From NCBI RefSeq assembly GCF_010994095.1, contig NZ_WJYO01000001.1:248001-312000 (forward strand): a stretch of 64,000 nt of DNA, read 5' to 3'. Below the pieces are notes generated by a model, which was not told the DNA's origin, made no database searches, and saw only the letters and a program-made list of their open reading frames with translations. Within the stretch, counting starts at the first letter, position 1. Each line of letters starts with the position of its first letter. Origin of the DNA: Mumia xiangluensis. Its GTDB lineage: Bacteria; Actinomycetota; Actinomycetes; Propionibacteriales; Nocardioidaceae. Shown piece by piece: positions 1 through 64,000 of this stretch. Position numbers and translations under genes: made by a program.

Positions 1-1101
1 GCGGCGCCTGCTGAGCCCGCGGTCGCGCTCGTGCAGCGCGGAGGGTGCGACTTCGCCGTCAAGGCCGACAACGCGACAGCGGCCGGCTACGACGCGCTGA
101 TCATCTTCAACGAGGGCAACCCCGGCCGTACGGAGCTCTCCGTCGGCACGCTCGGCACGCCCAAGTCGATCCCGGTCGTCGGACTGTCCTACGAGGACGC
201 CGTCGCCCTCCTCGACCAGGTCGAGGCAGGCCCGGTCAGCGTGAACGTCTCGACCGAGGTGGAGACCGACCCGAACCGCACGACGTGGAACGTCATCGCG
301 AACCTCAACGCGAAGGACCTCAAGAAGGTCAAGAACAAGGACCAGGTCGTCGTGGTCGGGGCGCACCTCGACTCCGTCACGGCGGGTCCCGGCATCAACG
401 ACAACGGCAGCGGCACGGCCGGCATCCTCGCGATCGCGCAGGAGATGGCCGATCTCAAGCTGACCAAGAAGCTGTCGCGTCCGGTGCGCTTCGCATTCTG
501 GGGTGCTGAGGAGGCGAACCTGCTCGGGTCCGAGCACTACGTCGCCTCGCTCACCGACCAGCAGCGGTCGAAGATCTACGCGAACCTCAACTTCGACATG
601 ATCGGCTCGCCGAACTACGTCCGGTTCGTCTACGACGGCGACGGCTCCAACGGTGGACCGGTCGGCCCGCCCGGATCCGACGTCATCGAGACGGTCTTCA
701 CCGACTACTTCGAGAGCCAGGGTCTCGCCAGCGAGCCGACGGACTTCGACGGACGCTCCGACTACGGGCCGTTCATCGCCGCCGGCATCCCCGCAGGCGG
801 GCTCTTCTCCGGTGCCGAGGGCGTCAAGACCCCGGAGCAGGCCGCGATCTACGGCGGCACGGCCGGTGAGTGGTACGACCCGTGCTACCACCAGGCCTGC
901 GACGACATCACCAACCTCAGTGTGAAGTCGCTGAACGAGCTCGGCGACGCCGCCGCGCACGCGACGCTGACGTTGACGAAGTCCAGGTCAGGGCTGTTCC
1001 CCGACGGCAGCCGCAAGGCCAAGGCCTCCGCGGCAGCCAAGGCGCAGGCGCTCTCGGCGCCGACCGCCGGGGCGTACTCGGGGCACGCGCTCACACACTG
1101 A
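1..1101 (+). CDS. Secreted M28 family aminopeptidase with PA domain (5' end missing)
   Basis: The window opens inside this gene, so the start and signal peptide are not visible; the frame is open from base 1 (366 residues seen). The first ~75 residues look like a protease-associated domain (RGGCDFAVKADNA, then GYDALIIFN). The rest is an M28 metallopeptidase: likely zinc and catalytic residues are the His of GAHLDS (visible residue ~122), the Asp of INDNGSG, the paired Glu of WGAEEANLLGS, the Asp of LNFDMIG and the late His of CYHQACDD. PA plus M28 is the layout of exported actinobacterial aminopeptidases (Streptomyces griseus aminopeptidase type), which release N-terminal amino acids outside the cell. 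The last ~35 residues are an Ala/Lys-rich tail. A strong hairpin terminator follows. Confidence 0.9.
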   Translation, partial: AAPAEPAVALVQRGGCDFAVKADNATAAGYDALIIFNEGNPGRTELSVGTLGTPKSIPVVGLSYEDAVALLDQVEAGPVSVNVSTEVETDPNRTTWNVIANLNAKDLKKVKNKDQVVVVGAHLDSVTAGPGINDNGSGTAGILAIAQEMADLKLTKKLSRPVRFAFWGAEEANLLGSEHYVASLTDQQRSKIYANLNFDMIGSPNYVRFVYDGDGSNGGPVGPPGSDVIETVFTDYFESQGLASEPTDFDGRSDYGPFIAAGIPAGGLFSGAEGVKTPEQAAIYGGTAGEWYDPCYHQACDDITNLSVKSLNELGDAAAHATLTLTKSRSGLFPDGSRKAKASAAAKAQALSAPTAGAYSGHALTH

Positions 1102-1113
1102 CGCAACCCGACA

Positions 1114-1162
1114 GAAGGACCCGACGTCCCCGCCAGATGGTGGCGGGGACGTCGGGCCTTCT
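1114..1162 (+). terminator. Intrinsic terminator after M28 peptidase
   Basis: A 15-bp perfect stem (1121-1135 pairs with 1141-1155) around the loop GATGG, extended by GAAGG/CCTTC flanks. It lies 12 bases after the peptidase stop codon. There is no long T-run, as is usual in high-GC actinobacteria. The stem sequence recurs almost unchanged at 4890-4934. Confidence 0.8.
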
Positions 1163-1202
1163 CGATGCTTGTTCACCACGAGTTGGTCGCGCCCACCACG
1201 AC

Positions 1203-1308
1203 GGCGGTGAGCCTGGTCCCACCGAGGTCGCCTCGGGTGGGACCCAACTCACCGCCGTACGGGTGGAGTCGCCTCGGGTGGGACCCAGCTCACCGCCGTA
1301 CGGGTGGA
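1203..1308. repeat. Intergenic inverted plus 41-bp tandem repeat
   Basis: Two 41-bp direct repeats, 1227-1267 and 1268-1308, differ at one base; the unit includes GGGTGGGACCCA and CCGTACGG. The segment 1203-1227 is an imperfect inverted copy of 1231-1256, so the unit can also fold as a long hairpin. It fills the gap between two convergent genes and may act as a bidirectional terminator. It resembles a REP-type extragenic element rather than a coding sequence. Confidence 0.75.
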
Positions 1309-1320
1309 GGCGCGTCGATG

Positions 1321-2067
1321 TCAGTCCGTCGTGGTCCGCTTGACGGCGAGGAGCGCGTCCGCGAGCGCGGTGACCCCGTCGGGCTCGAGGATGTCGCCGA
1401 GGAGGCCCACGAACGCGCCGTCGAGAGCGTTCTCGGCGTCGCGCCAGCGGCCCGCGTCGCTCGGCCGCTGCTGCGTGCGCACCTCGGCGACCTCGTCGTC
1501 GTTCCAGCCGAGCTTGCCCATGCGGTCCGGACCCGCCTCGGTGTCCACCAGCATCGCGGAGGGCACCGACAGCCCGACCAGCCCCAGCGCGGCGAAGTAC
1601 AGGCCACCCCTGAGCTCGCGAACCGTCATCGTCGCCTGCGCGAGGCGGGCGGGGACGTCATCGGGTCGATCGGCGCGCTGCCAGCCCTGCGCGAGCAGCA
1701 TCGGCGGCAGCTGTGCCACGTCGAGCACACGCTCCAGCAGGTCGGTCGCCGTGCGCGACGCGGCGTCGTCGACCAGGTGGGCGCGGCCCCACCGGTGACA
1801 GACGTCGAGGTACGCCTCTGCGGACTCCGCAGCGGAGACGCTTGCGCTGCGCTCCCAGATGGTGTCGACGACGCGGCGCGGGAAGATCCCGAGGACGTCG
1901 TACGCCGCGTCGGTCGTGACGTCGCCCAGGACGCCGACCCGGCCGCGGAAGTAGAGGGCTGATGCGGGCATGCCGATCTCCTTCGACGTCGACCGGATCA
2001 GGTCCGACGTCATGAAGATGCTGCCGAGGGGGCCGAGCGAGTCGCGCCAAGGATTCAGGGGGGCCAT
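1321..2067 (-). CDS. SCO6745-family protein
   Basis: A 248-residue soluble, mostly helical protein. The opening (about residues 1-60: alanine/proline N-terminus, MTSDLIRSTSKEIGM, then YFRGRVGVLGD) and the regular helical body with RTATDLLERVL match the actinobacterial family named after Streptomyces SCO6745. The biochemical role of that family is not known to me. The ATG at 2067 is supported by a leaderless -10 box six bases upstream. It stands alone, convergent with the M28 gene and divergent from the small membrane protein gene at 2150. Confidence 0.6.
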   Translation of the reverse strand: MAPLNPWRDSLGPLGSIFMTSDLIRSTSKEIGMPASALYFRGRVGVLGDVTTDAAYDVLGIFPRRVVDTIWERSASVSAAESAEAYLDVCHRWGRAHLVDDAASRTATDLLERVLDVAQLPPMLLAQGWQRADRPDDVPARLAQATMTVRELRGGLYFAALGLVGLSVPSAMLVDTEAGPDRMGKLGWNDDEVAEVRTQQRPSDAGRWRDAENALDGAFVGLLGDILEPDGVTALADALLAVKRTTTD

Positions 2068-2073
2068 ACCTGC

Positions 2074-2079
2074 ACCGTA
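2074..2079 (-). promoter_or_regulatory. Leaderless -10 box (SCO6745-family gene)
   Basis: TACGGT on the minus strand, six bases (GCAGGT) before the ATG at 2067. This spacing puts the transcription start at or next to the start codon. Confidence 0.6.
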
Positions 2080-2149
2080 ACGGCCCCGTGACTCCGGGCG
2101 CAGCGCCCACCACTAGGGTTGGTGGGACTTCTTCCCCCGAGGAGTCACC

Positions 2150-2371
2150 TTGCTCGTCCTGCGCCTCATCGCTGCCAACTGCGCCCTCGTCGCAGCCTGG
2201 CTCGGCACGCTCTTCCTTCTCGGATTCCGGGCGATCCCGATGCAGCTCGGCCTGCTGGCGCTGGGCATCGTGACGTCGTCGATGCTCGTGTCGAAGGCGA
2301 TCCTGGAGCGCGAACGCCGGCGTGTGCCGGTCGATGCTGGGCCGGAGTCACTGGCAACAGCCGAGGCCTGA
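2150..2371 (+). CDS. Small two-helix membrane protein
   Basis: A 73-residue protein with two hydrophobic segments (about residues 2-25 and 31-48) and a charged tail beginning LERERRR. The TTG start is chosen because CGAGGAG lies six bases upstream. Its size and layout resemble DUF4229-type small actinobacterial membrane proteins, but I cannot confirm the family. It sits between the SCO6745-family gene, transcribed away, and the Rrf2 regulator, which converges on it. No function is assigned. Confidence 0.65.
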   Translation: MLVLRLIAANCALVAAWLGTLFLLGFRAIPMQLGLLALGIVTSSMLVSKAILERERRRVPVDAGPESLATAEA

Positions 2372-2397
2372 CCACGACGCACGCCGCGGGAGTCGGC

Positions 2398-2856
2398 TCA
2401 GTGAGGTTGCCAGGCGTCGTCGTCCTTGGTCAGCGATTCGACGCCGCCGGGGAGCTGGCCGTCGGCCAGGTGCTGGATCGTGACCGACTCGAAGACCTCT
2501 CGGAGGCTCGCGCGGGCGGCGATCCACACGTACTGGAGGACCTCGGCCGAACCGCTGTACGAGACAGCCTCAGGCCGCAGGCCGTACACGCTGACGAGCG
2601 GGCCGTCGACGGCGCGGATCACGTCAGCGACGGTGATATCGGTCGCCTCGCGCGCAAGGCGCCACCCGCCGGACTGACCGCGCTGGCTGACGACGATCCC
2701 AGCACGGCGCAGGTCGGCGAGGATCGCCTGGAGGAACCCGTGCGGGATCTCCTGCTTGCGCCCGATCTCCTCCGCGGAGACCGGGGAGGAGTCGTCGCGT
2801 CCGGCGATCTCGATGAGACCGCGAAGGGCGTAGTCGGACTTCGTGGAGACCCGCAT
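2398..2856 (-). CDS. Rrf2 family transcriptional regulator, no Fe-S cysteines
   Basis: A 152-residue Rrf2 protein: N-terminal winged helix (MRVSTKSDYALRGLIEIA), recognition region with EEIGRKQEIPHGFLQAILADL, the wing SQRGQSGGWRLA, and the typical ITVADVIRAVDGPL segment. It contains no cysteine at all, so it cannot bind the iron-sulfur cluster of IscR or NsrR and must sense something else, for example a ligand or an acyl-CoA (inference). The ATG has GGGAGA nine bases upstream. It diverges from the acyl-CoA dehydrogenase gene, and the 145-base gap holds two operator-like dyads. This suggests that it controls that enzyme and perhaps itself. Confidence 0.85.
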   Translation of the reverse strand: MRVSTKSDYALRGLIEIAGRDDSSPVSAEEIGRKQEIPHGFLQAILADLRRAGIVVSQRGQSGGWRLAREATDITVADVIRAVDGPLVSVYGLRPEAVSYSGSAEVLQYVWIAARASLREVFESVTIQHLADGQLPGGVESLTKDDDAWQPH

Positions 2857-2915
2857 GAGATAAGTCTCCCAGATCCGTACACGTACTCGGGTTGCACCGC
2901 CCCGGGCTTGCGTTG

Positions 2916-2955
2916 GTTACTTGTGAGTAGGACACTGTTATTACTCGCTAGTAAT
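2916..2955. promoter_or_regulatory. Tandem 6-4-6 dyads, candidate Rrf2 operators
   Basis: Perfect dyad ATTACT, CGCT, AGTAAT at 2940-2955 and a weaker copy GTTACT, TGTG, AGTAGG at 2916-2931, with centres 24 bases apart. They lie in the divergent gap between the Rrf2 regulator and the acyl-CoA dehydrogenase. The AT-rich dyad stands out from the surrounding GC-rich DNA. Confidence 0.55.
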
Positions 2956-3001
2956 CCCGCTGCACACCCCAAGCAGCACGAATGATCAAGGACCTGTCGC
3001 C

Positions 3002-4873
3002 GTGAGCCACTACAAGAGCAACCTTCGCGACATCGAGTTCAACCTCTTCGAGGTCTTCGGCCGCGACGAAGTCCTCGGGACGGGCCTCTTCGAGGACCTC
3101 GACGTCGACACCGCCAAGAGCATCCTGAGCGAGATCGACCGCATGGCCCGCGAGGACCTCGCCGAGTCGTTCGCCGACGCTGACCGGAACCCGCCCGTCT
3201 ACGACCCCGAGGCCTGCACCGTGACGATGCCGGCAGGCTTCGCCAAGGCGTACAAGACCTGGATGGACTCCGAGTGGTTCCGCCTGCAGCTGCCCGTCGA
3301 GCTCGGCGGCCAGCCTGCTCCGGCGTCGCTGGTGTGGTCCACGGCCGAGCTCGTCCTCGGCGCCAACCCGCCGGTGTGGATGTACTCGGCCGGCCCGAAC
3401 TTCGGCTACATCGTCCACCGCAACGGCACCGACCGTGACAAGCAGATCGCCAAGCACATGGTCGAGCGCCACTGGGGCGCCACCATGGTGCTGACCGAGC
3501 CCGACGCCGGCTCCGACGTGGGCGCCGGCCGCACCAAGGCGTACCTCCAGGAGGACGGCACCTGGCACATCGAGGGTGTCAAGCGCTTCATCACCTCGGC
3601 CGAGCACGACATGAGCGAGAACATCATCCACCTGGTGCTCGCGCGTCCGGTCGGCATCGAGGGCGTCGGCGGCCCGGGCACCAAGGGCCTCTCGCTGTTC
3701 GTCGTCCCCAAGTACGGCTTCGACCTCGAGACCGGTGAGCTCGACGGCACCCGCAACGGCGCCTACGTCACGAACGTCGAGAAGAAGATGGGCATCAAGG
3801 TCTCGACGACCTGCGAGCTCACCTTCGGCGACTCCTCGGTGGGCAACGGCCAGCCGGCCAAGGGCTGGCTGCTCGGCGAGGTCCACGACGGCATCGCCCA
3901 GATGTTCCAGGTCATCGAGAACGCCCGCATGCTCGTCGGCACGAAGGCCATCGCGACGCTGTCGACCGGCTACCTCAACGCCCTCGACTACGCGAAGGAG
4001 CGCGTCCAGGGCGCCGACATGCTCGACCCGGCCAAGGACGCGCCGCGCGTGACGATCACGCACCACCCGGACGTGCGGCGCTCGCTGATGACGCAGAAGG
4101 CGTTCGCCGAGGCGCTGCGGTCGCTGGTCCTCTACACCGCGAGCTGGCAGGACCGGGTCATGCAGGCGGAGGCCGCTGGCACCGAGGACAAGCTCGCCGA
4201 GCGCGTCAACGACCTGCTGCTCCCGATCGTCAAGGGCTACGGCTCGGAGCGCTCGTGGGTCCTGCTCGGCACCGAGTCGCTCCAGACCTTCGGCGGCTCC
4301 GGCTTCCTCCAGGACTACCCGATCGAGCAGTACGTCCGCGACGCCAAGATCGACACCCTGTACGAGGGCACCACGGCGATCCAGGGCCAGGACCTCTTCT
4401 TCCGCAAGATCGTCAAGGACCAGGGCCAGGCCATCGCGCACGTCGCGCAGGAGATCCAGGCGTTCATCGGCTCCGAGGCGGGCAACGGTCGTCTCAAGCT
4501 CGAGCGCGAGCTGCTCGCCAAGGGCCTCGAGGACGCCCAGGGCATCCTCGGCGTCGTCTTCGGCCAGATGATGTCGGCCAACCCGGCCGACGGCGGCGAC
4601 CCGAAGAACGTCTACAAGGTCGGCCTCAACACCAGCCGCCTGCTCATGGCGCTCGGCGACGTCGTCTGCGCGTGGCTGCTGCTGCGCGGCGCCGAGGTCG
4701 CGCTCAACGCCCTCGCCGGTGAGGTCTCGGCGTCGGACAAGCACTTCTACGAGGGCAAGGTCGCTGCTGCGCAGTTCTTCGCCCGCCAGGTGCTCCCGAA
4801 GCTCGCCGCCGAGAAGGTCATCGCCGAGTCGACCGACCTCGACGTCATGGAGCTCGACGAGGCCGCCTTCTGA
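3002..4873 (+). CDS. Acyl-CoA dehydrogenase, long form (FadE type)
   Basis: A 623-residue FAD-dependent acyl-CoA dehydrogenase catalysing the alpha,beta-oxidation of acyl-CoA in fatty-acid degradation. The opening [19 protein letters not shown] is typical of the long (~600 residue) actinobacterial FadE group, which carries a C-terminal helical extension. Visible family marks are [18 protein letters not shown] (FAD/substrate region, ~residues 160-180), [20 protein letters not shown], and [12 protein letters not shown], where the active-site Glu usually lies. The GTG at 3002 is chosen to fit the conserved N-terminus; AAGGA lies ~11 bases upstream. The gene is probably monocistronic, being bounded by candidate Rrf2 operators and a strong terminator. 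Confidence 0.92.
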
Positions 4874-4889
4874 CGAAGGACCTGACCGG

Positions 4890-4934
4890 AGGACCCGGCG
4901 TCCCCGCCACGACCTGGCGGGGACGTCGGGTCCT
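4890..4934 (+). terminator. Intrinsic terminator after acyl-CoA dehydrogenase
   Basis: A 20-bp stem (4890-4909 with 4915-4934, one G-U pair) around the loop CGACC, followed by TTTC. The stem is nearly the same sequence as the terminator at 1114-1162. Confidence 0.85.
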
Positions 4935-4954
4935 TTCGTAGCGACGAACGCCCG

Positions 4955-5893
4955 TCACGGGAGGCAGGTGGAGGGGCCGGCGGCGGACGTCGCGAGCTGG
5001 CAGAGGTCCCAACCGCGGTCGTCGGTACGAGTCGTGCCGGGACTGCGGGTGATCCCGCCACCGTCCTCCTGGTCCCCCGGAGCGTCCAGCAGGGTGCCGT
5101 CGTGGCCGACGACCTGCGTCTCGAGCGAGAGCGCGTGCGCTCCTCGGAGCGCGGTCGGCGCGACCCGCGCCTGGACGAACACGTAGCGGCCGACCGCGCG
5201 GGCCACGTGCCACGGGCCAGGCACGCCGTCGACGACGAAGCGCTGACGGACGGCGGCGACCCGCTCGTCGACCTCGTACGTGGCACCGTTGCTGCCGACG
5301 GCGTAGCCGCCCGGTCCGTCGGTCGGGATCGCCGGATGCGTCGCATCAGTGTGGTTGTCGGCCGACTTGCTGCCGCGCCCGCCCATGCTGGCGACACCGT
5401 CGACGGCACGGAGGGCGCCCGCCTTCGTCAGGGTGGCCTCGCACCCAAGCGTCTCGCCAGTCTCCGAGTCCTTCACGATGACGATCGCCGTGGCGGCGCG
5501 GCCCCGGAGCAGCGATCGCTGGACCTGGGCCGAGAGCACCTCTGACGCGACGATGGTCGCGCTGCGGCCGATCGAGGTCACGCACTCCGTGGCGACCGCA
5601 GCAGCCTGATCGGGTGGCAGGTCGCGGATCCAGAGCTCGACGTCGGCCGGCTGCCCAGAGGCCACCGACGGGGCCGCGACCGACGGCACCGACGGCGGTG
5701 TGCCGACCGGGTCGTCCCCGGCGTAGCCGAGGCTGAGGCCGATCACGGTCGCCGCGGCCACGGATGCCGCGACCGGCGCTGCCCAGCGCAGCGCCGGCGT
5801 GCTGCGACGACGCGGCGGGGACGTGGCGAGGATCCGCGCGACACGCTCGTCCTTGTCCGGGAGCAACCGCTCGGGCGGAAGGTCGATCCTCAT
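4955..5893 (-). CDS. Membrane-anchored protein co-encoded with ECF sigma factor (possible anti-sigma)
   Basis: A 312-residue protein. Residues 1-33 are cytoplasmic and charged, residues ~35-55 form one membrane helix (WAAPVAASVAAATVIGLSL), and ~250 residues are extracytoplasmic, with four cysteines. The ATG at 5893 overlaps the sigma factor stop by four bases, so translation is coupled. The short cytoplasmic tail, single helix and position suggest an anti-sigma factor or a sensor partner of the sigma factor. However, there is no zinc-binding HxxxCxxC anti-sigma motif and the external domain matches no family I know. The function is inferred from context only. Confidence 0.6.
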   Translation of the reverse strand: MRIDLPPERLLPDKDERVARILATSPPRRRSTPALRWAAPVAASVAAATVIGLSLGYAGDDPVGTPPSVPSVAAPSVASGQPADVELWIRDLPPDQAAAVATECVTSIGRSATIVASEVLSAQVQRSLLRGRAATAIVIVKDSETGETLGCEATLTKAGALRAVDGVASMGGRGSKSADNHTDATHPAIPTDGPGGYAVGSNGATYEVDERVAAVRQRFVVDGVPGPWHVARAVGRYVFVQARVAPTALRGAHALSLETQVVGHDGTLLDAPGDQEDGGGITRSPGTTRTDDRGWDLCQLATSAAGPSTCLP

Positions 5894-6492
5894 GCCAGTT
5901 CCTCTCGTCGCACGATCACGGGCTGCTCGCCGAGGCGCGCACGGGCGCGGGCGAGGCGGGACTTGACGGTTCCGACCGGGACGTCGAGCGCGTCCGCGGT
6001 CTCCTGCATCGAGCAGCCGGACCACCACACGAGCTCGACGACCGCGCGCTGCCCAGCGGGAAGGCGGTCCACGACAGCCCGGATCTGACGCATCCGGCGC
6101 TCGCTGTCGACGTCGGCCGCGACCGCGTCGGCGTGGTCTCGGCTCACCTCGTCGACCGGGACCTTGCGCCTCAGGGCTGCGAGCCGACGCGTGCCACGCA
6201 GCGCGTTGGCGCACTCCTTCGACGCCATCGCGAGCAGGACCCCGCGCGCCGACTCGCCCCGCAGCTCCTCGACCCTGCCGACCCGCACCCGGCGCCACAA
6301 CGCCAGGAACGTGGCCTGAGTGACGTCGTCGGCGGTCGCCCAGCACGCCACCCGCCGGAAGGCGAAGTTGTAGACCTCGTCGCCGTACCGCGCGAACAGC
6401 GCAGCGAACGCGCGCTCGCTCCCCGCCCGGAGCTCGTCCCACGTCCCACGGTCGGTGTGCGAGTCGCGACGGGGTCCATCAAGGCTGCTCAC
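5890..6492 (-). CDS. ECF RNA polymerase sigma factor
   Basis: About 200 residues with the two ECF regions. Region 2 is LFARYGDEVYNFAFRRVACWATADDVTQATFLALW; region 4 has LPAGQRAVVELVWWSGCSMQETADALDVPVGTVKSRLARARARL. I place the start at GTG 6492 because a -10-like GACTCT lies just upstream. A longer reading from 6543 would run up against the -10 box of the divergent gene at 6560. It is the first gene of a two-gene unit with the membrane protein that overlaps its stop codon. The target promoters and the signal are not evident from the sequence. Confidence 0.88.
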   Translation of the reverse strand: MSSLDGPRRDSHTDRGTWDELRAGSERAFAALFARYGDEVYNFAFRRVACWATADDVTQATFLALWRRVRVGRVEELRGESARGVLLAMASKECANALRGTRRLAALRRKVPVDEVSRDHADAVAADVDSERRMRQIRAVVDRLPAGQRAVVELVWWSGCSMQETADALDVPVGTVKSRLARARARLGEQPVIVRREELA

Positions 6493-6547
6493 ACCCAGAA
6501 GAGTCCACCATCGACCGGCGGGTTCCCTCGTCCGGGCGTGCACGGCC

Positions 6548-6553
6548 TACCCT
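6548..6553 (+). promoter_or_regulatory. Leaderless -10 box (membrane protein gene 6560)
   Basis: TACCCT six bases (CGGGTC) before the ATG at 6560. Confidence 0.6.
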
Positions 6554-6559
6554 CGGGTC

Positions 6560-7099
6560 ATGCCGTCGCGCGCGTGGTACGGAGTCGGGCTTGCCCTGGC
6601 GGTGATCGGCATCGTCGGGGCGGTGCTGCTCGGCCTCGCGGCCGTCGGCGTCGCCCGGAACGCCGAGGTGACGTCGCTGCCGCCGGACGGGTCACTCAAC
6701 GTGCCGGTCAACCGGTTCGCCGTGTGGGTCGAGGCGGACGTCCCTGCCGGCAGCACCGGAGCCGATCTCGGCGTCACGTGCGACCTTCTGCCTCAGGGCG
6801 GAGCGGTGATCGAGGTGCCGGCGTTCCGCAACCAGTCCGCGTCGGTCGGCGACTGGCACCTGGTCGCCCTCTCGGCCACCGACAGCACGAGCGACTGGGC
6901 AGGCGTTCCCGCGACCCTGTCGTGCGAGTCGACGGACCCGCGGCTGGCCGACGCGACCTGGGGCACCGGCAAGCAGCCGCAGGTCCTCGGGGTGCTCGCG
7001 CTGTCGCTGGGCGCCCTGGCCATCGGTGTCGGCGGTGTCGTCGTCGGAGCCCTCGCGGCGCTGCTCGTGTGGTTCCTGAGGCGACCGCGGCGAGCCTAG
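6560..7099 (+). CDS. Membrane protein with two helices flanking an external domain
   Basis: A 179-residue protein. Hydrophobic segments at about residues 5-30 and 140-172 bracket a ~110-residue extracytoplasmic region rich in Thr, Ser and Val with two cysteines. The protein ends in RRPRRA on the cytoplasmic side. The leaderless -10 box fixes the ATG. It diverges from the ECF sigma factor gene, so the two may share a regulatory region. I do not recognise a family. Confidence 0.7.
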   Translation: MPSRAWYGVGLALAVIGIVGAVLLGLAAVGVARNAEVTSLPPDGSLNVPVNRFAVWVEADVPAGSTGADLGVTCDLLPQGGAVIEVPAFRNQSASVGDWHLVALSATDSTSDWAGVPATLSCESTDPRLADATWGTGKQPQVLGVLALSLGALAIGVGGVVVGALAALLVWFLRRPRRA

Positions 7100-7231
7100 T
7101 CCGCCGTCGTCCGACGCAGGAAACGCGGCGTCCGATTGCCGCCAGCAGGCCATGCCTGCCGATGCTGGGATGGAGGTCGCGCCGCGATAGACCAGGGCCG
7201 CGGCGCCCACCTCTCCGAAAGGACGTCGTCC

Positions 7232-7966
7232 ATGAAGGTTGCGCTCATCACCGGCGCCAACAGGGGGATCGGCTTCGCCACCGCACGCCTCCTCGCGAAG
7301 CACGACCACCACGTGATCGTGGCCTCGCGCAACCCTGCGGCCGGCGAGGAAGCGGCGCAGCGCCTGGCTGAGGAAGGTCACTCCGCCAGCAGCCTCGCCC
7401 TGGACGTCACCGACCCGACCCAGATCCGGTCAGCGGTGGCGGACGTCAGCGAACGGTTCGGCCACCTCGACGTGCTGGTCAACAACGCTGGCATCCTCCC
7501 CGAGGCGACCGAGGCCGAACCGGGGAGCGACATGGACGTCGCGATGTTCGAGAAGACCTTCGCCACCAACGTGTTCGGGCCCGTCGCCGTCTCCTCCGCC
7601 TTCCTGCCGTTGCTGCGCGAGAGCACGGCCGGCCGGATCGTGAACGTCTCGAGCACGATGGGGTCGCTGACCGACCAGTCCGACCCCGAGTCTCCGTACT
7701 ACCCGATGATGGTGCCGGCCTACCGGGCGTCGAAGGCCGCGCTGAACAACGTCACGGTCGCGCTGGCCAAGGCGTTGGCGCAGACCCCGGTCAAGGTCAC
7801 CTCCGTGTGCCCCGGATGGGTTCAGACCGATCTCGCTCCCGGCAACCGCCAGCAGGCACCCACGCCCTCCGAGGTCGCGGCCGAGGTGGTCGCCGCCGCG
7901 GCCACGCTTCCCGAGGACGCCGCGTCGGGCACCTTCGTCGACGCCCACGGGACGGTGCCGTGGTGA
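7232..7966 (+). CDS. Short-chain dehydrogenase/reductase
   Basis: A 244-residue classical SDR. NAD(P) fold: TGANRGIGFATARLL (residues ~7-21) and NNAGI. Catalytic Ser lies in VNVSSTMGS, with Tyr and Lys in YRASKAALN. The PGWVQTDL segment is typical of carbonyl-reductase-like SDRs. The ATG at 7232 follows GAAAGGA by ten bases. The protein ends VDAHGTVPW, so it has no membrane or targeting tail. The substrate cannot be inferred. It is a single gene, convergent with the thioredoxin-NHL gene. Confidence 0.9.
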   Translation: MKVALITGANRGIGFATARLLAKHDHHVIVASRNPAAGEEAAQRLAEEGHSASSLALDVTDPTQIRSAVADVSERFGHLDVLVNNAGILPEATEAEPGSDMDVAMFEKTFATNVFGPVAVSSAFLPLLRESTAGRIVNVSSTMGSLTDQSDPESPYYPMMVPAYRASKAALNNVTVALAKALAQTPVKVTSVCPGWVQTDLAPGNRQQAPTPSEVAAEVVAAAATLPEDAASGTFVDAHGTVPW

Positions 7967-7994
7967 GCGGCGGCGAACCCCGCCGTCGACGGGC

Positions 7995-9854
7995 CTAGCT
8001 CGCCCCGCCGAGCGGCAGGTCGATGCGGGCGGCGCCGTCGTCGGTCAGGCGGACCGGCACTCCCCAGTCCTGCTGGTGGACGTGGCACGCTGCACCGACC
8101 TCGTCGCCGTCGTCGCACGAGGCCGCCATCGCCGCCACGTGGAGGACACCGTCACCGACGGCCGGGTCGAGGACGAGACGTCGTACGAGGCCGGTCCCGC
8201 GGCCTTCTCCCTCACGGATCAGCGCCGGCGGCGTCGAGGTGACGACGAGGCGGGTCGCGGGGCCGTACCGCTCATCGAGGTGCTGGCCGGGCGGCGGCGT
8301 GAACGCGATCGAGAGCTCGACCTCGCCGCCGCGGACCTCGGTCGTCGGTCGTCCCGTGGTGTGGCTCGTCCCGGTGGCCCGCGCCGACGCGCCCAGCGCC
8401 ACCCGCGTCAGCCGGTGCGCCGCCGACTCGACGACCAGCAGCACGTCGCCGTCGAGGAGCAGGCCCGACGGCTCCGCGAGACCGGTGGCGAGCGTGCTCA
8501 CGATCTCGGTACGAGGGTCGTAGCGGCGTACGGCGCCGTTGTAGGTGTCCGCGATCGCCACCGAGCCGTCCGGCAGCGCGGCCAGCCCGAGAGGATGCTG
8601 CAGCAGCGCGTCGGCGGCGGGTCCGTCCACGAACCCGAAGTCGAACAGGCCCTTCCCGATCACCGTCTCGACGACGAGACCGGCGTCCCGCTCGACGATG
8701 CGCCGCAGCGCGCTCGCCTCCGGGTCGGCGAGCCACAACGTGTCGCCGTCGGGCGCGAGACGCGACGGCTGCGAGAACCACGCCTGCGCAAGCGGCCCGT
8801 CGACCAGCCCTTCGTTGGTCGTGCCCGCGACCACCTCGACGTCGCCGGTCGCCGGGTCGTACGTCCAGAGCTGATGGATGCCGGCCATCGCGATCCATAC
8901 CCGGTCACGCCACCAGGCGACGTCCCACGGGGAGGACAGCGACGTGGTCCCGTCGCCCTGCATCCACTGGCGTCCGTCGCCGGCCAGGACCTGAGTCTCA
9001 CCGTCCGCGAGACGTAGTCCGACGAGCTGATGGGCGAGGGTGTCGGCGACGACGACGTCGTACGCTGCCGCCTCCCGCACGTGCTCGGGCAGGAGGACCA
9101 GGCCGTTGGGCTCGCGGAAGCCCTCGTACCGCCGCACGACGGTGTCGCCGTCCAGCTCAGTCCCCGACGCGAGCGAGAGCTCAGTCCCCGACGCGAGCGA
9201 GAGCTCAGTCCCCGACGCGAGCGAGAGCTCAGTCCCCGACGCGAGCGAGAGCTCGACGAGACTCCCGCTCCCCGCATCAGCAACCAGCACAGACCCTGAC
9301 TCGAGCCGGATCGCGGTCGCCGGGAAGCGGAGGTCTCCCGCCTCTGGGACGGGAGCGACGTACGGGGAGCGGCCCCGCGTCAACGTGCCGCGGGCCTCGT
9401 ACTCCCCCATCACCTCGCCCAGCAGCGCGTCGATGGCGTGGACGTGCCCCTCACCGGCGTACTGCGCGATGACGTAGCCCTCAGGATCGATCAGCACCAG
9501 CGTCGGCCAGGCACGCGCGGTGTACGCCTGCCAGGTGGTGAGCTCCGGGTCGTCGAGCACCGCGTGCGTGATGCCGTTGCGCGCCACCGCGGAGGCGAGC
9601 GCGTCGGCATCGGCCTCGTGGGCGAACTTCGGCGAGTGCACGCTGACGACGACCAGCGCGTCGGCGTACTTCTCCTCCAGCGGGCGCATCTCGTCGAGGA
9701 CGTGCAGGCAGTTGATGCACCCTGACGTCCAGAAGTCCAGGACGACGAACCGGCCGCGGAGCAGCCCGAGGTCGAGGTCCTCCCCACCCGTGTTCAGCCA
9801 ACCGCGGCCTACCAGCTCGGGCGCCCTCACACGGGCACGACGCTTCTCGCTCAC
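7995..9854 (-). CDS. Thioredoxin-fold/NHL beta-propeller fusion protein (NHLRC2-like)
   Basis: A 619-residue protein. Residues ~10-150 are a TlpA/thioredoxin-like domain with the redox motif C46-I-N-C49 and a later cis-Pro region (RAWPTLVLID). Residues ~165-480 form an NHL-type beta propeller (FREPNGLVLL, LSSPWDVAWW, LQHPLGLAALPDGSVAIADTYNGAVRRYD). The C-terminal ~110 residues are a beta-rich extra domain. There is no signal peptide, so it appears cytoplasmic. Homologous fusions are known as NHLRC2-like proteins of unclear redox role. A perfect 24-bp repeat present four times encodes LSLASGTE units between the two domains. The GTG start overlaps the erm stop by four bases, but a separate -10 box also precedes it. 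Confidence 0.88.
   Translation of the reverse strand: MSEKRRARVRAPELVGRGWLNTGGEDLDLGLLRGRFVVLDFWTSGCINCLHVLDEMRPLEEKYADALVVVSVHSPKFAHEADADALASAVARNGITHAVLDDPELTTWQAYTARAWPTLVLIDPEGYVIAQYAGEGHVHAIDALLGEVMGEYEARGTLTRGRSPYVAPVPEAGDLRFPATAIRLESGSVLVADAGSGSLVELSLASGTELSLASGTELSLASGTELSLASGTELDGDTVVRRYEGFREPNGLVLLPEHVREAAAYDVVVADTLAHQLVGLRLADGETQVLAGDGRQWMQGDGTTSLSSPWDVAWWRDRVWIAMAGIHQLWTYDPATGDVEVVAGTTNEGLVDGPLAQAWFSQPSRLAPDGDTLWLADPEASALRRIVERDAGLVVETVIGKGLFDFGFVDGPAADALLQHPLGLAALPDGSVAIADTYNGAVRRYDPRTEIVSTLATGLAEPSGLLLDGDVLLVVESAAHRLTRVALGASARATGTSHTTGRPTTEVRGGEVELSIAFTPPPGQHLDERYGPATRLVVTSTPPALIREGEGRGTGLVRRLVLDPAVGDGVLHVAAMAASCDDGDEVGAACHVHQQDWGVPVRLTDDGAARIDLPLGGAS
9156..9251 (-). repeat. Four perfect 24-bp tandem repeats inside the thioredoxin-NHL gene
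   Basis: Identical 24-base copies begin at 9156, 9180, 9204 and 9228. In the minus-strand reading frame each adds the eight residues LSLASGTE. The unit is a multiple of three, so copy-number changes would keep the frame. There are no spacers, so this is not a CRISPR array. Confidence 0.95.
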
Positions 9855-10642
9855 CCTTGAAGCCTAGGCACGGGTGCCCGCGGCCCGACCACCGACCACA
9901 GCGACGCCCACTGCTGAGGCGTGAGGTCCCTCGGCAGGGCATCACGTGTCACTCCTGCGGCTCGCAGTGCGTGCCGCACCTCACCGGTGTGTGACCCGCT
10001 TGCCCGGACGAGGATCTGCTCCAGACCCGAGCCGCGGCCGGTGAAGGCCGCCTTGACGAACGCTTCGTACGGCGCTCGCTGGCGTGCGGGGACGAGCGGG
10101 CGTCCTCGGCGCTCGACGACGAGGATCCCGCCGTCGACACTCGGCACGGGCCTGAAGTGCCGGGCGGGCACGCGCTGGTGCAGCCGGAACTCGAACCACG
10201 GGGCGCTCTGCGCCGTCATCATCGTGCTCCCGCCGACCCCGGCTCGCTTCCGTGCCACCTCCCACTGCGTCAGGAGGATGCCGTGGCGCCAGCCGGGCGA
10301 TCTGAGCAGGCGCCGGAGAATCGGTGTGGTGAGGTGGAACGGGACGTTGCCGACCACCACGGGACGATCGAGCCGGACGTCGAGCGCGTCCGCGTGACGC
10401 ACCGTGACGGACGGCAGCCGGGACCGGAGCCGCTCGACGCGCCGCCGGTCGAGGTCGACCGCGGCCAGCTCGCGGCCCAGGCGCGCGAGCGGGTACGTGA
10501 GAGCGCCGTCGCCGCAGCCGATCTCGAGGATCGGCCCGTCGGTGGCACGGACGAGCGCGACGATCCGGTCGATCGTCGGACGGTGGTGGAGGAAGTTCTG
10601 GCCGAGCTCGTGCCGGCCGCCGTGCGGTGTGCGTGATCGCAA
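9851..10642 (-). CDS. erm: Erm-type 23S rRNA (adenine-N6)-methyltransferase
   Basis: A 263-residue SAM-dependent methyltransferase of the Erm/KsgA superfamily. Erm proteins methylate A2058 of 23S rRNA and block macrolide, lincosamide and streptogramin B binding. The HGGRHELGQNFL opening is the actinobacterial Erm signature. The SAM motif is LEIGCGDGALTYPLA, the acidic loop is AAVDLDRR, and the catalytic motif is NVPFHLTTPILRRLL (N-x-P-F). KsgA is a possible alternative, but the basic C-terminus and the HGRHELGQNF-type start favour Erm. The TTG start at 10642 has GGAG seven bases upstream. A leader peptide and hairpins precede it, implying inducible expression. The stop overlaps the start of the thioredoxin-NHL gene. 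Confidence 0.85.
   Translation of the reverse strand: MRSRTPHGGRHELGQNFLHHRPTIDRIVALVRATDGPILEIGCGDGALTYPLARLGRELAAVDLDRRRVERLRSRLPSVTVRHADALDVRLDRPVVVGNVPFHLTTPILRRLLRSPGWRHGILLTQWEVARKRAGVGGSTMMTAQSAPWFEFRLHQRVPARHFRPVPSVDGGILVVERRGRPLVPARQRAPYEAFVKAAFTGRGSGLEQILVRASGSHTGEVRHALRAAGVTRDALPRDLTPQQWASLWSVVGPRAPVPRLQG
9861..9866 (-). promoter_or_regulatory. Leaderless -10 box (thioredoxin-NHL gene)
   Basis: TAGGCT on the minus strand, six bases before the GTG at 9854. It lies inside the 3' end of erm, so the downstream gene can be transcribed apart from erm. Confidence 0.6.
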
Positions 10643-10670
10643 GAGAGCGCTCCAACCGGAGAGGAGAGGA

Positions 10671-10751
10671 GCACCCGGACGTGGGTCGTTCGACGCGCTG
10701 CCGGGTGCGAGGGCATCCGGAGGACGGCGCGGAGGAAGAAGGACGCGCCGT
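10671..10751 (-). promoter_or_regulatory. Candidate erm translational attenuator hairpins
   Basis: Two hairpins lie between the leader peptide and erm. The first pairs ACGGCGCG (10724-10731) with CGCGCCGT (10744-10751) and touches the leader stop codon. The second pairs GCACCCGG (10671-10678) with CCGGGTGC (10701-10708) about 18 bases from the erm Shine-Dalgarno sequence. A ribosome stalled on the leader could change this fold. I did not compute energies. Confidence 0.5.
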
Positions 10752-10813
10752 CAGGCTCGGCGGGGGCGCACCACGAGAGTGCACGCGCGAGCCAGCGCGG
10801 GAGTCGTACTCAT
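10751..10813 (-). CDS. Erm leader peptide (20 residues)
   Basis: A short reading frame of 20 codons, MSTTPALARACTLVVRPRRA. Two features match known macrolide arrest peptides: a TLVV stretch like the IAVV of ErmAL, and an R-P-R (+X+) element like the R-L-R of ErmDL. It starts 171 bases upstream of erm and is followed directly by hairpins. Its ATG lies seven bases after a TACGGT -10 box, so the transcript probably begins at the leader start codon. The peptide is my own reading and has not been checked experimentally. Confidence 0.6.
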   Translation of the reverse strand: MSTTPALARACTLVVRPRRA

Positions 10814-10820
10814 GCGCGAC

Positions 10821-10826
10821 ACCGTA
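10821..10826 (-). promoter_or_regulatory. Leaderless -10 box (erm leader)
   Basis: TACGGT on the minus strand, seven bases before the leader ATG at 10813. It lies just downstream of the response regulator stop codon, which makes it the likely erm promoter. Confidence 0.55.
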
Positions 10827-10853
10827 CGCGGGACGGCGACGACCGTCATCCGG

Positions 10854-11510
10854 TTATCCGTCAGCCCGCAGGCCGGACTCGATCGCGAACACCACGAGCT
10901 GCGCCCGGTCGCGCGCGTGGAGCTTCACCATCGCGCGGCTGACGTGCGTGCGGACCGTGTCCGGACTGACCACGAGCGCGTCGGCGATCTCGGAGTTGGA
11001 GCGGCCGGTCGCGACCCAGCCGAGGATCTCGCGCTCCCTCTCGGTGAGGTCGTCGAGCCGCGGGTGCGGGCGGGCCGCGGCGGACGAGCCGCTGAACCGC
11101 TCGATCACCGTGCGCGTCACCGACGGGGCGAGCAGGGACCCGCCCGCGGCCACGACGCGGATGCCGTCGAGCAGCGCCGCCGGCTCCGCGTCCTTGAGCA
11201 GGAACCCGCTGGCCCCGTGCCGCAGCGCCTCGAAGACGTACTCGTCGAGCTCGAAGGTCGTGAGCATCACGATGCGTACGCCGTCCAGCGCGGCGTCGCC
11301 GTTGACCTCCGCGAGCAGCGCGAGCCCGTCGAGCACCGGCATCCGGATGTCGCACAGCACCACGTCGGGTGTCGTCCGGCGGATCAGCGCGAGCCCTTCG
11401 CGCCCGTCCGCGGCCGAGCCGACGAGCTCGAGCCCGTCCTCGGCGTCGATCAGGGTCGCGAGTCCCATCCGGACGAGCGGCTGGTCGTCGACGAGCGCGA
11501 CCCGGATCAC
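10854..11510 (-). CDS. NarL/LuxR family response regulator
   Basis: A 218-residue response regulator. The receiver domain (residues ~1-120) has the acidic pocket LVDD and the phospho-acceptor Asp in DVVLCDIRMPVLDG, then Lys in FLLKDAEP. The C-terminal LuxR helix-turn-helix reads LTEREREILGWVATGRSNSEIADALVVSPDTVRTHVSRAM. Its ATG overlaps the kinase stop by four bases. Together they form a kinase-regulator operon divergent from an ABC-2 exporter, which is the usual target of this type of system. Confidence 0.93.
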   Translation of the reverse strand: MIRVALVDDQPLVRMGLATLIDAEDGLELVGSAADGREGLALIRRTTPDVVLCDIRMPVLDGLALLAEVNGDAALDGVRIVMLTTFELDEYVFEALRHGASGFLLKDAEPAALLDGIRVVAAGGSLLAPSVTRTVIERFSGSSAAARPHPRLDDLTEREREILGWVATGRSNSEIADALVVSPDTVRTHVSRAMVKLHARDRAQLVVFAIESGLRADG

Positions 11511-12616
11511 GGCTCCTCCGGCAGCGTCGCGCGGACGCGGAAGCCCGCGCCGCCGGCCGGACCCACGTCGAGCACGCCGCCGACCTCACCGACGCGTGCG
11601 CGCATGCCCGTGATGCCCATGCCCTCATCCTGGCCGGAGGACGGTCCACCGCGCCCGTCGTCGCTCACCGTCACCTCGAGCGCGCGGTCGATGCGGGCGA
11701 AGGCGACCACGGCCCGGGTCGCGCCTGCGTGCCGCAGGACGTTGGTCAGTGCCTCCTGCACGACCGCGTACACGACCTCGCCGCGACGGTCGTCGACGTC
11801 GTCCAGGTCGCCGGTCCTCACGACCTCCAGCCCGCCTGCGCGGACCCGGTCGAGCAGCGCGTCGAGGTCGTCGATCCCCCGTGCGGGTCGGCGTACGGCC
11901 TCGGTGCCGGACATCCGCCCGAGCTCGGCACGCAGCGCGTCGAGCGACTCACGGCTCGTCGCGCGGATCGCCTCGATGCTCTCGCGTGCCTTCGCCGGAT
12001 CGCGGTCGAGCACGTGCAGAGCGACCCCCGCCTGCATCGCGATCACCGCGAGGCCGTGGCCGACCCCGTCGTGCAGGTCCTGCGCCATCCGCAGCCGCTC
12101 CTCGGTCGCAGCGCGGGCGCTGCGGTCGACGCGCGAGGACTGCAGCTGGCTCACGGCGGTGGCGACTGCACCGGCCGCGGCGACCACGGCGAGCAGCCCG
12201 ATGGCCTGCCACACCTCCTGCGTCCGCTGCCCGTCGGTGGCGAGCATCCGGATGACGAGCGAGACCGCGGCGACGAAGGCGGCGCCGACGGCCCAGGGCA
12301 CCCAGCGGTGCGACGTGGCGCGCACCGCGACCACGAACGTCACGGTCGGGAGCGCCAAGAAGATCGGCCCGTCCGCGAAGCCCGCCCCGAGGTAGACGGC
12401 CGTGCAGACCCCGCTCGCCGCGAGCGCGACGTCCGCACGCCAAGGGAGGACGGCGGGAAGGACGGCGAGCACGGCAGTGAGAGTGGCTCCGACGACCTCG
12501 CCGTGGCTGGAACCCAACTCCCGGTTGGACGCGACCGTGCCGAGCAGCACGACGATCACCACGGTCCACGGCCACCAGCCGGGAGCGTGGACCAGGTCGG
12601 TGCGTCGGTCGCTCAC
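11507..12616 (-). CDS. Sensor histidine kinase (HisKA_3 type)
   Basis: A 369-residue membrane kinase. Residues ~8-150 hold several hydrophobic segments (WWPWTVVIVVLLGTV and others) with almost no external domain, typical of intramembrane sensors of cell-envelope stress or antibiotics. The phospho-acceptor His is in QDLHDGVGHGLAVIAMQ, and the ATPase has NVLRHAGATRAVV and VSDDGRGG. The GTG at 12616 is chosen because a TATCCT -10 box lies six bases upstream; a longer start at 12643 would cover that box. It forms an operon with the response regulator. Confidence 0.9.
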   Translation of the reverse strand: MSDRRTDLVHAPGWWPWTVVIVVLLGTVASNRELGSSHGEVVGATLTAVLAVLPAVLPWRADVALAASGVCTAVYLGAGFADGPIFLALPTVTFVVAVRATSHRWVPWAVGAAFVAAVSLVIRMLATDGQRTQEVWQAIGLLAVVAAAGAVATAVSQLQSSRVDRSARAATEERLRMAQDLHDGVGHGLAVIAMQAGVALHVLDRDPAKARESIEAIRATSRESLDALRAELGRMSGTEAVRRPARGIDDLDALLDRVRAGGLEVVRTGDLDDVDDRRGEVVYAVVQEALTNVLRHAGATRAVVAFARIDRALEVTVSDDGRGGPSSGQDEGMGITGMRARVGEVGGVLDVGPAGGAGFRVRATLPEEP

Positions 12617-12622
12617 GGGCCG

Positions 12623-12628
12623 AGGATA
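12623..12628 (-). promoter_or_regulatory. Leaderless -10 box (two-component operon)
   Basis: TATCCT on the minus strand, six bases (CGGCCC) before the GTG at 12616. Confidence 0.65.
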
Positions 12629-12663
12629 GACCGCACCGAGCACTGCGGCGTACGACCACGCGA

Positions 12664-12699
12664 GGCTCCTCCGTACGCAGATCCGCGTACGCAGGAGCC
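12664..12699. promoter_or_regulatory. Inverted repeat between kinase operon and ABC exporter
   Basis: Arms 12664-12678 (GGCTCCTCCGTACGC) and 12685-12699 (GCGTACGCAGGAGCC) are complementary except at one position, with a 6-base spacer. A direct repeat CGTACGCAG also occurs twice within it. The site lies 36 bases behind the kinase -10 box and ~50 bases before the exporter start, a natural place for the response regulator to bind. Confidence 0.5.
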
Positions 12700-12747
12700 G
12701 CGTCAGGGCGGACGACTGGTGGCGCCGCGGCGACGACCGTGGAGGTC

Positions 12748-13677
12748 ATGGACGATCTGGTGGTACAGACAGACGGGCTGACCAAGAGGTACGGCGAACG
12801 ACTCGCCGTGGACTCGGTCAGCATGACCGTACGGCGGGGCGAGGTCTACGGATTCCTCGGCCCGAACGGGGCCGGCAAGACGACGACCCTGCGGATGATG
12901 CTCGGACTGATCCGGCCCACGGCCGGCACGGCGAGCGTCCTGGGCCGGCCTGCCGGTCGCCCCGACGTGATCGCCAGGGTGGGGGCGCTCGTGGAGGGGC
13001 CGGGGTTCTTCCCGTACCTGTCCGGGCGCGACAACCTGCGGACGATGGCCCGCTACCGCGGCCTCGGCGACGACGCGGTCGATGCCGCACTGGCCCGCGT
13101 CGACCTCACCGACCGTGCGGGCGACAGGTTCAAGGCGTACTCGCTCGGCATGAAGCAGCGGCTCGGTGTCGCCTCTGCGCTCATGGGCGAGCCGGAGCTG
13201 ATCGTGCTCGACGAGCCGACGAACGGTCTCGACCCGGCCGGCATGGCCGACATGCGTGCCCTCGTGGTGTCGCTCGCGCGCGGCGGGCAGACCGTGCTGC
13301 TCTCGAGCCACCTCCTGGCCGAGGTCCAGGAGATCTGCGACCGTGTCGGTGTCATCAACGGCGGCCGGCTGCTGCGCGAGGCGCGGGTCGACGAGCTGCG
13401 TGGCGAGGCCACGTTGCGGGTTCGCGCGACGCCGGAGGATGCGGCGATCGCGGTCGCGATGCGTGTTGCTGGCGAGGACGCCGTACGCCGGACCCCGCAC
13501 GGCCTCGAGCTCGGGCTCCCGGCGTCGGCCGCACCCGCGCTCGTCCGCGACCTGGTCACCGCGGGCGTCGACGTCCATGAGGTGTCCCCCACCGAGCGCA
13601 GCCTCGAAGAGGTCTTCTTCGAGATGACCACCACCGCACCGACCAACGCTGTGCCGACGGAAGCGAGAGTCTCATGA
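12748..13677 (+). CDS. ABC exporter ATP-binding protein (DrrA/CcmA type)
   Basis: A ~309-residue ATPase. Walker A is GPNGAGKTTT (~residues 40-49), the signature is YSLGMKQRLGVA, Walker B is LIVLDEPTNGLDP, and the H-loop is LLSSHLLAEV. The extra C-terminal ~90 residues are typical of antibiotic and drug exporters. GTG 12739, three codons earlier, is an alternative start; neither has a clean ribosome-binding site. Its stop overlaps the permease start (ATGA). The divergent two-component system probably controls it. Confidence 0.92.
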   Translation: MDDLVVQTDGLTKRYGERLAVDSVSMTVRRGEVYGFLGPNGAGKTTTLRMMLGLIRPTAGTASVLGRPAGRPDVIARVGALVEGPGFFPYLSGRDNLRTMARYRGLGDDAVDAALARVDLTDRAGDRFKAYSLGMKQRLGVASALMGEPELIVLDEPTNGLDPAGMADMRALVVSLARGGQTVLLSSHLLAEVQEICDRVGVINGGRLLREARVDELRGEATLRVRATPEDAAIAVAMRVAGEDAVRRTPHGLELGLPASAAPALVRDLVTAGVDVHEVSPTERSLEEVFFEMTTTAPTNAVPTEARVS

Positions 13678-14543
13678 CCGCAGTGATCGACAACCCGATG
13701 ACGCGAAGCACGCGGGCGGAGCTGCTCCGCCTGCGCAAGTGGCCCGCCGTGTGGGTGACCGTGGCCGTATGGGTCGCGCTAGCCCTGATGTTCGGCTACC
13801 TGTTCCCCTACCTCTCCTACCGGACGGGTGACCTCAGCTTCGCCGGCGACGGCGACACCCGGGCGCAGCTGCTCGTCGAGATGCTCCCGGCCGCGCTCCC
13901 GACCGTGCTCGTCCAGGGACTGCCGATGTTCGGCGGCGCGCTGGCCCTGGTGCTCGGCGCGATCGTGGCCGGCAACGGCTACGGCTGGGGGACGTGGAAG
14001 ACGGTCTTCACCCAGGGTCCGTCGCGGCCGACCACGGTGGGTGGCTCGCTCGTCGCCCTCACCATTGCCGTCGTCGGCATCCTCGCGCTGACCCTGGTGC
14101 TGTTCACCGGCGTCTCGCTGGTCGTCGCGGGTGTGGAGTCCCAGGCGGTCACGTGGCCCGCAGCCGGGGCGCTGCTCGAGTCGTTCGGTGGCGGCTTCCT
14201 GGTGCTCGAGATGTGGGCGCTGCTCGGATACACCCTCGGGACCGTGGCCCGTGGCCCGGCCCTGGCGGTCGGCCTCGGCCTGGTCTGGGCCCTGGTCGTC
14301 GAGAACCTCCTCCGCGGGGTCGGCGCGCTGCTCGGCCCCGTCGAGGCGGTGACCGAGGTCCTCCCGGGGACCGCGGGGGGCTCGCTCGTCGGCGCGCTCA
14401 TCGACGTCTCGGCCAACCCGAACGAGACTCCCGGGATCCTCGACGTGCTCTCGGGCGGGCAGGCGCTGGTGACGGTGACGGCGTACTGCGTCGGGCTCGT
14501 GGTCCTCGTGCTCGTCCTCGTACGGCGCCGCGACGTCGCCTGA
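13674..14543 (+). CDS. ABC-2 type exporter permease
   Basis: A 289-residue membrane protein with about six hydrophobic helices: near residues 20-42, 77-103, 120-145, 160-185, 190-212 and 255-283. It opens with the cytoplasmic [18 protein letters not shown], typical of ABC-2 permeases. The start overlaps the ATPase stop, so the two are translationally coupled and form one exporter. The substrate is unknown. The erm gene and an intramembrane-type kinase nearby make an antimicrobial substrate plausible, but this is inference. Confidence 0.88.
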
Positions 14544-14556
14544 TCGACGTCGGCCG

Positions 14557-15216
14557 TCAGGGCTTGGCCCAAGAGGCGCGGCCGTCGCCGGTGATGGGGA
14601 TCTCGGGGCCGAGCAGGACGTCCGGGCGGAGCGTCGCCTCGCCGAAGCCGCGGACGCGGGCGAGCACCTCGCGCGCGCTGACCCGGAGGCGGTTCGCGTC
14701 GCCGACGGCGAGACCCCGGACCTCCATGCCGGCGGCGCGACCGAGGTCCACGGCGCGCGCGACGTGGAAGTCCTGCGTGACGACGACGGCGCTCTCGACG
14801 CGGAAGACGTCGCGGGCGCGGCGCATCGTGTGCCACGTGCTGCGGCCGGCGTAGTCGGTGAAGACGTCGTCGGGCGGCACACCCGCGCCGAGGACGGCAT
14901 CGCGCATCGCGTCCGGCTCGTTGTACGCGTGGGTGCGGTTGTCCCCGGACACGAGGACCTTGTCGACCGTCCCCGCGCGATAGAGCGCGACCGCGGCGTC
15001 GACGCGCTGCTGGACGACCGCACCGAGCCGGCCGTCGGGGAGGACCCACGACCCCGGCACGATCGCGACCTGCGCGTGCGGCAGGGTGTCGGGGTCGTCG
15101 GTGACCTGGTCGTCTGTCCGCTTCACCACGACGGCGTTCGCGGTCGCGACCACGAGCGTGCCCGACAGCGCGACCGTGCCGGCGACGATGAACAGGCGGC
15201 GACGCAGGCGACTCAT
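14557..15216 (-). CDS. YdcF/SanA/ElyC family membrane protein
   Basis: A 219-residue protein with one N-terminal membrane helix (residues ~7-28) and an external DUF218-type domain: AIVPGSWVLPDGRLGAVVQQRVDAA, KVLVSGDN, and the conserved FHVARAVDLGRAAGMEVRGL. Family members (E. coli SanA, ElyC) affect envelope integrity and vancomycin exclusion; the reaction is not established. The ATG at 15216 is supported by a leaderless -10 box. It converges on the exporter permease. Confidence 0.88.
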   Translation of the reverse strand: MSRLRRRLFIVAGTVALSGTLVVATANAVVVKRTDDQVTDDPDTLPHAQVAIVPGSWVLPDGRLGAVVQQRVDAAVALYRAGTVDKVLVSGDNRTHAYNEPDAMRDAVLGAGVPPDDVFTDYAGRSTWHTMRRARDVFRVESAVVVTQDFHVARAVDLGRAAGMEVRGLAVGDANRLRVSAREVLARVRGFGEATLRPDVLLGPEIPITGDGRASWAKP

Positions 15217-15223
15217 GCCGGTC

Positions 15224-15229
15224 AGCGTA
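15224..15229 (-). promoter_or_regulatory. Leaderless -10 box (YdcF-like gene)
   Basis: TACGCT on the minus strand, seven bases (GACCGGC) before the ATG at 15216. Confidence 0.6.
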
Positions 15230-15255
15230 GGCGATGACCTTCGCGCTCGACTGCC

Positions 15256-16152
15256 TCAGCAGGTGCCGGCGAGCTCGCCGACCGAGTCCGCGGGGCGGAC
15301 GTCGAGGCGCACGGCGTCGCTGCGCGGCACCAGGAAGGCGCTCCCTGTCTCGTGGGTCCACGACTGGGGAAGGAGGACGTACTGGTCGCCGGCCTGGAGG
15401 AGGAGGACGAGCCCGGCGTAGCGGACGCGGTAGGCCGGGTCCACGGACGTGCAGACCGTGAGGTCCACCTCGTCGGCGGGGATGCCCAGGCTCTGGGCGC
15501 TGAAGAGCACGACCGACGGGGCGGTGCCGAGCCCCTCGACGATCTGCCGGGCCCGCTCCCGGCCGACGGCGGCGGAGTAGTCGGCGGTCGCCCAGAACAG
15601 GCCGAGCGCGACGATGACGAACAGCACGACGAGCTCGACCGCACGTGCCCGCCGCTGCGCAGTCGTACGGCGGGGGACGCGGCCGCGGACCACGAAGGCG
15701 AGCACGAGCACACCGCCGATGAGGCACAGCGGCGCGACCGCCACGCCGTCGAGCACCGCCCGGCCGAAGAGGCCGAGCAGACCGTTCGCCAGCAGCAGGA
15801 GCCCGACCACGATGGCGACGGGCGGCAGCCATGTGCGCGCGAGCAGCCAGCGGAACGGCCCGGGCACGACGAGCGCGCACCAGCTGCCGGCCAGGCCCAC
15901 GAGTGCGACCACGGCGACCGGGACGAAGAGTCCGTCCTGCGCACCGAGGAGGTAGTCGGTCGTGCTGAGCCCCAGCACGGTCGGGTTCAGGCCGAAGTAG
16001 CCGAACAGCGCCGTCGCACGCGACCAGCCGAAGAAGAACAGCAGCCCGGTGAGGACCGTGACCGGCGCGACGACCTGGGCCAGGATCCGCGTCAGCCGCG
16101 AGACGTCGAGGGTCTCGCTCCCCTCCTCGGCATCAGTCTCCGGTGCTGCCAT
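15256..16152 (-). CDS. Multi-pass membrane protein of unknown function
   Basis: A 298-residue protein. Four or five membrane helices lie in residues ~25-160 (VTVLTGLLFFFGWSRA, VAVVALVGLAGSWCALV, LPPVAIVVGLLLLANGLLGLF, LCLIGGVLVLAFVV) and another at ~175-192. The last ~100 residues are extracytoplasmic with two cysteines. Its first 20 bases overlap the end of the upstream lipoprotein gene, so the two are expressed together. I recognise no family. It may be a membrane partner of the lipoprotein. Confidence 0.7.
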   Translation of the reverse strand: MAAPETDAEEGSETLDVSRLTRILAQVVAPVTVLTGLLFFFGWSRATALFGYFGLNPTVLGLSTTDYLLGAQDGLFVPVAVVALVGLAGSWCALVVPGPFRWLLARTWLPPVAIVVGLLLLANGLLGLFGRAVLDGVAVAPLCLIGGVLVLAFVVRGRVPRRTTAQRRARAVELVVLFVIVALGLFWATADYSAAVGRERARQIVEGLGTAPSVVLFSAQSLGIPADEVDLTVCTSVDPAYRVRYAGLVLLLQAGDQYVLLPQSWTHETGSAFLVPRSDAVRLDVRPADSVGELAGTC

Positions 16153-16561
16153 CGGAGGTCTCGCCGCCGTCGTCGGTCTCCTCCGGCGTCTCCGTCTCCT
16201 CGGTCTCCTCGCCGCCGCACGAGTCGTCCGCCTTCACCGTCACGGTCGAGCCCTCGTCGACCTGGCCGCTCGACGGGTCGAAGCCCTGGAAGCAGGTGCC
16301 GTCCTCCCAGACGAGGTTCACGCAGAGGTCGCCACCACACGCGTCCTCCCACACGCCGGTGATCCCGTCGCGGATGTCGTCGATCGGCTGGCCGGGATCG
16401 GGGATGCTCGGTACGTCGACCGGAGAGGCCGGTGCACCGTTGCCACCGTTGCCGCCGTTGCCGCCGTTGCCGTCACCGTCACCGTCGCCGTCACCGGCGC
16501 CTTCGCAGCCGGCGAGGAGCAGCAGCCCCAGCGCCAACGCGGCCAGGCATCGTCGCACCAT
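16133..16561 (-). CDS. Secreted lipoprotein with Gly/Asp/Asn repeat linker
   Basis: A 142-residue protein. The N-terminus MVRRCLAALALGLLLLAGC carries a clear lipobox (LLAG-C19). A low-complexity linker of GD, then NGG repeats follows (about residues 23-42). A small cysteine-containing domain comes next (DACGGDLCVNLVWEDGTCFQGFD), and the tail is very acidic. The ATG at 16561 has GGGAGG eleven bases upstream. The gene overlaps the membrane protein that follows it. No known domain was recognised; the four regularly placed cysteines suggest a disulfide-stabilised extracellular fold. Confidence 0.75.
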   Translation of the reverse strand: MVRRCLAALALGLLLLAGCEGAGDGDGDGDGNGGNGGNGGNGAPASPVDVPSIPDPGQPIDDIRDGITGVWEDACGGDLCVNLVWEDGTCFQGFDPSSGQVDEGSTVTVKADDSCGGEETEETETPEETDDGGETSDGSTGD

Positions 16562-16693
16562 GTCGTCCGCCTCCCAGCACGAGAGGGGGGATGCAGCGAA
16601 CGTAGCAACGCGGCCGGTCCACCGCATCGTCGATTGCCTCGGTGAACGGGGACGATCGTAGGAGGGCAGGGGCGCAGGGACCACGGCGTCCCC

Positions 16694-16699
16694 TAGGCT
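16694..16699 (+). promoter_or_regulatory. Leaderless -10 box (mycothiol-dependent enzyme)
   Basis: TAGGCT seven bases (GCCGCGC) before the ATG at 16707. Confidence 0.65.
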
Positions 16700-16706
16700 G
16701 CCGCGC

Positions 16707-17510
16707 ATGGATCTCTCGTTGTACGTCGCTGGCTGGGCGGAGTCGGCCGAACGAACCCTCTCACTTCTGGACGGCCTCCCCACCGACGCGTGGACGGCAC
16801 CCACCGGGTGCCCGGGGTGGACCGTGCGCGACGTCGTCGCCCATCTGGCCGCACTCGAGTCCGAGCTCGCCGGGACCGGTCGTGGCGGCCCCAGCGGCGC
16901 CGCGAGCAACGGGGGCGAGGTCAGCGCCGCGTACACGGAGGCCGGCGTCGACCAGCGCGCCGACATGTCGCCGACGGAGCTCGTCGAGGAGTTCCGCACC
17001 GCGTACACCGCTCGGCGGGCCGCGCTCGAGACGCTCCCGGACGACCCGAAGGCGATGGCCGAGGGCACCCCGGGCGGCATCGCGTGGAGCAACGAGGTGC
17101 TCCTGCGCAACCGCCTCATCGACATGTTCGTCCACGAGCAGGACATCCGGAGCGCTGTCGGGCAGCCAGGCGGCTACGACGGGCGGGCCGCCGTGATCGT
17201 CGTGAGCGGGTTCCTGCTGGCGCTCCCCTACGTGCTCGCCAAGAAGCTGAAGGCCGAGACAGGCACGGCGCTCGTCCTCGAGATCAGCGGCCCGGTGAAC
17301 CGTACGGTGACCGTCGAGGTCGGCGAGGACGGCCGGGGCCGCCTCCACGACGGGGCGTCGGACGACCCTGCCGCACACCTGAGCATGACCACCGAGACGT
17401 TCGTCGACCTCGTCGCCGGTCGCGAGATCCTGCGGCCGGTGTCGATCACGTGGACCGGCGACTCGTCGCTGGTCGGCGACGTCCTCGCCGAGATCGCGAT
17501 CACGCCGTGA
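16707..17510 (+). CDS. Maleylpyruvate isomerase family mycothiol-dependent enzyme
   Basis: A 267-residue DinB-like four-helix protein with a C-terminal SCP2-like domain (residues ~180-265). The N-terminal LPTDAWTAPTGCPGWTVRDVVAHLAALES is the signature of the actinobacterial mycothiol-dependent family, where a His of VVAHL and further helix residues (FVHEQDIR) bind metal. Members transfer or isomerise small substrates with mycothiol as cofactor; the actual substrate is unknown. It is followed by an SDR gene with a GTGA overlap, so the two enzymes probably act together. Confidence 0.85.
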   Translation: MDLSLYVAGWAESAERTLSLLDGLPTDAWTAPTGCPGWTVRDVVAHLAALESELAGTGRGGPSGAASNGGEVSAAYTEAGVDQRADMSPTELVEEFRTAYTARRAALETLPDDPKAMAEGTPGGIAWSNEVLLRNRLIDMFVHEQDIRSAVGQPGGYDGRAAVIVVSGFLLALPYVLAKKLKAETGTALVLEISGPVNRTVTVEVGEDGRGRLHDGASDDPAAHLSMTTETFVDLVAGREILRPVSITWTGDSSLVGDVLAEIAITP

Positions 17511-18460
17511 CCGACCGCCGCGGCGCCCGCTGGACCACCGAGGACATCGGCGACCTCCACGGTCGTACGGTGCTGGTGACCGGCGTGACCGGCGGCCTCG
17601 GGGCCGAGGTCGCCTACCAGCTCGCCCACCACGGAGCGCGCGTCGTGGCCACCGGACGTGACTCCGCCCGCCTCGAGGAGGCGTTGAACGCGCTGCGGCA
17701 CGGCGTCCACGACGCCCAGGCCTTCGGCGTACGCCTCGATCTCGCGGACCTCGACTCGGTCGCCGCCGCCGCGTCCGAGATCGCCGAGCGGTTCGGACGG
17801 ATCGACGTCCTCGTCAACAACGCCGGCATCATGGCGGCGCCGTACCGCACGTCGCCCCAGGGGTTCGAGCTCCAGATGGCGACGAACCACCTCGGGCACT
17901 TCGCCCTCACCGCGCGGCTGTGGCCCACGCTCGTGGAGAGCCGCGCTCGGGTCGTCTCCGTGTCGTCGTTGATGCACACGTTCGCCCGCAGGATCGACTT
18001 CCGCTCGCTCGAGCCCGGCGCGCCGATCACGAAGTACGACCGCTGGTCCGCGTACGCGCAGTCCAAGCTGGCCAACCTGCTCTTCATGCGCGAGCTGGCG
18101 CGTCGCACCCGTGATGCCGGTGTCGGCGTCACGAGCGTGGCGGCGCATCCCGGCTACGCGCTGACCCACCTCTCGCAGTCGGGCCTCCAGCTCGGCGGCC
18201 GGAGCTTCCAGGGGATCGCTGTCCACCAGGTGAGTCGTGCCATCGGGCAGTCGGCGGCAGCAGGGGCGTGGCCCATCGAGCGCGCCGCGACGGATCCGGG
18301 CCTGACCAGCGGCGCCTACGTCGGCCCCTCGAACCTCCGCCAGCTCCGTGGGCACCCGAAGCCGGTCGGCATGACGTCGACGGCACGTGACCTCGACCTC
18401 GCGGCGCGTCTGTGGGCTGCCTCCGAGCGGGCCGCCGGCCTGACGTTCGCGGCGACCTGA
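17507..18460 (+). CDS. Short-chain dehydrogenase (retinol dehydrogenase-like)
   Basis: A 317-residue extended SDR. NAD(P) motif VTGVTGGLGAEVAYQLA (TGxxxGxG), NNAGIM, catalytic Ser in VVSVSSLMHTF, Tyr and Lys in YAQSKLANLLF, then HPGYALT. Both the length and the LANLLFMREL stretch fit the retinol dehydrogenase/protochlorophyllide reductase-like group. The GTG at 17507 overlaps the upstream stop by four bases. A hairpin terminator follows. The substrate is unknown. Confidence 0.9.
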   Translation: MTDRRGARWTTEDIGDLHGRTVLVTGVTGGLGAEVAYQLAHHGARVVATGRDSARLEEALNALRHGVHDAQAFGVRLDLADLDSVAAAASEIAERFGRIDVLVNNAGIMAAPYRTSPQGFELQMATNHLGHFALTARLWPTLVESRARVVSVSSLMHTFARRIDFRSLEPGAPITKYDRWSAYAQSKLANLLFMRELARRTRDAGVGVTSVAAHPGYALTHLSQSGLQLGGRSFQGIAVHQVSRAIGQSAAAGAWPIERAATDPGLTSGAYVGPSNLRQLRGHPKPVGMTSTARDLDLAARLWAASERAAGLTFAAT

Positions 18461-18469
18461 CCCGAGGGC

Positions 18470-18491
18470 CCCATGGGTTCTCACCCATGGG
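18470..18491 (+). terminator. Hairpin terminator after SDR
   Basis: Nine-base arms CCCATGGGT (18470-18478) and ACCCATGGG (18483-18491) around a four-base loop, ten bases past the stop. Confidence 0.65.
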
Positions 18492-18505
18492 CGCCTCTCA
18501 GCGGT

Positions 18506-18511
18506 TAGGCT
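18506..18511 (+). promoter_or_regulatory. Leaderless -10 box (GNAT gene)
   Basis: TAGGCT six bases (CCGCCC) before the ATG at 18518. Confidence 0.65.
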
Positions 18512-18517
18512 CCGCCC

Positions 18518-19015
18518 ATGCTCGTACGCCGGATCGCCCCCGCCGACCTCGATGCCGTCCTCGCGCTCAACCAAGGTGCACCCGAGGGCGTCGGCTCCCT
18601 GACGATGGCACGGCTCGAGGAGATCCTTGGGTTCGCCGAGCAGGCTGTCGTCGTCGCCGACGCGGAGGGAGCGGTGGCCGGGTTCGCGCTCACGCTGCCG
18701 CCCGGCACGGCGTACGACAGTGTCAACTACCGCTGGTACGCCGACACCCTGACCGACTTCGCCTACCTCGACCGCGTCGTCGTCGCGCCCGCGTTCCGCC
18801 GGCGCGGGGTCGCCACGATGCTCTACAACGTCCTCGAGGAGCGGGCTCGCGTCCACGACGTCATGGCGCTCGAGGTCTACGTCGAGCCGCGCAACGACGC
18901 GTCCCTGGCGTTCCACGGCTCCCGCGGCTACGCCGAGATCGGCCGCCTCGACCAGCTCGACGGCAAGAAGGTCGCGCTGATGACGAAGCAGGTCGGACGG
19001 CGTACGGCGGGCTGA
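18518..19015 (+). CDS. GNAT family N-acetyltransferase
   Basis: A 165-residue acetyltransferase. Acetyl-CoA binding lies in the segment VVVAPAFRRRGVATMLYNVLEERA (R-R-x-G-V-A), after the FAYLDRVVV strand; the later NDASLAFHGSRGYAEIG is the typical GNAT motif B. The full family length is present. The acceptor is unknown. It has its own leaderless promoter and converges on the MFS transporter. Confidence 0.9.
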   Translation: MLVRRIAPADLDAVLALNQGAPEGVGSLTMARLEEILGFAEQAVVVADAEGAVAGFALTLPPGTAYDSVNYRWYADTLTDFAYLDRVVVAPAFRRRGVATMLYNVLEERARVHDVMALEVYVEPRNDASLAFHGSRGYAEIGRLDQLDGKKVALMTKQVGRRTAG

Positions 19016-19024
19016 CGCCGACGC

Positions 19025-20347
19025 TCAGACGCTGACGGCGTCGCCGCGGCGGATCGCCTCGAGGCGTTCGGGTGCGGTCTCGGCGAGCTTGCGGCGGATC
19101 GCGCGCCGGTGCCGCAGGATCATCGTCGAGCCGACCGCCCACGGGATCGCCTGCACCGCCATCGCCCACCGGAACGCACCCGACGAGTACGCGTCGGCGC
19201 CGGACGGGGTAAGCAGATCGAGCACGATGCCGATCGCGAGCATTGTCAGCAGCGAGGCGATGAAGCCTCCGGTGTTCACGAGCGAGGTCGCGAGGCCTGC
19301 CCGCTCGGCGCTGCCGAGGGTCCGGACGAAGTCGAAGCCGACGATCGACGCCGGACCACCGACGGCCGTCACGACCACCAGCACCACCAGCAGCCATGCG
19401 GGCGCGTCGCCGGGCCACAGCAGCACCACCGCCCAGGTCACTGCGATCGCCGCGATGATCGTGAGGGTCGTCGTCGACCGGTGGTACGGCCGGCGCGCGG
19501 TGATCCAGCCGAGCATCGGGCCCACCGCCATGGTCGCGACGGTCAGCACGGTGAGCAGCATCGCCGCGAACGCCGGACTCGTGTGCTCGCCGCGGACGAA
19601 GAACGGGTAGCCCCACAGCAGCGCGAGCACAGTGCCGCTGAACTGCGTGGAGAAATGGGTCCAGAAGCCCAGCCTCGTGCCGTCGTCGCCCCAGGCGTCC
19701 CGGATCCGGCCGCCGAGTCCCCGCAGCTCCAGCGGCGGACCGAGCCGCCGCCGCGAGCCGGGCGCGTCGTGGACCACGACCAGCAGCAGGACCGCGAGGA
19801 CGACGCCCACCGCCGCGGTGACGAGGTAGGCACGCGACCACCCGAGGTGATGCAGCGCCCAGGTCATCGGGACGGCAGCGACGATCGTGCCGAGCTGGCC
19901 GGTGATGCCCGTGAGCTGCGTCATCATCGGGACCCTGCGTGGTGCGAACCAGTTCGCGACCAGGCGCAGCACGCACACGAACACCATCGCGTCGCCGGCG
20001 CCGACCGCGATCCGGGCGGCGAGCGCGACCGGGTACGACTCGGCGAACGCGAACACGACCTGCGCCGCGCTCAACGTGACGACGCCGGTGAGGATCACCG
20101 ACCGTGGGCCGAACCGGTCGAGCGCGAGGCCGACCGGCACCTGCATCCCGGCGTAGACGACGAGCTGCAGCACCGCGAACGTCGACAGCTGAGCCGCGCC
20201 GATCCCGAACCGGTCGGTGGCATCGAGACCGGCGACGGCGAGGGACGACCGGTGGAAGACGGCGAGGCCGTAGACCGCGAGCGCGACGATCCACACCGCG
20301 TACGGGCCGCGCCGCAGACCCAGGCGGCGGGAGATGCGCGCGATCAC
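19025..20347 (-). CDS. MFS transporter
   Basis: A 440-residue permease with about twelve hydrophobic helices. The first loop reads GLALDRFGPRSVIL, an MFS motif-A variant, and NWFAPRRVPMMTQLTGITGQLG covers the middle of the N-half. The GTG at 20347 overlaps the stop of the upstream GntR gene by four bases. A GntR regulator paired with an MFS permease usually means that the regulator's ligand is the transported compound or its product. The substrate is unknown. Confidence 0.88.
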   Translation of the reverse strand: MIARISRRLGLRRGPYAVWIVALAVYGLAVFHRSSLAVAGLDATDRFGIGAAQLSTFAVLQLVVYAGMQVPVGLALDRFGPRSVILTGVVTLSAAQVVFAFAESYPVALAARIAVGAGDAMVFVCVLRLVANWFAPRRVPMMTQLTGITGQLGTIVAAVPMTWALHHLGWSRAYLVTAAVGVVLAVLLLVVVHDAPGSRRRLGPPLELRGLGGRIRDAWGDDGTRLGFWTHFSTQFSGTVLALLWGYPFFVRGEHTSPAFAAMLLTVLTVATMAVGPMLGWITARRPYHRSTTTLTIIAAIAVTWAVVLLWPGDAPAWLLVVLVVVTAVGGPASIVGFDFVRTLGSAERAGLATSLVNTGGFIASLLTMLAIGIVLDLLTPSGADAYSSGAFRWAMAVQAIPWAVGSTMILRHRRAIRRKLAETAPERLEAIRRGDAVSV

Positions 20348-21036
20348 GCGAGCGCTCCGAACCCGAGCACGGCGTGCCGGCTGCTGGCGAGGTGGGCGTC
20401 GACCGCGGCGACGAAGGCATCGAGGTCGTCGCCGGCGATCAGGCGCGCCAGCTCGCGGTGGTCGCGTACGGCACTCTCCATGCGCTCGGGCGACATCCCC
20501 ATCGCAGCGGCGTTGACCATCATCTGGCGCTCCCGGAGGCTGCCGTAGAAGCGGGACACGTGCGCGTTGCCCGCAGCGTCGACGACGACCTCGTGGAACT
20601 GGCGATCGGCAGCGGTGAACCCTGCGAGGTCGCCGTCGGCGCGGTGCTGCTCCGCCGCGTCCACGAGGGCGTCGAGGTCTGCGCGGATCCGGGCGCCCGC
20701 CGGGAACGCGCGCGGCGCCGCCCACTGCTCCACCAGCGCGCGCGCCTCCCACACGGAGTCCGCCTCGGCACTGGTCACCGGAAGGACGATCGCGCCCTTC
20801 TTCGGGTAGATGCGCACGAGGCCCTCGGTCTGCAGGCGCAGCAACGCCTCGCGGACCGGCGTACGGGAGCATCCGAGCCGCTCGGCGAGTGCGACCTCAC
20901 CGAGCTCCTCCCCGCCGGGGAGCTCACCGACCAGGATGGCGCGCTTGAGCGACGCGTACGTCCGCTCGGTCGCAGACGTCTTCGTCGGAACGGAAGCAGA
21001 GGCGGAGGGCGCAGGATCGCGCGGTGATGCACACAT
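20344..21036 (-). CDS. GntR family regulator (FadR/FCD subfamily)
   Basis: A 230-residue regulator. The winged helix is at residues ~20-85 (TYASLKRAILVGELPGGEELGEVALAERLGCSRTPVREALLRL). A helical FCD ligand domain follows, with metal-binding-type residues such as the Asp and His in FTAADRQFHEVVVDAAGN and the His of VRDHRELARLIAGDD. The ATG lies inside a pair of direct repeats (21026-21047), suggesting autoregulation at the start codon. It forms an operon with the MFS transporter. Confidence 0.9.
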   Translation of the reverse strand: MCASPRDPAPSASASVPTKTSATERTYASLKRAILVGELPGGEELGEVALAERLGCSRTPVREALLRLQTEGLVRIYPKKGAIVLPVTSAEADSVWEARALVEQWAAPRAFPAGARIRADLDALVDAAEQHRADGDLAGFTAADRQFHEVVVDAAGNAHVSRFYGSLRERQMMVNAAAMGMSPERMESAVRDHRELARLIAGDDLDAFVAAVDAHLASSRHAVLGFGALA

Positions 21037-21047
21037 GTTGCATACAT
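21026..21047. promoter_or_regulatory. Direct repeats over the GntR start codon
   Basis: Two 11-bp copies, 21026-21036 and 21037-21047 (minus strand ATGTGTGCATC and ATGTATGCAAC), identical at nine positions. The first copy contains the ATG of the GntR gene. Candidate autoregulatory operator. Confidence 0.45.
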
Positions 21048-21087
21048 GATGCCAGCAGGCGGAAGGCTACCCCGTGACCGGGTCGGA

Positions 21088-22605
21088 TCAGACGACGCGG
21101 AGGTCGTCGACGCGACCGCCCTGGGCGAGCCACCACCGGGCACCCGCACGCATGCCCGGCGAACGGCTGCGGTCCTTCGCCAGCACCGACAGGATCGGGT
21201 CCTGCTGCATGCCCGCGGCGAACAGGGCGGCTGCCGCGACGCCGAGGTCCGCGTGGTCGACGAGCTCGCCGACACCCGGGGCCGGCCCGCCCGGCACGTG
21301 CGCGAGGGCGATCAGCGTCTGACGGAGGTCGACGCCCGGAAGACCGAGCCGCGTGATGAGGCAGTCCCGCTCCGCCTTGCTCACGAGGTACGGAAGGACT
21401 CCCGGCGCACCGTCGAAGCACCGGTTGGGCTGGGTCTGCTCGACGAGGACCTCGCCGAGCGCGGCAGCGTACGGACTGCGGGCGAGGACCAGTGCGGACT
21501 GGTGTCGCACGTCGTGGCTGGTGGCGTTGTAGGCGTCCTCGATGATGGCGCGGCCGACCGGGTCGACCTCGCGACCCGTGAACGCCTCGATGCGGGCCGT
21601 GGCACCCCGCACCGCGGTGGCCAGCAGCGTGGCGCGGTTGGTCGCGGAGCCGGCGACTCCTCGGGGTCGGGTCGGGAAGAGCTGCGGCCGCAGCCCGCGG
21701 AGCCGATCTGCCGTCGGCTGCGGGAGGACCTCGAGGAGCGGACTGATCCGCAGGAGCGCCCCCTCGTTGCTGCCGTCGAAGATGATCTGGGCGAGCTGCG
21801 CCTCGAGCGCAGCCATCGACGCCGGCGTCACCTCGTGGCGGCTCAGCTTGCGGTGCAGGCCCCACGTCGCGCCGAGCTGGAGCTGCGCCGAGGGCTGCGT
21901 CAGCAGCGAGATGAGCGTGTTGACCGCCTTCTCCGCGCGCACGTCGGCGATGAGCACGACCGGGACGAGCGTGGCCTGGGCGTCCGGGTCGATCACCTGA
22001 CCGCCGACGGCGCGCATCGTCCGGGCCTGGAGGTGCGGGACCTCGATGAGGCGTCGCAGCGCCTCGAACCGCGTGACGAGCGCGAGCCCGTTGGCGCGGG
22101 ACGCCTCACTGACGAGCTGGTGGATCAACGCGTCGAGCGCGTCGACCTGCGACTCCGGCACGGCGTCCGCCGCGGCGAGGCAGCCGGCCCACTCGAACCA
22201 GTCCACACCCTCGACGGCGGCCCCTTGGACCGCGCTGAAGGCAGCCGCCAGCATCTCGTCGGAGACGGCGACGCTGCGCGCGGGCGGTCGTGCTCCCCAC
22301 GAACGGGCGATGCCTTCGCACAGCGCCGTCAGGCCCGCACGCGGCAGGCCGAGGATCTCCTCGTACGACGTGAGGACGGACTCGGGCACGCGCAGGCGCC
22401 CCGACTCCCAGCGACTCACCCGGGACGCGTCGGCGCGATGCCCGTGCTGGGCGAGCACCTCTGCGAACGGCTGAAGCTTGCGCAGGTCGGCGTCGGGCGA
22501 CATCAGCCGCCACTGACGCAGCAACCATCCGACGCGTTCGTACGCGCTGACCTCTCTGGATTCGGCAGCCACCGGATCACCCCTTCGCCCCCCGGCACCG
22601 GTCAT
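21088..22605 (-). CDS. XRE-type helix-turn-helix protein with large helical C-terminal region
   Basis: A 505-residue protein. Residues ~20-100 contain an XRE/HTH domain (GWLLRQWRLM, then ADASRVSRWESGRLRVPESVLTSYEEIL). The remaining ~400 residues are almost entirely helical and read like repeated HEAT/TPR-type hairpins. There is no recognisable enzyme motif. The ATG at 22605 is supported by a TACGTT -10 box seven bases upstream. It lies just downstream of the 2-oxoacid dehydrogenase operon on the same strand. It might be a signal-responsive regulator, but the target is not known. Confidence 0.7.
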   Translation of the reverse strand: MTGAGGRRGDPVAAESREVSAYERVGWLLRQWRLMSPDADLRKLQPFAEVLAQHGHRADASRVSRWESGRLRVPESVLTSYEEILGLPRAGLTALCEGIARSWGARPPARSVAVSDEMLAAAFSAVQGAAVEGVDWFEWAGCLAAADAVPESQVDALDALIHQLVSEASRANGLALVTRFEALRRLIEVPHLQARTMRAVGGQVIDPDAQATLVPVVLIADVRAEKAVNTLISLLTQPSAQLQLGATWGLHRKLSRHEVTPASMAALEAQLAQIIFDGSNEGALLRISPLLEVLPQPTADRLRGLRPQLFPTRPRGVAGSATNRATLLATAVRGATARIEAFTGREVDPVGRAIIEDAYNATSHDVRHQSALVLARSPYAAALGEVLVEQTQPNRCFDGAPGVLPYLVSKAERDCLITRLGLPGVDLRQTLIALAHVPGGPAPGVGELVDHADLGVAAAALFAAGMQQDPILSVLAKDRSRSPGMRAGARWWLAQGGRVDDLRVV

Positions 22606-22612
22606 CAGGCGA

Positions 22613-22618
22613 AACGTA
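22613..22618 (-). promoter_or_regulatory. Leaderless -10 box (XRE gene)
   Basis: TACGTT on the minus strand, seven bases (TCGCCTG) before the ATG at 22605. Confidence 0.6.
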
Positions 22619-22656
22619 ACGACTCGGCATCAGGCTCGGCAGGAAATCCCAGGAAC

Positions 22657-22672
22657 TGGCGTAATCCCGCCA
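22657..22672. promoter_or_regulatory. Inverted repeat upstream of the XRE gene
   Basis: TGGCG, six-base spacer TAATCC, CGCCA. It lies about 40 bases upstream of the XRE -10 box and 45 bases after the E2 stop. It could be an operator or a weak terminator for the E2 transcript. Confidence 0.35.
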
Positions 22673-22716
22673 CCTGACGCACTTGCGCTAGTGGTGACGA
22701 TGTGACACAGGGTCGC

Positions 22717-24150
22717 TCAGAGGACCAGCGCGTTGGCGGGATCCTCCAGCAGCCGTCCGACGTCCGCGAGGAAGCGGGATCCCTGCTCTCCGTCGACGAC
22801 CCGGTGGTCGAACGACACCGCGAGCGTCGTGACCCACCGGGGCACGATCTGCTCGTCGACCACCCACGGCCGCCGGTTGATCGCGCCGAAGGCGAGGATC
22901 CCGGTCTGTCCGGGGACCAGGATCGGGGTGCCCGCATCCACGCCGAAGACACCGACGTTGGTGATGCTGAACGTCCCTCCTGCGAGGTCGGCGGGCTGCG
23001 TCTTGCCGGCACGCGCGGTCTGGACGACCTCACCGACCGCCTCGGCGAGGCCGCGCATCGGCAGACGGTCGGCATCTCGCACGACGGGGACGAGAAGGCC
23101 GCGCGGCGTGGCCGCCGCGATGCCCAGGTTGACGTCGTGCTTGAGGACGACTTCCTGGCGCGCCTCGTCGAGGGTCGCGTTCATCTCCGGGGTGCGCCGC
23201 AGCGCGAGGCAGACCGCCCTGATCACGAGGAGGAGTGGCGAGACCTTGACGTCGGACAGCGCACGGTCGGCACGCAGCCGGTCCAGCAGCTCCATCGACG
23301 CGGACACGTCCACGGTCAGCCACTCGGTCACGTGCGGCGCGGTGAACGCCGACGCCACCATCGCCTCGGCGGTCGCCTTGCGGACGCCCTTGACCGGCAC
23401 GCGGGTCTCACGGCCGTTGCCTCCGCCGGTCTCCCCACCCCCGCTGGTCGAGGCGACTCCACCCCCGCTGGTCGAGGCGGCCTCCCCACCCCCGCTGGTC
23501 GAGGCGACGGAGTCGATCGAGACCCCGCCCCCACCGATCTGCTTCGCATACGCCTCCACGTCCGGGCGTCGCACGATCCCGCCGTCGCCCGGCGGGACCT
23601 CGCGCAGATCGATGCCGAGATCCTTGGCGAGCTTGCGCACGGGGGGCTTGGCGAGCGTACGGAGGGTCGCGGGGTCTCGATCGCTTCGCGCCTCGACCAG
23701 CGGGGGTGGAGTCGCCTCGACCAGCGGGGCCGGCTCGACCGGCGGGGCCGGGGACGTCGCGGGCGGCGTCGGCGCCGACCTGCGGCGCCTGCGTACGGTC
23801 TCGCGCTCACGCGGCCCGTATCCCACCAGCGTGGCGACCGGCGGCGCCTCGATCGACTCCTCGACCGGCCGCGGTGGGGGCGTCGCCTCGCCCTGCGCCT
23901 CGTCGGCGACGCCGTCGGACACCGCGATGATCGGCGTGCCGACGGCCACCGTCTCACCCTCGGCCACCAGGAGCGCCGTGACGACCCCTGCGTACGGCGT
24001 CGGAAGCTCCACGATCGACTTGGCCGTCTCGACCTCGCAGACGATGTCGTTGACCGCGAGCGTGTCGCCGACCGCGACGTGCCACGAGACGATCTCGGCC
24101 TCGGTCAGACCCTCGCCGGGGTCGGGCAGCTTGTACTCGTTCGTCGTCAT
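22717..24150 (-). CDS. bkdC: Dihydrolipoamide acyltransferase, E2 of 2-oxoacid dehydrogenase
   Basis: A 477-residue E2 core enzyme. The lipoyl domain (residues 1-80) has the lipoylated Lys44 in VETAKSIVELP. The peripheral subunit-binding domain is at ~170-205 (VRKLAKDLGIDLREVPPGDGGIV), and the catalytic domain at ~245-477 carries SFDHRVVDG. The two linkers are unusual because they are encoded by REP-like DNA repeats: PPLVEA units before the binding domain and STSGGG units after it. The ATG at 24150 is chosen; GTG 24159, overlapping the E1beta stop, is an alternative. A branched-chain (Bkd) role is the usual assignment for this gene trio, but pyruvate is possible. Confidence 0.88.
   Translation of the reverse strand: MTTNEYKLPDPGEGLTEAEIVSWHVAVGDTLAVNDIVCEVETAKSIVELPTPYAGVVTALLVAEGETVAVGTPIIAVSDGVADEAQGEATPPPRPVEESIEAPPVATLVGYGPRERETVRRRRRSAPTPPATSPAPPVEPAPLVEATPPPLVEARSDRDPATLRTLAKPPVRKLAKDLGIDLREVPPGDGGIVRRPDVEAYAKQIGGGGVSIDSVASTSGGGEAASTSGGGVASTSGGGETGGGNGRETRVPVKGVRKATAEAMVASAFTAPHVTEWLTVDVSASMELLDRLRADRALSDVKVSPLLLVIRAVCLALRRTPEMNATLDEARQEVVLKHDVNLGIAAATPRGLLVPVVRDADRLPMRGLAEAVGEVVQTARAGKTQPADLAGGTFSITNVGVFGVDAGTPILVPGQTGILAFGAINRRPWVVDEQIVPRWVTTLAVSFDHRVVDGEQGSRFLADVGRLLEDPANALVL
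23437..23506 (-). repeat. REP-like unit, three direct copies inside E2 gene
   Basis: The 19-base unit ACCCCCGCTGGTCGAGGCG is found at 23437-23455, 23461-23479 and 23488-23506. Read on the coding strand these copies encode the ASTSGGG units of the second linker. Confidence 0.9.
23689..23729 (-). repeat. REP-like unit, two inverted copies inside E2 gene
   Basis: The same unit in the opposite direction lies at 23689-23707 (exact) and 23713-23729 (near exact). Read on the coding strand it encodes PPLVEA. Flanking TCTCGATCGCTTCGCGCCTC resembles the outer part of REP elements found between genes in Nocardioides relatives. Confidence 0.8.
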
Positions 24151-24155
24151 CGCGC

Positions 24156-25139
24156 TCACCACGCCAGGCTGCGGTCGACAGCGTCGAGCACCCGGTCGAG
24201 ATCGGGGAGCCAGGCCTCCTCGACACGGCTCGGCGGGTACGGCGTGTCGTACCCTCCGACGCGCAGGACCGGCGCCTCCAACGAGTAGAAGCACTCCTCG
24301 CTGATGCGCGCGGCGATCTCGGCACCCATCCCGAGGTTGCGGTGCGCCTCGTGGACGACGACGGCGCGGCCGGTCTTGCGGACCGACTCGTGCACCGGCC
24401 CCATGTCGAGGGGCGAGAGCGTGCGCAGGTCGATGACCTCGAGGTCGAGACCGTCGGCGAGCCCAGCCTCCGCGGCACCCATGGCGACGGAGACGGCCGG
24501 CCCGTACGCGAGGACGGTCGCGCTGGTCCCCGGGCGTACGACCTGGCTGGAGAACAGCGGCGTCGGCGTGGCCTCGACGTCGATCTCCGCCTTGGTCGAG
24601 TGGTAGAGCCGCTTGGGCTCGAGGAACACGACCGGGTCCGGCGACGCGACGGCCTGCTGGATCATCCAGTACGTGTCGCGCGGGTTCGAGCACGCGACGA
24701 CCTTGAGGCCGGGCGTGTGCGCGAACTGCGCCTCCGGGCTCTCGGAGTGGTGCTCGACGGCACCGATCCCGCCGCCGAACGGGATGCGGATCACGATCGG
24801 CATCCCGACACGTCCACCGGAGCGGTAGCGGTACTTCGCGACCTGGCTGACGATCTGGTCGTACGCGGGATAGACGAACCCGTCGAACTGGATCTCGACC
24901 ACCGGCCGGTAGCCGCGCAGCGCGAGGCCCACCGCCGTGCCGAGGATGCCGGACTCGGCGAGCGGTGTGTCGATGACCCGCTCGTCGCCGAAGTCCTTCT
25001 GGAGGCCGTCGGTGATCCGGAAGACTCCGCCGAGCCGGCCGATGTCCTCGCCCATCAGCACGACCTTCGAGTCGTCGTCCATCGCGCGCCGCAGGCCTGC
25101 GTTGAGCGCCTTGGCCATGCTCATCGTCGTCGCGGTCAT
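24156..25139 (-). CDS. bkdB: 2-oxoacid dehydrogenase E1 component, beta subunit
   Basis: A 327-residue transketolase-like beta subunit: MAKALNAGLRRAMDDDSKVVLMGEDIGRLGGVFRITDGL at the start, GIGAVEHHSESPEAQFAHTPGLKV in the middle, and RVGGYDTPYPP near the end. With E1alpha it forms the thiamine-diphosphate alpha2beta2 enzyme that decarboxylates the 2-oxoacid and passes the acyl group to E2. Its start overlaps the E1alpha stop by four bases and its stop abuts E2. Confidence 0.93.
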   Translation of the reverse strand: MTATTMSMAKALNAGLRRAMDDDSKVVLMGEDIGRLGGVFRITDGLQKDFGDERVIDTPLAESGILGTAVGLALRGYRPVVEIQFDGFVYPAYDQIVSQVAKYRYRSGGRVGMPIVIRIPFGGGIGAVEHHSESPEAQFAHTPGLKVVACSNPRDTYWMIQQAVASPDPVVFLEPKRLYHSTKAEIDVEATPTPLFSSQVVRPGTSATVLAYGPAVSVAMGAAEAGLADGLDLEVIDLRTLSPLDMGPVHESVRKTGRAVVVHEAHRNLGMGAEIAARISEECFYSLEAPVLRVGGYDTPYPPSRVEEAWLPDLDRVLDAVDRSLAW

Positions 25140-26245
25140 CGGGCCACCTCCGTCTCGAGGCTCGCGGACCAGGAGCGGAACTCCTCCTGCTCGGCGGCGA
25201 GCTCCGGCGTCTGCTCGGTGAAGACGTTGCCGAACAACGTGGTGGGGTCGGGATCCGGCAGTGCGCGGACCTCAGCACGCAGTCGGACGCCCAGCTCCTC
25301 CGCCTCGGCCTCGATGTCGGTGAAGAACGCCTCGTCGACCGCGTTGACCCGGCGCAGGTAGGCGCGCACCCGCTCGAGGGGGTCGCGCAGCTTCCAGCGC
25401 TCCACCTCGTCGGAGTGGCGGTAGCGGGTCGGGTCGTCGGTCGTGGTGTGCGCGCCCATGCGGTAGGTGAACGCCTCGATCAGGCTGGGGCCGCTTCCTT
25501 CGCGAGCCCTCTGGAGCGCTTCCGTCGTCACCGCGTGGACGGCGAGCACGTCGTTGCCGTCGACCCGCACCCCGGGGAACCCGAAGCCGGCTGCCCGCTG
25601 GTAGAGCGGCACGCGGGTCTGCCGCGTGGTCGGCTCGGAGATCGCCCACTGGTTGTTCTGGCAGAAGAAGACGACGGGGGCGTTCATCACCGCCGCGTAC
25701 ACGAAGGCCTCGTTGACGTCGCCCTGGCTGGTGGCGCCGTCGCCAAAGTACGCGACGACGGCCGCGTCACGGCCTGCCTCGCCGGTGCCGACCGCGCCGT
25801 CGCGCTGGATGCCCATCGCGTACCCGGTCGCGTGGAGCGTCTGCGCGCCGATCACGATCGTGTAGAGGCCGAAGTTGTGCTCGTCGGGGTCCCACGTGCC
25901 CTGGTCCGTGCCGCGGAAGAGGCGCAGCAGCGCCATCGGGTCGACGTCGCGGCACCACGCGACGCCGTGCTCGCGGTAGGTCGGAAAGGCGAAGTCCTGC
26001 GGGGCGAGCGCGCGGCCGGAGCCGATCTGCGCGGCCTCCTGGCCGAGGAGCGAGGCCCAGATGCCGAGCTCGCCGTGGCGCTGGAGCGCCGTGGCCTCGG
26101 TGTCCACGCGACGGGTGAGGACCAGGTCGCGGTAGAGCGCGGCGATCGTCTGGTCGTCACCGTCGAAGCGGTAGTCGGGGTGCTCGACTCGCTCTCCCTC
26201 GGGGGTGAGCAGCTGGACGAGCGGGGGGTCGACAAGGTCGGCCAT
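25136..26245 (-). CDS. bkdA: 2-oxoacid dehydrogenase E1 component, alpha subunit
   Basis: A 369-residue thiamine-diphosphate subunit. The ThDP motif runs from GDGATSQGDVNEAF to FFCQNNQWAIS, and the phosphorylation-loop region is YRMGAHTTTDDPTRYR. The substrate could be branched-chain 2-oxoacids or pyruvate; YRMGAHTTTDDPTRYR and the HNFGLY insertion fit Bkd/Pdh-type actinobacterial enzymes, and I prefer Bkd with modest confidence. The ATG at 26245 has GAGGAG six bases upstream. It is the first gene of the E1alpha-E1beta-E2 operon. No E3 gene is present here. A CRP/GlxR-like site lies about 100 bases upstream. Confidence 0.9.
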   Translation of the reverse strand: MADLVDPPLVQLLTPEGERVEHPDYRFDGDDQTIAALYRDLVLTRRVDTEATALQRHGELGIWASLLGQEAAQIGSGRALAPQDFAFPTYREHGVAWCRDVDPMALLRLFRGTDQGTWDPDEHNFGLYTIVIGAQTLHATGYAMGIQRDGAVGTGEAGRDAAVVAYFGDGATSQGDVNEAFVYAAVMNAPVVFFCQNNQWAISEPTTRQTRVPLYQRAAGFGFPGVRVDGNDVLAVHAVTTEALQRAREGSGPSLIEAFTYRMGAHTTTDDPTRYRHSDEVERWKLRDPLERVRAYLRRVNAVDEAFFTDIEAEAEELGVRLRAEVRALPDPDPTTLFGNVFTEQTPELAAEQEEFRSWSASLETEVAR

Positions 26246-26342
26246 GAGCACTCCTCGCGTTCGCGGCGCGGGGTCTCCGCAGCCGACGGATCTGAGACGT
26301 GGCACGCCGACCGGACGGTGTTTGGGCGTACGAGCCACGAGA

Positions 26343-26358
26343 TGTGAGCGGGCTCACA
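26343..26358. promoter_or_regulatory. CRP/GlxR-like binding site upstream of bkd operon
   Basis: TGTGA, six bases GCGGGC, TCACA: a perfect match to the CRP-family consensus half-sites, inside a larger 9-2-9 palindrome at 26341-26360. It lies 98 bases upstream of the E1alpha start codon. Confidence 0.6.
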
Positions 26359-26391
26359 TCGTGCAGCCAGGTTAGCACCGCGACCACAGGA

Positions 26392-26419
26392 TCCCGGACG
26401 GCAGGCCTACCGTCCGGGA
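26392..26419 (-). terminator. Hairpin terminator after the secreted hydrolase
   Basis: Ten-base arms TCCCGGACGG (26392-26401) and CCGTCCGGGA (26410-26419), eight-base loop, 13 bases past the stop of the minus-strand hydrolase gene at 26432. Confidence 0.7.
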
Positions 26420-26431
26420 CCCCGTACGACG

Positions 26432-27364
26432 TCAGCCGATCGTGGTGCTCACCGTGACACCGGCATCGGCCGCGTCACCGCTCGAGTAGACGTAGTCGGC
26501 GGCGGCGGCGTCGCCGAGCTGCGCCTTGAGGAACTGCGCGGCCCAGCGCGCGGTCGTGTCGATGCTGGCGGCCTGCGAGACGGCCTGGGCGCTCGTCTCG
26601 GCCTCGGCGCCCGAGGGGCTCTGGACGTTCGTGATGCCGTAGTGGTTCACCCCGGCGACGCGGACGATCTGCTTGGGACCGTTCTCGAGCGCGGCGTACG
26701 ACGCCTCGGCGTCGGCCGGCAGGGCCATGCCGTCGGCGGCACCCTGGACGAGCTGGACCGGGATCTGGTTGTCCATGCTCGCCGTGTTGCCGAACAGCGG
26801 GGACTTGTTGTTGGTCCCGAACAGCGAGGCGGCCTTCACCTCACCGGGGAGCGAGTAGCCGAGCGTCGTGCAGAACGGGATCCCGCACGACTCCTCCGCG
26901 ACGCCGAGCGCGGCGGCGCCGCCGAAGGAGTGCCCGAGCAGGACGAGCGTGTCGGTGTCGATCTTCCCGGCGAGCGGCGACGAGGTCCTGGCGTTCTCGT
27001 CGTCCATCCACTCGAGCGCCTCGGCAGGCATCTTCTGGGACGGGTAGTAGTTCTGGTCGAAGAACACGAGGCGCTTGTGGTTGGGCACCACGACGACGAA
27101 GCCGTACGAGGCGACGGCCTTGGCGTACTCGGCGTAGTACATCCGGTGGACCTTCGCGCCCTGCATGAGAAGGGCGACGGGAAGCTCACCGGTGGCACCG
27201 GCCGGGTAGTAGACGTCGGCGCCGTCGTTGGTCACCTGGGTGGAGTAGTGCGCCACACCGGTCGCGGCGTTGGCGGTGGCGTTCGTGCCGGCGAGGACGG
27301 CCCCGCTGGCGGCTGCGGTCAGCGCTGCGGCGAGGGCGAGGTGGGCAGTACGTCTCAGACGCAT
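26432..27364 (-). CDS. Secreted alpha/beta hydrolase (chlorophyllase/esterase-like)
   Basis: A 310-residue exported hydrolase. The signal peptide (residues 1-34) is MRLRRTAHLALAAALTAAAS followed by an Ala-rich stretch ending near ATANAATG. The mature protein has the nucleophile elbow LLGHSFGGAAALG (Ser), a likely acid in QLVQGAADGMALP and a late His in AGVNHYGITN. The VVVVPNHKR and PVALLMQGAKVHRM strands fit the PET-hydrolase/chlorophyllase-like esterase group. The substrate is an ester of unknown kind. A GGAACG/CGTTCC dyad lies 24 bases upstream of the ATG, so a TetR-type repressor probably controls it. Confidence 0.82.
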   Translation of the reverse strand: MRLRRTAHLALAAALTAAASGAVLAGTNATANAATGVAHYSTQVTNDGADVYYPAGATGELPVALLMQGAKVHRMYYAEYAKAVASYGFVVVVPNHKRLVFFDQNYYPSQKMPAEALEWMDDENARTSSPLAGKIDTDTLVLLGHSFGGAAALGVAEESCGIPFCTTLGYSLPGEVKAASLFGTNNKSPLFGNTASMDNQIPVQLVQGAADGMALPADAEASYAALENGPKQIVRVAGVNHYGITNVQSPSGAEAETSAQAVSQAASIDTTARWAAQFLKAQLGDAAAADYVYSSGDAADAGVTVSTTIG

Positions 27365-27387
27365 GGGATCCCCTGTTTCCTTGTTTC

Positions 27388-27400
27388 GGAACGGCGTTCC
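27388..27400. promoter_or_regulatory. TetR-type operator dyad upstream of secreted hydrolase
   Basis: GGAACG, one base G, CGTTCC (6-1-6), 24-36 bases upstream of the hydrolase ATG. The half-site is the same as in the MFS/TetR operator at 28990-29010, but the spacing differs. Confidence 0.5.
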
Positions 27401-27491
27401 AAGTTGTGTGCTAGAGGTTGTCGCCTCCCATGCCGCGCGGTCAAGAGCGCAGACCAGGTATCTCGTCGTACGGTCGTTTCGCGGCCGACCC

Positions 27492-28967
27492 CTAGCTCGC
27501 GACGGTGTCGTCGCGGCGCGATCGTGCCGTCAGCGCGAGGGCGGCAGCGACGCCGACGAGGCTCGCTCCGGCCGCCACCCAGAACACGAGCGAGTACGAG
27601 TGCGCGACGTCGTGCCCCGCAAGAGCACCTGCCGACAGCACGGCAGTGACGATCGGAGCGGCGGCAGCCGAGCCGATCGTGCGTACGACGCTGTTCAGGC
27701 CCGTGGCCGCCCCGGCCTCTGCCGCCGGCGACCAGGACATGACGAGTCGAGCGCAGATCGCGTACCCGATCCCGTTGCCGTAGCCGAGGATCGAGAAGCC
27801 CACGATCACGGCCCACGGCGTGGTCGGCCACAGTGCCAGACCGGCCGCTCCGACCGCCATGACCGCGGCGGCCACCGTCGCCGCGCCGCCGGCGCCGCAG
27901 CGGGCGACCAGGAGCGGGGTCGTCCGCCCTCCCAGGAAGACCAGGACCGCGCTCGGCAGCATGGCGAGCGCCGAGGCGGTCACGCTCATGCCGTGCCCGT
28001 ACCCTGTGCCGGCTGGCGCCTGCATGAGCAGCGGCAACGCGATGTAGCAGACGTACGGGACAAAGCCGACGGCCACAGTGAGCAGGCTGATGAGCACGAG
28101 CGGGCCGTGACGGAACGTCCGTACGTCGACCACCGGCGCCGCCGTGCGGAGCTCCACGAGCACCAGCAGCGCGAGCAGCGCGACGCCCGCCGCGCCGACC
28201 CCGAGGGTCAGCGACGAGCCCCAGCCCCAGGTGCCGCCCTGCGACACCGCGAGCAGCACCCCGACGAGGCCGCCTGCGAGCAGCACGATCCCAGGCCAGT
28301 CGGTCGGCCGCGTGACGGCCGGCGCACCGGCGCGGGGCACCCAGGCCATCACCATCGCGGCGGACGCCAGGATCAGGACCGCCCCGAGGGCGAACAGCCA
28401 GCGCCACGACAGCGTGTCGACCACGACGCCACCGACGACGAGCGCGACCCCGGCGCCGAGACCGATCATCCCGGGGATCCACCCGAAGGCTGCCGCGAGT
28501 CGCGGACCGCGCAGCATGCCGCCCGCGAGAGCGAGCGCCAGGGGGAAGGTGGCGGTGCTGACGCCTTGCACCACGCGTGCCACGAGGAGCAGCCCGAGGT
28601 TGGGCGCAAGGGCAGCCAGGAGGGTCGCGGCGGCGAAGACGAGCACGACCGCGAGCAGGACACGGCGGTGCCCGAGCCGGTCGCCGAGATTCCCGACCAC
28701 CGGAGCGAGGACCGCGCCGGCGAGAAGGAATGCCGTGAGGATCCAGCCGGCGCCCTGCCCGGTCGCGCCGAGCTCGCGACCGAGTGTCGGCAGGGCCGGA
28801 ACGACGAGCGTCTGCATGAGCGAGAACGAGAACACCACCGCGCTCAGCGCGAAGATGAACAGGCCGGGGCGTGCGGTGGTGGCCGGTTCGGCCTGGCGTT
28901 CGCGGCTCGCCACAGCGCCGGGGTCGATCGACACGGCAGCGTCGGTGACAGGAGTGGAGGGTGGCAC
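27492..28967 (-). CDS. MFS drug efflux transporter (DHA2/EmrB type, 14 helices)
   Basis: A 491-residue permease with about fourteen hydrophobic helices. The loop after helix 2 reads GNLGDRLGHRRVLL (MFS motif A), and LPTLGRELGATGQGAGWILTAFLLAGAV is typical of DHA2 drug:proton antiporters. The GTG at 28967 is used. The divergent TetR gene and a perfect dyad between the two point to repression relieved by a toxic substrate. The substrate is not identifiable. Confidence 0.9.
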   Translation of the reverse strand: MPPSTPVTDAAVSIDPGAVASRERQAEPATTARPGLFIFALSAVVFSFSLMQTLVVPALPTLGRELGATGQGAGWILTAFLLAGAVLAPVVGNLGDRLGHRRVLLAVVLVFAAATLLAALAPNLGLLLVARVVQGVSTATFPLALALAGGMLRGPRLAAAFGWIPGMIGLGAGVALVVGGVVVDTLSWRWLFALGAVLILASAAMVMAWVPRAGAPAVTRPTDWPGIVLLAGGLVGVLLAVSQGGTWGWGSSLTLGVGAAGVALLALLVLVELRTAAPVVDVRTFRHGPLVLISLLTVAVGFVPYVCYIALPLLMQAPAGTGYGHGMSVTASALAMLPSAVLVFLGGRTTPLLVARCGAGGAATVAAAVMAVGAAGLALWPTTPWAVIVGFSILGYGNGIGYAICARLVMSWSPAAEAGAATGLNSVVRTIGSAAAAPIVTAVLSAGALAGHDVAHSYSLVFWVAAGASLVGVAAALALTARSRRDDTVAS

Positions 28968-28989
28968 GGATCGCTCGCTCTCGATGAAT

Positions 28990-29010
28990 CGGAACGGAAT
29001 CTCCGTTCCG
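28990..29010. promoter_or_regulatory. TetR operator between MFS and TetR genes
   Basis: Perfect dyad: CGGAACGGA (28990-28998), spacer ATC, TCCGTTCCG (29002-29010). It lies 22 bases upstream of the MFS start and 28 bases behind the -10 box of the TetR gene. Confidence 0.75.
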
Positions 29011-29037
29011 CTTCAAGATAGCACCCGTCGCCACAGA

Positions 29038-29043
29038 TAAAGT
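29038..29043 (+). promoter_or_regulatory. Leaderless -10 box (TetR gene)
   Basis: TAAAGT six bases (GTGGCC) before the ATG at 29050. Confidence 0.65.
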
Positions 29044-29049
29044 GTGGCC

Positions 29050-29715
29050 ATGCCCGACCTCCCCGACCGCCCCCTTCCCGGTCGCCAGCGCGAGGCTCGG
29101 TCGAACGACTCCGCCGTGCTAGCCGCTGCGCGCGAGGTCTTCTCGACCCAGGGCCCTGGCGCGTCCATCGCTGCCGTCGCACGGCAGGCTGGGGTCGGCG
29201 TCGGGTCCATCTACCGCCGCTACCCGACCAAGGACGCCCTCGTCGAGGCGCTCCACGTCCACGCGGTCCGCGAGGCAGCCCAGCTCGCCAGCGACATCGC
29301 GGACGAGGCGGAGACTGGCGAGGCAGAGACGAACGAGGCAGGCGGCGCCGTTGCCGCGTTCCTCGCCCGGCAGATCACCGGAGCCACCGGGCCGCTGCTG
29401 CGACCTCCCGGCGCCGGAGGCCCGCTCCCTCCTCAGCTGGCCGCGGCGTCCGACGACCTGCACGCCGGCCTCGAGCGGCTCGTCGCACGCGACCGCGCCG
29501 CCGGAGTCCTGCCGGCGGGCTTCACCGCCGCGGACGTCATGCAGCTGCTGACGCACCTGCGCCCACCGCTCCCCTTCCCTCGCGCGGAGGCCGATGCCCT
29601 CCACCTGCGCTATCTCGCCCTCGTGATGCGCGGGTTGCGCGAGCACGCTCGCACCGACGCCTCACTTGCCGACGGTCCGCGTTGGGAGGAGTGGGTCGGC
29701 GCCTGGCACGTCTGA
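29050..29715 (+). CDS. TetR family transcriptional repressor
   Basis: A ~221-residue TetR regulator. The helix-turn-helix is at residues ~15-60 (VLAAAREVFSTQGPGASIAAVARQAGVGVGSIYRRYPTKDALVEAL). The ligand domain is helical with a proline/glycine-rich loop (LLRPPGAGGPLPP). The ATG at 29050 is preferred over GTG 29044 because of the leaderless -10 box. It is divergent from the MFS efflux gene and probably represses it through the 28990-29010 dyad. Confidence 0.92.
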   Translation: MPDLPDRPLPGRQREARSNDSAVLAAAREVFSTQGPGASIAAVARQAGVGVGSIYRRYPTKDALVEALHVHAVREAAQLASDIADEAETGEAETNEAGGAVAAFLARQITGATGPLLRPPGAGGPLPPQLAAASDDLHAGLERLVARDRAAGVLPAGFTAADVMQLLTHLRPPLPFPRAEADALHLRYLALVMRGLREHARTDASLADGPRWEEWVGAWHV

Positions 29716-29718
29716 GCC

Positions 29719-29740
29719 ATCACCCGCGCGCGCGGGTGAT
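29719..29740. terminator. Perfect 22-bp palindrome between TetR and ligase genes
   Basis: ATCACCCGCGC pairs with GCGCGGGTGAT without a spacer, four bases past the TetR stop and just before the ligase -10 box. It can act as a terminator hairpin or an operator for the ligase promoter. Confidence 0.5.
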
Positions 29741-29746
29741 TCGTCG

Positions 29747-29752
29747 TACGGT
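29747..29752 (+). promoter_or_regulatory. Leaderless -10 box (DNA ligase gene)
   Basis: TACGGT six bases (CGTCTC) before the GTG at 29759. This decides the start over longer readings of the frame. Confidence 0.6.
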
Positions 29753-29758
29753 CGTCTC

Positions 29759-30748
29759 GTGGCCGGGCTCTGGATCGCGCCAATGCTCGCGACGTTGTCG
29801 TCGCGGCGTTTCGACGACCCGTCCTGGGTGTTCGAGCGCAAGCTCGACGGCGAGCGGCTGATGGCGATCCGGGAACGCGCGACCGTCCGGCTGTGGACCC
29901 GCAACCGGATCGACGTCAGCGCAAGCTATCCCGAGATCGTCGACGCACTGAGCGCGTTCGACTCCGCGAAGGACTGGGCGATCGACGGCGAGCTGTGCGC
30001 GATGCGCGGGGACCAGACGAGCTTCGAGGACCTGCAGAAGCGCATGCACGTCACCAACGCACGGACGATCGCGACCGCTGGTGTCACCCTCGCCTTCTGG
30101 GCGTTCGACCTGCCGCGGTTCGACGGCCACGACCTGTGCCCGCTCCCGCTGACCGCCCGCAAGGACGCCTTGCGCGACGCGTTCTCCTACTCGCCGGTCG
30201 TCCGCTTCAGCGAGCACGAGGAGGAGCATGGCCTCGCGCTCTTCGACCAGGCCGGGCGCGCCGGCTGGGAAGGCGTCATGGCCAAGCGCGCCGCGTCGAC
30301 GTACCAGCCCGGGCGGCGCTCGCCGGACTGGCTCAAGTTCAAGGTCGTCCGCGGCCAGGAGCTCGTCGTCGGCGGCTGGACCGACCCTCAGGGTGCCCGC
30401 TCGGGACTCGGCGCACTCCTTCTCGGCTACTACGACGGAGACGAGCTGCAGTACGCGGGCAAGGTCGGCACGGGGTTCGACGAAGCGACCTTGGCTCGGC
30501 TCGGCACGCTGCTCGCTCCCCTCGCCCGTGCCGAGAACCCGTTCACGGAAGCAGCGACCGAGATCCGCAAGGCCAGCCGCACCAGCCCGGCGCAGACGCA
30601 CTGGGTGGAGCCGCGACTCGTGGTCCAGATCGGGTTCAGCGAGTGGACGGGAGCCGGGCGCCTGCGCCATCCGCGCTACCAGGGGCTGCGCGACGACAAG
30701 GACGCGCGCGAGGTCGTACGCGAGCAGCCGCGCCCGCTCGGCCCCTGA
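29759..30748 (+). CDS. ATP-dependent DNA ligase (LigC-like, stand-alone)
   Basis: A 329-residue ligase. Motif I is ERKLDGERL, with the adenylated Lys28; later motifs are DGELCAM (III), FWAFDLP (IIIa), GWEGVMAKR (IV) and DWLKFKVVRGQELVVGGW (V). The C-terminal ~120 residues form the OB domain. The length matches the compact LigC/LigD ligase module, which seals nicks in DNA repair using ATP, besides the essential NAD-dependent LigA. No Ku, polymerase or nuclease gene lies beside it. The GTG start is set by the leaderless promoter. Confidence 0.88.
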   Translation: MAGLWIAPMLATLSSRRFDDPSWVFERKLDGERLMAIRERATVRLWTRNRIDVSASYPEIVDALSAFDSAKDWAIDGELCAMRGDQTSFEDLQKRMHVTNARTIATAGVTLAFWAFDLPRFDGHDLCPLPLTARKDALRDAFSYSPVVRFSEHEEEHGLALFDQAGRAGWEGVMAKRAASTYQPGRRSPDWLKFKVVRGQELVVGGWTDPQGARSGLGALLLGYYDGDELQYAGKVGTGFDEATLARLGTLLAPLARAENPFTEAATEIRKASRTSPAQTHWVEPRLVVQIGFSEWTGAGRLRHPRYQGLRDDKDAREVVREQPRPLGP

Positions 30749-30763
30749 CGCGCGATCGGACGG

Positions 30764-31384
30764 TCAGCGGGTCGCGGACACGAGCGTCGTGACGCCCAGC
30801 GTCGCGATGATGCCCGCACTGCCGCGATCGATCGCCTGCTCCACCCGCGGGCGACGCAGCCAGCCGATCGCCTTGCCGGCCGCGACCGCGATGAGGGCGA
30901 AGTAGACGAAGCCGATCGCGGCGAAGATCGCCCCGAGCAGGAGCGTCGCTCCGAGCGTCACGTCGTGGCCGGGCAGGAACTGCGGCACGATCGCGACGAA
31001 GAAGAGCCCGACCTTCGGGTTCAGCACGTTGGAGAGCAGACCCGCGCGCATCGCCGCCGCCGGGCGGACGCCGTACGCGCCGTCGACGTCGCCGACACCG
31101 CGTCCGCGCCGGATCAGTGCACGGACCCCCAGCCACAGGAGGTAGAGGCCGCCCGCGATCTTGACGACGCGGTACGCCTCGGCAGACTGCTCGAGCAGGG
31201 TCGCGAGGCCCGCGGCGACCGCGAGCGCCCACAGCAGCGAACCGGTCGCCGATCCGGTGGCCGCGGCCAGCCCGGCACGAGTGCCACCGAGACTGAAGCG
31301 CAGCACCAGGAACGTGTCCGGTCCGGGCGTCAGCGCCAGCAGCACGCAGAGGCCGGCGAAGCCGAGGAGAAGCGAGAGATCCAT
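30764..31384 (-). CDS. LysE/RhtB family amino-acid exporter
   Basis: A 206-residue membrane protein with about six helices. The start is MDLSLLLGFAGLCVLLALTPGPDTFLVLRF, whose TPGPD is the family mark, and GLLSNVLNPKVGLFFVAIVPQF follows in the middle. Family members export basic amino acids, homoserine or threonine. AGGAAAAA lies just before the ATG, a strong Shine-Dalgarno. The upstream region is markedly AT-rich compared with the rest of the window. No LysG-type regulator is adjacent. Confidence 0.9.
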   Translation of the reverse strand: MDLSLLLGFAGLCVLLALTPGPDTFLVLRFSLGGTRAGLAAATGSATGSLLWALAVAAGLATLLEQSAEAYRVVKIAGGLYLLWLGVRALIRRGRGVGDVDGAYGVRPAAAMRAGLLSNVLNPKVGLFFVAIVPQFLPGHDVTLGATLLLGAIFAAIGFVYFALIAVAAGKAIGWLRRPRVEQAIDRGSAGIIATLGVTTLVSATR

Positions 31385-31455
31385 TTTTTCCTGAGAAACA
31401 ACATAATAGACAGAGTGAAAGGCCGAGCAGGTTCGATCATAGCAGTCTGCCTATC

Positions 31456-31473
31456 TACCCCTCTAAAGGGGTA
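31456..31473. promoter_or_regulatory. Dyad in AT-rich LysE/PFK intergenic region
   Basis: TACCCCT, spacer CTAA, AGGGGTA (7-4-7). It lies 72 bases upstream of the LysE start and ~90 bases before the phosphofructokinase -10 box. Possible operator for either gene. Confidence 0.4.
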
Positions 31474-31561
31474 TCAGATTGACAAGCGATCCCGACACCA
31501 GATCGCAGAATGACCAGCCAGGGCAGCAGGCACGGGGAGGCGCGGACGGGCCTGGGTTGCC

Positions 31562-31567
31562 TACGCT
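31562..31567 (+). promoter_or_regulatory. Leaderless -10 box (phosphofructokinase)
   Basis: TACGCT six bases (CGTCCC) before the GTG at 31574. Confidence 0.65.
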
Positions 31568-31573
31568 CGTCCC

Positions 31574-32893
31574 GTGACCACGCTCGCCGACCTCCAGGTC
31601 TCCTCGCTCGGGCCTTCCCGGCACGACTCCCCGCTGGGGTCGTACGTCGCGGGACGCAAGACCAACGAGTACTACGTCTCCGAGGACGACCGCGTCCTGT
31701 ACGACGACACGATCTCTCTCCTGGAGCAGCGGGGCGAGCCCGTCGAGCGGTGGCCGTCCTTCGAGCCCGGCGGCCCCCGCGCCCGCATCTTCCACGACCC
31801 GGCGACCACGCACGTCGGCGTCGTCACCTGCGGTGGTCTCTGCCCCGGCCTCAACGACGTGATCCGCGCGGTGACGCTGGAGCTCTACACGCACTACGGA
31901 GTCACGCGGGTCACCGGCTTCCGCAACGGGTACGCCGGGCTGGTACCCGAGCTGGGCTTCGAGCCCGTGACCCTGACCCCGGGGCTCGTCGGATCCATCA
32001 ACGAGCGCGGCGGCACCATCCTGGGCACGTCGCGCGGAGCCCAGGACCCGGCGGTGATCGTCGACCGCCTCGTCGAGCTCGAGGTCGACGCCCTCATCGT
32101 CATCGGCGGGGACGGCTCGATGCACGGCGCCCACCGGATCGTCGAGGAGATCGCCGACCGCGGGCTCGAGATCGGCGTCGTCGGCATCCCGAAGACCATC
32201 GACAACGACATCCCCCACATCGGGCAGAGCTTCGGCTTCGCGACCGCGTTCGCCGAGGCTGCCAAGGCGATCACCGCCGCGCACGTGGAGGCGGAGTCGG
32301 CCGAGAACGGCGTCGGCCTCGTCAAGGTGATGGGGAGGCACGCGGGCTTCATCGCGTGCTACTCCGCGCTCGCCAACCACGACGCCGACTTCGTGCTCAT
32401 CCCCGAGGTCCCCTTCAGCATCGACGGCGAGAACGGGCTGCTGCGCTCGCTCGCGCGGCGCGTGCGCGAGCACGGGAGCGCGGTCATCGTCCTCGCCGAG
32501 GGCGCCGGCCAGGAGCACGTACGCGCCACCGGCAAGTCCGACGCGTCCGGCAACAGCCGGCTCGGCGACATCGCCACAATCGTGCGCGAGGCCATCGAGG
32601 ACGACTTCCGCGAGCGCGGGGAGCCGCTCACCCTGAAGTTCCTCGAACCCGGCTACGGCATCCGCGCGGTCCCGGCAGACGCCTCCGACTCGGTCTACTG
32701 CGCGCGTCTCGCCCAGGTGGCCGTCCACGCCGCGATGGCCGGCCGCACCGACATGGTCGTCGGACGACGCCGCCACCGCTTCGTGCACGTGCCGATCCCG
32801 CTCGTGATCGAGCGTCGCCACTCCGTCTCCCCCGACGGCGACCTGTGGCTCTCCGTGCTCGAGTCCACGGCACAACCGCTCGACATGAGCTGA
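31574..32893 (+). CDS. 6-phosphofructokinase (long form)
   Basis: A 439-residue PFK, which phosphorylates fructose 6-phosphate in glycolysis. Visible motifs are VGVVTCGGLCPGLNDVIR (phosphate donor loop), VIGGDGSMHGA, GIPKTIDNDI (substrate/catalytic Asp), MGRHAGFIA and PEVPF. The ~90-residue N-terminal extension and the TIDND context place it among the long plant/trypanosome-like (clade X) enzymes. GGDG favours ATP as donor whereas Lys in PKTIDND is often seen in pyrophosphate enzymes, so the phosphoryl donor is uncertain. It has its own leaderless promoter. Confidence 0.88.
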   Translation: MTTLADLQVSSLGPSRHDSPLGSYVAGRKTNEYYVSEDDRVLYDDTISLLEQRGEPVERWPSFEPGGPRARIFHDPATTHVGVVTCGGLCPGLNDVIRAVTLELYTHYGVTRVTGFRNGYAGLVPELGFEPVTLTPGLVGSINERGGTILGTSRGAQDPAVIVDRLVELEVDALIVIGGDGSMHGAHRIVEEIADRGLEIGVVGIPKTIDNDIPHIGQSFGFATAFAEAAKAITAAHVEAESAENGVGLVKVMGRHAGFIACYSALANHDADFVLIPEVPFSIDGENGLLRSLARRVREHGSAVIVLAEGAGQEHVRATGKSDASGNSRLGDIATIVREAIEDDFRERGEPLTLKFLEPGYGIRAVPADASDSVYCARLAQVAVHAAMAGRTDMVVGRRRHRFVHVPIPLVIERRHSVSPDGDLWLSVLESTAQPLDMS

Positions 32894-32953
32894 GCGCCGA
32901 CGGTCCGCTAGCATCGCCACTCCCCGCCCGCCTCGCCATTCTCGGGAGCCCTC

Positions 32954-33469
32954 ATGCCCACCTCAACCCTGCTCCTGGGCGTCGTTCTCCTCGTCGTCAT
33001 CGTCGGTCTCGCGCAGCTCCGCAGCAGCATGAAGCGGAAGGTGAACGCCCGCAACGCGCAGCGAGGCGCCGAGCGTGGCGCCTCGCGAGCACACACGTGG
33101 CTCGGCACCGGCGTGGTCCTCGAGACCGACCCGCAGACCGCGACCGGCCTGGTCGACGCCGTCGCCGCCAAGACGATGAGCAAGCAGGTCGGCCCGACCC
33201 GGTGGGCGCTGATGACGGGCTTCGAGGAGTACGCCGCATCGGCAGCCTTCGTCCGTACGCCGACCGGCGAGGTGGCGCTCGGCGCCACGACCGCCCCCGA
33301 CCAGGGCGGCGCTCCGGACGGCGCCGCCTGGCTCGACTTCCGGGACCGCGTCGCCAAGGCCGCGAAGAAGGCGGGGATCACCGCTCGCCAGGTCGAGACC
33401 GGCACGTTCACGCCGTCGACCGGTCCCGACGGTCGTACGATCTGGACCTCCCCGGCGCAACCGGCCTGA
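32954..33469 (+). CDS. Single-helix membrane-anchored hypothetical protein
   Basis: A 171-residue protein: one N-terminal helix (residues ~4-22), a basic stretch (MKRKVNARNAQRGAERGA), and a ~120-residue soluble domain with the segment VGPTRWALMTGFEEYAASAAFVRTPTGEVALG. The domain is probably cytoplasmic given the basic residues after the helix. GGGAG lies seven bases before the ATG. I recognise no family and no link to the neighbouring genes. Confidence 0.6.
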   Translation: MPTSTLLLGVVLLVVIVGLAQLRSSMKRKVNARNAQRGAERGASRAHTWLGTGVVLETDPQTATGLVDAVAAKTMSKQVGPTRWALMTGFEEYAASAAFVRTPTGEVALGATTAPDQGGAPDGAAWLDFRDRVAKAAKKAGITARQVETGTFTPSTGPDGRTIWTSPAQPA

Positions 33470-33512
33470 CCGGCCCTCCGGGCGGCCCTGACCGTCGTGA
33501 GAGCATCCCGAG

Positions 33513-34466
33513 GTGGCACGCGGACAGTCGAAGGTCGGTCTCGGGTACGCGCTGGTCGTCGGCGGCGCGTGCTTCTTCATCGTCAACGCGGGCGTCTCCC
33601 GGGTCGTGATGCGGGCCGGGATCGACCCGGCACTCCTCACCACCCTCCGTACGACGGGGGCGGCGCTGCTGTTCGTCGCCTTCGCCCTGGTCGCCGACCG
33701 CAGCGCCCTGCGGGTCCCCCGAGGCCGCGAGCTCGCCCTGCTCCTGCTGCTCGGCGTCGTCGGGGTGGCGGGCGTCCAGTGGACGTACAACATCGCGATC
33801 GACCGCATCCCCGTCGGGATGGCGCTGCTCCTCGAGTACCTCGCGCCCGTGCTCGTCGTCCTGTGGGCGCGCTTCGTGCAGAAGCAGGACGTACGCCGCA
33901 CGATGTGGCTCGCGATCGCGCTGACGCTCGCCGGCCTCGCCCTCGTCGCCCAGATCACCGAGGGCCTTGCGTTCGACGGTGTCGGCATGCTCGCCGGCCT
34001 GGGCGCCGCCGTGTGCTTCGCGGTCTACTTCCTGGTCGGTGAGCAAGGGGTGCGGGACGCCGATCCGGTACGGGTGATGGTGTGGGCCTTCACGTTCGCC
34101 GCCCTCGCGATGAACGTCGTGAGCCCGGTGTGGACCACTCCGGACCTGAGCACTCCGGCCAACCTGCTCGGGGCCCTCGACGCGTACGAGGTGCCGCTGT
34201 GGCTGGCGCTCGCGTGGGTCGTCGTGCTGGGCACGCTGACCCCGTTCTTCATGGAGCTCAGCGCGCTCCAGTACCTCCCTGCCACCGTCGTCACGATGGT
34301 CGCCACCCTCGAGCCCGTCGGCGCGGCCGCGCTCGGGTGGGCGTGGTTCGGCGAGTCGCTGAACGCGGTGCAGGTGGTCGGCGGCCTGCTGGTCGTCGCC
34401 GGCATCGCGCTCGCACAGCTGTCCCGCACCGCGCCGCCGAGCGTGGTGCCGGAGGTGGCCGGCTGA
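33513..34466 (+). CDS. EamA/DMT family transporter
   Basis: A 317-residue permease with ten hydrophobic helices made of two EamA repeats (residues ~8-145 and ~155-305). The second repeat ends in the typical LPATVVTMVATLEPVGAAALGWAWFGESLNAVQVVGGLLVV. Family members export metabolites such as amino acids or purines. The GTG start has a -10-like GAGCAT six bases upstream, consistent with leaderless expression. The substrate is unknown. Confidence 0.9.
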   Translation: MARGQSKVGLGYALVVGGACFFIVNAGVSRVVMRAGIDPALLTTLRTTGAALLFVAFALVADRSALRVPRGRELALLLLLGVVGVAGVQWTYNIAIDRIPVGMALLLEYLAPVLVVLWARFVQKQDVRRTMWLAIALTLAGLALVAQITEGLAFDGVGMLAGLGAAVCFAVYFLVGEQGVRDADPVRVMVWAFTFAALAMNVVSPVWTTPDLSTPANLLGALDAYEVPLWLALAWVVVLGTLTPFFMELSALQYLPATVVTMVATLEPVGAAALGWAWFGESLNAVQVVGGLLVVAGIALAQLSRTAPPSVVPEVAG

Positions 34467-34497
34467 CCAGCACCGCCGGTCTGCTTGGATGGTCCGC

Positions 34498-34875
34498 ATG
34501 AAGATCGTGCTGACCTGGTTGTGCAATGCGGCCGCCATCGCCGTCGCCGCGTGGATCTTCGGCGGCATCAGCATCGGCGACGCGAGTCAGGACGGCTGGG
34601 AGAAGGCCGGGACGCTCCTGGTCATCGCCGCCGTCTTCACCGCGATCAACCTCACCGTCGGCCGGGTACTCAAGCTCGTCTCGATCCCGTTCATCGTGCT
34701 GACCCTCGGCATCCTGCTGGTCGTCCTGAACGCGCTGCTCCTGCTCCTGACCGAGTGGGTGACGGGCGCGCTGCCGATCGAGTTCCACGTCGACGGATTC
34801 TGGGTCGCGCTGTGGGGGTCGATCGTGATCTCGCTCGTCAACATGGCGCTTCGACTGTTCGTGGACACCGAGTGA
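34498..34875 (+). CDS. PF04020-type four-helix membrane protein ('phage holin family')
   Basis: A 125-residue protein with four hydrophobic segments (about residues 4-22, 41-60, 64-85 and 98-118) and the NLTVGRVLKLVSIPFIVLTLG stretch typical of this family. It is called phage holin superfamily IV in actinobacteria, but members are widespread chromosomal proteins and no phage gene is near, so a lytic role is not implied. ATG 34498 is chosen; ATG 34489, three codons earlier, is also possible. It runs directly into the phosphatase gene, one base apart. Confidence 0.8.
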   Translation: MKIVLTWLCNAAAIAVAAWIFGGISIGDASQDGWEKAGTLLVIAAVFTAINLTVGRVLKLVSIPFIVLTLGILLVVLNALLLLLTEWVTGALPIEFHVDGFWVALWGSIVISLVNMALRLFVDTE

Positions 34876-34876
34876 G

Positions 34877-35401
34877 ATGGGCCCGGCACCCAGCGGCATG
34901 AGCGGTCCGCTCCGCATCGCTGTCGTCTGCCTCGGCAACATCTGCCGCTCCCCCATGGCCGACGTCGTGCTGGAGAGCAAGCTCGCGGACGCCGGGCTGT
35001 CGGACGTGGTCCACGTCGACTCGGCCGGCACCGGCGACTGGCACGTCGGTGAGCCGATGGACCCACGGGCCGCCGCCGTGCTGACCGACCACGGGTACGA
35101 CCCGTCGCGCCACCGCGCCCAGCAGATCACCCCCTCGTGGTTCGGCGACCACGACCTGATCCTCACGATGGACGACGCCAACCTCGACGACGTGACCGCG
35201 CTCGCCCGGACGCCGCAGGAGCGGCGCCTCGTCCAGAAGTTCCGCGCGTACGACCCGGTGGCGAGGCCCGGCGACGACGAGGTCCCGGACCCCTGGTACG
35301 GCGGCCCTGAAGGGTTTGTCGCCGTCCTCCGGATGATCGAGCGCACCGCCGACGCCATCGTCGAGCGCGTGCCTTCCCTCGTGTCCGACGTCACCGACTA
35401 G
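34877..35401 (+). CDS. Low-molecular-weight protein-tyrosine-phosphatase family protein
   Basis: A 174-residue LMW-PTP. The catalytic loop is C18-LGNIC-R24-S (C-X5-R), and the general-acid loop is VPDPWYGG with the Asp before Pro. The start could be ATG 34877 or ATG 34898, where the conserved fold begins. The next gene is a fructosamine kinase homologue. In that context some bacterial LMW-PTPs remove the 5-phosphate from ribulosamine adducts on proteins, so a deglycation role is as likely as tyrosine dephosphorylation. Confidence 0.88.
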   Translation: MGPAPSGMSGPLRIAVVCLGNICRSPMADVVLESKLADAGLSDVVHVDSAGTGDWHVGEPMDPRAAAVLTDHGYDPSRHRAQQITPSWFGDHDLILTMDDANLDDVTALARTPQERRLVQKFRAYDPVARPGDDEVPDPWYGGPEGFVAVLRMIERTADAIVERVPSLVSDVTD

Positions 35402-35446
35402 GAAGGCCGCCTCGCACGACGAGGGGCAGGGCGCCCCACTCCTGTG

Positions 35447-35452
35447 TACCGT
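35447..35452 (+). promoter_or_regulatory. Leaderless -10 box (fructosamine kinase gene)
   Basis: TACCGT six bases (CTGCTC) before ATG 35459. It rules out the GTG at 35444, which lies upstream of it. Confidence 0.6.
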
Positions 35453-35458
35453 CTGCTC

Positions 35459-36352
35459 ATGGCGCGCATGGGGGGCATCGCAGCGAAGGCCGAGGCACTG
35501 CTCGGCGTGACCGTCGTCGCGACGACGTCGGTCGCGGGCGGCGACACCAACACCGCGACGCGGCTGCGGCTCACCGACGGACGCAGCGCCGTGATGAAGA
35601 CACGCCCGCAGGCGCCGCACGACTTCTACACGTCCGAGGCCGAAGGGCTCGTGTGGCTCGGTGAGGCCGGCGGCGCGCTCGTGCCCGAGGTGCTCGGCGT
35701 GGCCGAGGACTGCCTGGTGGTGTCGTGGATCGAGCCCGGCAAGGCGACGACCGATGCGGCGGAGGCGTTCGGCCGTGGTCTGGCGACCACGCACGCGGCC
35801 AGCGCCGACGACTTCGGCTTCGCCCGCGACGGCTACATCGGCGTCGTGCCGCTTCCCAACAAGCCCGCGACGTCCTGGACCGAGTTCTACGCGACGCGCC
35901 GGATCCTCCCCTACCTGAAGGTCGCCGTCGATCGCGGCGCGATGAGCACCGAGGACGCCGGCCCCATCGAGGAGGTGGTGCGACGCCTCGACGAGCTCGC
36001 CGGGCCGCCCGAGCCGCCGGCACGCATCCACGGCGACCTCTGGTCGGGCAACGTCGTCTGGTCGACCGAGGACCGCGCGTACCTCATCGACCCGGCGGCG
36101 CACGGCGGCCACCGCGAGACCGACCTCGCGATGCTCGCGCTGTTCGGCATCCAGCACCTGCAGCGGATCATCGACGCGTACGACGAGGCCGCGCCGCTCG
36201 CCGACGGATGGCAGGCGCGGGTGCCGCTGCACCAGCTCCACCCGCTGCTGGTGCACGCTGCGCTGTTCGGCGGGGGGTACGGCGAGCGTGCCGTGGCGGC
36301 AGCGGCGTACGTGCTCGCGGGCGAGGCTCCACGCCCCGACCAGGGTGGCTAG
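35459..36352 (+). CDS. Fructosamine kinase family protein (ketosamine 3-kinase)
   Basis: A 297-residue kinase of the aminoglycoside phosphotransferase fold. The ATP-binding Lys is in AVMKTRP, the catalytic loop is RIHGDLWSGNVVW and the metal-binding Asp is in YLIDPAAHGGHRETDLAML. Family members phosphorylate fructosamines, ribulosamines or erythrulosamines at C3, making the adduct fall off the protein. Bacterial members prefer ribulosamines and erythrulosamines. The preceding LMW-PTP gene fits this repair pathway. The ATG at 35459 is fixed by the leaderless promoter. Confidence 0.88.
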   Translation: MARMGGIAAKAEALLGVTVVATTSVAGGDTNTATRLRLTDGRSAVMKTRPQAPHDFYTSEAEGLVWLGEAGGALVPEVLGVAEDCLVVSWIEPGKATTDAAEAFGRGLATTHAASADDFGFARDGYIGVVPLPNKPATSWTEFYATRRILPYLKVAVDRGAMSTEDAGPIEEVVRRLDELAGPPEPPARIHGDLWSGNVVWSTEDRAYLIDPAAHGGHRETDLAMLALFGIQHLQRIIDAYDEAAPLADGWQARVPLHQLHPLLVHAALFGGGYGERAVAAAAYVLAGEAPRPDQGG

Positions 36353-36385
36353 GCGCCCCGGCACTGTCCGAATTCTTCGCTGACG

Positions 36386-36401
36386 CTCAGGCGTTCCTCG
36401 G
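36386..36401 (+). promoter_or_regulatory. Direct repeat upstream of the response regulator (MprA-like box)
   Basis: CTCAG at 36386-36390 and CTCGG at 36397-36401, 11 bases apart. The same layout precedes the htrA gene (38572-38587). OmpR-family regulators bind direct repeats with about one helical turn spacing. Confidence 0.4.
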
Positions 36402-36424
36402 CCTGACCTGGCACCCTGGCAACC

Positions 36425-37117
36425 ATGCGCATCCTCGTGGTCGACGACGACAGGGCTGTCCGTGACTCCCTGCGCCGCTCGCTGGAGTTCAACGGGTACG
36501 CCGTCGACGTCGCGTCCGACGGCGCCGAGGCGCTCGCGCGAGTCCCGATGATCAAGCCGGACGCGATCGTGATGGACGTGATGATGCCGCGGCTCGACGG
36601 CCTCGACGCGACGCGAGCACTCCGCTCGGCCGGCAACGACGTCCCCATCCTCGTCCTCACCGCGAAGGACGCGGTCGACGAGCGGGTCGACGGCCTCGAC
36701 GCCGGCGCTGACGACTACCTCACGAAGCCGTTCGCGCTCGCCGAGCTCCTCGCGCGCCTTCGCGCGCTGCTGCGGCGCGCCGCTCAGGCTCCCGACGGCG
36801 ACGACGAGGAGGTCGTCCTCCAGTTCGCCGACCTGACGATGAACACCGCGACCCGCGAGGTCCACCGCGGCGAGCGTTCGATCTCGCTGACGCGCACCGA
36901 GTTCGCGCTGCTCGAGCTCTTCATGGAGCGACCCAAGCGGGTCCTGGAGCGGTCGTTCATCCTCGAGGAGGTCTGGGGGTTCGACTTCCCGACCACCGCC
37001 AACTCGCTCGAGGTCTACGTCGGCTACGTGCGCCGCAAGCTGGAGGCCGAAGGCGAGCCGCGTCTGCTCCACACCATGCGCGGTGTGGGCTACGTCCTCC
37101 GGGAGACTGCGCCGTGA
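36425..37117 (+). CDS. OmpR/PhoB family response regulator (MprA-like)
   Basis: A 230-residue regulator. The receiver domain has VDDD, the phospho-acceptor Asp in [11 protein letters not shown] and Lys in [16 protein letters not shown]. The winged-helix effector is at ~135-228 ([33 protein letters not shown]). It resembles mycobacterial MprA. It forms an operon with the kinase and, further on, an HtrA protease, the same order as mprA-mprB-pepD, an envelope-stress response in mycobacteria. A CACCCT -10-like box lies seven bases before the ATG. Confidence 0.93.
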
Positions 37118-37133
37118 CGACGGGCTCGCCGAC

Positions 37134-38546
37134 GTGACCGATCCCGCTCGCACCCGCTCGTGGCGTCGCTGGCTGCACGACCACACCGAGCAGGTCTCGC
37201 TGGCCGCCCGCATCTCGATCCTCACGACCGTCGCCGTCGGAGTGACCCTGGCGTGCGTGAGCGTGATCATCTACGTCAGCGTCAAGTCGGAGTTCACGTC
37301 GTCGGTCGACGAGAACCTCGTCTCGCGTGCGACGGCCGCCGTCCGCGCCGGGGTCGTCACCGAGTCCGACATCCAAGGCCTCCCCGAGGCCGCGCTCCTC
37401 GCCGCGGACGTCCACATGGCCGTGATCGAGGCCGATCGTGACTACACGGGGCTCGAGAGCTTCGTCGGGCCTGACGAGCTGGCGGTCGCTGCCGGGTCGA
37501 GGACGCACTCCCTGCGTACGTCCCAGATCGGCGGCACCAGCTATCGGATCGTCGCCGTCAACGCCGGCAACGGCCGTGCGCTGGTCCTGGGCCAGTCGCT
37601 CGCGAACATCGAGGCTGCGCTCGACCGTCTCCGGGTGGTCCTGTGGACGATCGGCGCGTTCGGCGTGCTCGTCGCCGGGCTGCTGGGCTCGGTGGTGGCG
37701 ACGAGCGGGCTCCGCCCCGTACGCAGGCTCACGACGGCCGTCGAGCACGTCGCCCGTACCGAGGAGCTCAAGCCGATCGCGGTCCACGGCAGGGACGACC
37801 TCGCGCGTCTCACCGTCGCCTACAACCAGATGATGGTCGCGCTCGACGCGTCGCAGCAGCGGCAGCGGCAGCTGGTCGCCGACGCCGGGCACGAGCTGAG
37901 GACGCCGCTCACCTCGCTCAAGACGAACATCGAGCTGCTCGGCCAGGCCGAGCAGCGCGGCGGCATGTCGACCGAGGCGCGCCGGGAGCTGATCGGCGAC
38001 GTGCACGCGCAGCTCGACGAGCTCGCGACCCTGGTCGGGGACCTGGTGGAGCTCGCCCGCGACGCGGGCGCCCCGGACCCGGAGCCCATCGACCTCGTCG
38101 ACGTCATCGAGACCGCCGTCGAACGCGTCCAGCGGCGCGCGCCGGGCATCAGCATGAACGTGCAGCTCGAGCACTGGATCGTCGTGGGCGAGTCACGCGC
38201 GCTCGAGCGCGCGGTCACGAACCTGCTCGACAACGCCGCCAAGTGGAGCCCACCGCTGGGCGAGATCGACGTACGCCTCCGCGACGGCGTCCTCACGGTC
38301 GCCGACGCCGGACCCGGGATCAGCGACGAGGACCTCCCCCACGTGTTCGACCGCTTCTACCGCTCACGTGACGCCCGACGCCTTCCCGGCTCCGGGCTCG
38401 GACTGGCGATCGTCGCGCAGGCCGCCCAGCGGCACGGCGGCACGGTCACGGCCTCCCGCGGTCCGAACGGCGGGGCGTTGATGACGCTGCGGATCCCGGG
38501 GCGTGGCCTCGGCGACGACGGCACGACCCCCGCCGACCCAGTCTGA
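37134..38546 (+). CDS. Sensor histidine kinase (MprB-like)
   Basis: A ~470-residue kinase. Membrane helices lie at ~25-48 (ISILTTVAVGVTLACVSVIIYV) and ~165-188, enclosing a ~115-residue external sensor domain. A HAMP linker follows. The phospho-acceptor His is in DAGHELRTPLTSLKTN, the N-box is NLLDNAAKWSP and the G-boxes are VADAGPGIS and GSGLGLAIV. The GTG at 37134, 17 bases after the regulator stop, is the most likely start; an overlapping ATG at 37083 is less likely. It probably senses misfolded envelope proteins, by analogy with MprB. Confidence 0.92.
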   Translation: MTDPARTRSWRRWLHDHTEQVSLAARISILTTVAVGVTLACVSVIIYVSVKSEFTSSVDENLVSRATAAVRAGVVTESDIQGLPEAALLAADVHMAVIEADRDYTGLESFVGPDELAVAAGSRTHSLRTSQIGGTSYRIVAVNAGNGRALVLGQSLANIEAALDRLRVVLWTIGAFGVLVAGLLGSVVATSGLRPVRRLTTAVEHVARTEELKPIAVHGRDDLARLTVAYNQMMVALDASQQRQRQLVADAGHELRTPLTSLKTNIELLGQAEQRGGMSTEARRELIGDVHAQLDELATLVGDLVELARDAGAPDPEPIDLVDVIETAVERVQRRAPGISMNVQLEHWIVVGESRALERAVTNLLDNAAKWSPPLGEIDVRLRDGVLTVADAGPGISDEDLPHVFDRFYRSRDARRLPGSGLGLAIVAQAAQRHGGTVTASRGPNGGALMTLRIPGRGLGDDGTTPADPV

Positions 38547-38571
38547 CGTCTTCTTCTGATCCTAGGGATGT

Positions 38572-38587
38572 CTCAGGTACCTCTAAG
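38572..38587 (+). promoter_or_regulatory. Direct repeat upstream of htrA (MprA-like box)
   Basis: CTCAG (38572-38576) and CTAAG (38583-38587), 11 bases apart; extended copies are TCTCAG and TCTAAG. It lies 22 bases before the ATG and 26 bases after the kinase stop. Likely target of the preceding response regulator. Confidence 0.5.
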
Positions 38588-38609
38588 AGACGCAGGACAT
38601 GCTGAGGTC

Positions 38610-39953
38610 ATGAACGAAGAATCCCGTCCGTCAGACCCCATGGGTCAGGCACCGCAGCCGGCGCCGCAGCCCACTCCCTCCTACGCGGCTCCGAGCGGCG
38701 CGGGATACCCGAGCACCTCGGGCACTCCGGCCGGCGCGGAGTACACGCACCGCTACGGCGCCACCGGCACGCAGGAGCGTCCCGCCGAGCACACCCAGCC
38801 GTACCCGTTCGGCTTCACCCCGAACGCGCTGACGCCTCCGCCGTCGAAGCCGAGGAAGACGCGCAGCGGCGGACTCGCCGCGGCCGTCGTCGCCGGCGCC
38901 CTCGTCGCCGGCATCGTGGGCGGCATCGGTGGCGCGGCCGGCTACGACGCGCTCACCGACGACGCGAGCACCGGCTCGCAGGTCTCGTCGCTCGATGCGT
39001 CGAACGTGTCGAACAGCTCGATCCCCGAGACCCAGATCGAGAAGGTCGCGCAGTCCGTCCTCCCGTCGACCGTCCAGCTCAACGTGCGCGGCGGCCAGGA
39101 GAGCGGCAGCGGCACCGGGATCGTCATCAGCAGCGACGGCGAGATCCTCACCAACAACCACGTGGTCGAGGCGGCCGCGGACGGCGGCGAGATCACCGTG
39201 TCGTTCAACGACGGCTCGATCGCCCGTGCCGAGATCGTCGGGCGTGACCCCGTGACCGACCTCGCGGTCGTCAAGGCCGCCGACAAGAGCGGTCTCACGC
39301 CGGCCAAGCTCGGCAGCTCCGCCGACCTCCGCGTCGGCCAGCAGGTGGTCGCGATCGGTTCGCCGTTCGGGCTGGAGAGCACGGTGACCACCGGGATCGT
39401 GTCCGCCCTGAACCGTCCGGTCCAGGCCGGCGAGAGCGCCGAGACGAGCAACGTCTTCCCGGCCATCCAGACCGATGCGGCGATCAACCCGGGCAACTCC
39501 GGTGGCCCGCTGGTCGACGCCGACGGTGCCGTCATCGGCATCAACAGCGCCATCCGTACGAGCGGTGGCGAGTCGGGCTCGATCGGGCTCGGGTTCGCGA
39601 TCCCGATCGACCTTGCCAAGAACGTCGCCGCCCAGCTCGTCGACGGCAAGACGGTCGAGCACGCCCGGATCGGTGTGACCGTGTCCGACGCCGTCGAGAC
39701 CGATGGCATGACGACGATCGGTGCCGAGGTGAAGTCGGTCAGCGACGGCAGCGCCGCGGCCAAGGCCGGCATCGAGACCGGTGACGTGATCGTCCGCATC
39801 GACGACCAGGCCATCGCGTCCTCCGACGCCCTCGTCGCCACCGTCCGCGGCTACCAGCCGGGCGACAAGGTGTCGCTGACCTACACCCGCGACGGCAAGC
39901 AGCAGACGGCCGACGTGACGCTCGACTCCGACGGCGGTTCGCTCGGCTCCTGA
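38610..39953 (+). CDS. HtrA/DegP-type serine protease with PDZ domain (PepD-like)
   Basis: A 447-residue membrane-anchored protease. The first ~85 residues are proline-rich and cytoplasmic. One helix follows (LAAAVVAGALVAGIVGGIGGAAGY), then an S1C trypsin fold with His in LTNNHVVEAA, Asp in DPVTDLAVVKA and Ser in NPGNSGGPLVD. A PDZ domain occupies ~350-440. Such proteases degrade or refold damaged envelope proteins. ATG 38610 has GAGG close upstream and leaves the preceding direct repeat as promoter DNA. A strong terminator follows. Confidence 0.93.
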   Translation: MNEESRPSDPMGQAPQPAPQPTPSYAAPSGAGYPSTSGTPAGAEYTHRYGATGTQERPAEHTQPYPFGFTPNALTPPPSKPRKTRSGGLAAAVVAGALVAGIVGGIGGAAGYDALTDDASTGSQVSSLDASNVSNSSIPETQIEKVAQSVLPSTVQLNVRGGQESGSGTGIVISSDGEILTNNHVVEAAADGGEITVSFNDGSIARAEIVGRDPVTDLAVVKAADKSGLTPAKLGSSADLRVGQQVVAIGSPFGLESTVTTGIVSALNRPVQAGESAETSNVFPAIQTDAAINPGNSGGPLVDADGAVIGINSAIRTSGGESGSIGLGFAIPIDLAKNVAAQLVDGKTVEHARIGVTVSDAVETDGMTTIGAEVKSVSDGSAAAKAGIETGDVIVRIDDQAIASSDALVATVRGYQPGDKVSLTYTRDGKQQTADVTLDSDGGSLGS

Positions 39954-39978
39954 CCGCCTCAGGTCCCCCTCCCCCCGA

Positions 39979-40022
39979 GAGGGCCGTACGCACGACGACG
40001 TGCGTACGGCCCTCGGTTTTTT
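39979..40022 (+). terminator. Strong intrinsic terminator after htrA
   Basis: A 16-bp stem (39979-39994 with 39999-40014), loop ACGA, followed by GG and six T residues (40017-40022). The only terminator in the window with a full T-run. Confidence 0.92.
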
Positions 40023-40058
40023 GCTCCGGCCCCTCTCGCCGCACGGCACACTGTCCCC

Positions 40059-41021
40059 GTGCACACCGTCCTCCGGCTCGCCGCTCGTGGTCTCCCGGTC
40101 GCGCTCGCGGTCGCGCTCGCGATGCGCTGGCTCGACGTCACCGCCCGCGGGACCGTCCCCGCCGTACAGGCGCTCGCTCCTCTGTGGGTGGTGCTGACTG
40201 CGCTGGGCGTGGTCACGGTGATGGTCGTTCGCCGGTGGCGGGTGCTGGCCTGGTACGCGCCGGCGGCGCTGCTCGCGGCGTACGTCGCCGCGACGACGCT
40301 CACCCACGCGGGCGGCGCCGTCGACTCCCGCACACCCGGTCGCGACTTCACGCTCGCGTCGCTCAACGCGGACTACGGTGAGGCGGATCCTGCCGCGGTC
40401 GTGCGTCTGGTGGACGAGAGGCGCGTCGACGCCCTCGTGCTGCTGGAGGCGGACGCCGACTATCTCGCCGCGCTCGACGCAGCCGGGATGCAACGCCTCA
40501 TGCCGTTCCGCGTGCACTCCGGCCGCGACAACCCGGTGGCCGGGTCGATGATCCTCGCCGGGGAACCCCTCGCCGCCGTCATCGCCCCGGCCGAGCCCGG
40601 GCCGTACGAGTTCGAGCAGCCGGCGGCCGACCTCGTCGTCGGCAACCGCCTGGTCCGCATCCGCGCCGTCCACCCGTGGCCGCCGATCCTGGGCGGCGCG
40701 TCCGCGTGGCGACGCCAGCTCGACCACCTCCGGATCTGGGCCGGCTCGCAGCCCGAGGGCGTGCCCGTCGTGCTCGCGGGCGACTTCAACGCGTCCGCAG
40801 ACCACCCGGTGTTCCGGCGGCTGTCCGACGGGTTCATCGACGCCGTCGACGCGGCCGGACCACGACTCGCCCCGACCTGGCCGCGCGGACTGTCGCTGGT
40901 GCCACCGTTCGTCACGCTCGACCACATCCTCAGCCGCGGCGCTCGGCCGTACGTCGCCGACACGTTCACGATCGAGGGCACCGACCACGCCGGGGTGATC
41001 GCGCGGCTCCGCGTCCCCTGA
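40059..41021 (+). CDS. Endonuclease/exonuclease/phosphatase family membrane protein
   Basis: A 320-residue protein. Three hydrophobic segments lie in the first ~95 residues, followed by an external EEP domain with VLLEADADY (metal-binding Glu), the His of RIRAVHPWPP, LAGDFNASADHPVF (GDFN) and the terminal catalytic His of GTDHAGVIARL with LDHILS before it. EEP proteins cleave phosphodiesters in nucleic acids or lipids; the membrane anchor suggests an envelope substrate. The GTG has a CACACT -10-like box six bases upstream. Confidence 0.87.
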   Translation: MHTVLRLAARGLPVALAVALAMRWLDVTARGTVPAVQALAPLWVVLTALGVVTVMVVRRWRVLAWYAPAALLAAYVAATTLTHAGGAVDSRTPGRDFTLASLNADYGEADPAAVVRLVDERRVDALVLLEADADYLAALDAAGMQRLMPFRVHSGRDNPVAGSMILAGEPLAAVIAPAEPGPYEFEQPAADLVVGNRLVRIRAVHPWPPILGGASAWRRQLDHLRIWAGSQPEGVPVVLAGDFNASADHPVFRRLSDGFIDAVDAAGPRLAPTWPRGLSLVPPFVTLDHILSRGARPYVADTFTIEGTDHAGVIARLRVP

Positions 41022-41036
41022 CCCGGTGCCCTCGAG

Positions 41037-42935
41037 TCACGCCAGGAGCTCGGCCACCATCTCGCCGATCAGACGGTCACCGTGCTGGGTGAGGATCGAC
41101 TCCGCGTGGAACTGGATGCCGCGGTATCCCGGCCCAGCGACGGTGTGCACGTCGCCCGACTCCGCATCGGTCTCGATGCTCACGCCGGCGGGCAGCCCGG
41201 TGTCGGGCTCCCGTGCCACGAAGGTGTTGTAGAAGCCGACCGTCTCGGTGCGTCCGCGCAGCGGCAGCACCGACTGCGTGCCCTGGAACACGATGTCCTT
41301 GTAGACGAGGTCGAGCCCGACCGCCCCGCACAGGACCTGGTGCCCGAGGCACACGGCGAGGAACGGCGTACGCGACGCGAGCAGGTCGTCGACGGCACGG
41401 CGGACGGTCGCGATCTTCGGGTCGGCGAGATCACGGGGGTCGCCGGGGCCCGGGCCGACGACGACGAGGTCGTACCCGTCGTACGACGCAGGGCCGGCGT
41501 AGTCCTCGTGCCGGACCACGTCGGAGGCGATCCCCAGCACCCCGAGCACGTGCGACAGCATGTTGACGAAGTCGTCCTCGTTGTCGAGGATCAGCGCGCG
41601 TCGTCCCGCGAGCACCTCGGCCGGCGCCGTACCCGACTGGTCCGACAGCCAGAACTGGCTCAGCCGCTGGTTGCGGGACCCGAGCGCGATGAGCACCTCG
41701 TCGTCGTGCGCGAACGCGTCGAAGCCCGCCTGCGGCGTCGGCGCCGCAGGCACGAGGCCGAACGCGCTCAGCACTCCCGCCGCCTTCGCGTGCGTCTCTG
41801 CCGTCTCGTAGTCGGGGTCGGAGTCGCGCACCAGCGTCGCCCCCGCGGTCACCTTGAGGTTGCCGTCGAGGTCGACGTCGGCCGTACGGATCAGGATCGG
41901 CGAGTCGGCTGTCGGCTCACCGTCGGCATCCCGGCCGATCAGCGCCGCCGCGGCCGCGTAGTAGCCACGACCCTCCGTCTCGTACTTCTTGATCAGCCGG
42001 CACGCGTTCTCCACGGGGCTGCCGGTGACGGTCGCCGCGAACATCGAGTCGCGCAGCACCTCGCGCACGTCGCGGTGGGTCCGCCCCGCGAGAAGGTACT
42101 CGGTGTGGACGAGGTGCGTCATCGGCTTGAGGAACGGGCCGAGCACCATGCCGCCCTCGGAGCAGATGTCGCACATCATCTTGAGCTCCTCGTCGACGAC
42201 CATGAAGAGCTCGTAGATCTCCTTCTCGTCGTCGAGGAAGCGCAGCAGCTCGCGCTTGCGATCAGCCTGTGTCTCGAGGCCGCGCAGGCGGAACGTGCCG
42301 GAGATCGGGTTCATCCGGACCTGGCCCGCGTCGACGCTCACGTGCCGTTCTGGGCTCGCCCCGATGAGGTAGCGCTCGCCGGTGAAGATCAGGAACGTCC
42401 AGTGCGCACCCCGCTCGCGCTCGAGCAGCCGCCGCAGCACCGTCAGCGCCGCCGTCGGACCCCAGTCCGCGAGGCGCGCCCGGTAGTGGCGCCCGATGAC
42501 GAGGTTCGCTCCCTCACCCTGCCCGATCTCGGAGTCGATGACGTCGCGGACCATCGCGGCGTACGTCTCGTCGTCGGTCTCGAACCCGCCCTTGTCGTCC
42601 AGCCCGATCTCGCCGTCGGGGAGCGCCGCGAGCAGGTCGTCCAGCGCGACCTCGAGCGACGTCTCCGCTGCGATCACCGACAGCGGGGTGCCGTCGTCGT
42701 GCGCCTCGAAGCCCCGCTCGCGCACCTGGCGGTACGGGACGAGGACGAGGCTGTCGTACGAGTACCCCGTCGACGCCTCCGCGGTCGACGGCATGGCCGA
42801 GGGTTCGGTGAGCGGGACGTCGAGGAGCGAGTCGACATCGGTGCGGCCGCCGCCGAGCAGGAGCACGCGGTCGGAGTCGCGCACACGGATGATCGCGTAC
42901 GCGGGAAGGGTGAGCAGGTGCTCGAGAGCGTTCAT
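41037..42935 (-). CDS. Fused anthranilate synthase (PhzE/TrpEG-like)
   Basis: A 632-residue fusion. Residues ~1-425 are the chorismate-binding TrpE part (RMNPISGTFRLRG, VVDEELKMMCDIC, HTEYLLAGRTHRDVREVLRD, TVTGSPVENACRLIKKYE). Residues ~440-632 are a class I glutamine amidotransferase with the nucleophile Cys in AVCLGHQVLCG and His-Glu in FHAESIL. The wording of the TrpE motifs is closer to PhzE (2-amino-2-deoxyisochorismate synthase) than to standard TrpE, yet the mRNA leader carries a trp leader peptide, which points to tryptophan biosynthesis. ATG 42935 has GAGGA ten bases upstream. No other trp or phz gene is nearby. Confidence 0.85.
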   Translation of the reverse strand: MNALEHLLTLPAYAIIRVRDSDRVLLLGGGRTDVDSLLDVPLTEPSAMPSTAEASTGYSYDSLVLVPYRQVRERGFEAHDDGTPLSVIAAETSLEVALDDLLAALPDGEIGLDDKGGFETDDETYAAMVRDVIDSEIGQGEGANLVIGRHYRARLADWGPTAALTVLRRLLERERGAHWTFLIFTGERYLIGASPERHVSVDAGQVRMNPISGTFRLRGLETQADRKRELLRFLDDEKEIYELFMVVDEELKMMCDICSEGGMVLGPFLKPMTHLVHTEYLLAGRTHRDVREVLRDSMFAATVTGSPVENACRLIKKYETEGRGYYAAAAALIGRDADGEPTADSPILIRTADVDLDGNLKVTAGATLVRDSDPDYETAETHAKAAGVLSAFGLVPAAPTPQAGFDAFAHDDEVLIALGSRNQRLSQFWLSDQSGTAPAEVLAGRRALILDNEDDFVNMLSHVLGVLGIASDVVRHEDYAGPASYDGYDLVVVGPGPGDPRDLADPKIATVRRAVDDLLASRTPFLAVCLGHQVLCGAVGLDLVYKDIVFQGTQSVLPLRGRTETVGFYNTFVAREPDTGLPAGVSIETDAESGDVHTVAGPGYRGIQFHAESILTQHGDRLIGEMVAELLA

Positions 42936-42973
42936 CGTCGGTCCTCGTACGGAGTGGTCGGCCGACGCGATCT

Positions 42974-43039
42974 CCAGACGCGGCCGAGAGGGCGGGGTCT
43001 GGGGAACAGCACGAGACACCACCTAGAGGTGGCGCCACC
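42974..43039 (-). promoter_or_regulatory. trp attenuator structures
   Basis: On the minus strand the Trp-codon segment (43039-43034) can pair with 43033-43028, a perfect 12-bp palindrome. The middle segment (43032-43027) can instead pair with 43024-43019, so the two folds exclude each other. Downstream, CCAGAC and GTCTGG (42974-42979, 42997-43002) form a third hairpin. No T-run follows, so control may act on translation rather than by classic termination. Confidence 0.6.
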
Positions 43040-43064
43040 AACCGAGCGTGGTCCGTGCGGTCAT
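43023..43064 (-). CDS. trpL: trp leader peptide
   Basis: Thirteen codons, MTARTTLGWWRHL, with two adjacent Trp codons at positions 9 and 10 and a TAG stop, 88 bases before the anthranilate synthase start codon. The Trp codons sit in the first arm of mutually exclusive hairpins. The ATG is seven bases after a TACGCT -10 box, so the leader is read from the very 5' end of the mRNA, as in the Streptomyces trpE leaders. Confidence 0.82.
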   Translation of the reverse strand: MTARTTLGWWRHL

Positions 43065-43071
43065 GCGGCAG

Positions 43072-43077
43072 AGCGTA
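43072..43077 (-). promoter_or_regulatory. Leaderless -10 box (trpL)
   Basis: TACGCT on the minus strand, seven bases (CTGCCGC) before the trpL ATG at 43064. Confidence 0.65.
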
Positions 43078-43087
43078 GCGCACGCGC

Positions 43088-44734
43088 TCACGGAGTCGGT
43101 GTCGGCGTAGGCGTGGGCGTGGGCGTGGGCGTGGGCGTGGGCGTGGGCGCGGTGAGCGTGGCGAGGTCGACGTACGGCTCGACGCCGATGGTGCCGTCGG
43201 GGTTGAAGTTCACCGGCTGCAACCCGACGGGGGTGCCGTCGGCGTAGGTGATGAGCGTCGCCTGCGCCTGGCGCCGCAGCTTGCTGCCCAGGGCGAACGC
43301 GAACGCGGCGCCTCCCGTGCTGGCGTTCGTGAAGCTCACCGTCCTGCGACCGTCCTCGGCGACCTGCACCGTCGGCCCACGCTGCACGTGCAGATGACCG
43401 GACAGCACGAGGTCGACGCAACCCGACGCGGCGACCTCGTCGCCCGTGGTCGGGCTGTGCACCACGACCGTACTGACGTCGCCGTCCTCGCACGACGTCG
43501 TGGTCAGCTCCTCGCCCTGCTGCTTGATCGAGGTGTTGCCCTGGCTCCATCCGGCCGTCAGGCCGGAGCTGCGGGGGTCGCTGAACCCGATGAACCGGAT
43601 GCCCTCGACGTCGACCGGCTCGCCGTCGAGCACGGTGAAGCCCTCGTCCTCCATCTGGTCGGCGATGTACGGGCCCTCGTCGTGGTTGCCGGCCACCGCC
43701 ACGACCGGCATGTCACGGAACTGGTCGGCGAGCGAACGGATGCTGAACCCCTCCCACGACCCGCCCGTCGACGTGTCGTCGCCGGCGTCGATCAGGAGCG
43801 ACGCACCGACCTCGTCGGACACCGCCTTCACCACCGGGTCCATGCCGACGTTGTCGTGGCGGTCCGAGACGAGGACGGCGACGACCTCCCCGTCCTCCGG
43901 CTGACGCAGCTGGTCTGCGATCTCGGGGACGCGGTCGGCGAGGGCGCCGTAGAACTTGACCGACGTGTCGTACGTCGTGATGGCGGACTCGACGATCGAC
44001 CTGCTTGCGTCGGTTGCACTCCCGGACGAGACCTCGATCCCGGCCAGGTCGACGTCGGCGACCTCGTCGGCGATCTCCGGGTAGACCTGCCCGATCGGCC
44101 GCCACCGCACGTCTGCCACGGTCTCCTCCGGCGGCTCCGGCCACGTCAGGAGGACGAGGGCAAGGACCGATGCCAGTCCGAGCGCGATCACCGCGCGCTG
44201 CGGTCGCTTCCGGCGTACGGCGCTGCGCACCCGCTCGGCGACCTCGCTGCGACGCCGCTGCCCGACGAGCATCCACACCGCGACCAGCAGGATCGCGACC
44301 ACGAGCCCGGCGCCGAGCCCGCGCAGCGCCGACGTGATCGCGATGTCGCGCACCACGCTGCTGATCTGCGCGATCTCCGCCTCGGGCTGCGAGGCGATGA
44401 CCGCGTCGCGGGCGACGAGCTCGTTGAGGCTGTCGGCCTCGGTGTCGCCGAGGTCGATGGACACCCCGAGGTCGAATGGCTGGTCGACCGCCATCCGTAC
44501 CTTCGGGAGGACCGATCCGAAGTCGAGCGTGGCGTGGCCGTCGAACGTCGGCGTGACCGTGCCCGAGTGCGCACCCACGAGCACCGTGCGGTGGGCGTGC
44601 GTGAACAGGGTCATGCCGACGACGCACGCGACCGCCAGGCCGACGAGCGCGACGACCGCGGCCAGGAGCCAGCGGCGGGGGCGGCGGCGTACGGGGGTCG
44701 GGCCGGATGCGGTGGATTCGTTCGGGGAAGGCAT
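43088..44734 (-). CDS. Membrane metallophosphoesterase with Thr-Pro repeat tail
   Basis: A 548-residue protein. Membrane helices at ~24-46, ~145-170 and ~195-212 precede a metallophosphoesterase domain: VLVSDRHDN (variant of D-x-H), LIDAGDDTSTGG, AVAGNHDEG, VVVHSPTT and VLSGHLHVQRG. The catalytic domain should lie outside the membrane. The protein ends in a run of about ten Thr-Pro pairs encoded by a hexanucleotide repeat. The ATG at 44734 has a CAGACT -10-like box seven bases upstream. The substrate is unknown. Confidence 0.85.
   Translation of the reverse strand: MPSPNESTASGPTPVRRRPRRWLLAAVVALVGLAVACVVGMTLFTHAHRTVLVGAHSGTVTPTFDGHATLDFGSVLPKVRMAVDQPFDLGVSIDLGDTEADSLNELVARDAVIASQPEAEIAQISSVVRDIAITSALRGLGAGLVVAILLVAVWMLVGQRRRSEVAERVRSAVRRKRPQRAVIALGLASVLALVLLTWPEPPEETVADVRWRPIGQVYPEIADEVADVDLAGIEVSSGSATDASRSIVESAITTYDTSVKFYGALADRVPEIADQLRQPEDGEVVAVLVSDRHDNVGMDPVVKAVSDEVGASLLIDAGDDTSTGGSWEGFSIRSLADQFRDMPVVAVAGNHDEGPYIADQMEDEGFTVLDGEPVDVEGIRFIGFSDPRSSGLTAGWSQGNTSIKQQGEELTTTSCEDGDVSTVVVHSPTTGDEVAASGCVDLVLSGHLHVQRGPTVQVAEDGRRTVSFTNASTGGAAFAFALGSKLRRQAQATLITYADGTPVGLQPVNFNPDGTIGVEPYVDLATLTAPTPTPTPTPTPTPTPTPTP
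43104..43147 (-). repeat. Hexanucleotide repeat coding the Thr-Pro tail
   Basis: About seven copies of GGCGTG (plus strand), the first ones slightly degenerate, at the 3' end of the metallophosphoesterase gene. Each copy adds one Thr-Pro pair, so the tail length can vary without a frameshift. Confidence 0.9.
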
Positions 44735-44868
44735 CACCCCCAGTCTGTCGTACGCGCAAGGGGCGCGCGGCCGCCTTACACCACGACCGTCAACTTGGAC
44801 TGGCGCCCAAGATGTGATGCCCCTAACATGCGTCACACCCGGTTGCACACCCAGTGGAGGTCGAGCCC

Positions 44869-46950
44869 ATGCGAAGCAGCGCAAGACGAAGCGGACGGGG
44901 CAGGCGCGCGGCGACGGTCGGAGCCGTCCTGGCAGCGCTGGTGGGCGTCCTCGCGACGACGTCCTCGGCGCAGGCGCAGGGCGAGTGGTGGGAGCCCACC
45001 AACCCGCCGGCCGTCGAGTCCGAGGTCAACGTCACGGGCGCCCCGTTCACGGGCACGACCTCGACCGGCGACGTACGCGGATACATCGACGCGCACACGC
45101 ACATGTTCTCCGACGAGGGCTTCGGTGGGCACGCGGTGTGCGGCGCGACGTTCAGCCACGCCGGCGTCGCGGACGCGCTCAAGGACTGCGACGGCCACGG
45201 CGTCTCGCTGCTCGAGAACCTCACCAACTCCGCCAAGGGCGCAGGGCCGCTCGACTCCCACGACACGACCGGGTGGCCGACGTTCCCCGAGTGGCCGTCG
45301 TACTCGTCGTTCACGCACCAGCAGATGTACTACAAGTGGGTCGAGCGGGCGTGGCGCGGCGGACAGCGCGTGATGGTCAACGACCTCGTCTCCAACACCG
45401 GGCTGTGCACGATCCTCGGCATCGTCGCCGGCCCCAACGAGGCACCGTGCGACGACATGGACGCGGTCCGCCGCGAGGCACGCAAGACGTACGAGCTCCA
45501 GGACTACGTCGACGCCCAGTACGGCGGCGCCGGCAAGGGCTGGTTCCGCGTCGTCACCACCCCGCAGCAGGCGCGCAGCGTCATCGAGCAGGGCAAGCTC
45601 GCCGTCGTGCTCGGCGTCGAGGTGTCCGAGCCGTTCGGCTGCAAGCAGGTCCTCGGGGTCGCCCAGTGCAACAAGGGCGACATCGACCGCGGGCTCGACG
45701 AGCTGAAGAGCCTCGGCGTCAGCAGCATGTTCCTCTGCCACAAGTTCGACAACGCCCTGTGCGGCGTGCGCTACGACGCAGGCACGACCGGCCTGATCGT
45801 CAACGTCGGCCAGTTCCTCACCACCGGCACCTGGTGGAACCCGCAGCCGTGCAAGCCGGGCGAGACCCCGGACAACACCGTCATCGGCGGCGTGATCCCG
45901 AAGGAGCTGTCGGTCATCCCCGGCCTGCCCGCGCTGCTGCCCGTCTATCCGACCGGCCCGCACTGCAACCCGCGCGGGCTCTCCGACCTCGGCGAGTACG
46001 CGCTGAAGGGCATGATGCAGCGCAACATGATGGTCGAGCTCGACCACATGAGCGCCAAGGCCGCCGATCGTGCGTTCGACGTCATGGAGGCCGGCGGATA
46101 CCCCGGCGCGCTGTCGAGCCACAGCTGGCTGGCCGGCACCTCGACTGAGCGGCTGTACCAGCTCGGCGGCTTCGCCACGCAGTACGGCCACTCGACCGGC
46201 GAGTACGTCGCCGACTGGCAGGCGACGCGCGCCCTGCGCCAGAAGTACGGCGTCGGCTACGGGTTCGGCATGGACATGAACGGCTTCGGCGGGACTCCCG
46301 CGCCCCCTGCGGACGACACCGAGAAGATCACCTACCCGTTCACGTCCGCCGACGGCGGCGCGGTGCTCGACCGGCAGCGCACCGGGCAGCGGGTGTGGGA
46401 CTACAACGTCGAGGGCGTCGCGCACTACGGCATGGTCCCCGACTGGATCGAGAGCCTCCGCCGCAAGGCCGGGTCCGCGATCACCGACGACCTGATGGCC
46501 GGCGCCCAGTCGTACCTCGACACGTGGACGGCATCGGCCACGTGGGCGCCGGGCCTGAACCTCGCCCGCGGCTCCACGGCGAGCGCGAGCTCCACCGAGT
46601 GGACGCTGCTCGGCCGCCTCAAGCCGTCGCAGGCGGTCGACGGCTCGCTCTCCACGCGGTGGGCGAGCGCGTGGGGCAGCGACTCCGAGTGGCTCCGTGT
46701 CGATCTGGCGACACCGCGCCAGGTGTCCCGCGTGACGATCGACTGGGAGGACGCGTACGCGTCGCGCTACCGGGTGGAGACGTCGCTCGACGGCTCGACG
46801 TGGTCGGCGGGGGCGACCGTCACCGCGTCGAACGGCGGCAGCGACGCCGTACGCATCCCCACGAGGTCCGCGCGGTTCGTCCGGGTGGTGAGCGAGAAGC
46901 GAGCCACGAAGTACGGGATCTCGATCCGAGAGCTCGGCGTCTTCAGCTGA
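44869..46950 (+). CDS. Secreted amidohydrolase-like protein with C-terminal F5/8 type C domain
   Basis: A 693-residue exported protein. The signal peptide (residues ~1-33) ends at SSAQAQG. A large metal-dependent hydrolase domain follows, with the H-x-H metal motif in YIDAHTHMFSDEG, then VVLGVEVSEPFGC, MMVELDHMSAKAAD, ALSSHSWL and YGFGMDMNGFG. This resembles membrane dipeptidase/amidohydrolase proteins. Residues ~560-693 are a discoidin-like F5/8 C sugar-binding domain (LARGSTASASSTEW, AVDGSLSTRWASAWGSDSEWLRVDL). ATG 44869 has GGAGG nine bases upstream. It probably acts on a cell-wall or extracellular substrate. Confidence 0.82.
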   Translation: MRSSARRSGRGRRAATVGAVLAALVGVLATTSSAQAQGEWWEPTNPPAVESEVNVTGAPFTGTTSTGDVRGYIDAHTHMFSDEGFGGHAVCGATFSHAGVADALKDCDGHGVSLLENLTNSAKGAGPLDSHDTTGWPTFPEWPSYSSFTHQQMYYKWVERAWRGGQRVMVNDLVSNTGLCTILGIVAGPNEAPCDDMDAVRREARKTYELQDYVDAQYGGAGKGWFRVVTTPQQARSVIEQGKLAVVLGVEVSEPFGCKQVLGVAQCNKGDIDRGLDELKSLGVSSMFLCHKFDNALCGVRYDAGTTGLIVNVGQFLTTGTWWNPQPCKPGETPDNTVIGGVIPKELSVIPGLPALLPVYPTGPHCNPRGLSDLGEYALKGMMQRNMMVELDHMSAKAADRAFDVMEAGGYPGALSSHSWLAGTSTERLYQLGGFATQYGHSTGEYVADWQATRALRQKYGVGYGFGMDMNGFGGTPAPPADDTEKITYPFTSADGGAVLDRQRTGQRVWDYNVEGVAHYGMVPDWIESLRRKAGSAITDDLMAGAQSYLDTWTASATWAPGLNLARGSTASASSTEWTLLGRLKPSQAVDGSLSTRWASAWGSDSEWLRVDLATPRQVSRVTIDWEDAYASRYRVETSLDGSTWSAGATVTASNGGSDAVRIPTRSARFVRVVSEKRATKYGISIRELGVFS

Positions 46951-47029
46951 CGAGTCACGCTTTCGGCGGCCGCGAGTCACGCTCTGTGACTCGCGGCCGC
47001 CGGCCGTACGTCCTAGCGTAAGGCTGGGG

Positions 47030-47551
47030 GTGTCGCTGATGGCGCGCGTGCAGGTGGTCTACGAGTCGATCTGGGGCAACACCGCGGCGGTCGCGAGGGC
47101 GATCGGCGAAGGGATAGCCACGCGGCTCGGCGACGACGCCGTGACGGTGCAGGAGGCGTCCCCGCAGACGCCGCTCGATCCTGCCGCCGAGCTGCTCGTG
47201 GTCGGCGGGCCCACGCACGCGTTCGGCATGTCGAAGGCGGCCACGCGGGAGTCGGCCCGCGACCGCGGCGCGTCGCGGATCCCGGAGAGCGGCATCCGCG
47301 AGTGGATCGAGGCCCTCCCGTTCCCCGGGACGGCGGTGGGCGTCGCGACCTTCGACACCCGGACGGTGTCCCCGCGGCTCCCTGGCTCGGCCGCCAAGAA
47401 GGCACTCAAGCGGCTCGTCAGCCAGGGCTTCGAGCCGGCGGCGAAGGCCGAGACCTTCGGCGTCCACGGGTACGAGGGACCGCTCGCGGACGGCGAGCTC
47501 GAACGCGCCCGCGCCTGGGGCGCCGACCTCGCCGCCGCCGTACCGCAGTGA
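47030..47551 (+). CDS. Flavodoxin family protein
   Basis: A 173-residue FMN protein. The phosphate-binding loop YESIWGNTAAVARAI (S-x-x-G-N-T) is at residues ~11-25 and the isoalloxazine loop region is VVGGPTHAFGMSK. It is longer than a simple flavodoxin because of a C-terminal helical part. The likely role is single- or two-electron transfer or quinone reduction. The start is GTG 47030 or ATG 47039; TAAGGCT lies just upstream, so the mRNA is probably leaderless. Confidence 0.85.
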   Translation: MSLMARVQVVYESIWGNTAAVARAIGEGIATRLGDDAVTVQEASPQTPLDPAAELLVVGGPTHAFGMSKAATRESARDRGASRIPESGIREWIEALPFPGTAVGVATFDTRTVSPRLPGSAAKKALKRLVSQGFEPAAKAETFGVHGYEGPLADGELERARAWGADLAAAVPQ

Positions 47552-47601
47552 CGCCTGGGCCCGCCGAGCAGAGACCCGGGGTCGCCCGAACATGAACCTG
47601 G

Positions 47602-49749
47602 TCAGGCCTCGACGCGGTCCAGCCATCGGCGCGTCGAGCCGACGGTGAGCAGGAGCTGGGTTGCCCGGGTCAGCACGACGTACAGCGTGCGCCACCCCGA
47701 CTCCGCCTCGGCCACGACCTCGTCCGGCTCGACGACCAGCACGGCGTCGAACTCCAGGCCCTTGGTGTCGAGGCCGTCGAGCACGCGCAGACGATCGAGG
47801 TCGTCGAGCTCCTCGGCGAGCTCGGCGGTTGCCTCGACGCGACGCTCGGCCGGGACGACGACGGCGATCGTGCCCTCGACCTGCGCCGCGAGCTCGCGGA
47901 CGCCCGTGCGCACCGCGGGCCACACCTCGTCGGGCGAGACGGCGACGTGGCGCGGCTCCTCCCCCGTGCGTCGGACGGCGTCCGGCGTGTCGGCGCCCGG
48001 GATCGCGACCCGCGCGACGTCCGCCGCGAGGTCGTAGATCTCGGCCGAGTTGCGGTAGTTCGTCGACAGGCGGAAGTAGTGCTCGTCCTTGCCGTCGAGG
48101 GCAGCGGCCCGTGCGGCGGCGGCCTCGTCGGGGTACGGCCAGGAGGACTGTGCCGGATCGCCGACGATCGTCCAGCTCGCGTACTTGCCGCGACGTCCGA
48201 GCATCCGCCACTGCATCGGCGAGAGGTCCTGCGCCTCGTCGACCAGGACGTGCGCGTACGAGTCGTCCTCGATCGACTGGGTCGCCCGCTGCTTGCGGAC
48301 GGCGGACTCCTCGCGCTCGAACGACATCATCTGCTTGACGTCGTACGGGTCGTCGTCGGCGTCGTCCGGCGGCACCTCGCCGAGCAGGTAGCGCAGCTCG
48401 TCGATCAACGGGACGTCCTCGATCGACGGCGCGCCGCTCGACGAGCCGGTGTCGGCGCTGCGCCAGGCGGACGCGAGCAGGTCGATCTCGGCACGCTTCA
48501 GGACACCCTCGGCGTGCCGGCGCAGCGTGTCGGGATCGCCGAGCGACTCCCACACGTCCACGGCGTCGAGCGGCGGCCACCAGGCGGCCGCGAAGTCGAG
48601 GAACGCGTCATCGGAGGTGAGCACCTTGTCGAACTCGTCGCGCTCCTTCTCCAGCGCACGCTCACCCTCGACCTGCGACCAGAGCGCGTCGAGGAGGGTC
48701 TTCTGGACGCGGCCGTAGGCGCGGTTGCGCTGCTGGCCCGACAGCAGCTGCAGGCGCAGCCGGTGGAGGGCGGCGTCGTCGAGCCGCAGGACGTCGTCGC
48801 GGTAGAAGTAGCGGAACGAGGTCGGCTCGCCGGGTTGCGCGGCGCGCGCCGCCCGCGTCAGGAGCTGGACCATGCGCGCCGATCCCTTGATCGCCGCGAC
48901 GGCAGGCGCATCGTGCCGGCGTCCGGAGACGCCGTCGACGACCTCGCCGAGCGAGCGCAGCGTCACCGACGTCTCACCGAGGCTCGGCAGCACGCGCTCG
49001 ATGTAGTTCATGAAGACGCCGGAGGGCCCGACGACGAGAACGCCACCGGACTCGAAGCGGCGCCGGTCGACGTACAGGAGGTACGCGGCGCGGTGCAGCG
49101 CGACGACCGTCTTGCCCGTGCCGGGGCCACCGCCGATCGTGGTGGCTCCTCGGCTGGGTGCGCGGATCGCCTCGTCCTGCTCCTTCTGGATCGTGGCGAC
49201 GACGGAGTGCATCGAGGCGTCTCGGGCGCGGCTCAGGCTCGCGAGCAGCGCACCCTCGCCGACGACCACCATGTCGGCGGGCGCGTTGTCGCCGTCGAGC
49301 AGCTCGTCCTCGACACCGACGACGGTCGCACCGCGGCTGCGCAGCACGCGGCGGCGGACGACGCCCGCGGGGTCCTGGGCGGTCGCCTGGTAGAACACCG
49401 CCGCGGCGGGCGCGCGCCAGTCGATGAGGAGGACCTCGCGCTCGGCGTCGCGGACGCCGATCCGGCCGATGTAGCGCTTGTCGCCGTCGACCAGGTCGAG
49501 GCGCCCGAAGACGAGGCCCTCGTGCGCGGCGTTGAGCGCCGCGATCCGCTTGGACGCCTGGTAGACCATCGCGTCGCGCTCGACGAGGCCGCCCTCGTGA
49601 CCGACGTGGCCGCGCGCGTAGCCCTCACGGGCGAGCGCCTGCGCGGCCTGGGTCGACGCTTCGAGCCGGCCGTAGACGACGTCGACGTACGCCTGCTCGT
49701 CAGCGATCTCACGCTGCTCGGCGGGCACCGGGGTATCTGGGTCCGACAC
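47602..49749 (-). CDS. helD: HelD-type RNA polymerase recycling ATPase (UvrD-like)
   Basis: A 715-residue superfamily 1 helicase-like ATPase. The N-terminal ~180 residues are the HelD-specific region (EQREIADEQAYVDVVYGRLEAS). Walker A is TTIGGGPGTGKTVVALHRAAYLL, Walker B is HVLVDEAQDLSPMQW, later motifs are FRLSTNYRNSAEIY and VVLTRATQLLL. HelD proteins bind RNA polymerase and release it from stalled complexes or DNA; some actinobacterial ones also protect against rifamycins. GTG 49749 has GAGGAG five bases upstream. I did not find the rifamycin-associated 19-bp palindrome in front of it. Confidence 0.9.
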   Translation of the reverse strand: MSDPDTPVPAEQREIADEQAYVDVVYGRLEASTQAAQALAREGYARGHVGHEGGLVERDAMVYQASKRIAALNAAHEGLVFGRLDLVDGDKRYIGRIGVRDAEREVLLIDWRAPAAAVFYQATAQDPAGVVRRRVLRSRGATVVGVEDELLDGDNAPADMVVVGEGALLASLSRARDASMHSVVATIQKEQDEAIRAPSRGATTIGGGPGTGKTVVALHRAAYLLYVDRRRFESGGVLVVGPSGVFMNYIERVLPSLGETSVTLRSLGEVVDGVSGRRHDAPAVAAIKGSARMVQLLTRAARAAQPGEPTSFRYFYRDDVLRLDDAALHRLRLQLLSGQQRNRAYGRVQKTLLDALWSQVEGERALEKERDEFDKVLTSDDAFLDFAAAWWPPLDAVDVWESLGDPDTLRRHAEGVLKRAEIDLLASAWRSADTGSSSGAPSIEDVPLIDELRYLLGEVPPDDADDDPYDVKQMMSFEREESAVRKQRATQSIEDDSYAHVLVDEAQDLSPMQWRMLGRRGKYASWTIVGDPAQSSWPYPDEAAAARAAALDGKDEHYFRLSTNYRNSAEIYDLAADVARVAIPGADTPDAVRRTGEEPRHVAVSPDEVWPAVRTGVRELAAQVEGTIAVVVPAERRVEATAELAEELDDLDRLRVLDGLDTKGLEFDAVLVVEPDEVVAEAESGWRTLYVVLTRATQLLLTVGSTRRWLDRVEA

Positions 49750-49876
49750 GTAGCTCCTCGGGAACGACACCTTTGACAGAACTCTCAAGTCTATCCGGGG
49801 TCCCCTCATTCCCACCGGGGTACCGCTGCACGGACTCCGCCTCGCCCGCCGGAGCCGTCTCTGCGACGGTGGAGCC

Positions 49877-50788
49877 ATGGTCGAGCTCGTCACCGACACC
49901 GCGGTCCTCGCGACCCTCCGCGCGTCCGACGCGGTGCGCTGGATGAAGGAGGCCGCGGTCGCGGCGCACCGGGGTGACCTCCATGCTCCGGCGCGGGTCG
50001 CCGCGGACATCGGCGCCGGCGCGCTGGTCGTCACCGCGGGTCACCTCGACGGCTCCTGGTACGGCTACCGCGCGTACGACACCCTCGGCCTCGTCGCCGG
50101 GGAGCAGGTCGTCGTCGTCCACGACGCCGAGGCCGGCCGCGTCCATGCGGTCGCGATCGGCGCCGAGCTCGGCCCGCGCCGTACGGGGGCGATCGGCGGT
50201 GCCGCCGCGGACGTCCTCGCGAACCCCGACGCGTCACGCCTCGCGCTGATCGGCGCCGGGACCCAGGCGTGGACGCAGCTGTGGGCGATCGACGCCGTGC
50301 GTGAGCTCGAGGACGTCCGGGTGTTCGCGCGTGACCAGGGCCACCGCGCAGGGTTCGCCCGTCGTGCCCGCGAGCACTTCGACGTCCCCTGCACAGCGGT
50401 CACCTCCGCGCGCGAGGCCGTCGAGGGCGCCGACCTCGTCGTGTGCGCGACACCGAGCCCGAGCCCGGTCATCTCCTACGACTGGCTGACGCCCGGCGCG
50501 TACGTCGCCACGCTCGGGCCCAAGCAGATGGGCCGGCACGAGATCGGGTCGGACCTGCTCGACGCCGCCGACGTGGTCGTCACCGACTCGCGGGCGCAGG
50601 CCCTCGGGTACGACCCACCGAGCACCGTGGTCGGGACACGCGTCGAGGACCACCTCCACGAGCTGGGGGCGGTCCTCGACGGTGCAGCGGCCGGACGGAC
50701 ATCGCGCGACCAGGTGTGCCTCTTCTACTCGGTGGGGCTCGCGGGCACCGAGCCGTACCTGCTGGCGAAGCTGACCGGACTCGCGTGA
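49877..50788 (+). CDS. Ornithine cyclodeaminase/mu-crystallin family protein
   Basis: A 303-residue NAD(P)-dependent enzyme. The Rossmann loop is LALIGAGTQAWTQLWAI (residues ~113-130), preceded by GPRRTGAIGGAAADVLA, and the C-terminal half has LVVCATPSPSPVIS. Family members include ornithine cyclodeaminase, alanine dehydrogenase and imino-acid reductases, so the substrate is uncertain. GGAG lies three bases before the ATG, which is short. It diverges from helD. Confidence 0.88.
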   Translation: MVELVTDTAVLATLRASDAVRWMKEAAVAAHRGDLHAPARVAADIGAGALVVTAGHLDGSWYGYRAYDTLGLVAGEQVVVVHDAEAGRVHAVAIGAELGPRRTGAIGGAAADVLANPDASRLALIGAGTQAWTQLWAIDAVRELEDVRVFARDQGHRAGFARRAREHFDVPCTAVTSAREAVEGADLVVCATPSPSPVISYDWLTPGAYVATLGPKQMGRHEIGSDLLDAADVVVTDSRAQALGYDPPSTVVGTRVEDHLHELGAVLDGAAAGRTSRDQVCLFYSVGLAGTEPYLLAKLTGLA

Positions 50789-50798
50789 CGCGCTCCGG

Positions 50799-52019
50799 TC
50801 AGGAGGCGGACGGGATCCAGGTGTCGGGGCCGAACACCTCGTAGTGGATGCGCTCGGCCGGGACGGCGCGCGCGACCAGCGCGTCGCGGACGCCGAGCAT
50901 GAACGGCAACGGGCCGCACAGGTACGCCGTCGCGTCGGCCGGCACCTCGACGGCCTCGAGGTCGACGCGGCCCGCACGGACCCGGCCCTGCGGCTCCCTC
51001 GTACCGAGCTCCTCGTACCAGGTGTGCAGCGTCGCGCCGGGGATCCGCTCGACCAGCGCGGACAGCTCCGCTCGGTGGGCGTGCCGCGCGGGCGTCCGGT
51101 CGGCGTGGATCACCTCGACGCGGCGCTCGGCGCGTGCCGCCGCGAGGTGGTCGAGCATGCCGAGGATCGGTGTCACCCCGATGCCCGCCGAGACGAGGAC
51201 GAGCGGGTCGGACGAGTCGTCGAGGGTGAGGTCGCCGAACGGCAGCGAGACGCGGACGCGGTCGCCCTCGAACACGTTGTCGTACAGGTGGTTCGAGACC
51301 TCGCCCGCGGGCTGCGGCGTGCCGTCGGCTGCGAACGGGGCGATCCGCCGTACGCCGATGCGCCAGGCGCCGGCTCCCGGGGCGGCCGACAGGCTGTACT
51401 GGCGGATCTGGTGCGCGCCGTCGGGGAGCTCCACCTGGACCGACACGTACTGGCCGGGGAGGAAGGTCGGCAGCGCCACCCCGTCGGACGTCGCCAGCGT
51501 GAAGGCGACCGTGTCGGTGGAGACCAGCTGCCGCTCGGTGACGACGAGCTCGCGCCAGACGTCGCCGGCCTCGACGCCCGCCCCGGCGTACAGGCCCTTC
51601 TCGGCGGCGATCAGGGCATCAGCCATGTGCCAGTAGACCTCGTCCCATGCCGCGGCGACCTCGGGTGTGACGGCGTCCCCGAGCACCTCGACGATCGCGG
51701 CGAACAGGTGCTCGTGCACGATCGCGTACTGCTCCGGGAGGATGCCGAGCGAGGCGTGCTTGTTCGCGATCCGCGACATCAGCGCCGCCGGCGGGGGCGC
51801 GTCCGGGTCGACGAGAAGGGTCGCGTACGCGGCGATCGCCCCTGCCAGTGCGCGCTGCTGGTCGCCCTGAGCCTGGTTGCCGCGGTTGAACGTGTCCCGC
51901 AGCAGCTCGGGGTGCGCGGCGAACATCCGGCGGTAGAAGTTCGGCGTGATCTCACCGATCGCGCCGCCGACGACGGGCAGGGTGGCGCGTACGACCTCGG
52001 TGGAGGTGGCAGACAGCAT
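50799..52019 (-). CDS. hmp: Flavohemoprotein (nitric oxide dioxygenase)
   Basis: A 406-residue Hmp. The globin domain (1-140) has the proximal haem His in EQYAIVHEHLFAAI, and the FAD domain (~150-260) has RQYSLSAAP. The NAD domain (~265-406) has SAGIGVTPILGML and AYLCGPLPFMLGV, ending YEVFGPDTW. It oxidises nitric oxide to nitrate with O2 and NAD(P)H. ATG 52019 follows AGGAAGGGAG. It is transcribed after nsrR, 53 bases apart, so the two form a nitric-oxide-responsive unit. Confidence 0.95.
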   Translation of the reverse strand: MLSATSTEVVRATLPVVGGAIGEITPNFYRRMFAAHPELLRDTFNRGNQAQGDQQRALAGAIAAYATLLVDPDAPPPAALMSRIANKHASLGILPEQYAIVHEHLFAAIVEVLGDAVTPEVAAAWDEVYWHMADALIAAEKGLYAGAGVEAGDVWRELVVTERQLVSTDTVAFTLATSDGVALPTFLPGQYVSVQVELPDGAHQIRQYSLSAAPGAGAWRIGVRRIAPFAADGTPQPAGEVSNHLYDNVFEGDRVRVSLPFGDLTLDDSSDPLVLVSAGIGVTPILGMLDHLAAARAERRVEVIHADRTPARHAHRAELSALVERIPGATLHTWYEELGTREPQGRVRAGRVDLEAVEVPADATAYLCGPLPFMLGVRDALVARAVPAERIHYEVFGPDTWIPSAS

Positions 52020-52072
52020 GGGGGCTCCCTTCCTGGGGGATTGACGCTTCCTGAGGGGTGGACGTGACGACG

Positions 52073-52507
52073 TCATCGCGTCGCCAAGGTGAGGAGGACG
52101 GGCCCCGTCGGGTCGCCGGAGATGTCGGCCACCGTGTGCCCGTCGAGGGTGGAGAAGAACGCTTCACGTGCTTGCTTGAGGAGCCCGCGCAGGCGGCAGG
52201 CGTCACGCAGCGGGCACGGCACGCCGCCCTCGCAGTCGACGACCTCACCCTCACCCTCGAGCTGACGTGCGAGCCAGCCGATCGAGGAGGCGCGTCCGGC
52301 GTCGGTGAGCGAGAGCCCGCCCGTGCGCCCCCGGCGGGTCTCGACGACCCCGAGCGACGCGAGCCGGGCGACGACCTTGGCCGAGTGGGTGGCGGAGACG
52401 GCCATCTGGTCGGCGACGTCCTGGGTGCGCATCGTCTCGCCGGCCGGAAGGACCGCGAGGCGCATCACGATCCGGAGTCCCAGGTCCGTGAACTGCGCGA
52501 GCTGCAT
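52073..52507 (-). CDS. nsrR: NsrR, nitric-oxide-sensing Rrf2 repressor
   Basis: A 144-residue Rrf2 protein: winged helix MQLAQFTDLGLRIVMRLA and QMAVSATHSAKVVARLASLGVVETRRGRTGGLSL, then the cluster ligands C-EGGVP-C-PLRDA-C (C-X5-C-X5-C), the spacing of the NO-sensing [4Fe-4S] cluster in Streptomyces NsrR. Nitrosylation of the cluster relieves repression. It precedes hmp on the same strand, and a dyad resembling an NsrR box lies 17 bases upstream of its start, consistent with autoregulation and control of hmp. Confidence 0.92.
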   Translation of the reverse strand: MQLAQFTDLGLRIVMRLAVLPAGETMRTQDVADQMAVSATHSAKVVARLASLGVVETRRGRTGGLSLTDAGRASSIGWLARQLEGEGEVVDCEGGVPCPLRDACRLRGLLKQAREAFFSTLDGHTVADISGDPTGPVLLTLATR

Positions 52508-52523
52508 GACTCGACGCTACTTA

Positions 52524-52546
52524 AATCGGAATCTCAGATGCAAGAT
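52524..52546 (-). promoter_or_regulatory. NsrR box
   Basis: An 11-1-11 dyad centred at 52535. On the minus strand the core reads GCATCT, G, AGAT, fitting the NsrR pattern GCATnTnAnATGC, with one well-conserved half and one degenerate half. It lies 17-39 bases upstream of the nsrR ATG. Confidence 0.55.
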
Positions 52547-52578
52547 ATGTGGGGCGTCGTGAAGATCACACGTGACCG

Positions 52579-52703
52579 AAACCGGACACCGGTTTAACTT
52601 TCCTGACATCCCGTCGTCTCAATTCACGCGATGGAGACTTTTAGCGTCTCCGCGGGGAGCCGAACCAGCGCTCCTCGCGGTCAGCGTCTGCCCTTACAGA
52701 CGC
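52579..52703 (+). other. Hairpin-rich 5' leader of the large secreted hydrolase
   Basis: Four local stems in 125 bases: AAACCGG/CCGGTTT (52579-52595), GGAGAC/GTCTCC (52633-52651), a GC-rich one around 52652-52679, and GCGTCTG/CAGACGC (52684-52703). The last ends nine bases before the Shine-Dalgarno sequence. It could be a cis-regulatory RNA; I match no known riboswitch class. Confidence 0.4.
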
Positions 52704-52718
52704 CGAGCTGGAGTCACC

Positions 52719-55700
52719 TTGAGAAGAAGCATCCTCGGCCGTCGCCTCGTGCACGGCCTGGTCGCGGCAGGCCTCGCCACGAGTGCCGTCGCCGCCGTCC
52801 CCCTCCCCGCATCGGCGGAGACCGGCTCCGTACGGACGGGCGACGGCTGGACCGTCACCGACCTCGGCGGCGCGTACGAGGTCACCGTCGAGCTGGACGA
52901 CCCCCTCCCGATCAAGTCCGACGCGCCGACCATCGAGGCGGACGGGCACGCGGTCGGCCTCGCTGCCGAGTCCGCCGACGGAACGAGCCTGACGACCATC
53001 ACCACCGACCGGGCCGTGCTCACCGCGACCTCGCTCGAGGCCGGCTGGTCCAGCATCGAGAGCGCTGACGTCGACTCGGCTGCGAAGGCGCGCGGCGTCG
53101 CCGCGACCACCGTGCCGGACCTGTCCGCGCAGGCGGAGCTCGACGACGACCCCGGCTCGCTCGGCTCGTACGCCTGGGACGAGGACATCTACGACTTCGG
53201 CGACCAGTCGATCGACCTTGTCTCGATCGGCGGCATCCGCGGCGAGGTCCGCGGCAAGGTCTACCTCCCCCGTACCGGCGGCGCACGCCCGGTCGTGATC
53301 TTCATGCACGGCCGACACACGTCCTGCTCGCAGGGCACCGCCAACCCCGCCCGCTGGCCCTGCGGCCCGAACCAGGTCCGCATCCCCAGCTACCAGGGGT
53401 ACGACGACGCCGCGCGCGCCCTCGCCAGCCACGGATACGCGGTCGTGTCGATCTCGGCCAACGCGATCAACGCCAACGACAACCAGCTGTCGATCGACTA
53501 CGGCCAGCTCACCCGTGGCCAGCTGACGCTCGACACGCTGTCGCTGCTGAAGAAGGCGAACGCGGGCGAGACCGTCTCCCTGCGTGACAACGCCGCCGAC
53601 CGTGACATCACGCTCGACCAGGCGCTCGCCGAGACCGACGACGACATGCTCGACACCGCGCACGAGGCGTCGCTGACCGCTGGTGACCTCGTCGGCCGCC
53701 TCGACTTCTCGAGCATCGGTCTCATGGGGCACTCACGGGGCGGCGAGGGCGTGGCGTCTGCTGCGGTCCTCAACGCCGCGCTCGACGAGCCGTGGGCGAT
53801 CAAGTCCGTCCTGCCGCTCGCTCCGGTCGACTTCAACCGGTTCACGATCCCGGACGTCACGATGATGACGCTCCTGCCGTACTGCGACGGCGACGTCTCC
53901 AACCAGCAGGGCCAGCACATGTTCGACGACTCGCGCTACGCGTTCGACGACGACGTGCTCCGCTCGGCGATGTGGGTGATGGGCGCGAACCACAACTTCT
54001 TCAACACGGTCTGGACACCGGGCGTCTACCCATACGCGGTCTCCGACGACTGGTCGAACGGCACCCGCATCAACGATCCCGTCTGCGGGACGTCCGCTGC
54101 CGTCGCGGAGACCTCGATCCGCCTCAGCCCCGCCGACCAGTACGACGTCGGCACCGCACTCGTCGCCGGGTTCTTCCGCCTGACGCTGGGCGAGGAGAAG
54201 CAGTTCCTGCCGGTGTTCGACGGCACCGGCGCCGTCGCCGGCACGCTCGTCGGCAAGGACATCCGGACCACGGCGGTCCAGGCACCGTCCAGCCGCCAGG
54301 ACATCGAGACGTTCACCGAGACGAGCAGCAACGTCCGCCCGTACGGCGCCGCGTCCTTCGGCATCTGCGCGAGCCTGGGCGGACGCGCGGTGTCGCAGCC
54401 GTTCGCCGCCTGCGCGCCCTCCACGCTCGGCAGCGGCCAGGTGCCGCACTGGGCCCCGATGAACTGGGGCGGCGACGTGCCGACGTCGCCGATGGGCAAG
54501 CTCTCGTGGACCAGTGCGGGCGAGGTTCGCGTCACCGTCCCGAAGGCCGCCCGCGACGCCTCGGCGTACGACCGGCTGTCGCTGAAGGTCGCCGCCGACG
54601 AGACCATGGCCGCCGAGACCGATCTCGCCATCACGCTCGTCGACGGGGCGGGCGCCACGGTCACCAAGCAGGTGTCCGAGCTCAACCCGCTCGCCCTCCG
54701 GCGGATGCCGATCAGCACGGGGGCAGGCGCGGCGACGCTCGGCAAGATCGTGCTCCAGCAGGTCAACCTGCCTCTGGCGGGTCTCGGTATCGACGTGAGC
54801 GACCTGCGCGAGGTCCGTCTCGGCGCAGGGGCGGCGACGACCGCAGGGTCGGTGCTCGTGTCCGACCTGTCGCTCGACGCGCCCTCGCTCGGAAACCCCG
54901 AGTCGAGGACGCGTCCCTCGGTCGGCGTCGGCGCCCAGCGCGTCGACGAGGGCACGGGGCCGGGCACCGTCGACGTCGCGGTGACGCTCAACCGTCCGTC
55001 GGACGAGCCGGTCGTCGCCTACGCGTCGGTTCTCGGTACGGCGAGCACCACGTCCAAGGTCGGCCGCACCGTGCGGAAGGTGACCTTCGCCCCCGGCGAG
55101 GTGTGCAAGGTCGTCGAGGGGCCGACCTACGGCGACTCCGCGACGTCGGCGAGCGCGAGCGTCACCTTCAAGGTCACCGCCACCAACACCAGCGGCGGCG
55201 TCATGGGGCCGCGGGCTCTCGACTGGCTCACCGTCCGCGAGGACGACGGCGTCACCGTCTCTGACGGCGACCCGACGACGCCGGACCCGGTCGACCCGGC
55301 AGCCTCGCTGCCGGCCGTCGGGACCCCGGGCGACGCGTGCGCCGAGCTCACCGCCCAGGGCACCGTGCACGACCTCACGGTCAGCGACGCCGCTCCCGCA
55401 CCGGAGGAGACGACGACGGTGTCGGCGACCGGGTTCCGCGCCGGTGAGTCCGTCGCCTTCACGCTCGGCGGAGATCCCGCTGGGTCGGCGACAGCCACGT
55501 CCACCGGTGCGGTGTCGTACGACCTCGTGGTGCCCGCGGGCACGCCCACCGGCCCGGTCGCGGTGACCGCGACCGGCGCGGGATCGCTGCGCGAGGCCGC
55601 AGGCGACCTGACCGTCCTTGCCACGACGTCGACCGCGCTCGCGATCGAACCGGCCCTGCCGGCGATCAACGAGCCGGTCACGATGACGGCGACCGTCACC

Positions 55701-56477
55701 GGGGCGTCGGAGGGCACGGTCACGTTCACCGACGGCGGCAAGCCGCTGGGGAGCACCGACGTCGTCGACGGCACCGCGACGCTCGAGGTGCCAGGTCTGA
55801 AGGCCGGCACGCACACCCTCGCCGCGTCGTACGCCGCGACGACGAGCGCAGACTCCTCCACCTCCGACGCGATCTCGCTGACGCTCGAGAAGGGGCGGTC
55901 GACGATCGCGCTCGTCCTCTCCGCCACCGCCAGCACCTTCGGGAGCACGGTGCGCGGACAGGTGGCGGTCGCGGGCTCGCCGGACGGCACCGTGCAGATC
56001 GGGTACGGCTCGGTGAGGCGGAGCGTCCGCCTGACCGACGGACGCGGGAGCTTCACGCTCCCGGCCACGCTGGCCCCCGGGACGTACGCGGTCGCAGCGA
56101 CCTTCCTCGGCACCGACGAGGTCGACGCCAGCTCCACGGCGACAGCCTCTCTGCGCGTCGCGAAGAAGGCGACCGCCGCGTCCGTCTCGTCGAAGTCGTC
56201 GGTGAAGCGCGGCAAGAGGCTGACGCTCACGGCGAAGGTGCGCGGCGCCGTCGCCGGGACCCAGCCGACCGGCACGGTGAAGGTCTACGTCAAGCGCGGT
56301 GGCGGGGCGTACAAGGTCGTCAAGACCGTTCGTCTCACCGCTGCTCAGGCAGGCACCGCCACCGTCGGGTACGAGGCCCCGCGCACGAAGAAGCTGCGCG
56401 TGAAGGTCGTCTACAGCGGCGACACCCGCTACGGCGCGAGCACGTCGGCCGTGAAGGTGGTGACGATCAGGCGCTGA
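52719..56477 (+). CDS. Large secreted alpha/beta hydrolase with Ig-like repeats
   Basis: A 1252-residue exported protein. The signal peptide is LRRSILGRRLVHGLVAAG, cleaved near PASAETG. Residues ~170-530 form an alpha/beta hydrolase with Ser339 in LMGHSRGGEG, a likely acid in LPYCDGDV and His in MGANHNFFN. A beta-rich region and a Calx-beta-like stretch (~740-880) follow, then three or four Ig-like (Big_3-type) repeats (~900-1252), with a lysine-rich end. TTG 52719 is chosen because GGAG lies seven bases upstream and a signal peptide then follows directly. The substrate is probably an extracellular polymer or lipid. Confidence 0.85.
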   Translation: MRRSILGRRLVHGLVAAGLATSAVAAVPLPASAETGSVRTGDGWTVTDLGGAYEVTVELDDPLPIKSDAPTIEADGHAVGLAAESADGTSLTTITTDRAVLTATSLEAGWSSIESADVDSAAKARGVAATTVPDLSAQAELDDDPGSLGSYAWDEDIYDFGDQSIDLVSIGGIRGEVRGKVYLPRTGGARPVVIFMHGRHTSCSQGTANPARWPCGPNQVRIPSYQGYDDAARALASHGYAVVSISANAINANDNQLSIDYGQLTRGQLTLDTLSLLKKANAGETVSLRDNAADRDITLDQALAETDDDMLDTAHEASLTAGDLVGRLDFSSIGLMGHSRGGEGVASAAVLNAALDEPWAIKSVLPLAPVDFNRFTIPDVTMMTLLPYCDGDVSNQQGQHMFDDSRYAFDDDVLRSAMWVMGANHNFFNTVWTPGVYPYAVSDDWSNGTRINDPVCGTSAAVAETSIRLSPADQYDVGTALVAGFFRLTLGEEKQFLPVFDGTGAVAGTLVGKDIRTTAVQAPSSRQDIETFTETSSNVRPYGAASFGICASLGGRAVSQPFAACAPSTLGSGQVPHWAPMNWGGDVPTSPMGKLSWTSAGEVRVTVPKAARDASAYDRLSLKVAADETMAAETDLAITLVDGAGATVTKQVSELNPLALRRMPISTGAGAATLGKIVLQQVNLPLAGLGIDVSDLREVRLGAGAATTAGSVLVSDLSLDAPSLGNPESRTRPSVGVGAQRVDEGTGPGTVDVAVTLNRPSDEPVVAYASVLGTASTTSKVGRTVRKVTFAPGEVCKVVEGPTYGDSATSASASVTFKVTATNTSGGVMGPRALDWLTVREDDGVTVSDGDPTTPDPVDPAASLPAVGTPGDACAELTAQGTVHDLTVSDAAPAPEETTTVSATGFRAGESVAFTLGGDPAGSATATSTGAVSYDLVVPAGTPTGPVAVTATGAGSLREAAGDLTVLATTSTALAIEPALPAINEPVTMTATVTGASEGTVTFTDGGKPLGSTDVVDGTATLEVPGLKAGTHTLAASYAATTSADSSTSDAISLTLEKGRSTIALVLSATASTFGSTVRGQVAVAGSPDGTVQIGYGSVRRSVRLTDGRGSFTLPATLAPGTYAVAATFLGTDEVDASSTATASLRVAKKATAASVSSKSSVKRGKRLTLTAKVRGAVAGTQPTGTVKVYVKRGGGAYKVVKTVRLTAAQAGTATVGYEAPRTKKLRVKVVYSGDTRYGASTSAVKVVTIRR

Positions 56478-56496
56478 CGCCGCGGCCTCGGGCGTT

Positions 56497-56528
56497 GGGC
56501 CGGGACCTGCTCGGGCAGGTCCCGGCCC
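56497..56528 (+). terminator. Hairpin terminator after the large hydrolase
   Basis: A perfect 14-bp stem GGGCCGGGACCTGC with GCAGGTCCCGGCCC around TCGG (56497-56510 with 56515-56528), 20 bases past the stop. Confidence 0.85.
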
Positions 56529-56666
56529 GTGCGACGTGGCGACACTACGACTGAGACATCCCCGAGGTCACGGTTCGGAAACACGCCAGCCGCCCGCCTG
56601 GCGTACGCCGTACGCTGACGCAGCACGCCACCCCCGGCGAGCACGATCCCCCGCCGAGGTTCCCCC

Positions 56667-57890
56667 ATGCGTCGCACCCTTGTCCCTGCCCTCGCCCTTG
56701 CGCTCGTCCCCTTCGTGGCAGCGCCCGCCGCTCACGCCGGCACGGCCACGCCGGGTGTCATCACCCCCGGCGTCCCGGCGACCCTGACCTTCACGCTCGC
56801 CGAGGAGATCCCCTCGGCGGTCGTCGAGATCCGCGCGGCAGGGAGCTCCACGGTCGTGGCGTCGCTGCCGCTGACCGAGCTCCCGATCGGCGACGCGAGC
56901 GTGCTGTGGGACGGCCGGGCCACCGGCGGCGCACAGGTCGCCGACGGTGTGTACACCGCGAGGCTTCGCGCCGACGTCGACGGCTCCACCCCCGTCGACG
57001 AGGTCACCGTCCGCGCCAACGTCGTCGCCCCGCGTGCGACCGCGGCGCCGAGCGTGTCCGCCAGCACGGTCTTCCCGCACGTCGACGGGTACGGCGATGC
57101 CGTCACGCTCACCAGCCCAGGGGTGACGAGCGAGGTCGCGACGACCTCCTCGCTGCAGGTCCTCAACGGCTCGGGTGCCGTCGTCTGGTCCAGCGCCGCG
57201 CGCAGCGCCCGCTGGACGGGGCGCACGACTGCCGGAGCCACGCTGGCGAAGGGCACGTACCGGGTCCGTTCGCGCTTCGTCGACTCCGACGGTCTCGTCG
57301 GCTACAGCCCCGTACGCAACGTCGCCGTCTCCGCGAAGCGGCTGGTGACCTACGACGTCCGTGCGACCGTGTCGCCCCGCGGGTACCTCTCCGGCAGCTA
57401 CGTCGGGAAGTGCGGCAAGATCGTCAAGCCCGCGCGCAAGGGCAAGGCGTGGAAGAAGTCGGTCGCTGTCTCGAGCAACCACCGCTGCACGCGCAAGGGA
57501 GCGCGCTCGGCCGCCGAGGCGTACTTCTCCGCTCGCGGCATCGGCGCCTACGACTACCGCTCCTTCACCGTCCAAGCCGTCGGCGGCGGCCACACGAAGG
57601 CACGCAAGAACACCGCCGGAGGCTTCGGGATCACCGGAGCGTGGGACGACATCAGCACCATGCGCCGGCTGTCGCCCACGTACGGCACCCGCACGGTCTT
57701 CCGTGCCTCCGGCGCGTCGCTTCGCCGGTTCGTCGAGCGTGGCCAGTGGATCTCGTGGGGCGTCGCGACCGTCGACGGCGGCCGGTACGACATCAAGGCG
57801 TTCCGGATCACGATGAGCTACCGCGCACTCGTCGACCCCACCGCCCGTGGTGCGCGCGTCGCGCCGGGTGGACTGCAGGCGCGCGGCTGA
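56667..57890 (+). CDS. Secreted protein with two FlgD-like Ig domains
   Basis: A 407-residue exported protein. The signal peptide (1-24) ends at AHAG. Two FlgD-type Ig-like modules are visible, each with an aromatic W-x-G-x-T core: VLWDGRATGGAQVADGVYTARL (~75-96) and ARWTGRTTAGATLAKGTYRVR (~182-202). The C-terminal ~180 residues are Lys/Arg-rich with cysteines (YVGKCGKIV, NHRCTRKG) and resemble no domain I know. The role is likely structural or adhesive at the cell surface. Confidence 0.78.
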   Translation: MRRTLVPALALALVPFVAAPAAHAGTATPGVITPGVPATLTFTLAEEIPSAVVEIRAAGSSTVVASLPLTELPIGDASVLWDGRATGGAQVADGVYTARLRADVDGSTPVDEVTVRANVVAPRATAAPSVSASTVFPHVDGYGDAVTLTSPGVTSEVATTSSLQVLNGSGAVVWSSAARSARWTGRTTAGATLAKGTYRVRSRFVDSDGLVGYSPVRNVAVSAKRLVTYDVRATVSPRGYLSGSYVGKCGKIVKPARKGKAWKKSVAVSSNHRCTRKGARSAAEAYFSARGIGAYDYRSFTVQAVGGGHTKARKNTAGGFGITGAWDDISTMRRLSPTYGTRTVFRASGASLRRFVERGQWISWGVATVDGGRYDIKAFRITMSYRALVDPTARGARVAPGGLQARG

Positions 57891-57899
57891 TCTCGCAAT

Positions 57900-57928
57900 C
57901 TGCGACTGGCGCCCACCCTCGCTAATCT
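57900..57928 (+). promoter_or_regulatory. Promoter of the small membrane protein gene
   Basis: -35 CTGCGA (57900-57905), 17-base spacer, -10 TAATCT (57923-57928). The transcript would carry a ~40-base leader with a GTCCGCC/GGCGGAC hairpin (57937-57958) before the ribosome-binding site. Confidence 0.45.
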
Positions 57929-57974
57929 GGCGCATCGTCCGCCGACCCCGCGGCGGACGGGCCCAGGAGGAGCC

Positions 57975-58202
57975 ATGGCCACCAGAACGTCCAGGAAAGC
58001 GTCCACCCGACAGGTCGTCACCGTCATCGTCGTCGTGTGGCTCGTGATCGGCGCACTCGCGGCAGCGCAGCGCGGATACTTCCGCGGCTCGGACGCGAAC
58101 TGCGCGAAGATCAGCACCATCGCGGTGACGATCATCGCCGGACCGCTCAACTACGTCGGCGCCAACCCGAAGATCGACTGCAACATCGAGCCGAGCAAGT
58201 AG
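57975..58202 (+). CDS. Small single-helix secreted or membrane protein
   Basis: A 75-residue protein: a basic N-terminus (ATRTSRKASTRQ), one hydrophobic helix (residues ~14-31, VVTVIVVVWLVIGALAAA), then ~42 external residues with two cysteines (DANCAKIST and IDCNIEPSK). AGGAGG lies five bases before the ATG. A 19-bp perfect terminator hairpin follows. No family was recognised, but the clean signals around it support a real gene. Confidence 0.75.
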   Translation: MATRTSRKASTRQVVTVIVVVWLVIGALAAAQRGYFRGSDANCAKISTIAVTIIAGPLNYVGANPKIDCNIEPSK

Positions 58203-58209
58203 CCGGCAC

Positions 58210-58250
58210 ACGTCGGGCCCGGCACGTGGATCACGTGCCGGGCCCGACGT
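58210..58250. terminator. Bidirectional terminator between small protein and metI
   Basis: A perfect 19-bp stem (58210-58228 with 58232-58250) and a 3-base loop. It serves two convergent genes; the metI stop is at 58269 on the other strand. Confidence 0.9.
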
Positions 58251-58268
58251 CGTACGGAGCCGTCGTCG

Positions 58269-58958
58269 TCAGCGACGCAGCACCCGTCGCGCCAGCCGGT
58301 TGCCGGCGAACTGCACGACCTGGACGATGGCGACGATGATCAGCACCGCCGTCCACGTGACGACCGTGTCGAACTGGCGGTAGCCGTACTGCAGGGCGAA
58401 GTTGCCGAGCCCGCCACCGCCGATGACGCCCGCGATCGCCGACATGTCGATGATGGCGACGAACGCGAACGTGTAGCCGAGGATCAGTGGCCCGAGCGCC
58501 TCGGGGATCAGCACGGTGCGGATGATCCGCGTACGGCTCGCGCCCATCGCTCGCGCTGCCTCGATGACACCGGGCTCGACCGTGACCAGGTTCTGCTCGA
58601 CGATGCGCGAGATGCCGAAGGCCGCCGCGAGCGTGATCGCGAAGATGATCGCCCGGTTGCCGATCCCGATGCCGACCACGACCCGCGCGAGCGGCTGCAG
58701 CGCCGCGATGAGGATGACGAACGGGATCGGCCGGAAGAAGTTCACCAGCACGTTGAGGATCACGTTCACCGTGCGGCTCGGGACCAGGCCCGCGGGGCGC
58801 GTGACGTACAGGCTCATGCCGAGCGCCATGCCGATGATCCCGCCGAGGACGAGAGCGATCGCGACGATGTAGAGCGTCTCGTACGTCGACTGCCAGACCA
58901 ACGGCCACAGCTCGCCGAGGTTCGTGTCGACGGCCCTCACGACAGTCGGGGCACTCAT
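58269..58958 (-). CDS. metI: Methionine ABC transporter permease
   Basis: A 229-residue permease with five or six helices and the EAA loop EAARAMGASRTRIIRTVLIPEALGPL, typical of MetI. It partners with MetN and MetQ in methionine uptake. Its ATG overlaps the metN stop by four bases. It is the last gene of the metQ-metN-metI operon. Confidence 0.92.
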   Translation of the reverse strand: MSAPTVVRAVDTNLGELWPLVWQSTYETLYIVAIALVLGGIIGMALGMSLYVTRPAGLVPSRTVNVILNVLVNFFRPIPFVILIAALQPLARVVVGIGIGNRAIIFAITLAAAFGISRIVEQNLVTVEPGVIEAARAMGASRTRIIRTVLIPEALGPLILGYTFAFVAIIDMSAIAGVIGGGGLGNFALQYGYRQFDTVVTWTAVLIIVAIVQVVQFAGNRLARRVLRR

Positions 58959-59983
58959 GCGAGCTCCCGCGCGTCGATGCGCGACCGGATGGCCGTGAGC
59001 GCGTCGTCGACGTCGGCGTCCGCGCCGTCGAGCGCGAGCGTGAGGTTGCCGAACGTGCGGCCGCCGATGTCCTCGATGCCGCCGTGGACGAGCTCGAACA
59101 CGACACCGCGGCGTACGAGCTCGGCGTACACGTCGGCCTGCCTCACCGCAGGGTCACGGAACGCGAGCCGCACGAACCGACCGGGGTGGCGTGCACGGAG
59201 CCGCGCCAGTGCCTCGTCGTCCGGCAGGTCGTCGACGATCGTCGAGACGAACCGGCGCGTGACCTGCGCCTGCGGATCGGAGAACACGTCGAAGACGGCG
59301 CCGCGCTCGACGATCCGACCGCCCTCCATCACCGCGACCTTGTCGGCGATGGACTTCACGACCTCCATCTCGTGCGTGATGACCATGATGGTGATCCCGA
59401 GCTCCTCGTTGACCCGACGCAGCAGCGCCAGGACCTCCTGGGTCGTCTCCGGGTCGAGCGCGCTGGTCGACTCGTCCGCGAGCAAGAGCTTCGGGGACGT
59501 CGCGAGCGCGCGAGCGATGCCCACGCGCTGCTTCTGCCCGCCGGAGAGCTGGTCGGTGTAGGTGTGCGCCTTCTCGGCGAGCCCGACGAACTGCAGCAGC
59601 TCGGCGACCCGCGCGTGCGCCTCGTCCTTGCCGACGCCCGCGACCTGGAGCGGATAGATCACGTTGCCGTACACCGTCCGCGACCGCAGGAGGTTGAACT
59701 GCTGGAAGATCATCCCGATCCCCCGGCGCACGTGCTGGAGTCGGCGCTCGGACAGCCCGGTGATCTCCGTGCCGTCCACCCTGATCGACCCGGACGTCGC
59801 CGTCTCCAGCGCGTTCACGAGACGGATCAGGGTGGACTTGCCGGCGCCGGAGTATCCGACGATCCCGTAGACGTCCCCGGCCTCGACGTCGAGGTCGACG
59901 CCGTCGATCGCGCGCACGGGGCTGCCGTGGCGCGACGCGGCCGGGAACACCTTCGTGACGTCGCGCAGCTCGACCAGAGGCAT
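58955..59983 (-). CDS. metN: Methionine ABC transporter ATP-binding protein
   Basis: A 342-residue ATPase. Walker A is GYSGAGKSTL, the signature is LSGGQKQRVGIARAL, Walker B is LLLADESTSALDP, and the H-loop is VITHEMEV. The C-terminal ~80 residues are a NIL domain (VYAELVRRGVVFELVHGGIEDIGG), the methionine-sensing regulatory domain of MetN. It lies between metQ and metI, with a five-base gap to metQ. Confidence 0.94.
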   Translation of the reverse strand: MPLVELRDVTKVFPAASRHGSPVRAIDGVDLDVEAGDVYGIVGYSGAGKSTLIRLVNALETATSGSIRVDGTEITGLSERRLQHVRRGIGMIFQQFNLLRSRTVYGNVIYPLQVAGVGKDEAHARVAELLQFVGLAEKAHTYTDQLSGGQKQRVGIARALATSPKLLLADESTSALDPETTQEVLALLRRVNEELGITIMVITHEMEVVKSIADKVAVMEGGRIVERGAVFDVFSDPQAQVTRRFVSTIVDDLPDDEALARLRARHPGRFVRLAFRDPAVRQADVYAELVRRGVVFELVHGGIEDIGGRTFGNLTLALDGADADVDDALTAIRSRIDARELA

Positions 59984-59988
59984 GGGGC

Positions 59989-60909
59989 CTACTGCTCCTG
60001 GATCTGCGACTCGACGTCGGACAGGGTCTTCTCCAGGTCGGTGTCGGGGATCTTCACGATCTCCGCAGTGTTGCCCGAGACCTCCTGCACTCCGTCGATG
60101 ACCGGCTGGCTGGTCTGGTAGATCTCGACCAGCTTGCGGTAGGTCTCGTTGTCCTTGTCCTCCGCGCGGACGGCGAAGATGTTGACGTACGGCTGCGCCT
60201 TCGGGTCCGAGGCGTCGTCGGTGACGAGCGCGTCGGAGAACGAGAGGCCCGCCTTCTCGACGAAGTCGTTGTTGATGACCGCGGCGGCGACGTCGGGCAG
60301 CGAGGTCGGGGTCAGGTCGGCCTTGATGGCCTGGACCTTGACCTTCGAGTCCGACTCGACGTCGTTGAGGGTCGAGAACGGGCTCCCGCCGTCCTTCAGC
60401 GAGATCAGGCCCGCCGACTGGAGGAGGAGGAGCGCACGTGCCTGGTTCGTGTCGTCGTCCGGGACCACGACCGTGTCGCCGTCCTTGATCGCGTCGACTG
60501 AGTCGACCTTCTGCGAGTAGAGGCCGAGCGGGTAGATCGCCGTCGACCCGATCGGGTAGAGGTCGTCGTCGTTCTTCACGTTGTAGTCGGCGAGGTAGAT
60601 GATGTGCTGGAACTGGTTGATGTCGATCTCGCCCTCGCTGACCGACGGGTTCGGCTGCGCGTAGTCGGAGAAGTCGACGACCTCGACGTCGATGTCCTCC
60701 TTGGCGGCCTCGTCCTTGAACGTCTTCCAGTACGGGTCGCTGGCACCGACCACACCGAGCCGGACCTTGGTCGCACCCTCGGCGTCGTCGTCACCTCCCG
60801 CGACGAGCACGTAGGCGAGGACGGCCACCACGAGGGCGGCGACGGCGGCCACGATCCAGAGACCCTTGCGGGACTTCGGCGGCGCGACTTGGGGGACCTG
60901 CTCGGACAT
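59989..60909 (-). CDS. metQ: Methionine-binding protein, NlpA/MetQ family, membrane-anchored
   Basis: A 306-residue binding protein: VRLGVVGASDPYWKTF near the start, FSDYAQPNPSVSEGEIDINQFQH (the ligand-binding entrance), then AIYPLGLYSQKVDS and VVPDDDTNQARAL. It is unusual in lacking a lipobox cysteine; instead residues ~19-40 form an uncleaved-looking helix (GLWIVAAVAALVVAVLAYVLVA), so it is probably tethered by a transmembrane helix. ATG 60909 has AAGGAG six bases upstream. It is the first gene of the operon and has a ~160-base structured leader region. Confidence 0.9.
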   Translation of the reverse strand: MSEQVPQVAPPKSRKGLWIVAAVAALVVAVLAYVLVAGGDDDAEGATKVRLGVVGASDPYWKTFKDEAAKEDIDVEVVDFSDYAQPNPSVSEGEIDINQFQHIIYLADYNVKNDDDLYPIGSTAIYPLGLYSQKVDSVDAIKDGDTVVVPDDDTNQARALLLLQSAGLISLKDGGSPFSTLNDVESDSKVKVQAIKADLTPTSLPDVAAAVINNDFVEKAGLSFSDALVTDDASDPKAQPYVNIFAVRAEDKDNETYRKLVEIYQTSQPVIDGVQEVSGNTAEIVKIPDTDLEKTLSDVESQIQEQ

Positions 60910-60955
60910 GGGTTGCTCCTTGCGGCAGTGTGCTGCTGGCTCGGTAACGGGTGCG

Positions 60956-61016
60956 GGGATGTATGCCCCGTACATCCGAGACTGCGTCGGCCATCCGCAT
61001 CCTGACCAGGCGTCTC
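60956..61016 (-). promoter_or_regulatory. Structured region upstream of metQ
   Basis: Two foldable parts. GGATGT and ACATCC (60956-60976) form a hairpin. GAGAC with GTCTC (60978-60982, 61012-61016) close a junction that contains TGCG/CGCA (60983-60999) and CCTG/CAGG (61001-61010) stems. It could be a methionine- or SAM-responsive leader, but it does not fit SAM-I, SAM-II or SAM-IV consensus. Confidence 0.35.
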
Positions 61017-61071
61017 ATGATGCGAGATTCCTGCGATCGCCGAAACCGCCTGGAAACAGAGGGATCCGCGC

Positions 61072-61101
61072 GGAACGGCGTGACCGATGCCACGCCGTTC
61101 C
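61072..61101 (-). terminator. Hairpin terminator after the double reductase gene
   Basis: A perfect 11-bp stem GGAACGGCGTG with CACGCCGTTCC (61072-61082 with 61091-61101), 76 bases past the stop of the gene at 61177 and upstream of the met promoter region. Confidence 0.65.
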
Positions 61102-61176
61102 GCTCATCGTGAGCGATTGGCAGCCCCCTCGGCGGTGAGAGCGGTCCTACAGCGCGCGCCGCTCGTGGGACCAGGC

Positions 61177-62973
61177 TCACCGCGGCTGCGGATGACCCGC
61201 CCCGGCCCCGAGCGATGCCGCCAAGCGCGAGATCCCCTCGCCGCCGTGGCCGTCCGCGACGACCTTCGCGGCGAGCGTGGCAGCCGCCTCGATCACCGAC
61301 CCGTCGATGCGGTGCTCGCGCGACACCTCGACCACGTGCGTCATCGTCGCTGCGGCCGACGCCACCGACGCGTCCTCCCCGGGGTACGCCCCGGCCTCGA
61401 GCTCTGCCGCCATCTCAGGGACGACGGCGTCCATGATGGCCACGATCCCCGACGCGTACGGCGCAAGGTCCGACGGGGCGACCCCCTCGGCGCGAGCGAG
61501 GGCGAGCGCGTGGGCGTACCCGTTGACCGTCGTCCAGAAGAGGTCGAGGAGGGCGACGTCGTACGCCGAGGCGCGACCGGGGTCCTCGCCGAGCCAGGTC
61601 ACCGTGCCGGCGAGGGTCTCGAGCACCTCGGCGACGCGTGCGAAGACGTCGTGCCGGCCGCTCACGAGGACGAGCGCCGCTGGTCCTCCGATCGTCGCGG
61701 TCGGCGTCATCACCGCTCCGTCGAGGTAGGCCGAGCCGCGCTCGGACGCCCAGTCGGCCAGGCCCCGGGCGCGCCGTGGCGTGTCGGCCGTGAGGTTGAC
61801 GACCGTTGCTGCCGACAGCGCGGGCCCGGCCGCCTCGAGGATCTCGCGCGCGGCGGCGTCGTCGATCACCGAGACGAGGGTGACCTCGCTCGCCGCCATC
61901 GCCTCCGCGACCGAGCTCGCCTCGCGCGCGCCGTCGCGGACGAGGTCACCGGCGCGACCCGGCGTCCGGTTCCAGACGGTGACCTCGTGCCCGGCGGCCA
62001 CGAGCGTCCCGGCGAGAGCGCGCCCCATCGGGCCCATCCCGAGCACCGTCACCGACGATCTGGACCGTGGCGGCGCCGCCGCCCCGCGACTGTGGAGCAG
62101 CTCGACCACCCCGGCCATGTCCTCCGCACCGTGACCGTCGTCCACGCGACGCTGCATCAGTGCGTGCAGGGGTGCGTACAGCTCGGCACTCACTCCCTGG
62201 GCCGCGCTCGCCTCGCCGATGGAGTCGTTGGCGACCTGCATCGCCAGCGGGGAGCCGGTCTCTGCGTAGTCACCGCGGTCGATGCTCCGCGCGGACTCGG
62301 GCAGGGTGCCGAGCATCGCGGACAACCACGGTACGAGCAGCTCGTCGGTGAAGGACTCGACCCCGTGCCCCGCCGACCGGACCAGCGCGGCGGCGTGGAA
62401 GAACCCGCCGAGCATCCCGTACATCCCGGCCAGCAACGAGAGGTCGTACAACGAGGCGGCCCCGTCGTCGTCGCTCACGTAGACGGGCCGGCCGAGCACG
62501 GTGAGGACCTCGCGCGCGGCGTCGTACGCCTCCCGCGGGCCGCTGTACAGGACGAACGCGTGCGGCCCTCCGATCAGCTCGGGGACCGCCATGATGCCGC
62601 CGTCGAGGACCGCGTGCCCGCGATCGCGGGCCGCCGCGGCGAAGGACTCGGCCTCCTGCGGGGTGCCGTTCGTCAGGTTGACGACGACGCGGCCGTCCGA
62701 CGGGGGCGCCGCTGCGAGGACGGCGCGAGCGGCCTCGTGGTTCACCACGCAGAGCACGACGACGTCGCTCGCTGTGAAGGCCTCGGCGAGGTCGCCGGCA
62801 CCGCGTGCACCGCGGGCCACGAGACCGTCCGCCCTCCCGGCGGTGCGGTTCCACACCGTCGTGTCGAACCCCGCGTCGACGAACGTCGACGCGAGCGCGG
62901 AACCCATCGCGCCGAGGCCGATCACAGAGACGCTCGTGGGGGTGGTGGGGCTGCTGGTCCGGTCGTCGGTCAT
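61177..62973 (-). CDS. Tandem imine-reductase-like protein (two fused domains)
   Basis: A 598-residue protein made of two homologous NAD(P)-dependent reductases. Domain 1 (~15-295) opens VSVIGLGAMGSALASTF and continues TTVWNRTAGRADGLVARGA; domain 2 (~305-590) opens VTVLGMGPMGRALAGTL with TVWNRTPGRAGDLV. Both contain the mid-protein block of imine reductases: SLYDLSLLAGMYGML with FFHAAAL, and SAYDVALLDLFWTT with YAHALAL. Known imine reductases are ~290-residue homodimers with swapped domains, so this is a covalent pseudo-dimer. 3-Hydroxyisobutyrate dehydrogenase relatives are the alternative family. It is divergent from an HxlR regulator. Confidence 0.8.
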   Translation of the reverse strand: MTDDRTSSPTTPTSVSVIGLGAMGSALASTFVDAGFDTTVWNRTAGRADGLVARGARGAGDLAEAFTASDVVVLCVVNHEAARAVLAAAPPSDGRVVVNLTNGTPQEAESFAAAARDRGHAVLDGGIMAVPELIGGPHAFVLYSGPREAYDAAREVLTVLGRPVYVSDDDGAASLYDLSLLAGMYGMLGGFFHAAALVRSAGHGVESFTDELLVPWLSAMLGTLPESARSIDRGDYAETGSPLAMQVANDSIGEASAAQGVSAELYAPLHALMQRRVDDGHGAEDMAGVVELLHSRGAAAPPRSRSSVTVLGMGPMGRALAGTLVAAGHEVTVWNRTPGRAGDLVRDGAREASSVAEAMAASEVTLVSVIDDAAAREILEAAGPALSAATVVNLTADTPRRARGLADWASERGSAYLDGAVMTPTATIGGPAALVLVSGRHDVFARVAEVLETLAGTVTWLGEDPGRASAYDVALLDLFWTTVNGYAHALALARAEGVAPSDLAPYASGIVAIMDAVVPEMAAELEAGAYPGEDASVASAAATMTHVVEVSREHRIDGSVIEAAATLAAKVVADGHGGEGISRLAASLGAGAGHPQPR

Positions 62974-63054
62974 GTCGCCTCTGCTCTCCGTCGGCGAGAC
63001 GCTCGGCGGCCTCGCTCTCCTGACCAGCGTGGTTCGGGCACCGTACGATCGACA

Positions 63055-63079
63055 AGTACCTACTTTCTAGTTCGGTACT
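63055..63079. promoter_or_regulatory. Inverted repeat between reductase and HxlR genes
   Basis: AGTACC (63055-63060), 13-base AT-rich spacer, GGTACT (63074-63079). It lies 17 bases before the HxlR start and 82 bases from the reductase start. Candidate HxlR operator. Confidence 0.5.
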
Positions 63080-63095
63080 CACCCGGAGGTAAGAA

Positions 63096-63434
63096 ATGAG
63101 CGATGACGGCGACTTCGGCCCGTACACCTGCGCACTCGATGCCGGTATGACGGTCGTCGGAGGCAAGTGGAAGGCCCTCATCCTCTGGGCACTCCGGGAC
63201 GGACCGCTCCGCTTCGGCGCGCTCCGGCGGGAGGTCGGGGCGATCAGCGAGAAAATGCTGATCCAGCAGCTCAAGGAGCTTCAGGCGTACGGCGTCGTCC
63301 ACCGCGAGTCGTACCACGAGGTCCCGCCACGCGTGGAGTACTCGATGACGCCCTCGGGCAAGGCCCTGCTCGACGCCCTGGATCCGCTCGGCGACTGGGC
63401 GGAGCAGCACCGGGAGCAGATCCTTACGCGCTGA
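63096..63434 (+). CDS. HxlR family transcriptional regulator
   Basis: A 112-residue winged-helix protein of the DUF24/HxlR family: YTCALDAGMTVVGGKWKALILWAL, then LRREVGAISEKMLIQQLKELQAYGVVHRESYHEVPPRVEYSMTPSGKAL. The Cys near the N-terminus is in the position used by redox- and electrophile-sensing HxlR members. GGAGG lies six bases before the ATG. It is divergent from the double reductase, its likely target. Confidence 0.92.
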   Translation: MSDDGDFGPYTCALDAGMTVVGGKWKALILWALRDGPLRFGALRREVGAISEKMLIQQLKELQAYGVVHRESYHEVPPRVEYSMTPSGKALLDALDPLGDWAEQHREQILTR

Positions 63435-63466
63435 GTGCGGGGAAGGACCCTCGCCCCTCCCCGCAC
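63435..63466. terminator. Terminator between HxlR and TAXI genes
   Basis: Nine-base arms GTGCGGGGA (63435-63443) and TCCCCGCAC (63458-63466), starting right after the HxlR stop. It serves two convergent genes. Confidence 0.75.
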
Positions 63467-63492
63467 GCAGCTCCGCGCCGCACCGCGGGCGG

Positions 63493-64000
63493 CTACTGGA
63501 TCTCCTCGATCGCCCGCTCCGACCCGGGGTGGACCGGGATGGGGTCGGACTTCGCCGCGTCGTCGATCGTGATGTCCTTGGCTGCCGGGTGCACCGCGAC
63601 CAGCGCGTCGGTGTCCTCGTAGACGAGGGTCGTCAGCGCGCACGCGACGTTGTCGGGCATGTCGTTGCGAGCGAGCAGGACGTTCGGGACGGCGATCGTC
63701 GGCACGTCGGCGTCCAGCTCGTACGTGGCGGCCGGGATCGTCGCCTCCTCGTAGACCGGGTTGACCTCCTGCAGTGCCGCCAGCTGCGGCGTGATGTCGA
63801 GGAACTCCACGTCGTCGCCCATCGAGGTGAACAGGTCAGTGATCGCCGGCGTCGGGAGACCCCCGGACCAGACCAGCCCGTCGATCGACCCGTCCTTCAT
63901 GCCGTCCACGGTCTTGGTGAGGTCGAGACGCTGCGCCGAGACGTCGTCCTGGGCGAGCCCGGCGGCCTCGATCAGCCGCTGTGCGATGACCTCCGTGCCC
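63493..64000 (-). CDS. TAXI family TRAP transporter solute-binding protein (5' part outside window)
   Basis: The C-terminal 168 residues are visible; the gene runs off the right edge. GTEVIAQRLIEAAGL, then VDGMKDGSIDGLVWSGGLPTPAITDL and VNPVYEEATIPAATY are typical of TAXI-type periplasmic binding proteins of tripartite ATP-independent (TRAP) transporters, which import dicarboxylates or related acids. The partner permease genes should be near, but are not in view. The protein ends HPGSERAIEEIQ. Confidence 0.88.
   Translation of the reverse strand, partial: GTEVIAQRLIEAAGLAQDDVSAQRLDLTKTVDGMKDGSIDGLVWSGGLPTPAITDLFTSMGDDVEFLDITPQLAALQEVNPVYEEATIPAATYELDADVPTIAVPNVLLARNDMPDNVACALTTLVYEDTDALVAVHPAAKDITIDDAAKSDPIPVHPGSERAIEEIQ

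Follow-up and report, generated by a model that had tools for sequence, protein, structure and literature searches.

We consider it likely that the erm gene of Mumia xiangluensis is controlled by a drug-inducible translational attenuator whose trigger is a +X+ (ErmDL-class) arrest peptide on a leaderless mRNA. The gene and its leader lie on the reverse strand of the window (the whole stretch analyzed, 64,000 nt). The open reading frame downstream of the leader, which the sequence-only reading had called an Erm methyltransferase, matched the NCBIfam equivalog NF000499 at 245.4 bits (cut-off 212) and also PF00398. By family membership the product is a true Erm, from which methylation of A2058 and MLS resistance are predicted. 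Translation starts at TTG 10642 (relative L006 has ATG at the equivalent position), with the Shine-Dalgarno sequence GGAG 7 nt upstream. At the other end of erm, its stop codon and the GTG start of the following gene overlap (GTGA, 9851-9854, minus), an arrangement that suggests translational coupling. This neighbor (7995-9854) encodes a thioredoxin-like/NHL-repeat protein with four in-frame tandem ELSLASGT copies (~9140-9250, minus; coordinates estimated from the translation), and the 24-nt repeat unit could vary in copy number.

The leader frame is intact in the translation of the window. As that reading had also noted, it begins 7 nt after a TACGGT hexamer, so that the -10 box fills the position where a leader Shine-Dalgarno would be; we counted a start as leaderless when TANNNT lay 6-8 nt before it. 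The elements of the region, in the direction of transcription, are as follows.

10854-10857, minus: ATAA, AT-rich, adjoining the -35-like hexamer on its upstream side; possible WhiB7 element
10844-10849, minus: -35-like hexamer ATGACG, 17 nt upstream of TACGGT; putative role, from sequence and spacing
10821-10826, minus: -10 box TACGGT, separated by GTCGCGC (7 nt) from the leader ATG at 10813
10751-10813, minus: leader ORF, MSTTPALARACTLVVRPRRA-stop, 20 codons; probably translated from a leaderless mRNA
10757-10768, minus: codons of the candidate arrest motif R-P-R-R, first Arg five residues before the stop; mechanism proposed by analogy with ErmDL (PMC8298421)
10744-10751, minus: segment 2, ACGGCGCG, overlapping the leader stop codon
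10724-10731, minus: segment 3, CGCGCCGU, partner of segment 2
10701-10708, minus: segment 4, GCACCCGG, with partner CCGGGUGC at 10678-10671
10668-10678, minus: segment 5, CCGGGUGCUCC, pairing with segment 4 or with segment 6
10646-10653, minus: segment 6, GGAGCGCU, holding the erm Shine-Dalgarno GGAG, with partner GGUGCUCC at 10675-10668
9851-10642, minus: erm, 23S rRNA adenine-N6 methyltransferase, TTG start (NF000499, PF00398)

An Rfam scan of 9000-12000 returned no match above any gathering cut-off. The sequence TGACGGCGCG on its own is frequent in the genome (67 sites) and is not diagnostic.

Conservation of the leader was evident within the family and well beyond it. A strong Erm match was present in 10/150 genomes of the same family (this genome counted), and all ten loci carried an equivalent short frame upstream, with the ending R-x-R-[RSA]-[RAS]-(A)-stop; the search for this frame in related genomes, proposed earlier, was thus positive. 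The R-x-R versions at these loci were RPR (three), RLR (one), RDR (two), RHR (one), and RER (three), and TANNNT preceded the leader start by exactly 7 nt in 9/10. A scan of the genome collection and an order-wide search also recovered the leader in Microbacterium, Kocuria, Leucobacter, Cellulomonas, Amycolatopsis, Frankia, Isoptericola, Dietzia, Gordonia, and other genera, frequently in the form MGT[LI].SAP......[VIF]RDRRA-stop-CGGCGCG. The earlier suggestion that the IAVV-like TLVV contributes to arrest fared less well: LVV occurs in only two of four Mumia leaders and LVI in a third, relatives keep only a V, I, or F before the first Arg, and an IAVV-class leader was rejected, TLVV being confined to two Mumia leaders.

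We collected 92 distinct actinobacterial erm upstream regions and listed all ATG/GTG frames of 7-35 codons. A short ORF began 6-8 nt after a TANNNT hexamer in 80/92 regions, compared with 35/920 shuffled sequences. Arg-x-Arg fell within the last nine residues of 82/85 leaderless-spaced ORFs but of only 17/180 other short ORFs (with a different stop), in support of the +X+ reading of R-P-R; both features occurred together in 77/92 regions. A set of 79 non-identical loci, picked by the spacing and motif rules, gave a starker contrast (79/79 with a late Arg-x-Arg in a short ORF at 6-8 nt, against 6/1580 dinucleotide shuffles), although these loci were chosen by the same rule and the 92-region test, made without selection for Arg-x-Arg, is the fairer one. 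Within this set the first Arg stood exactly five residues before the stop in 76/79 loci, x was Asp in 51/79, and V, I, or F immediately preceded the first Arg in 63/79, the usual ending being R-D-R-R-A-stop followed by CGGCGCG. The distance from the -10 box to the start was 7 nt (55 loci), 6 nt (17), or 8 nt (7). Because this spacing is strict and leaves no room for a Shine-Dalgarno sequence, a leaderless transcript is implied, with transcription probably starting at the leader ATG. The N-terminal half of the peptide showed no codon-position bias (0.33/0.34/0.32), and coding constraint is visible only near the C-terminus. Across 396 genomes of the phylum, the leader-tail pattern gave seven matches, two of them erm leaders, and no second type of gene with this tail was found; the other five were set aside as chance, with no Erm-like motif in the downstream DNA fetched.

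The hairpins noted earlier between the leader and the erm ribosome-binding site proved real, and three of the helices covary. The erm Shine-Dalgarno region pairs with an upstream GYGCUCC segment (the 5:6 helix) in 77/79 loci. We assessed pairing by an alignment-free species swap (51 representatives below 80% identity, 200 permutations), which controls only partly for shared ancestry. Complementarity was higher within loci than between swapped partners for 4:5 (22.5 vs 17.8, z 10.0), 2:3 (22.3 vs 21.2, z 4.3), and 5:6 (18.7 vs 18.1, z 2.9), the observed value being reached in 0/200 permutations each time, whereas a 3:4 helix was unsupported in a swap of the same kind (z 1.5; 17/200 permutations). 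Since both 4:5 and 5:6 draw on segment 5, only one of them can form at a time; in 5:6 the erm Shine-Dalgarno is buried.

Folding calculations reproduced the switch in part. With the footprint of a stalled ribosome masked in silico, P(2:3) rose from 0.47 to 0.73, P(4:5) rose from 0.24 to 0.30, and P(5:6) fell from 0.59 to 0.44. A similar shift appeared with segment 1 (the leader end) left unmasked, and the effect therefore lacks specificity for the stall register; between the stall edge and the termination edge, only P(4:5) of the truncated transcript differed clearly, by 0.04. Accessibility of the erm Shine-Dalgarno at equilibrium was unchanged by masking and low in all states (mean unpaired 0.064 vs 0.064), and transcripts ending before the Shine-Dalgarno showed no useful difference in the accessibility of segment 5. 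In the Mumia window itself, 1:2 pairing was weak and 2:3 was present in every state. The comparative data thus support the parts of a switch; the equilibrium model yields a partial, non-specific one and is not proof.

From these elements we infer a start of transcription, a stall, and an order of refolding. Transcription would begin at the leader AUG or 1-2 bases from it, and the first ribosome would load on the leaderless end. With a macrolide or ketolide present, Arg-x-Arg should stall this ribosome, by analogy with known +X+ leaders, when the x codon occupies the P site and an Arg codon the A site. The leading edge of a ribosome lies ~16 nt from the P-site codon. That of the stalled ribosome would end just past the leader stop, before GGCGCG, whereas a terminating ribosome would cover GGCGCG. 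Segment 1 would then be covered and segment 2 free to pair with 3; segment 4 would pair with 5, releasing the erm Shine-Dalgarno in segment 6 from 5. In the absence of drug, the ribosome would reach the stop and depart, 5 would pair with 6, and erm would stay off. The sequence-only reading is partly supported: its main line, a leaderless +X+ leader controlling erm, appears right, and its IAVV-like element is unsupported.

Three other explanations were weighed against the attenuator. Many short open frames are expected in DNA of high G+C content, and the leader could in principle be one of them, with hairpins unrelated to it. We rejected such a chance ORF as wholly improbable, given the excess of leaderless-spaced frames over shuffled sequences, the enrichment of Arg-x-Arg, the covarying helices, and conservation across genera. 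Unlikely, though deserving more weight, is induction chiefly at the level of transcription, by an activator of the WhiB7 type acting at the AT-rich element upstream of the -35 hexamer, the leader setting only basal translation. WhiB7 depends on an AT-rich motif immediately ahead of the -35 element (PMC3905903), and the whiB7 regulon of M. tuberculosis includes erm(37) (PMC4128351). An AT-rich patch lies at -36 to -24 from the -10 hexamer in 24/79 promoters, compared with 1-6 at most other positions, and two WhiB proteins encoded in the genome carry AT-hook tails (RGRPRK and RGRGRPR; L142, L143). The patch is nevertheless absent from most promoters of the set, and such control leaves the fixed Arg-x-Arg register and the covarying helices unexplained. 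WhiB7 control and the leader can coexist, and erm may be under both.

Slightly less probable again is an arrangement in which the target of the stalled ribosome is transcription termination or mRNA stability, and not erm initiation. Other Erm-type leaders are reported to work by transcription attenuation or pausing (PMC6851288), and the lack of a clean switch in the equilibrium folds would fit such a route. Set against it, the helices appear, by visual reading of the sequences, to be without the trailing T runs typical of intrinsic terminators, and the covarying 5:6 helix buries the Shine-Dalgarno directly. Translational attenuation therefore remains our preferred reading. We hold it possible, if short of probable, that a leaderless start is integral to macrolide sensing in actinobacterial erm genes at large: the transcript would always open with the arrest peptide, loaded with no Shine-Dalgarno, the five-residue distance from Arg-x-Arg to the stop would place the stalled ribosome's edge at the switch helix, and the whole might be layered on WhiB7 control.

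Several loci depart from the common plan. Near-identical erm loci in Arthrobacter, Agrococcus, Brevibacterium, Leucobacter, and Actinomyces (L094, L096, L103, L104, and L106) share an eight-residue leader, MGTLIFAR-stop, with the same -10 spacing and without Arg-x-Arg, possibly another arrest class. In locus L010 the leader tail, together with its stop and hairpin (CGGCACCGCCGCGCCTGACGGCGCGGC), occurs three times in tandem ~110-200 nt upstream of erm. Several genera (L014-L016, L041-L044, L046, and L047) have one and the same erm preceded by an identical 208-nt leader region, which is indicative of recent spread, and in L017, L045, and L051 the leader is replaced by foreign, apparently transposase-like DNA, a loss that may render erm constitutive. 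The candidate macrolide-sensor family spans many actinobacterial genera and includes plasmid-borne erm genes of medical and veterinary interest. If the proposal is true, erm leaders of actinobacteria begin leaderless transcripts. The natural variation at x (Asp, Glu, Pro, Leu, His, and Asn) bears on what +X+ arrest tolerates.

This kind of leader is already known, since those of Erm(X) and Erm(36) have the same architecture. The leader had been judged undescribed-looking; as regards the Arg-x-Arg class this does not hold, ErmDL being an example and the Erm(X) frame being annotated as an erythromycin resistance leader peptide in the pAP2 record, while our literature searches turned up no mention of erm leaders that start leaderless. 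The Erm(X) leader (MLISGTAFLRLRTNR on pNG2) is likewise short, with Arg-x-Arg near its end, TATAAT 7 nt before the ATG, and hairpins up to the erm Shine-Dalgarno, but it ends LRLR-x-NR-stop instead of VRxRRA-stop and its Erm is ~50% identical; translational attenuation has been suggested for erm(X) in a genome paper (PMC3350403). The leaders of Erm(36) (Micrococcus luteus pMEC2, MGSPSIAVTRFRRF) and Erm(55) (MGITSVAVIRIRRF) share R-x-R-R-F-stop with the motif five residues before the stop, yet are shorter, have another attenuator sequence, and precede Erm proteins 48-52% identical. In plasmid records, TANNNT stands 6-7 nt before the start of the Erm(36), Erm(55), Erm(X), Erm(50), Erm(51), and Erm(46) leaders. 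The Erm(46) leader MGNTNIAVTEFRRF (L123, pVAPA2287; 155-113 nt upstream of erm) keeps the leaderless plan, with TEFRRF replacing R-x-R, i.e. Glu for the first Arg.

The ErmDL leader is led by a Shine-Dalgarno sequence and is not leaderless. It resembles the present one in carrying a +X+ arrest motif upstream of erm, and cryo-EM has established that ErmDL arrests at Arg-Leu-Arg while Leu occupies the P site (PMC8298421); unlike here, the motif occupies residues 6-8 of a 14-residue peptide (PMC8298421). ErmDL depends critically on the motif with telithromycin and less with erythromycin, and the same drug dependence may therefore hold for the present leader. Across uORF families, a survey that took in 35 known erm genes and their homologs saw no pattern of conservation that held universally (PMC11264731); when the search is made by -10 spacing, one emerges within the actinobacterial Erm group studied here. 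In mycobacteria, small leaderless ORFs are reported to act as attenuators (reviewed in PMC9031893). The polycysteine uORFs among them resemble the proposed leader as leaderless small ORFs that sense through ribosome speed, but they sense cysteine instead of a drug, with a different motif and ahead of different genes.
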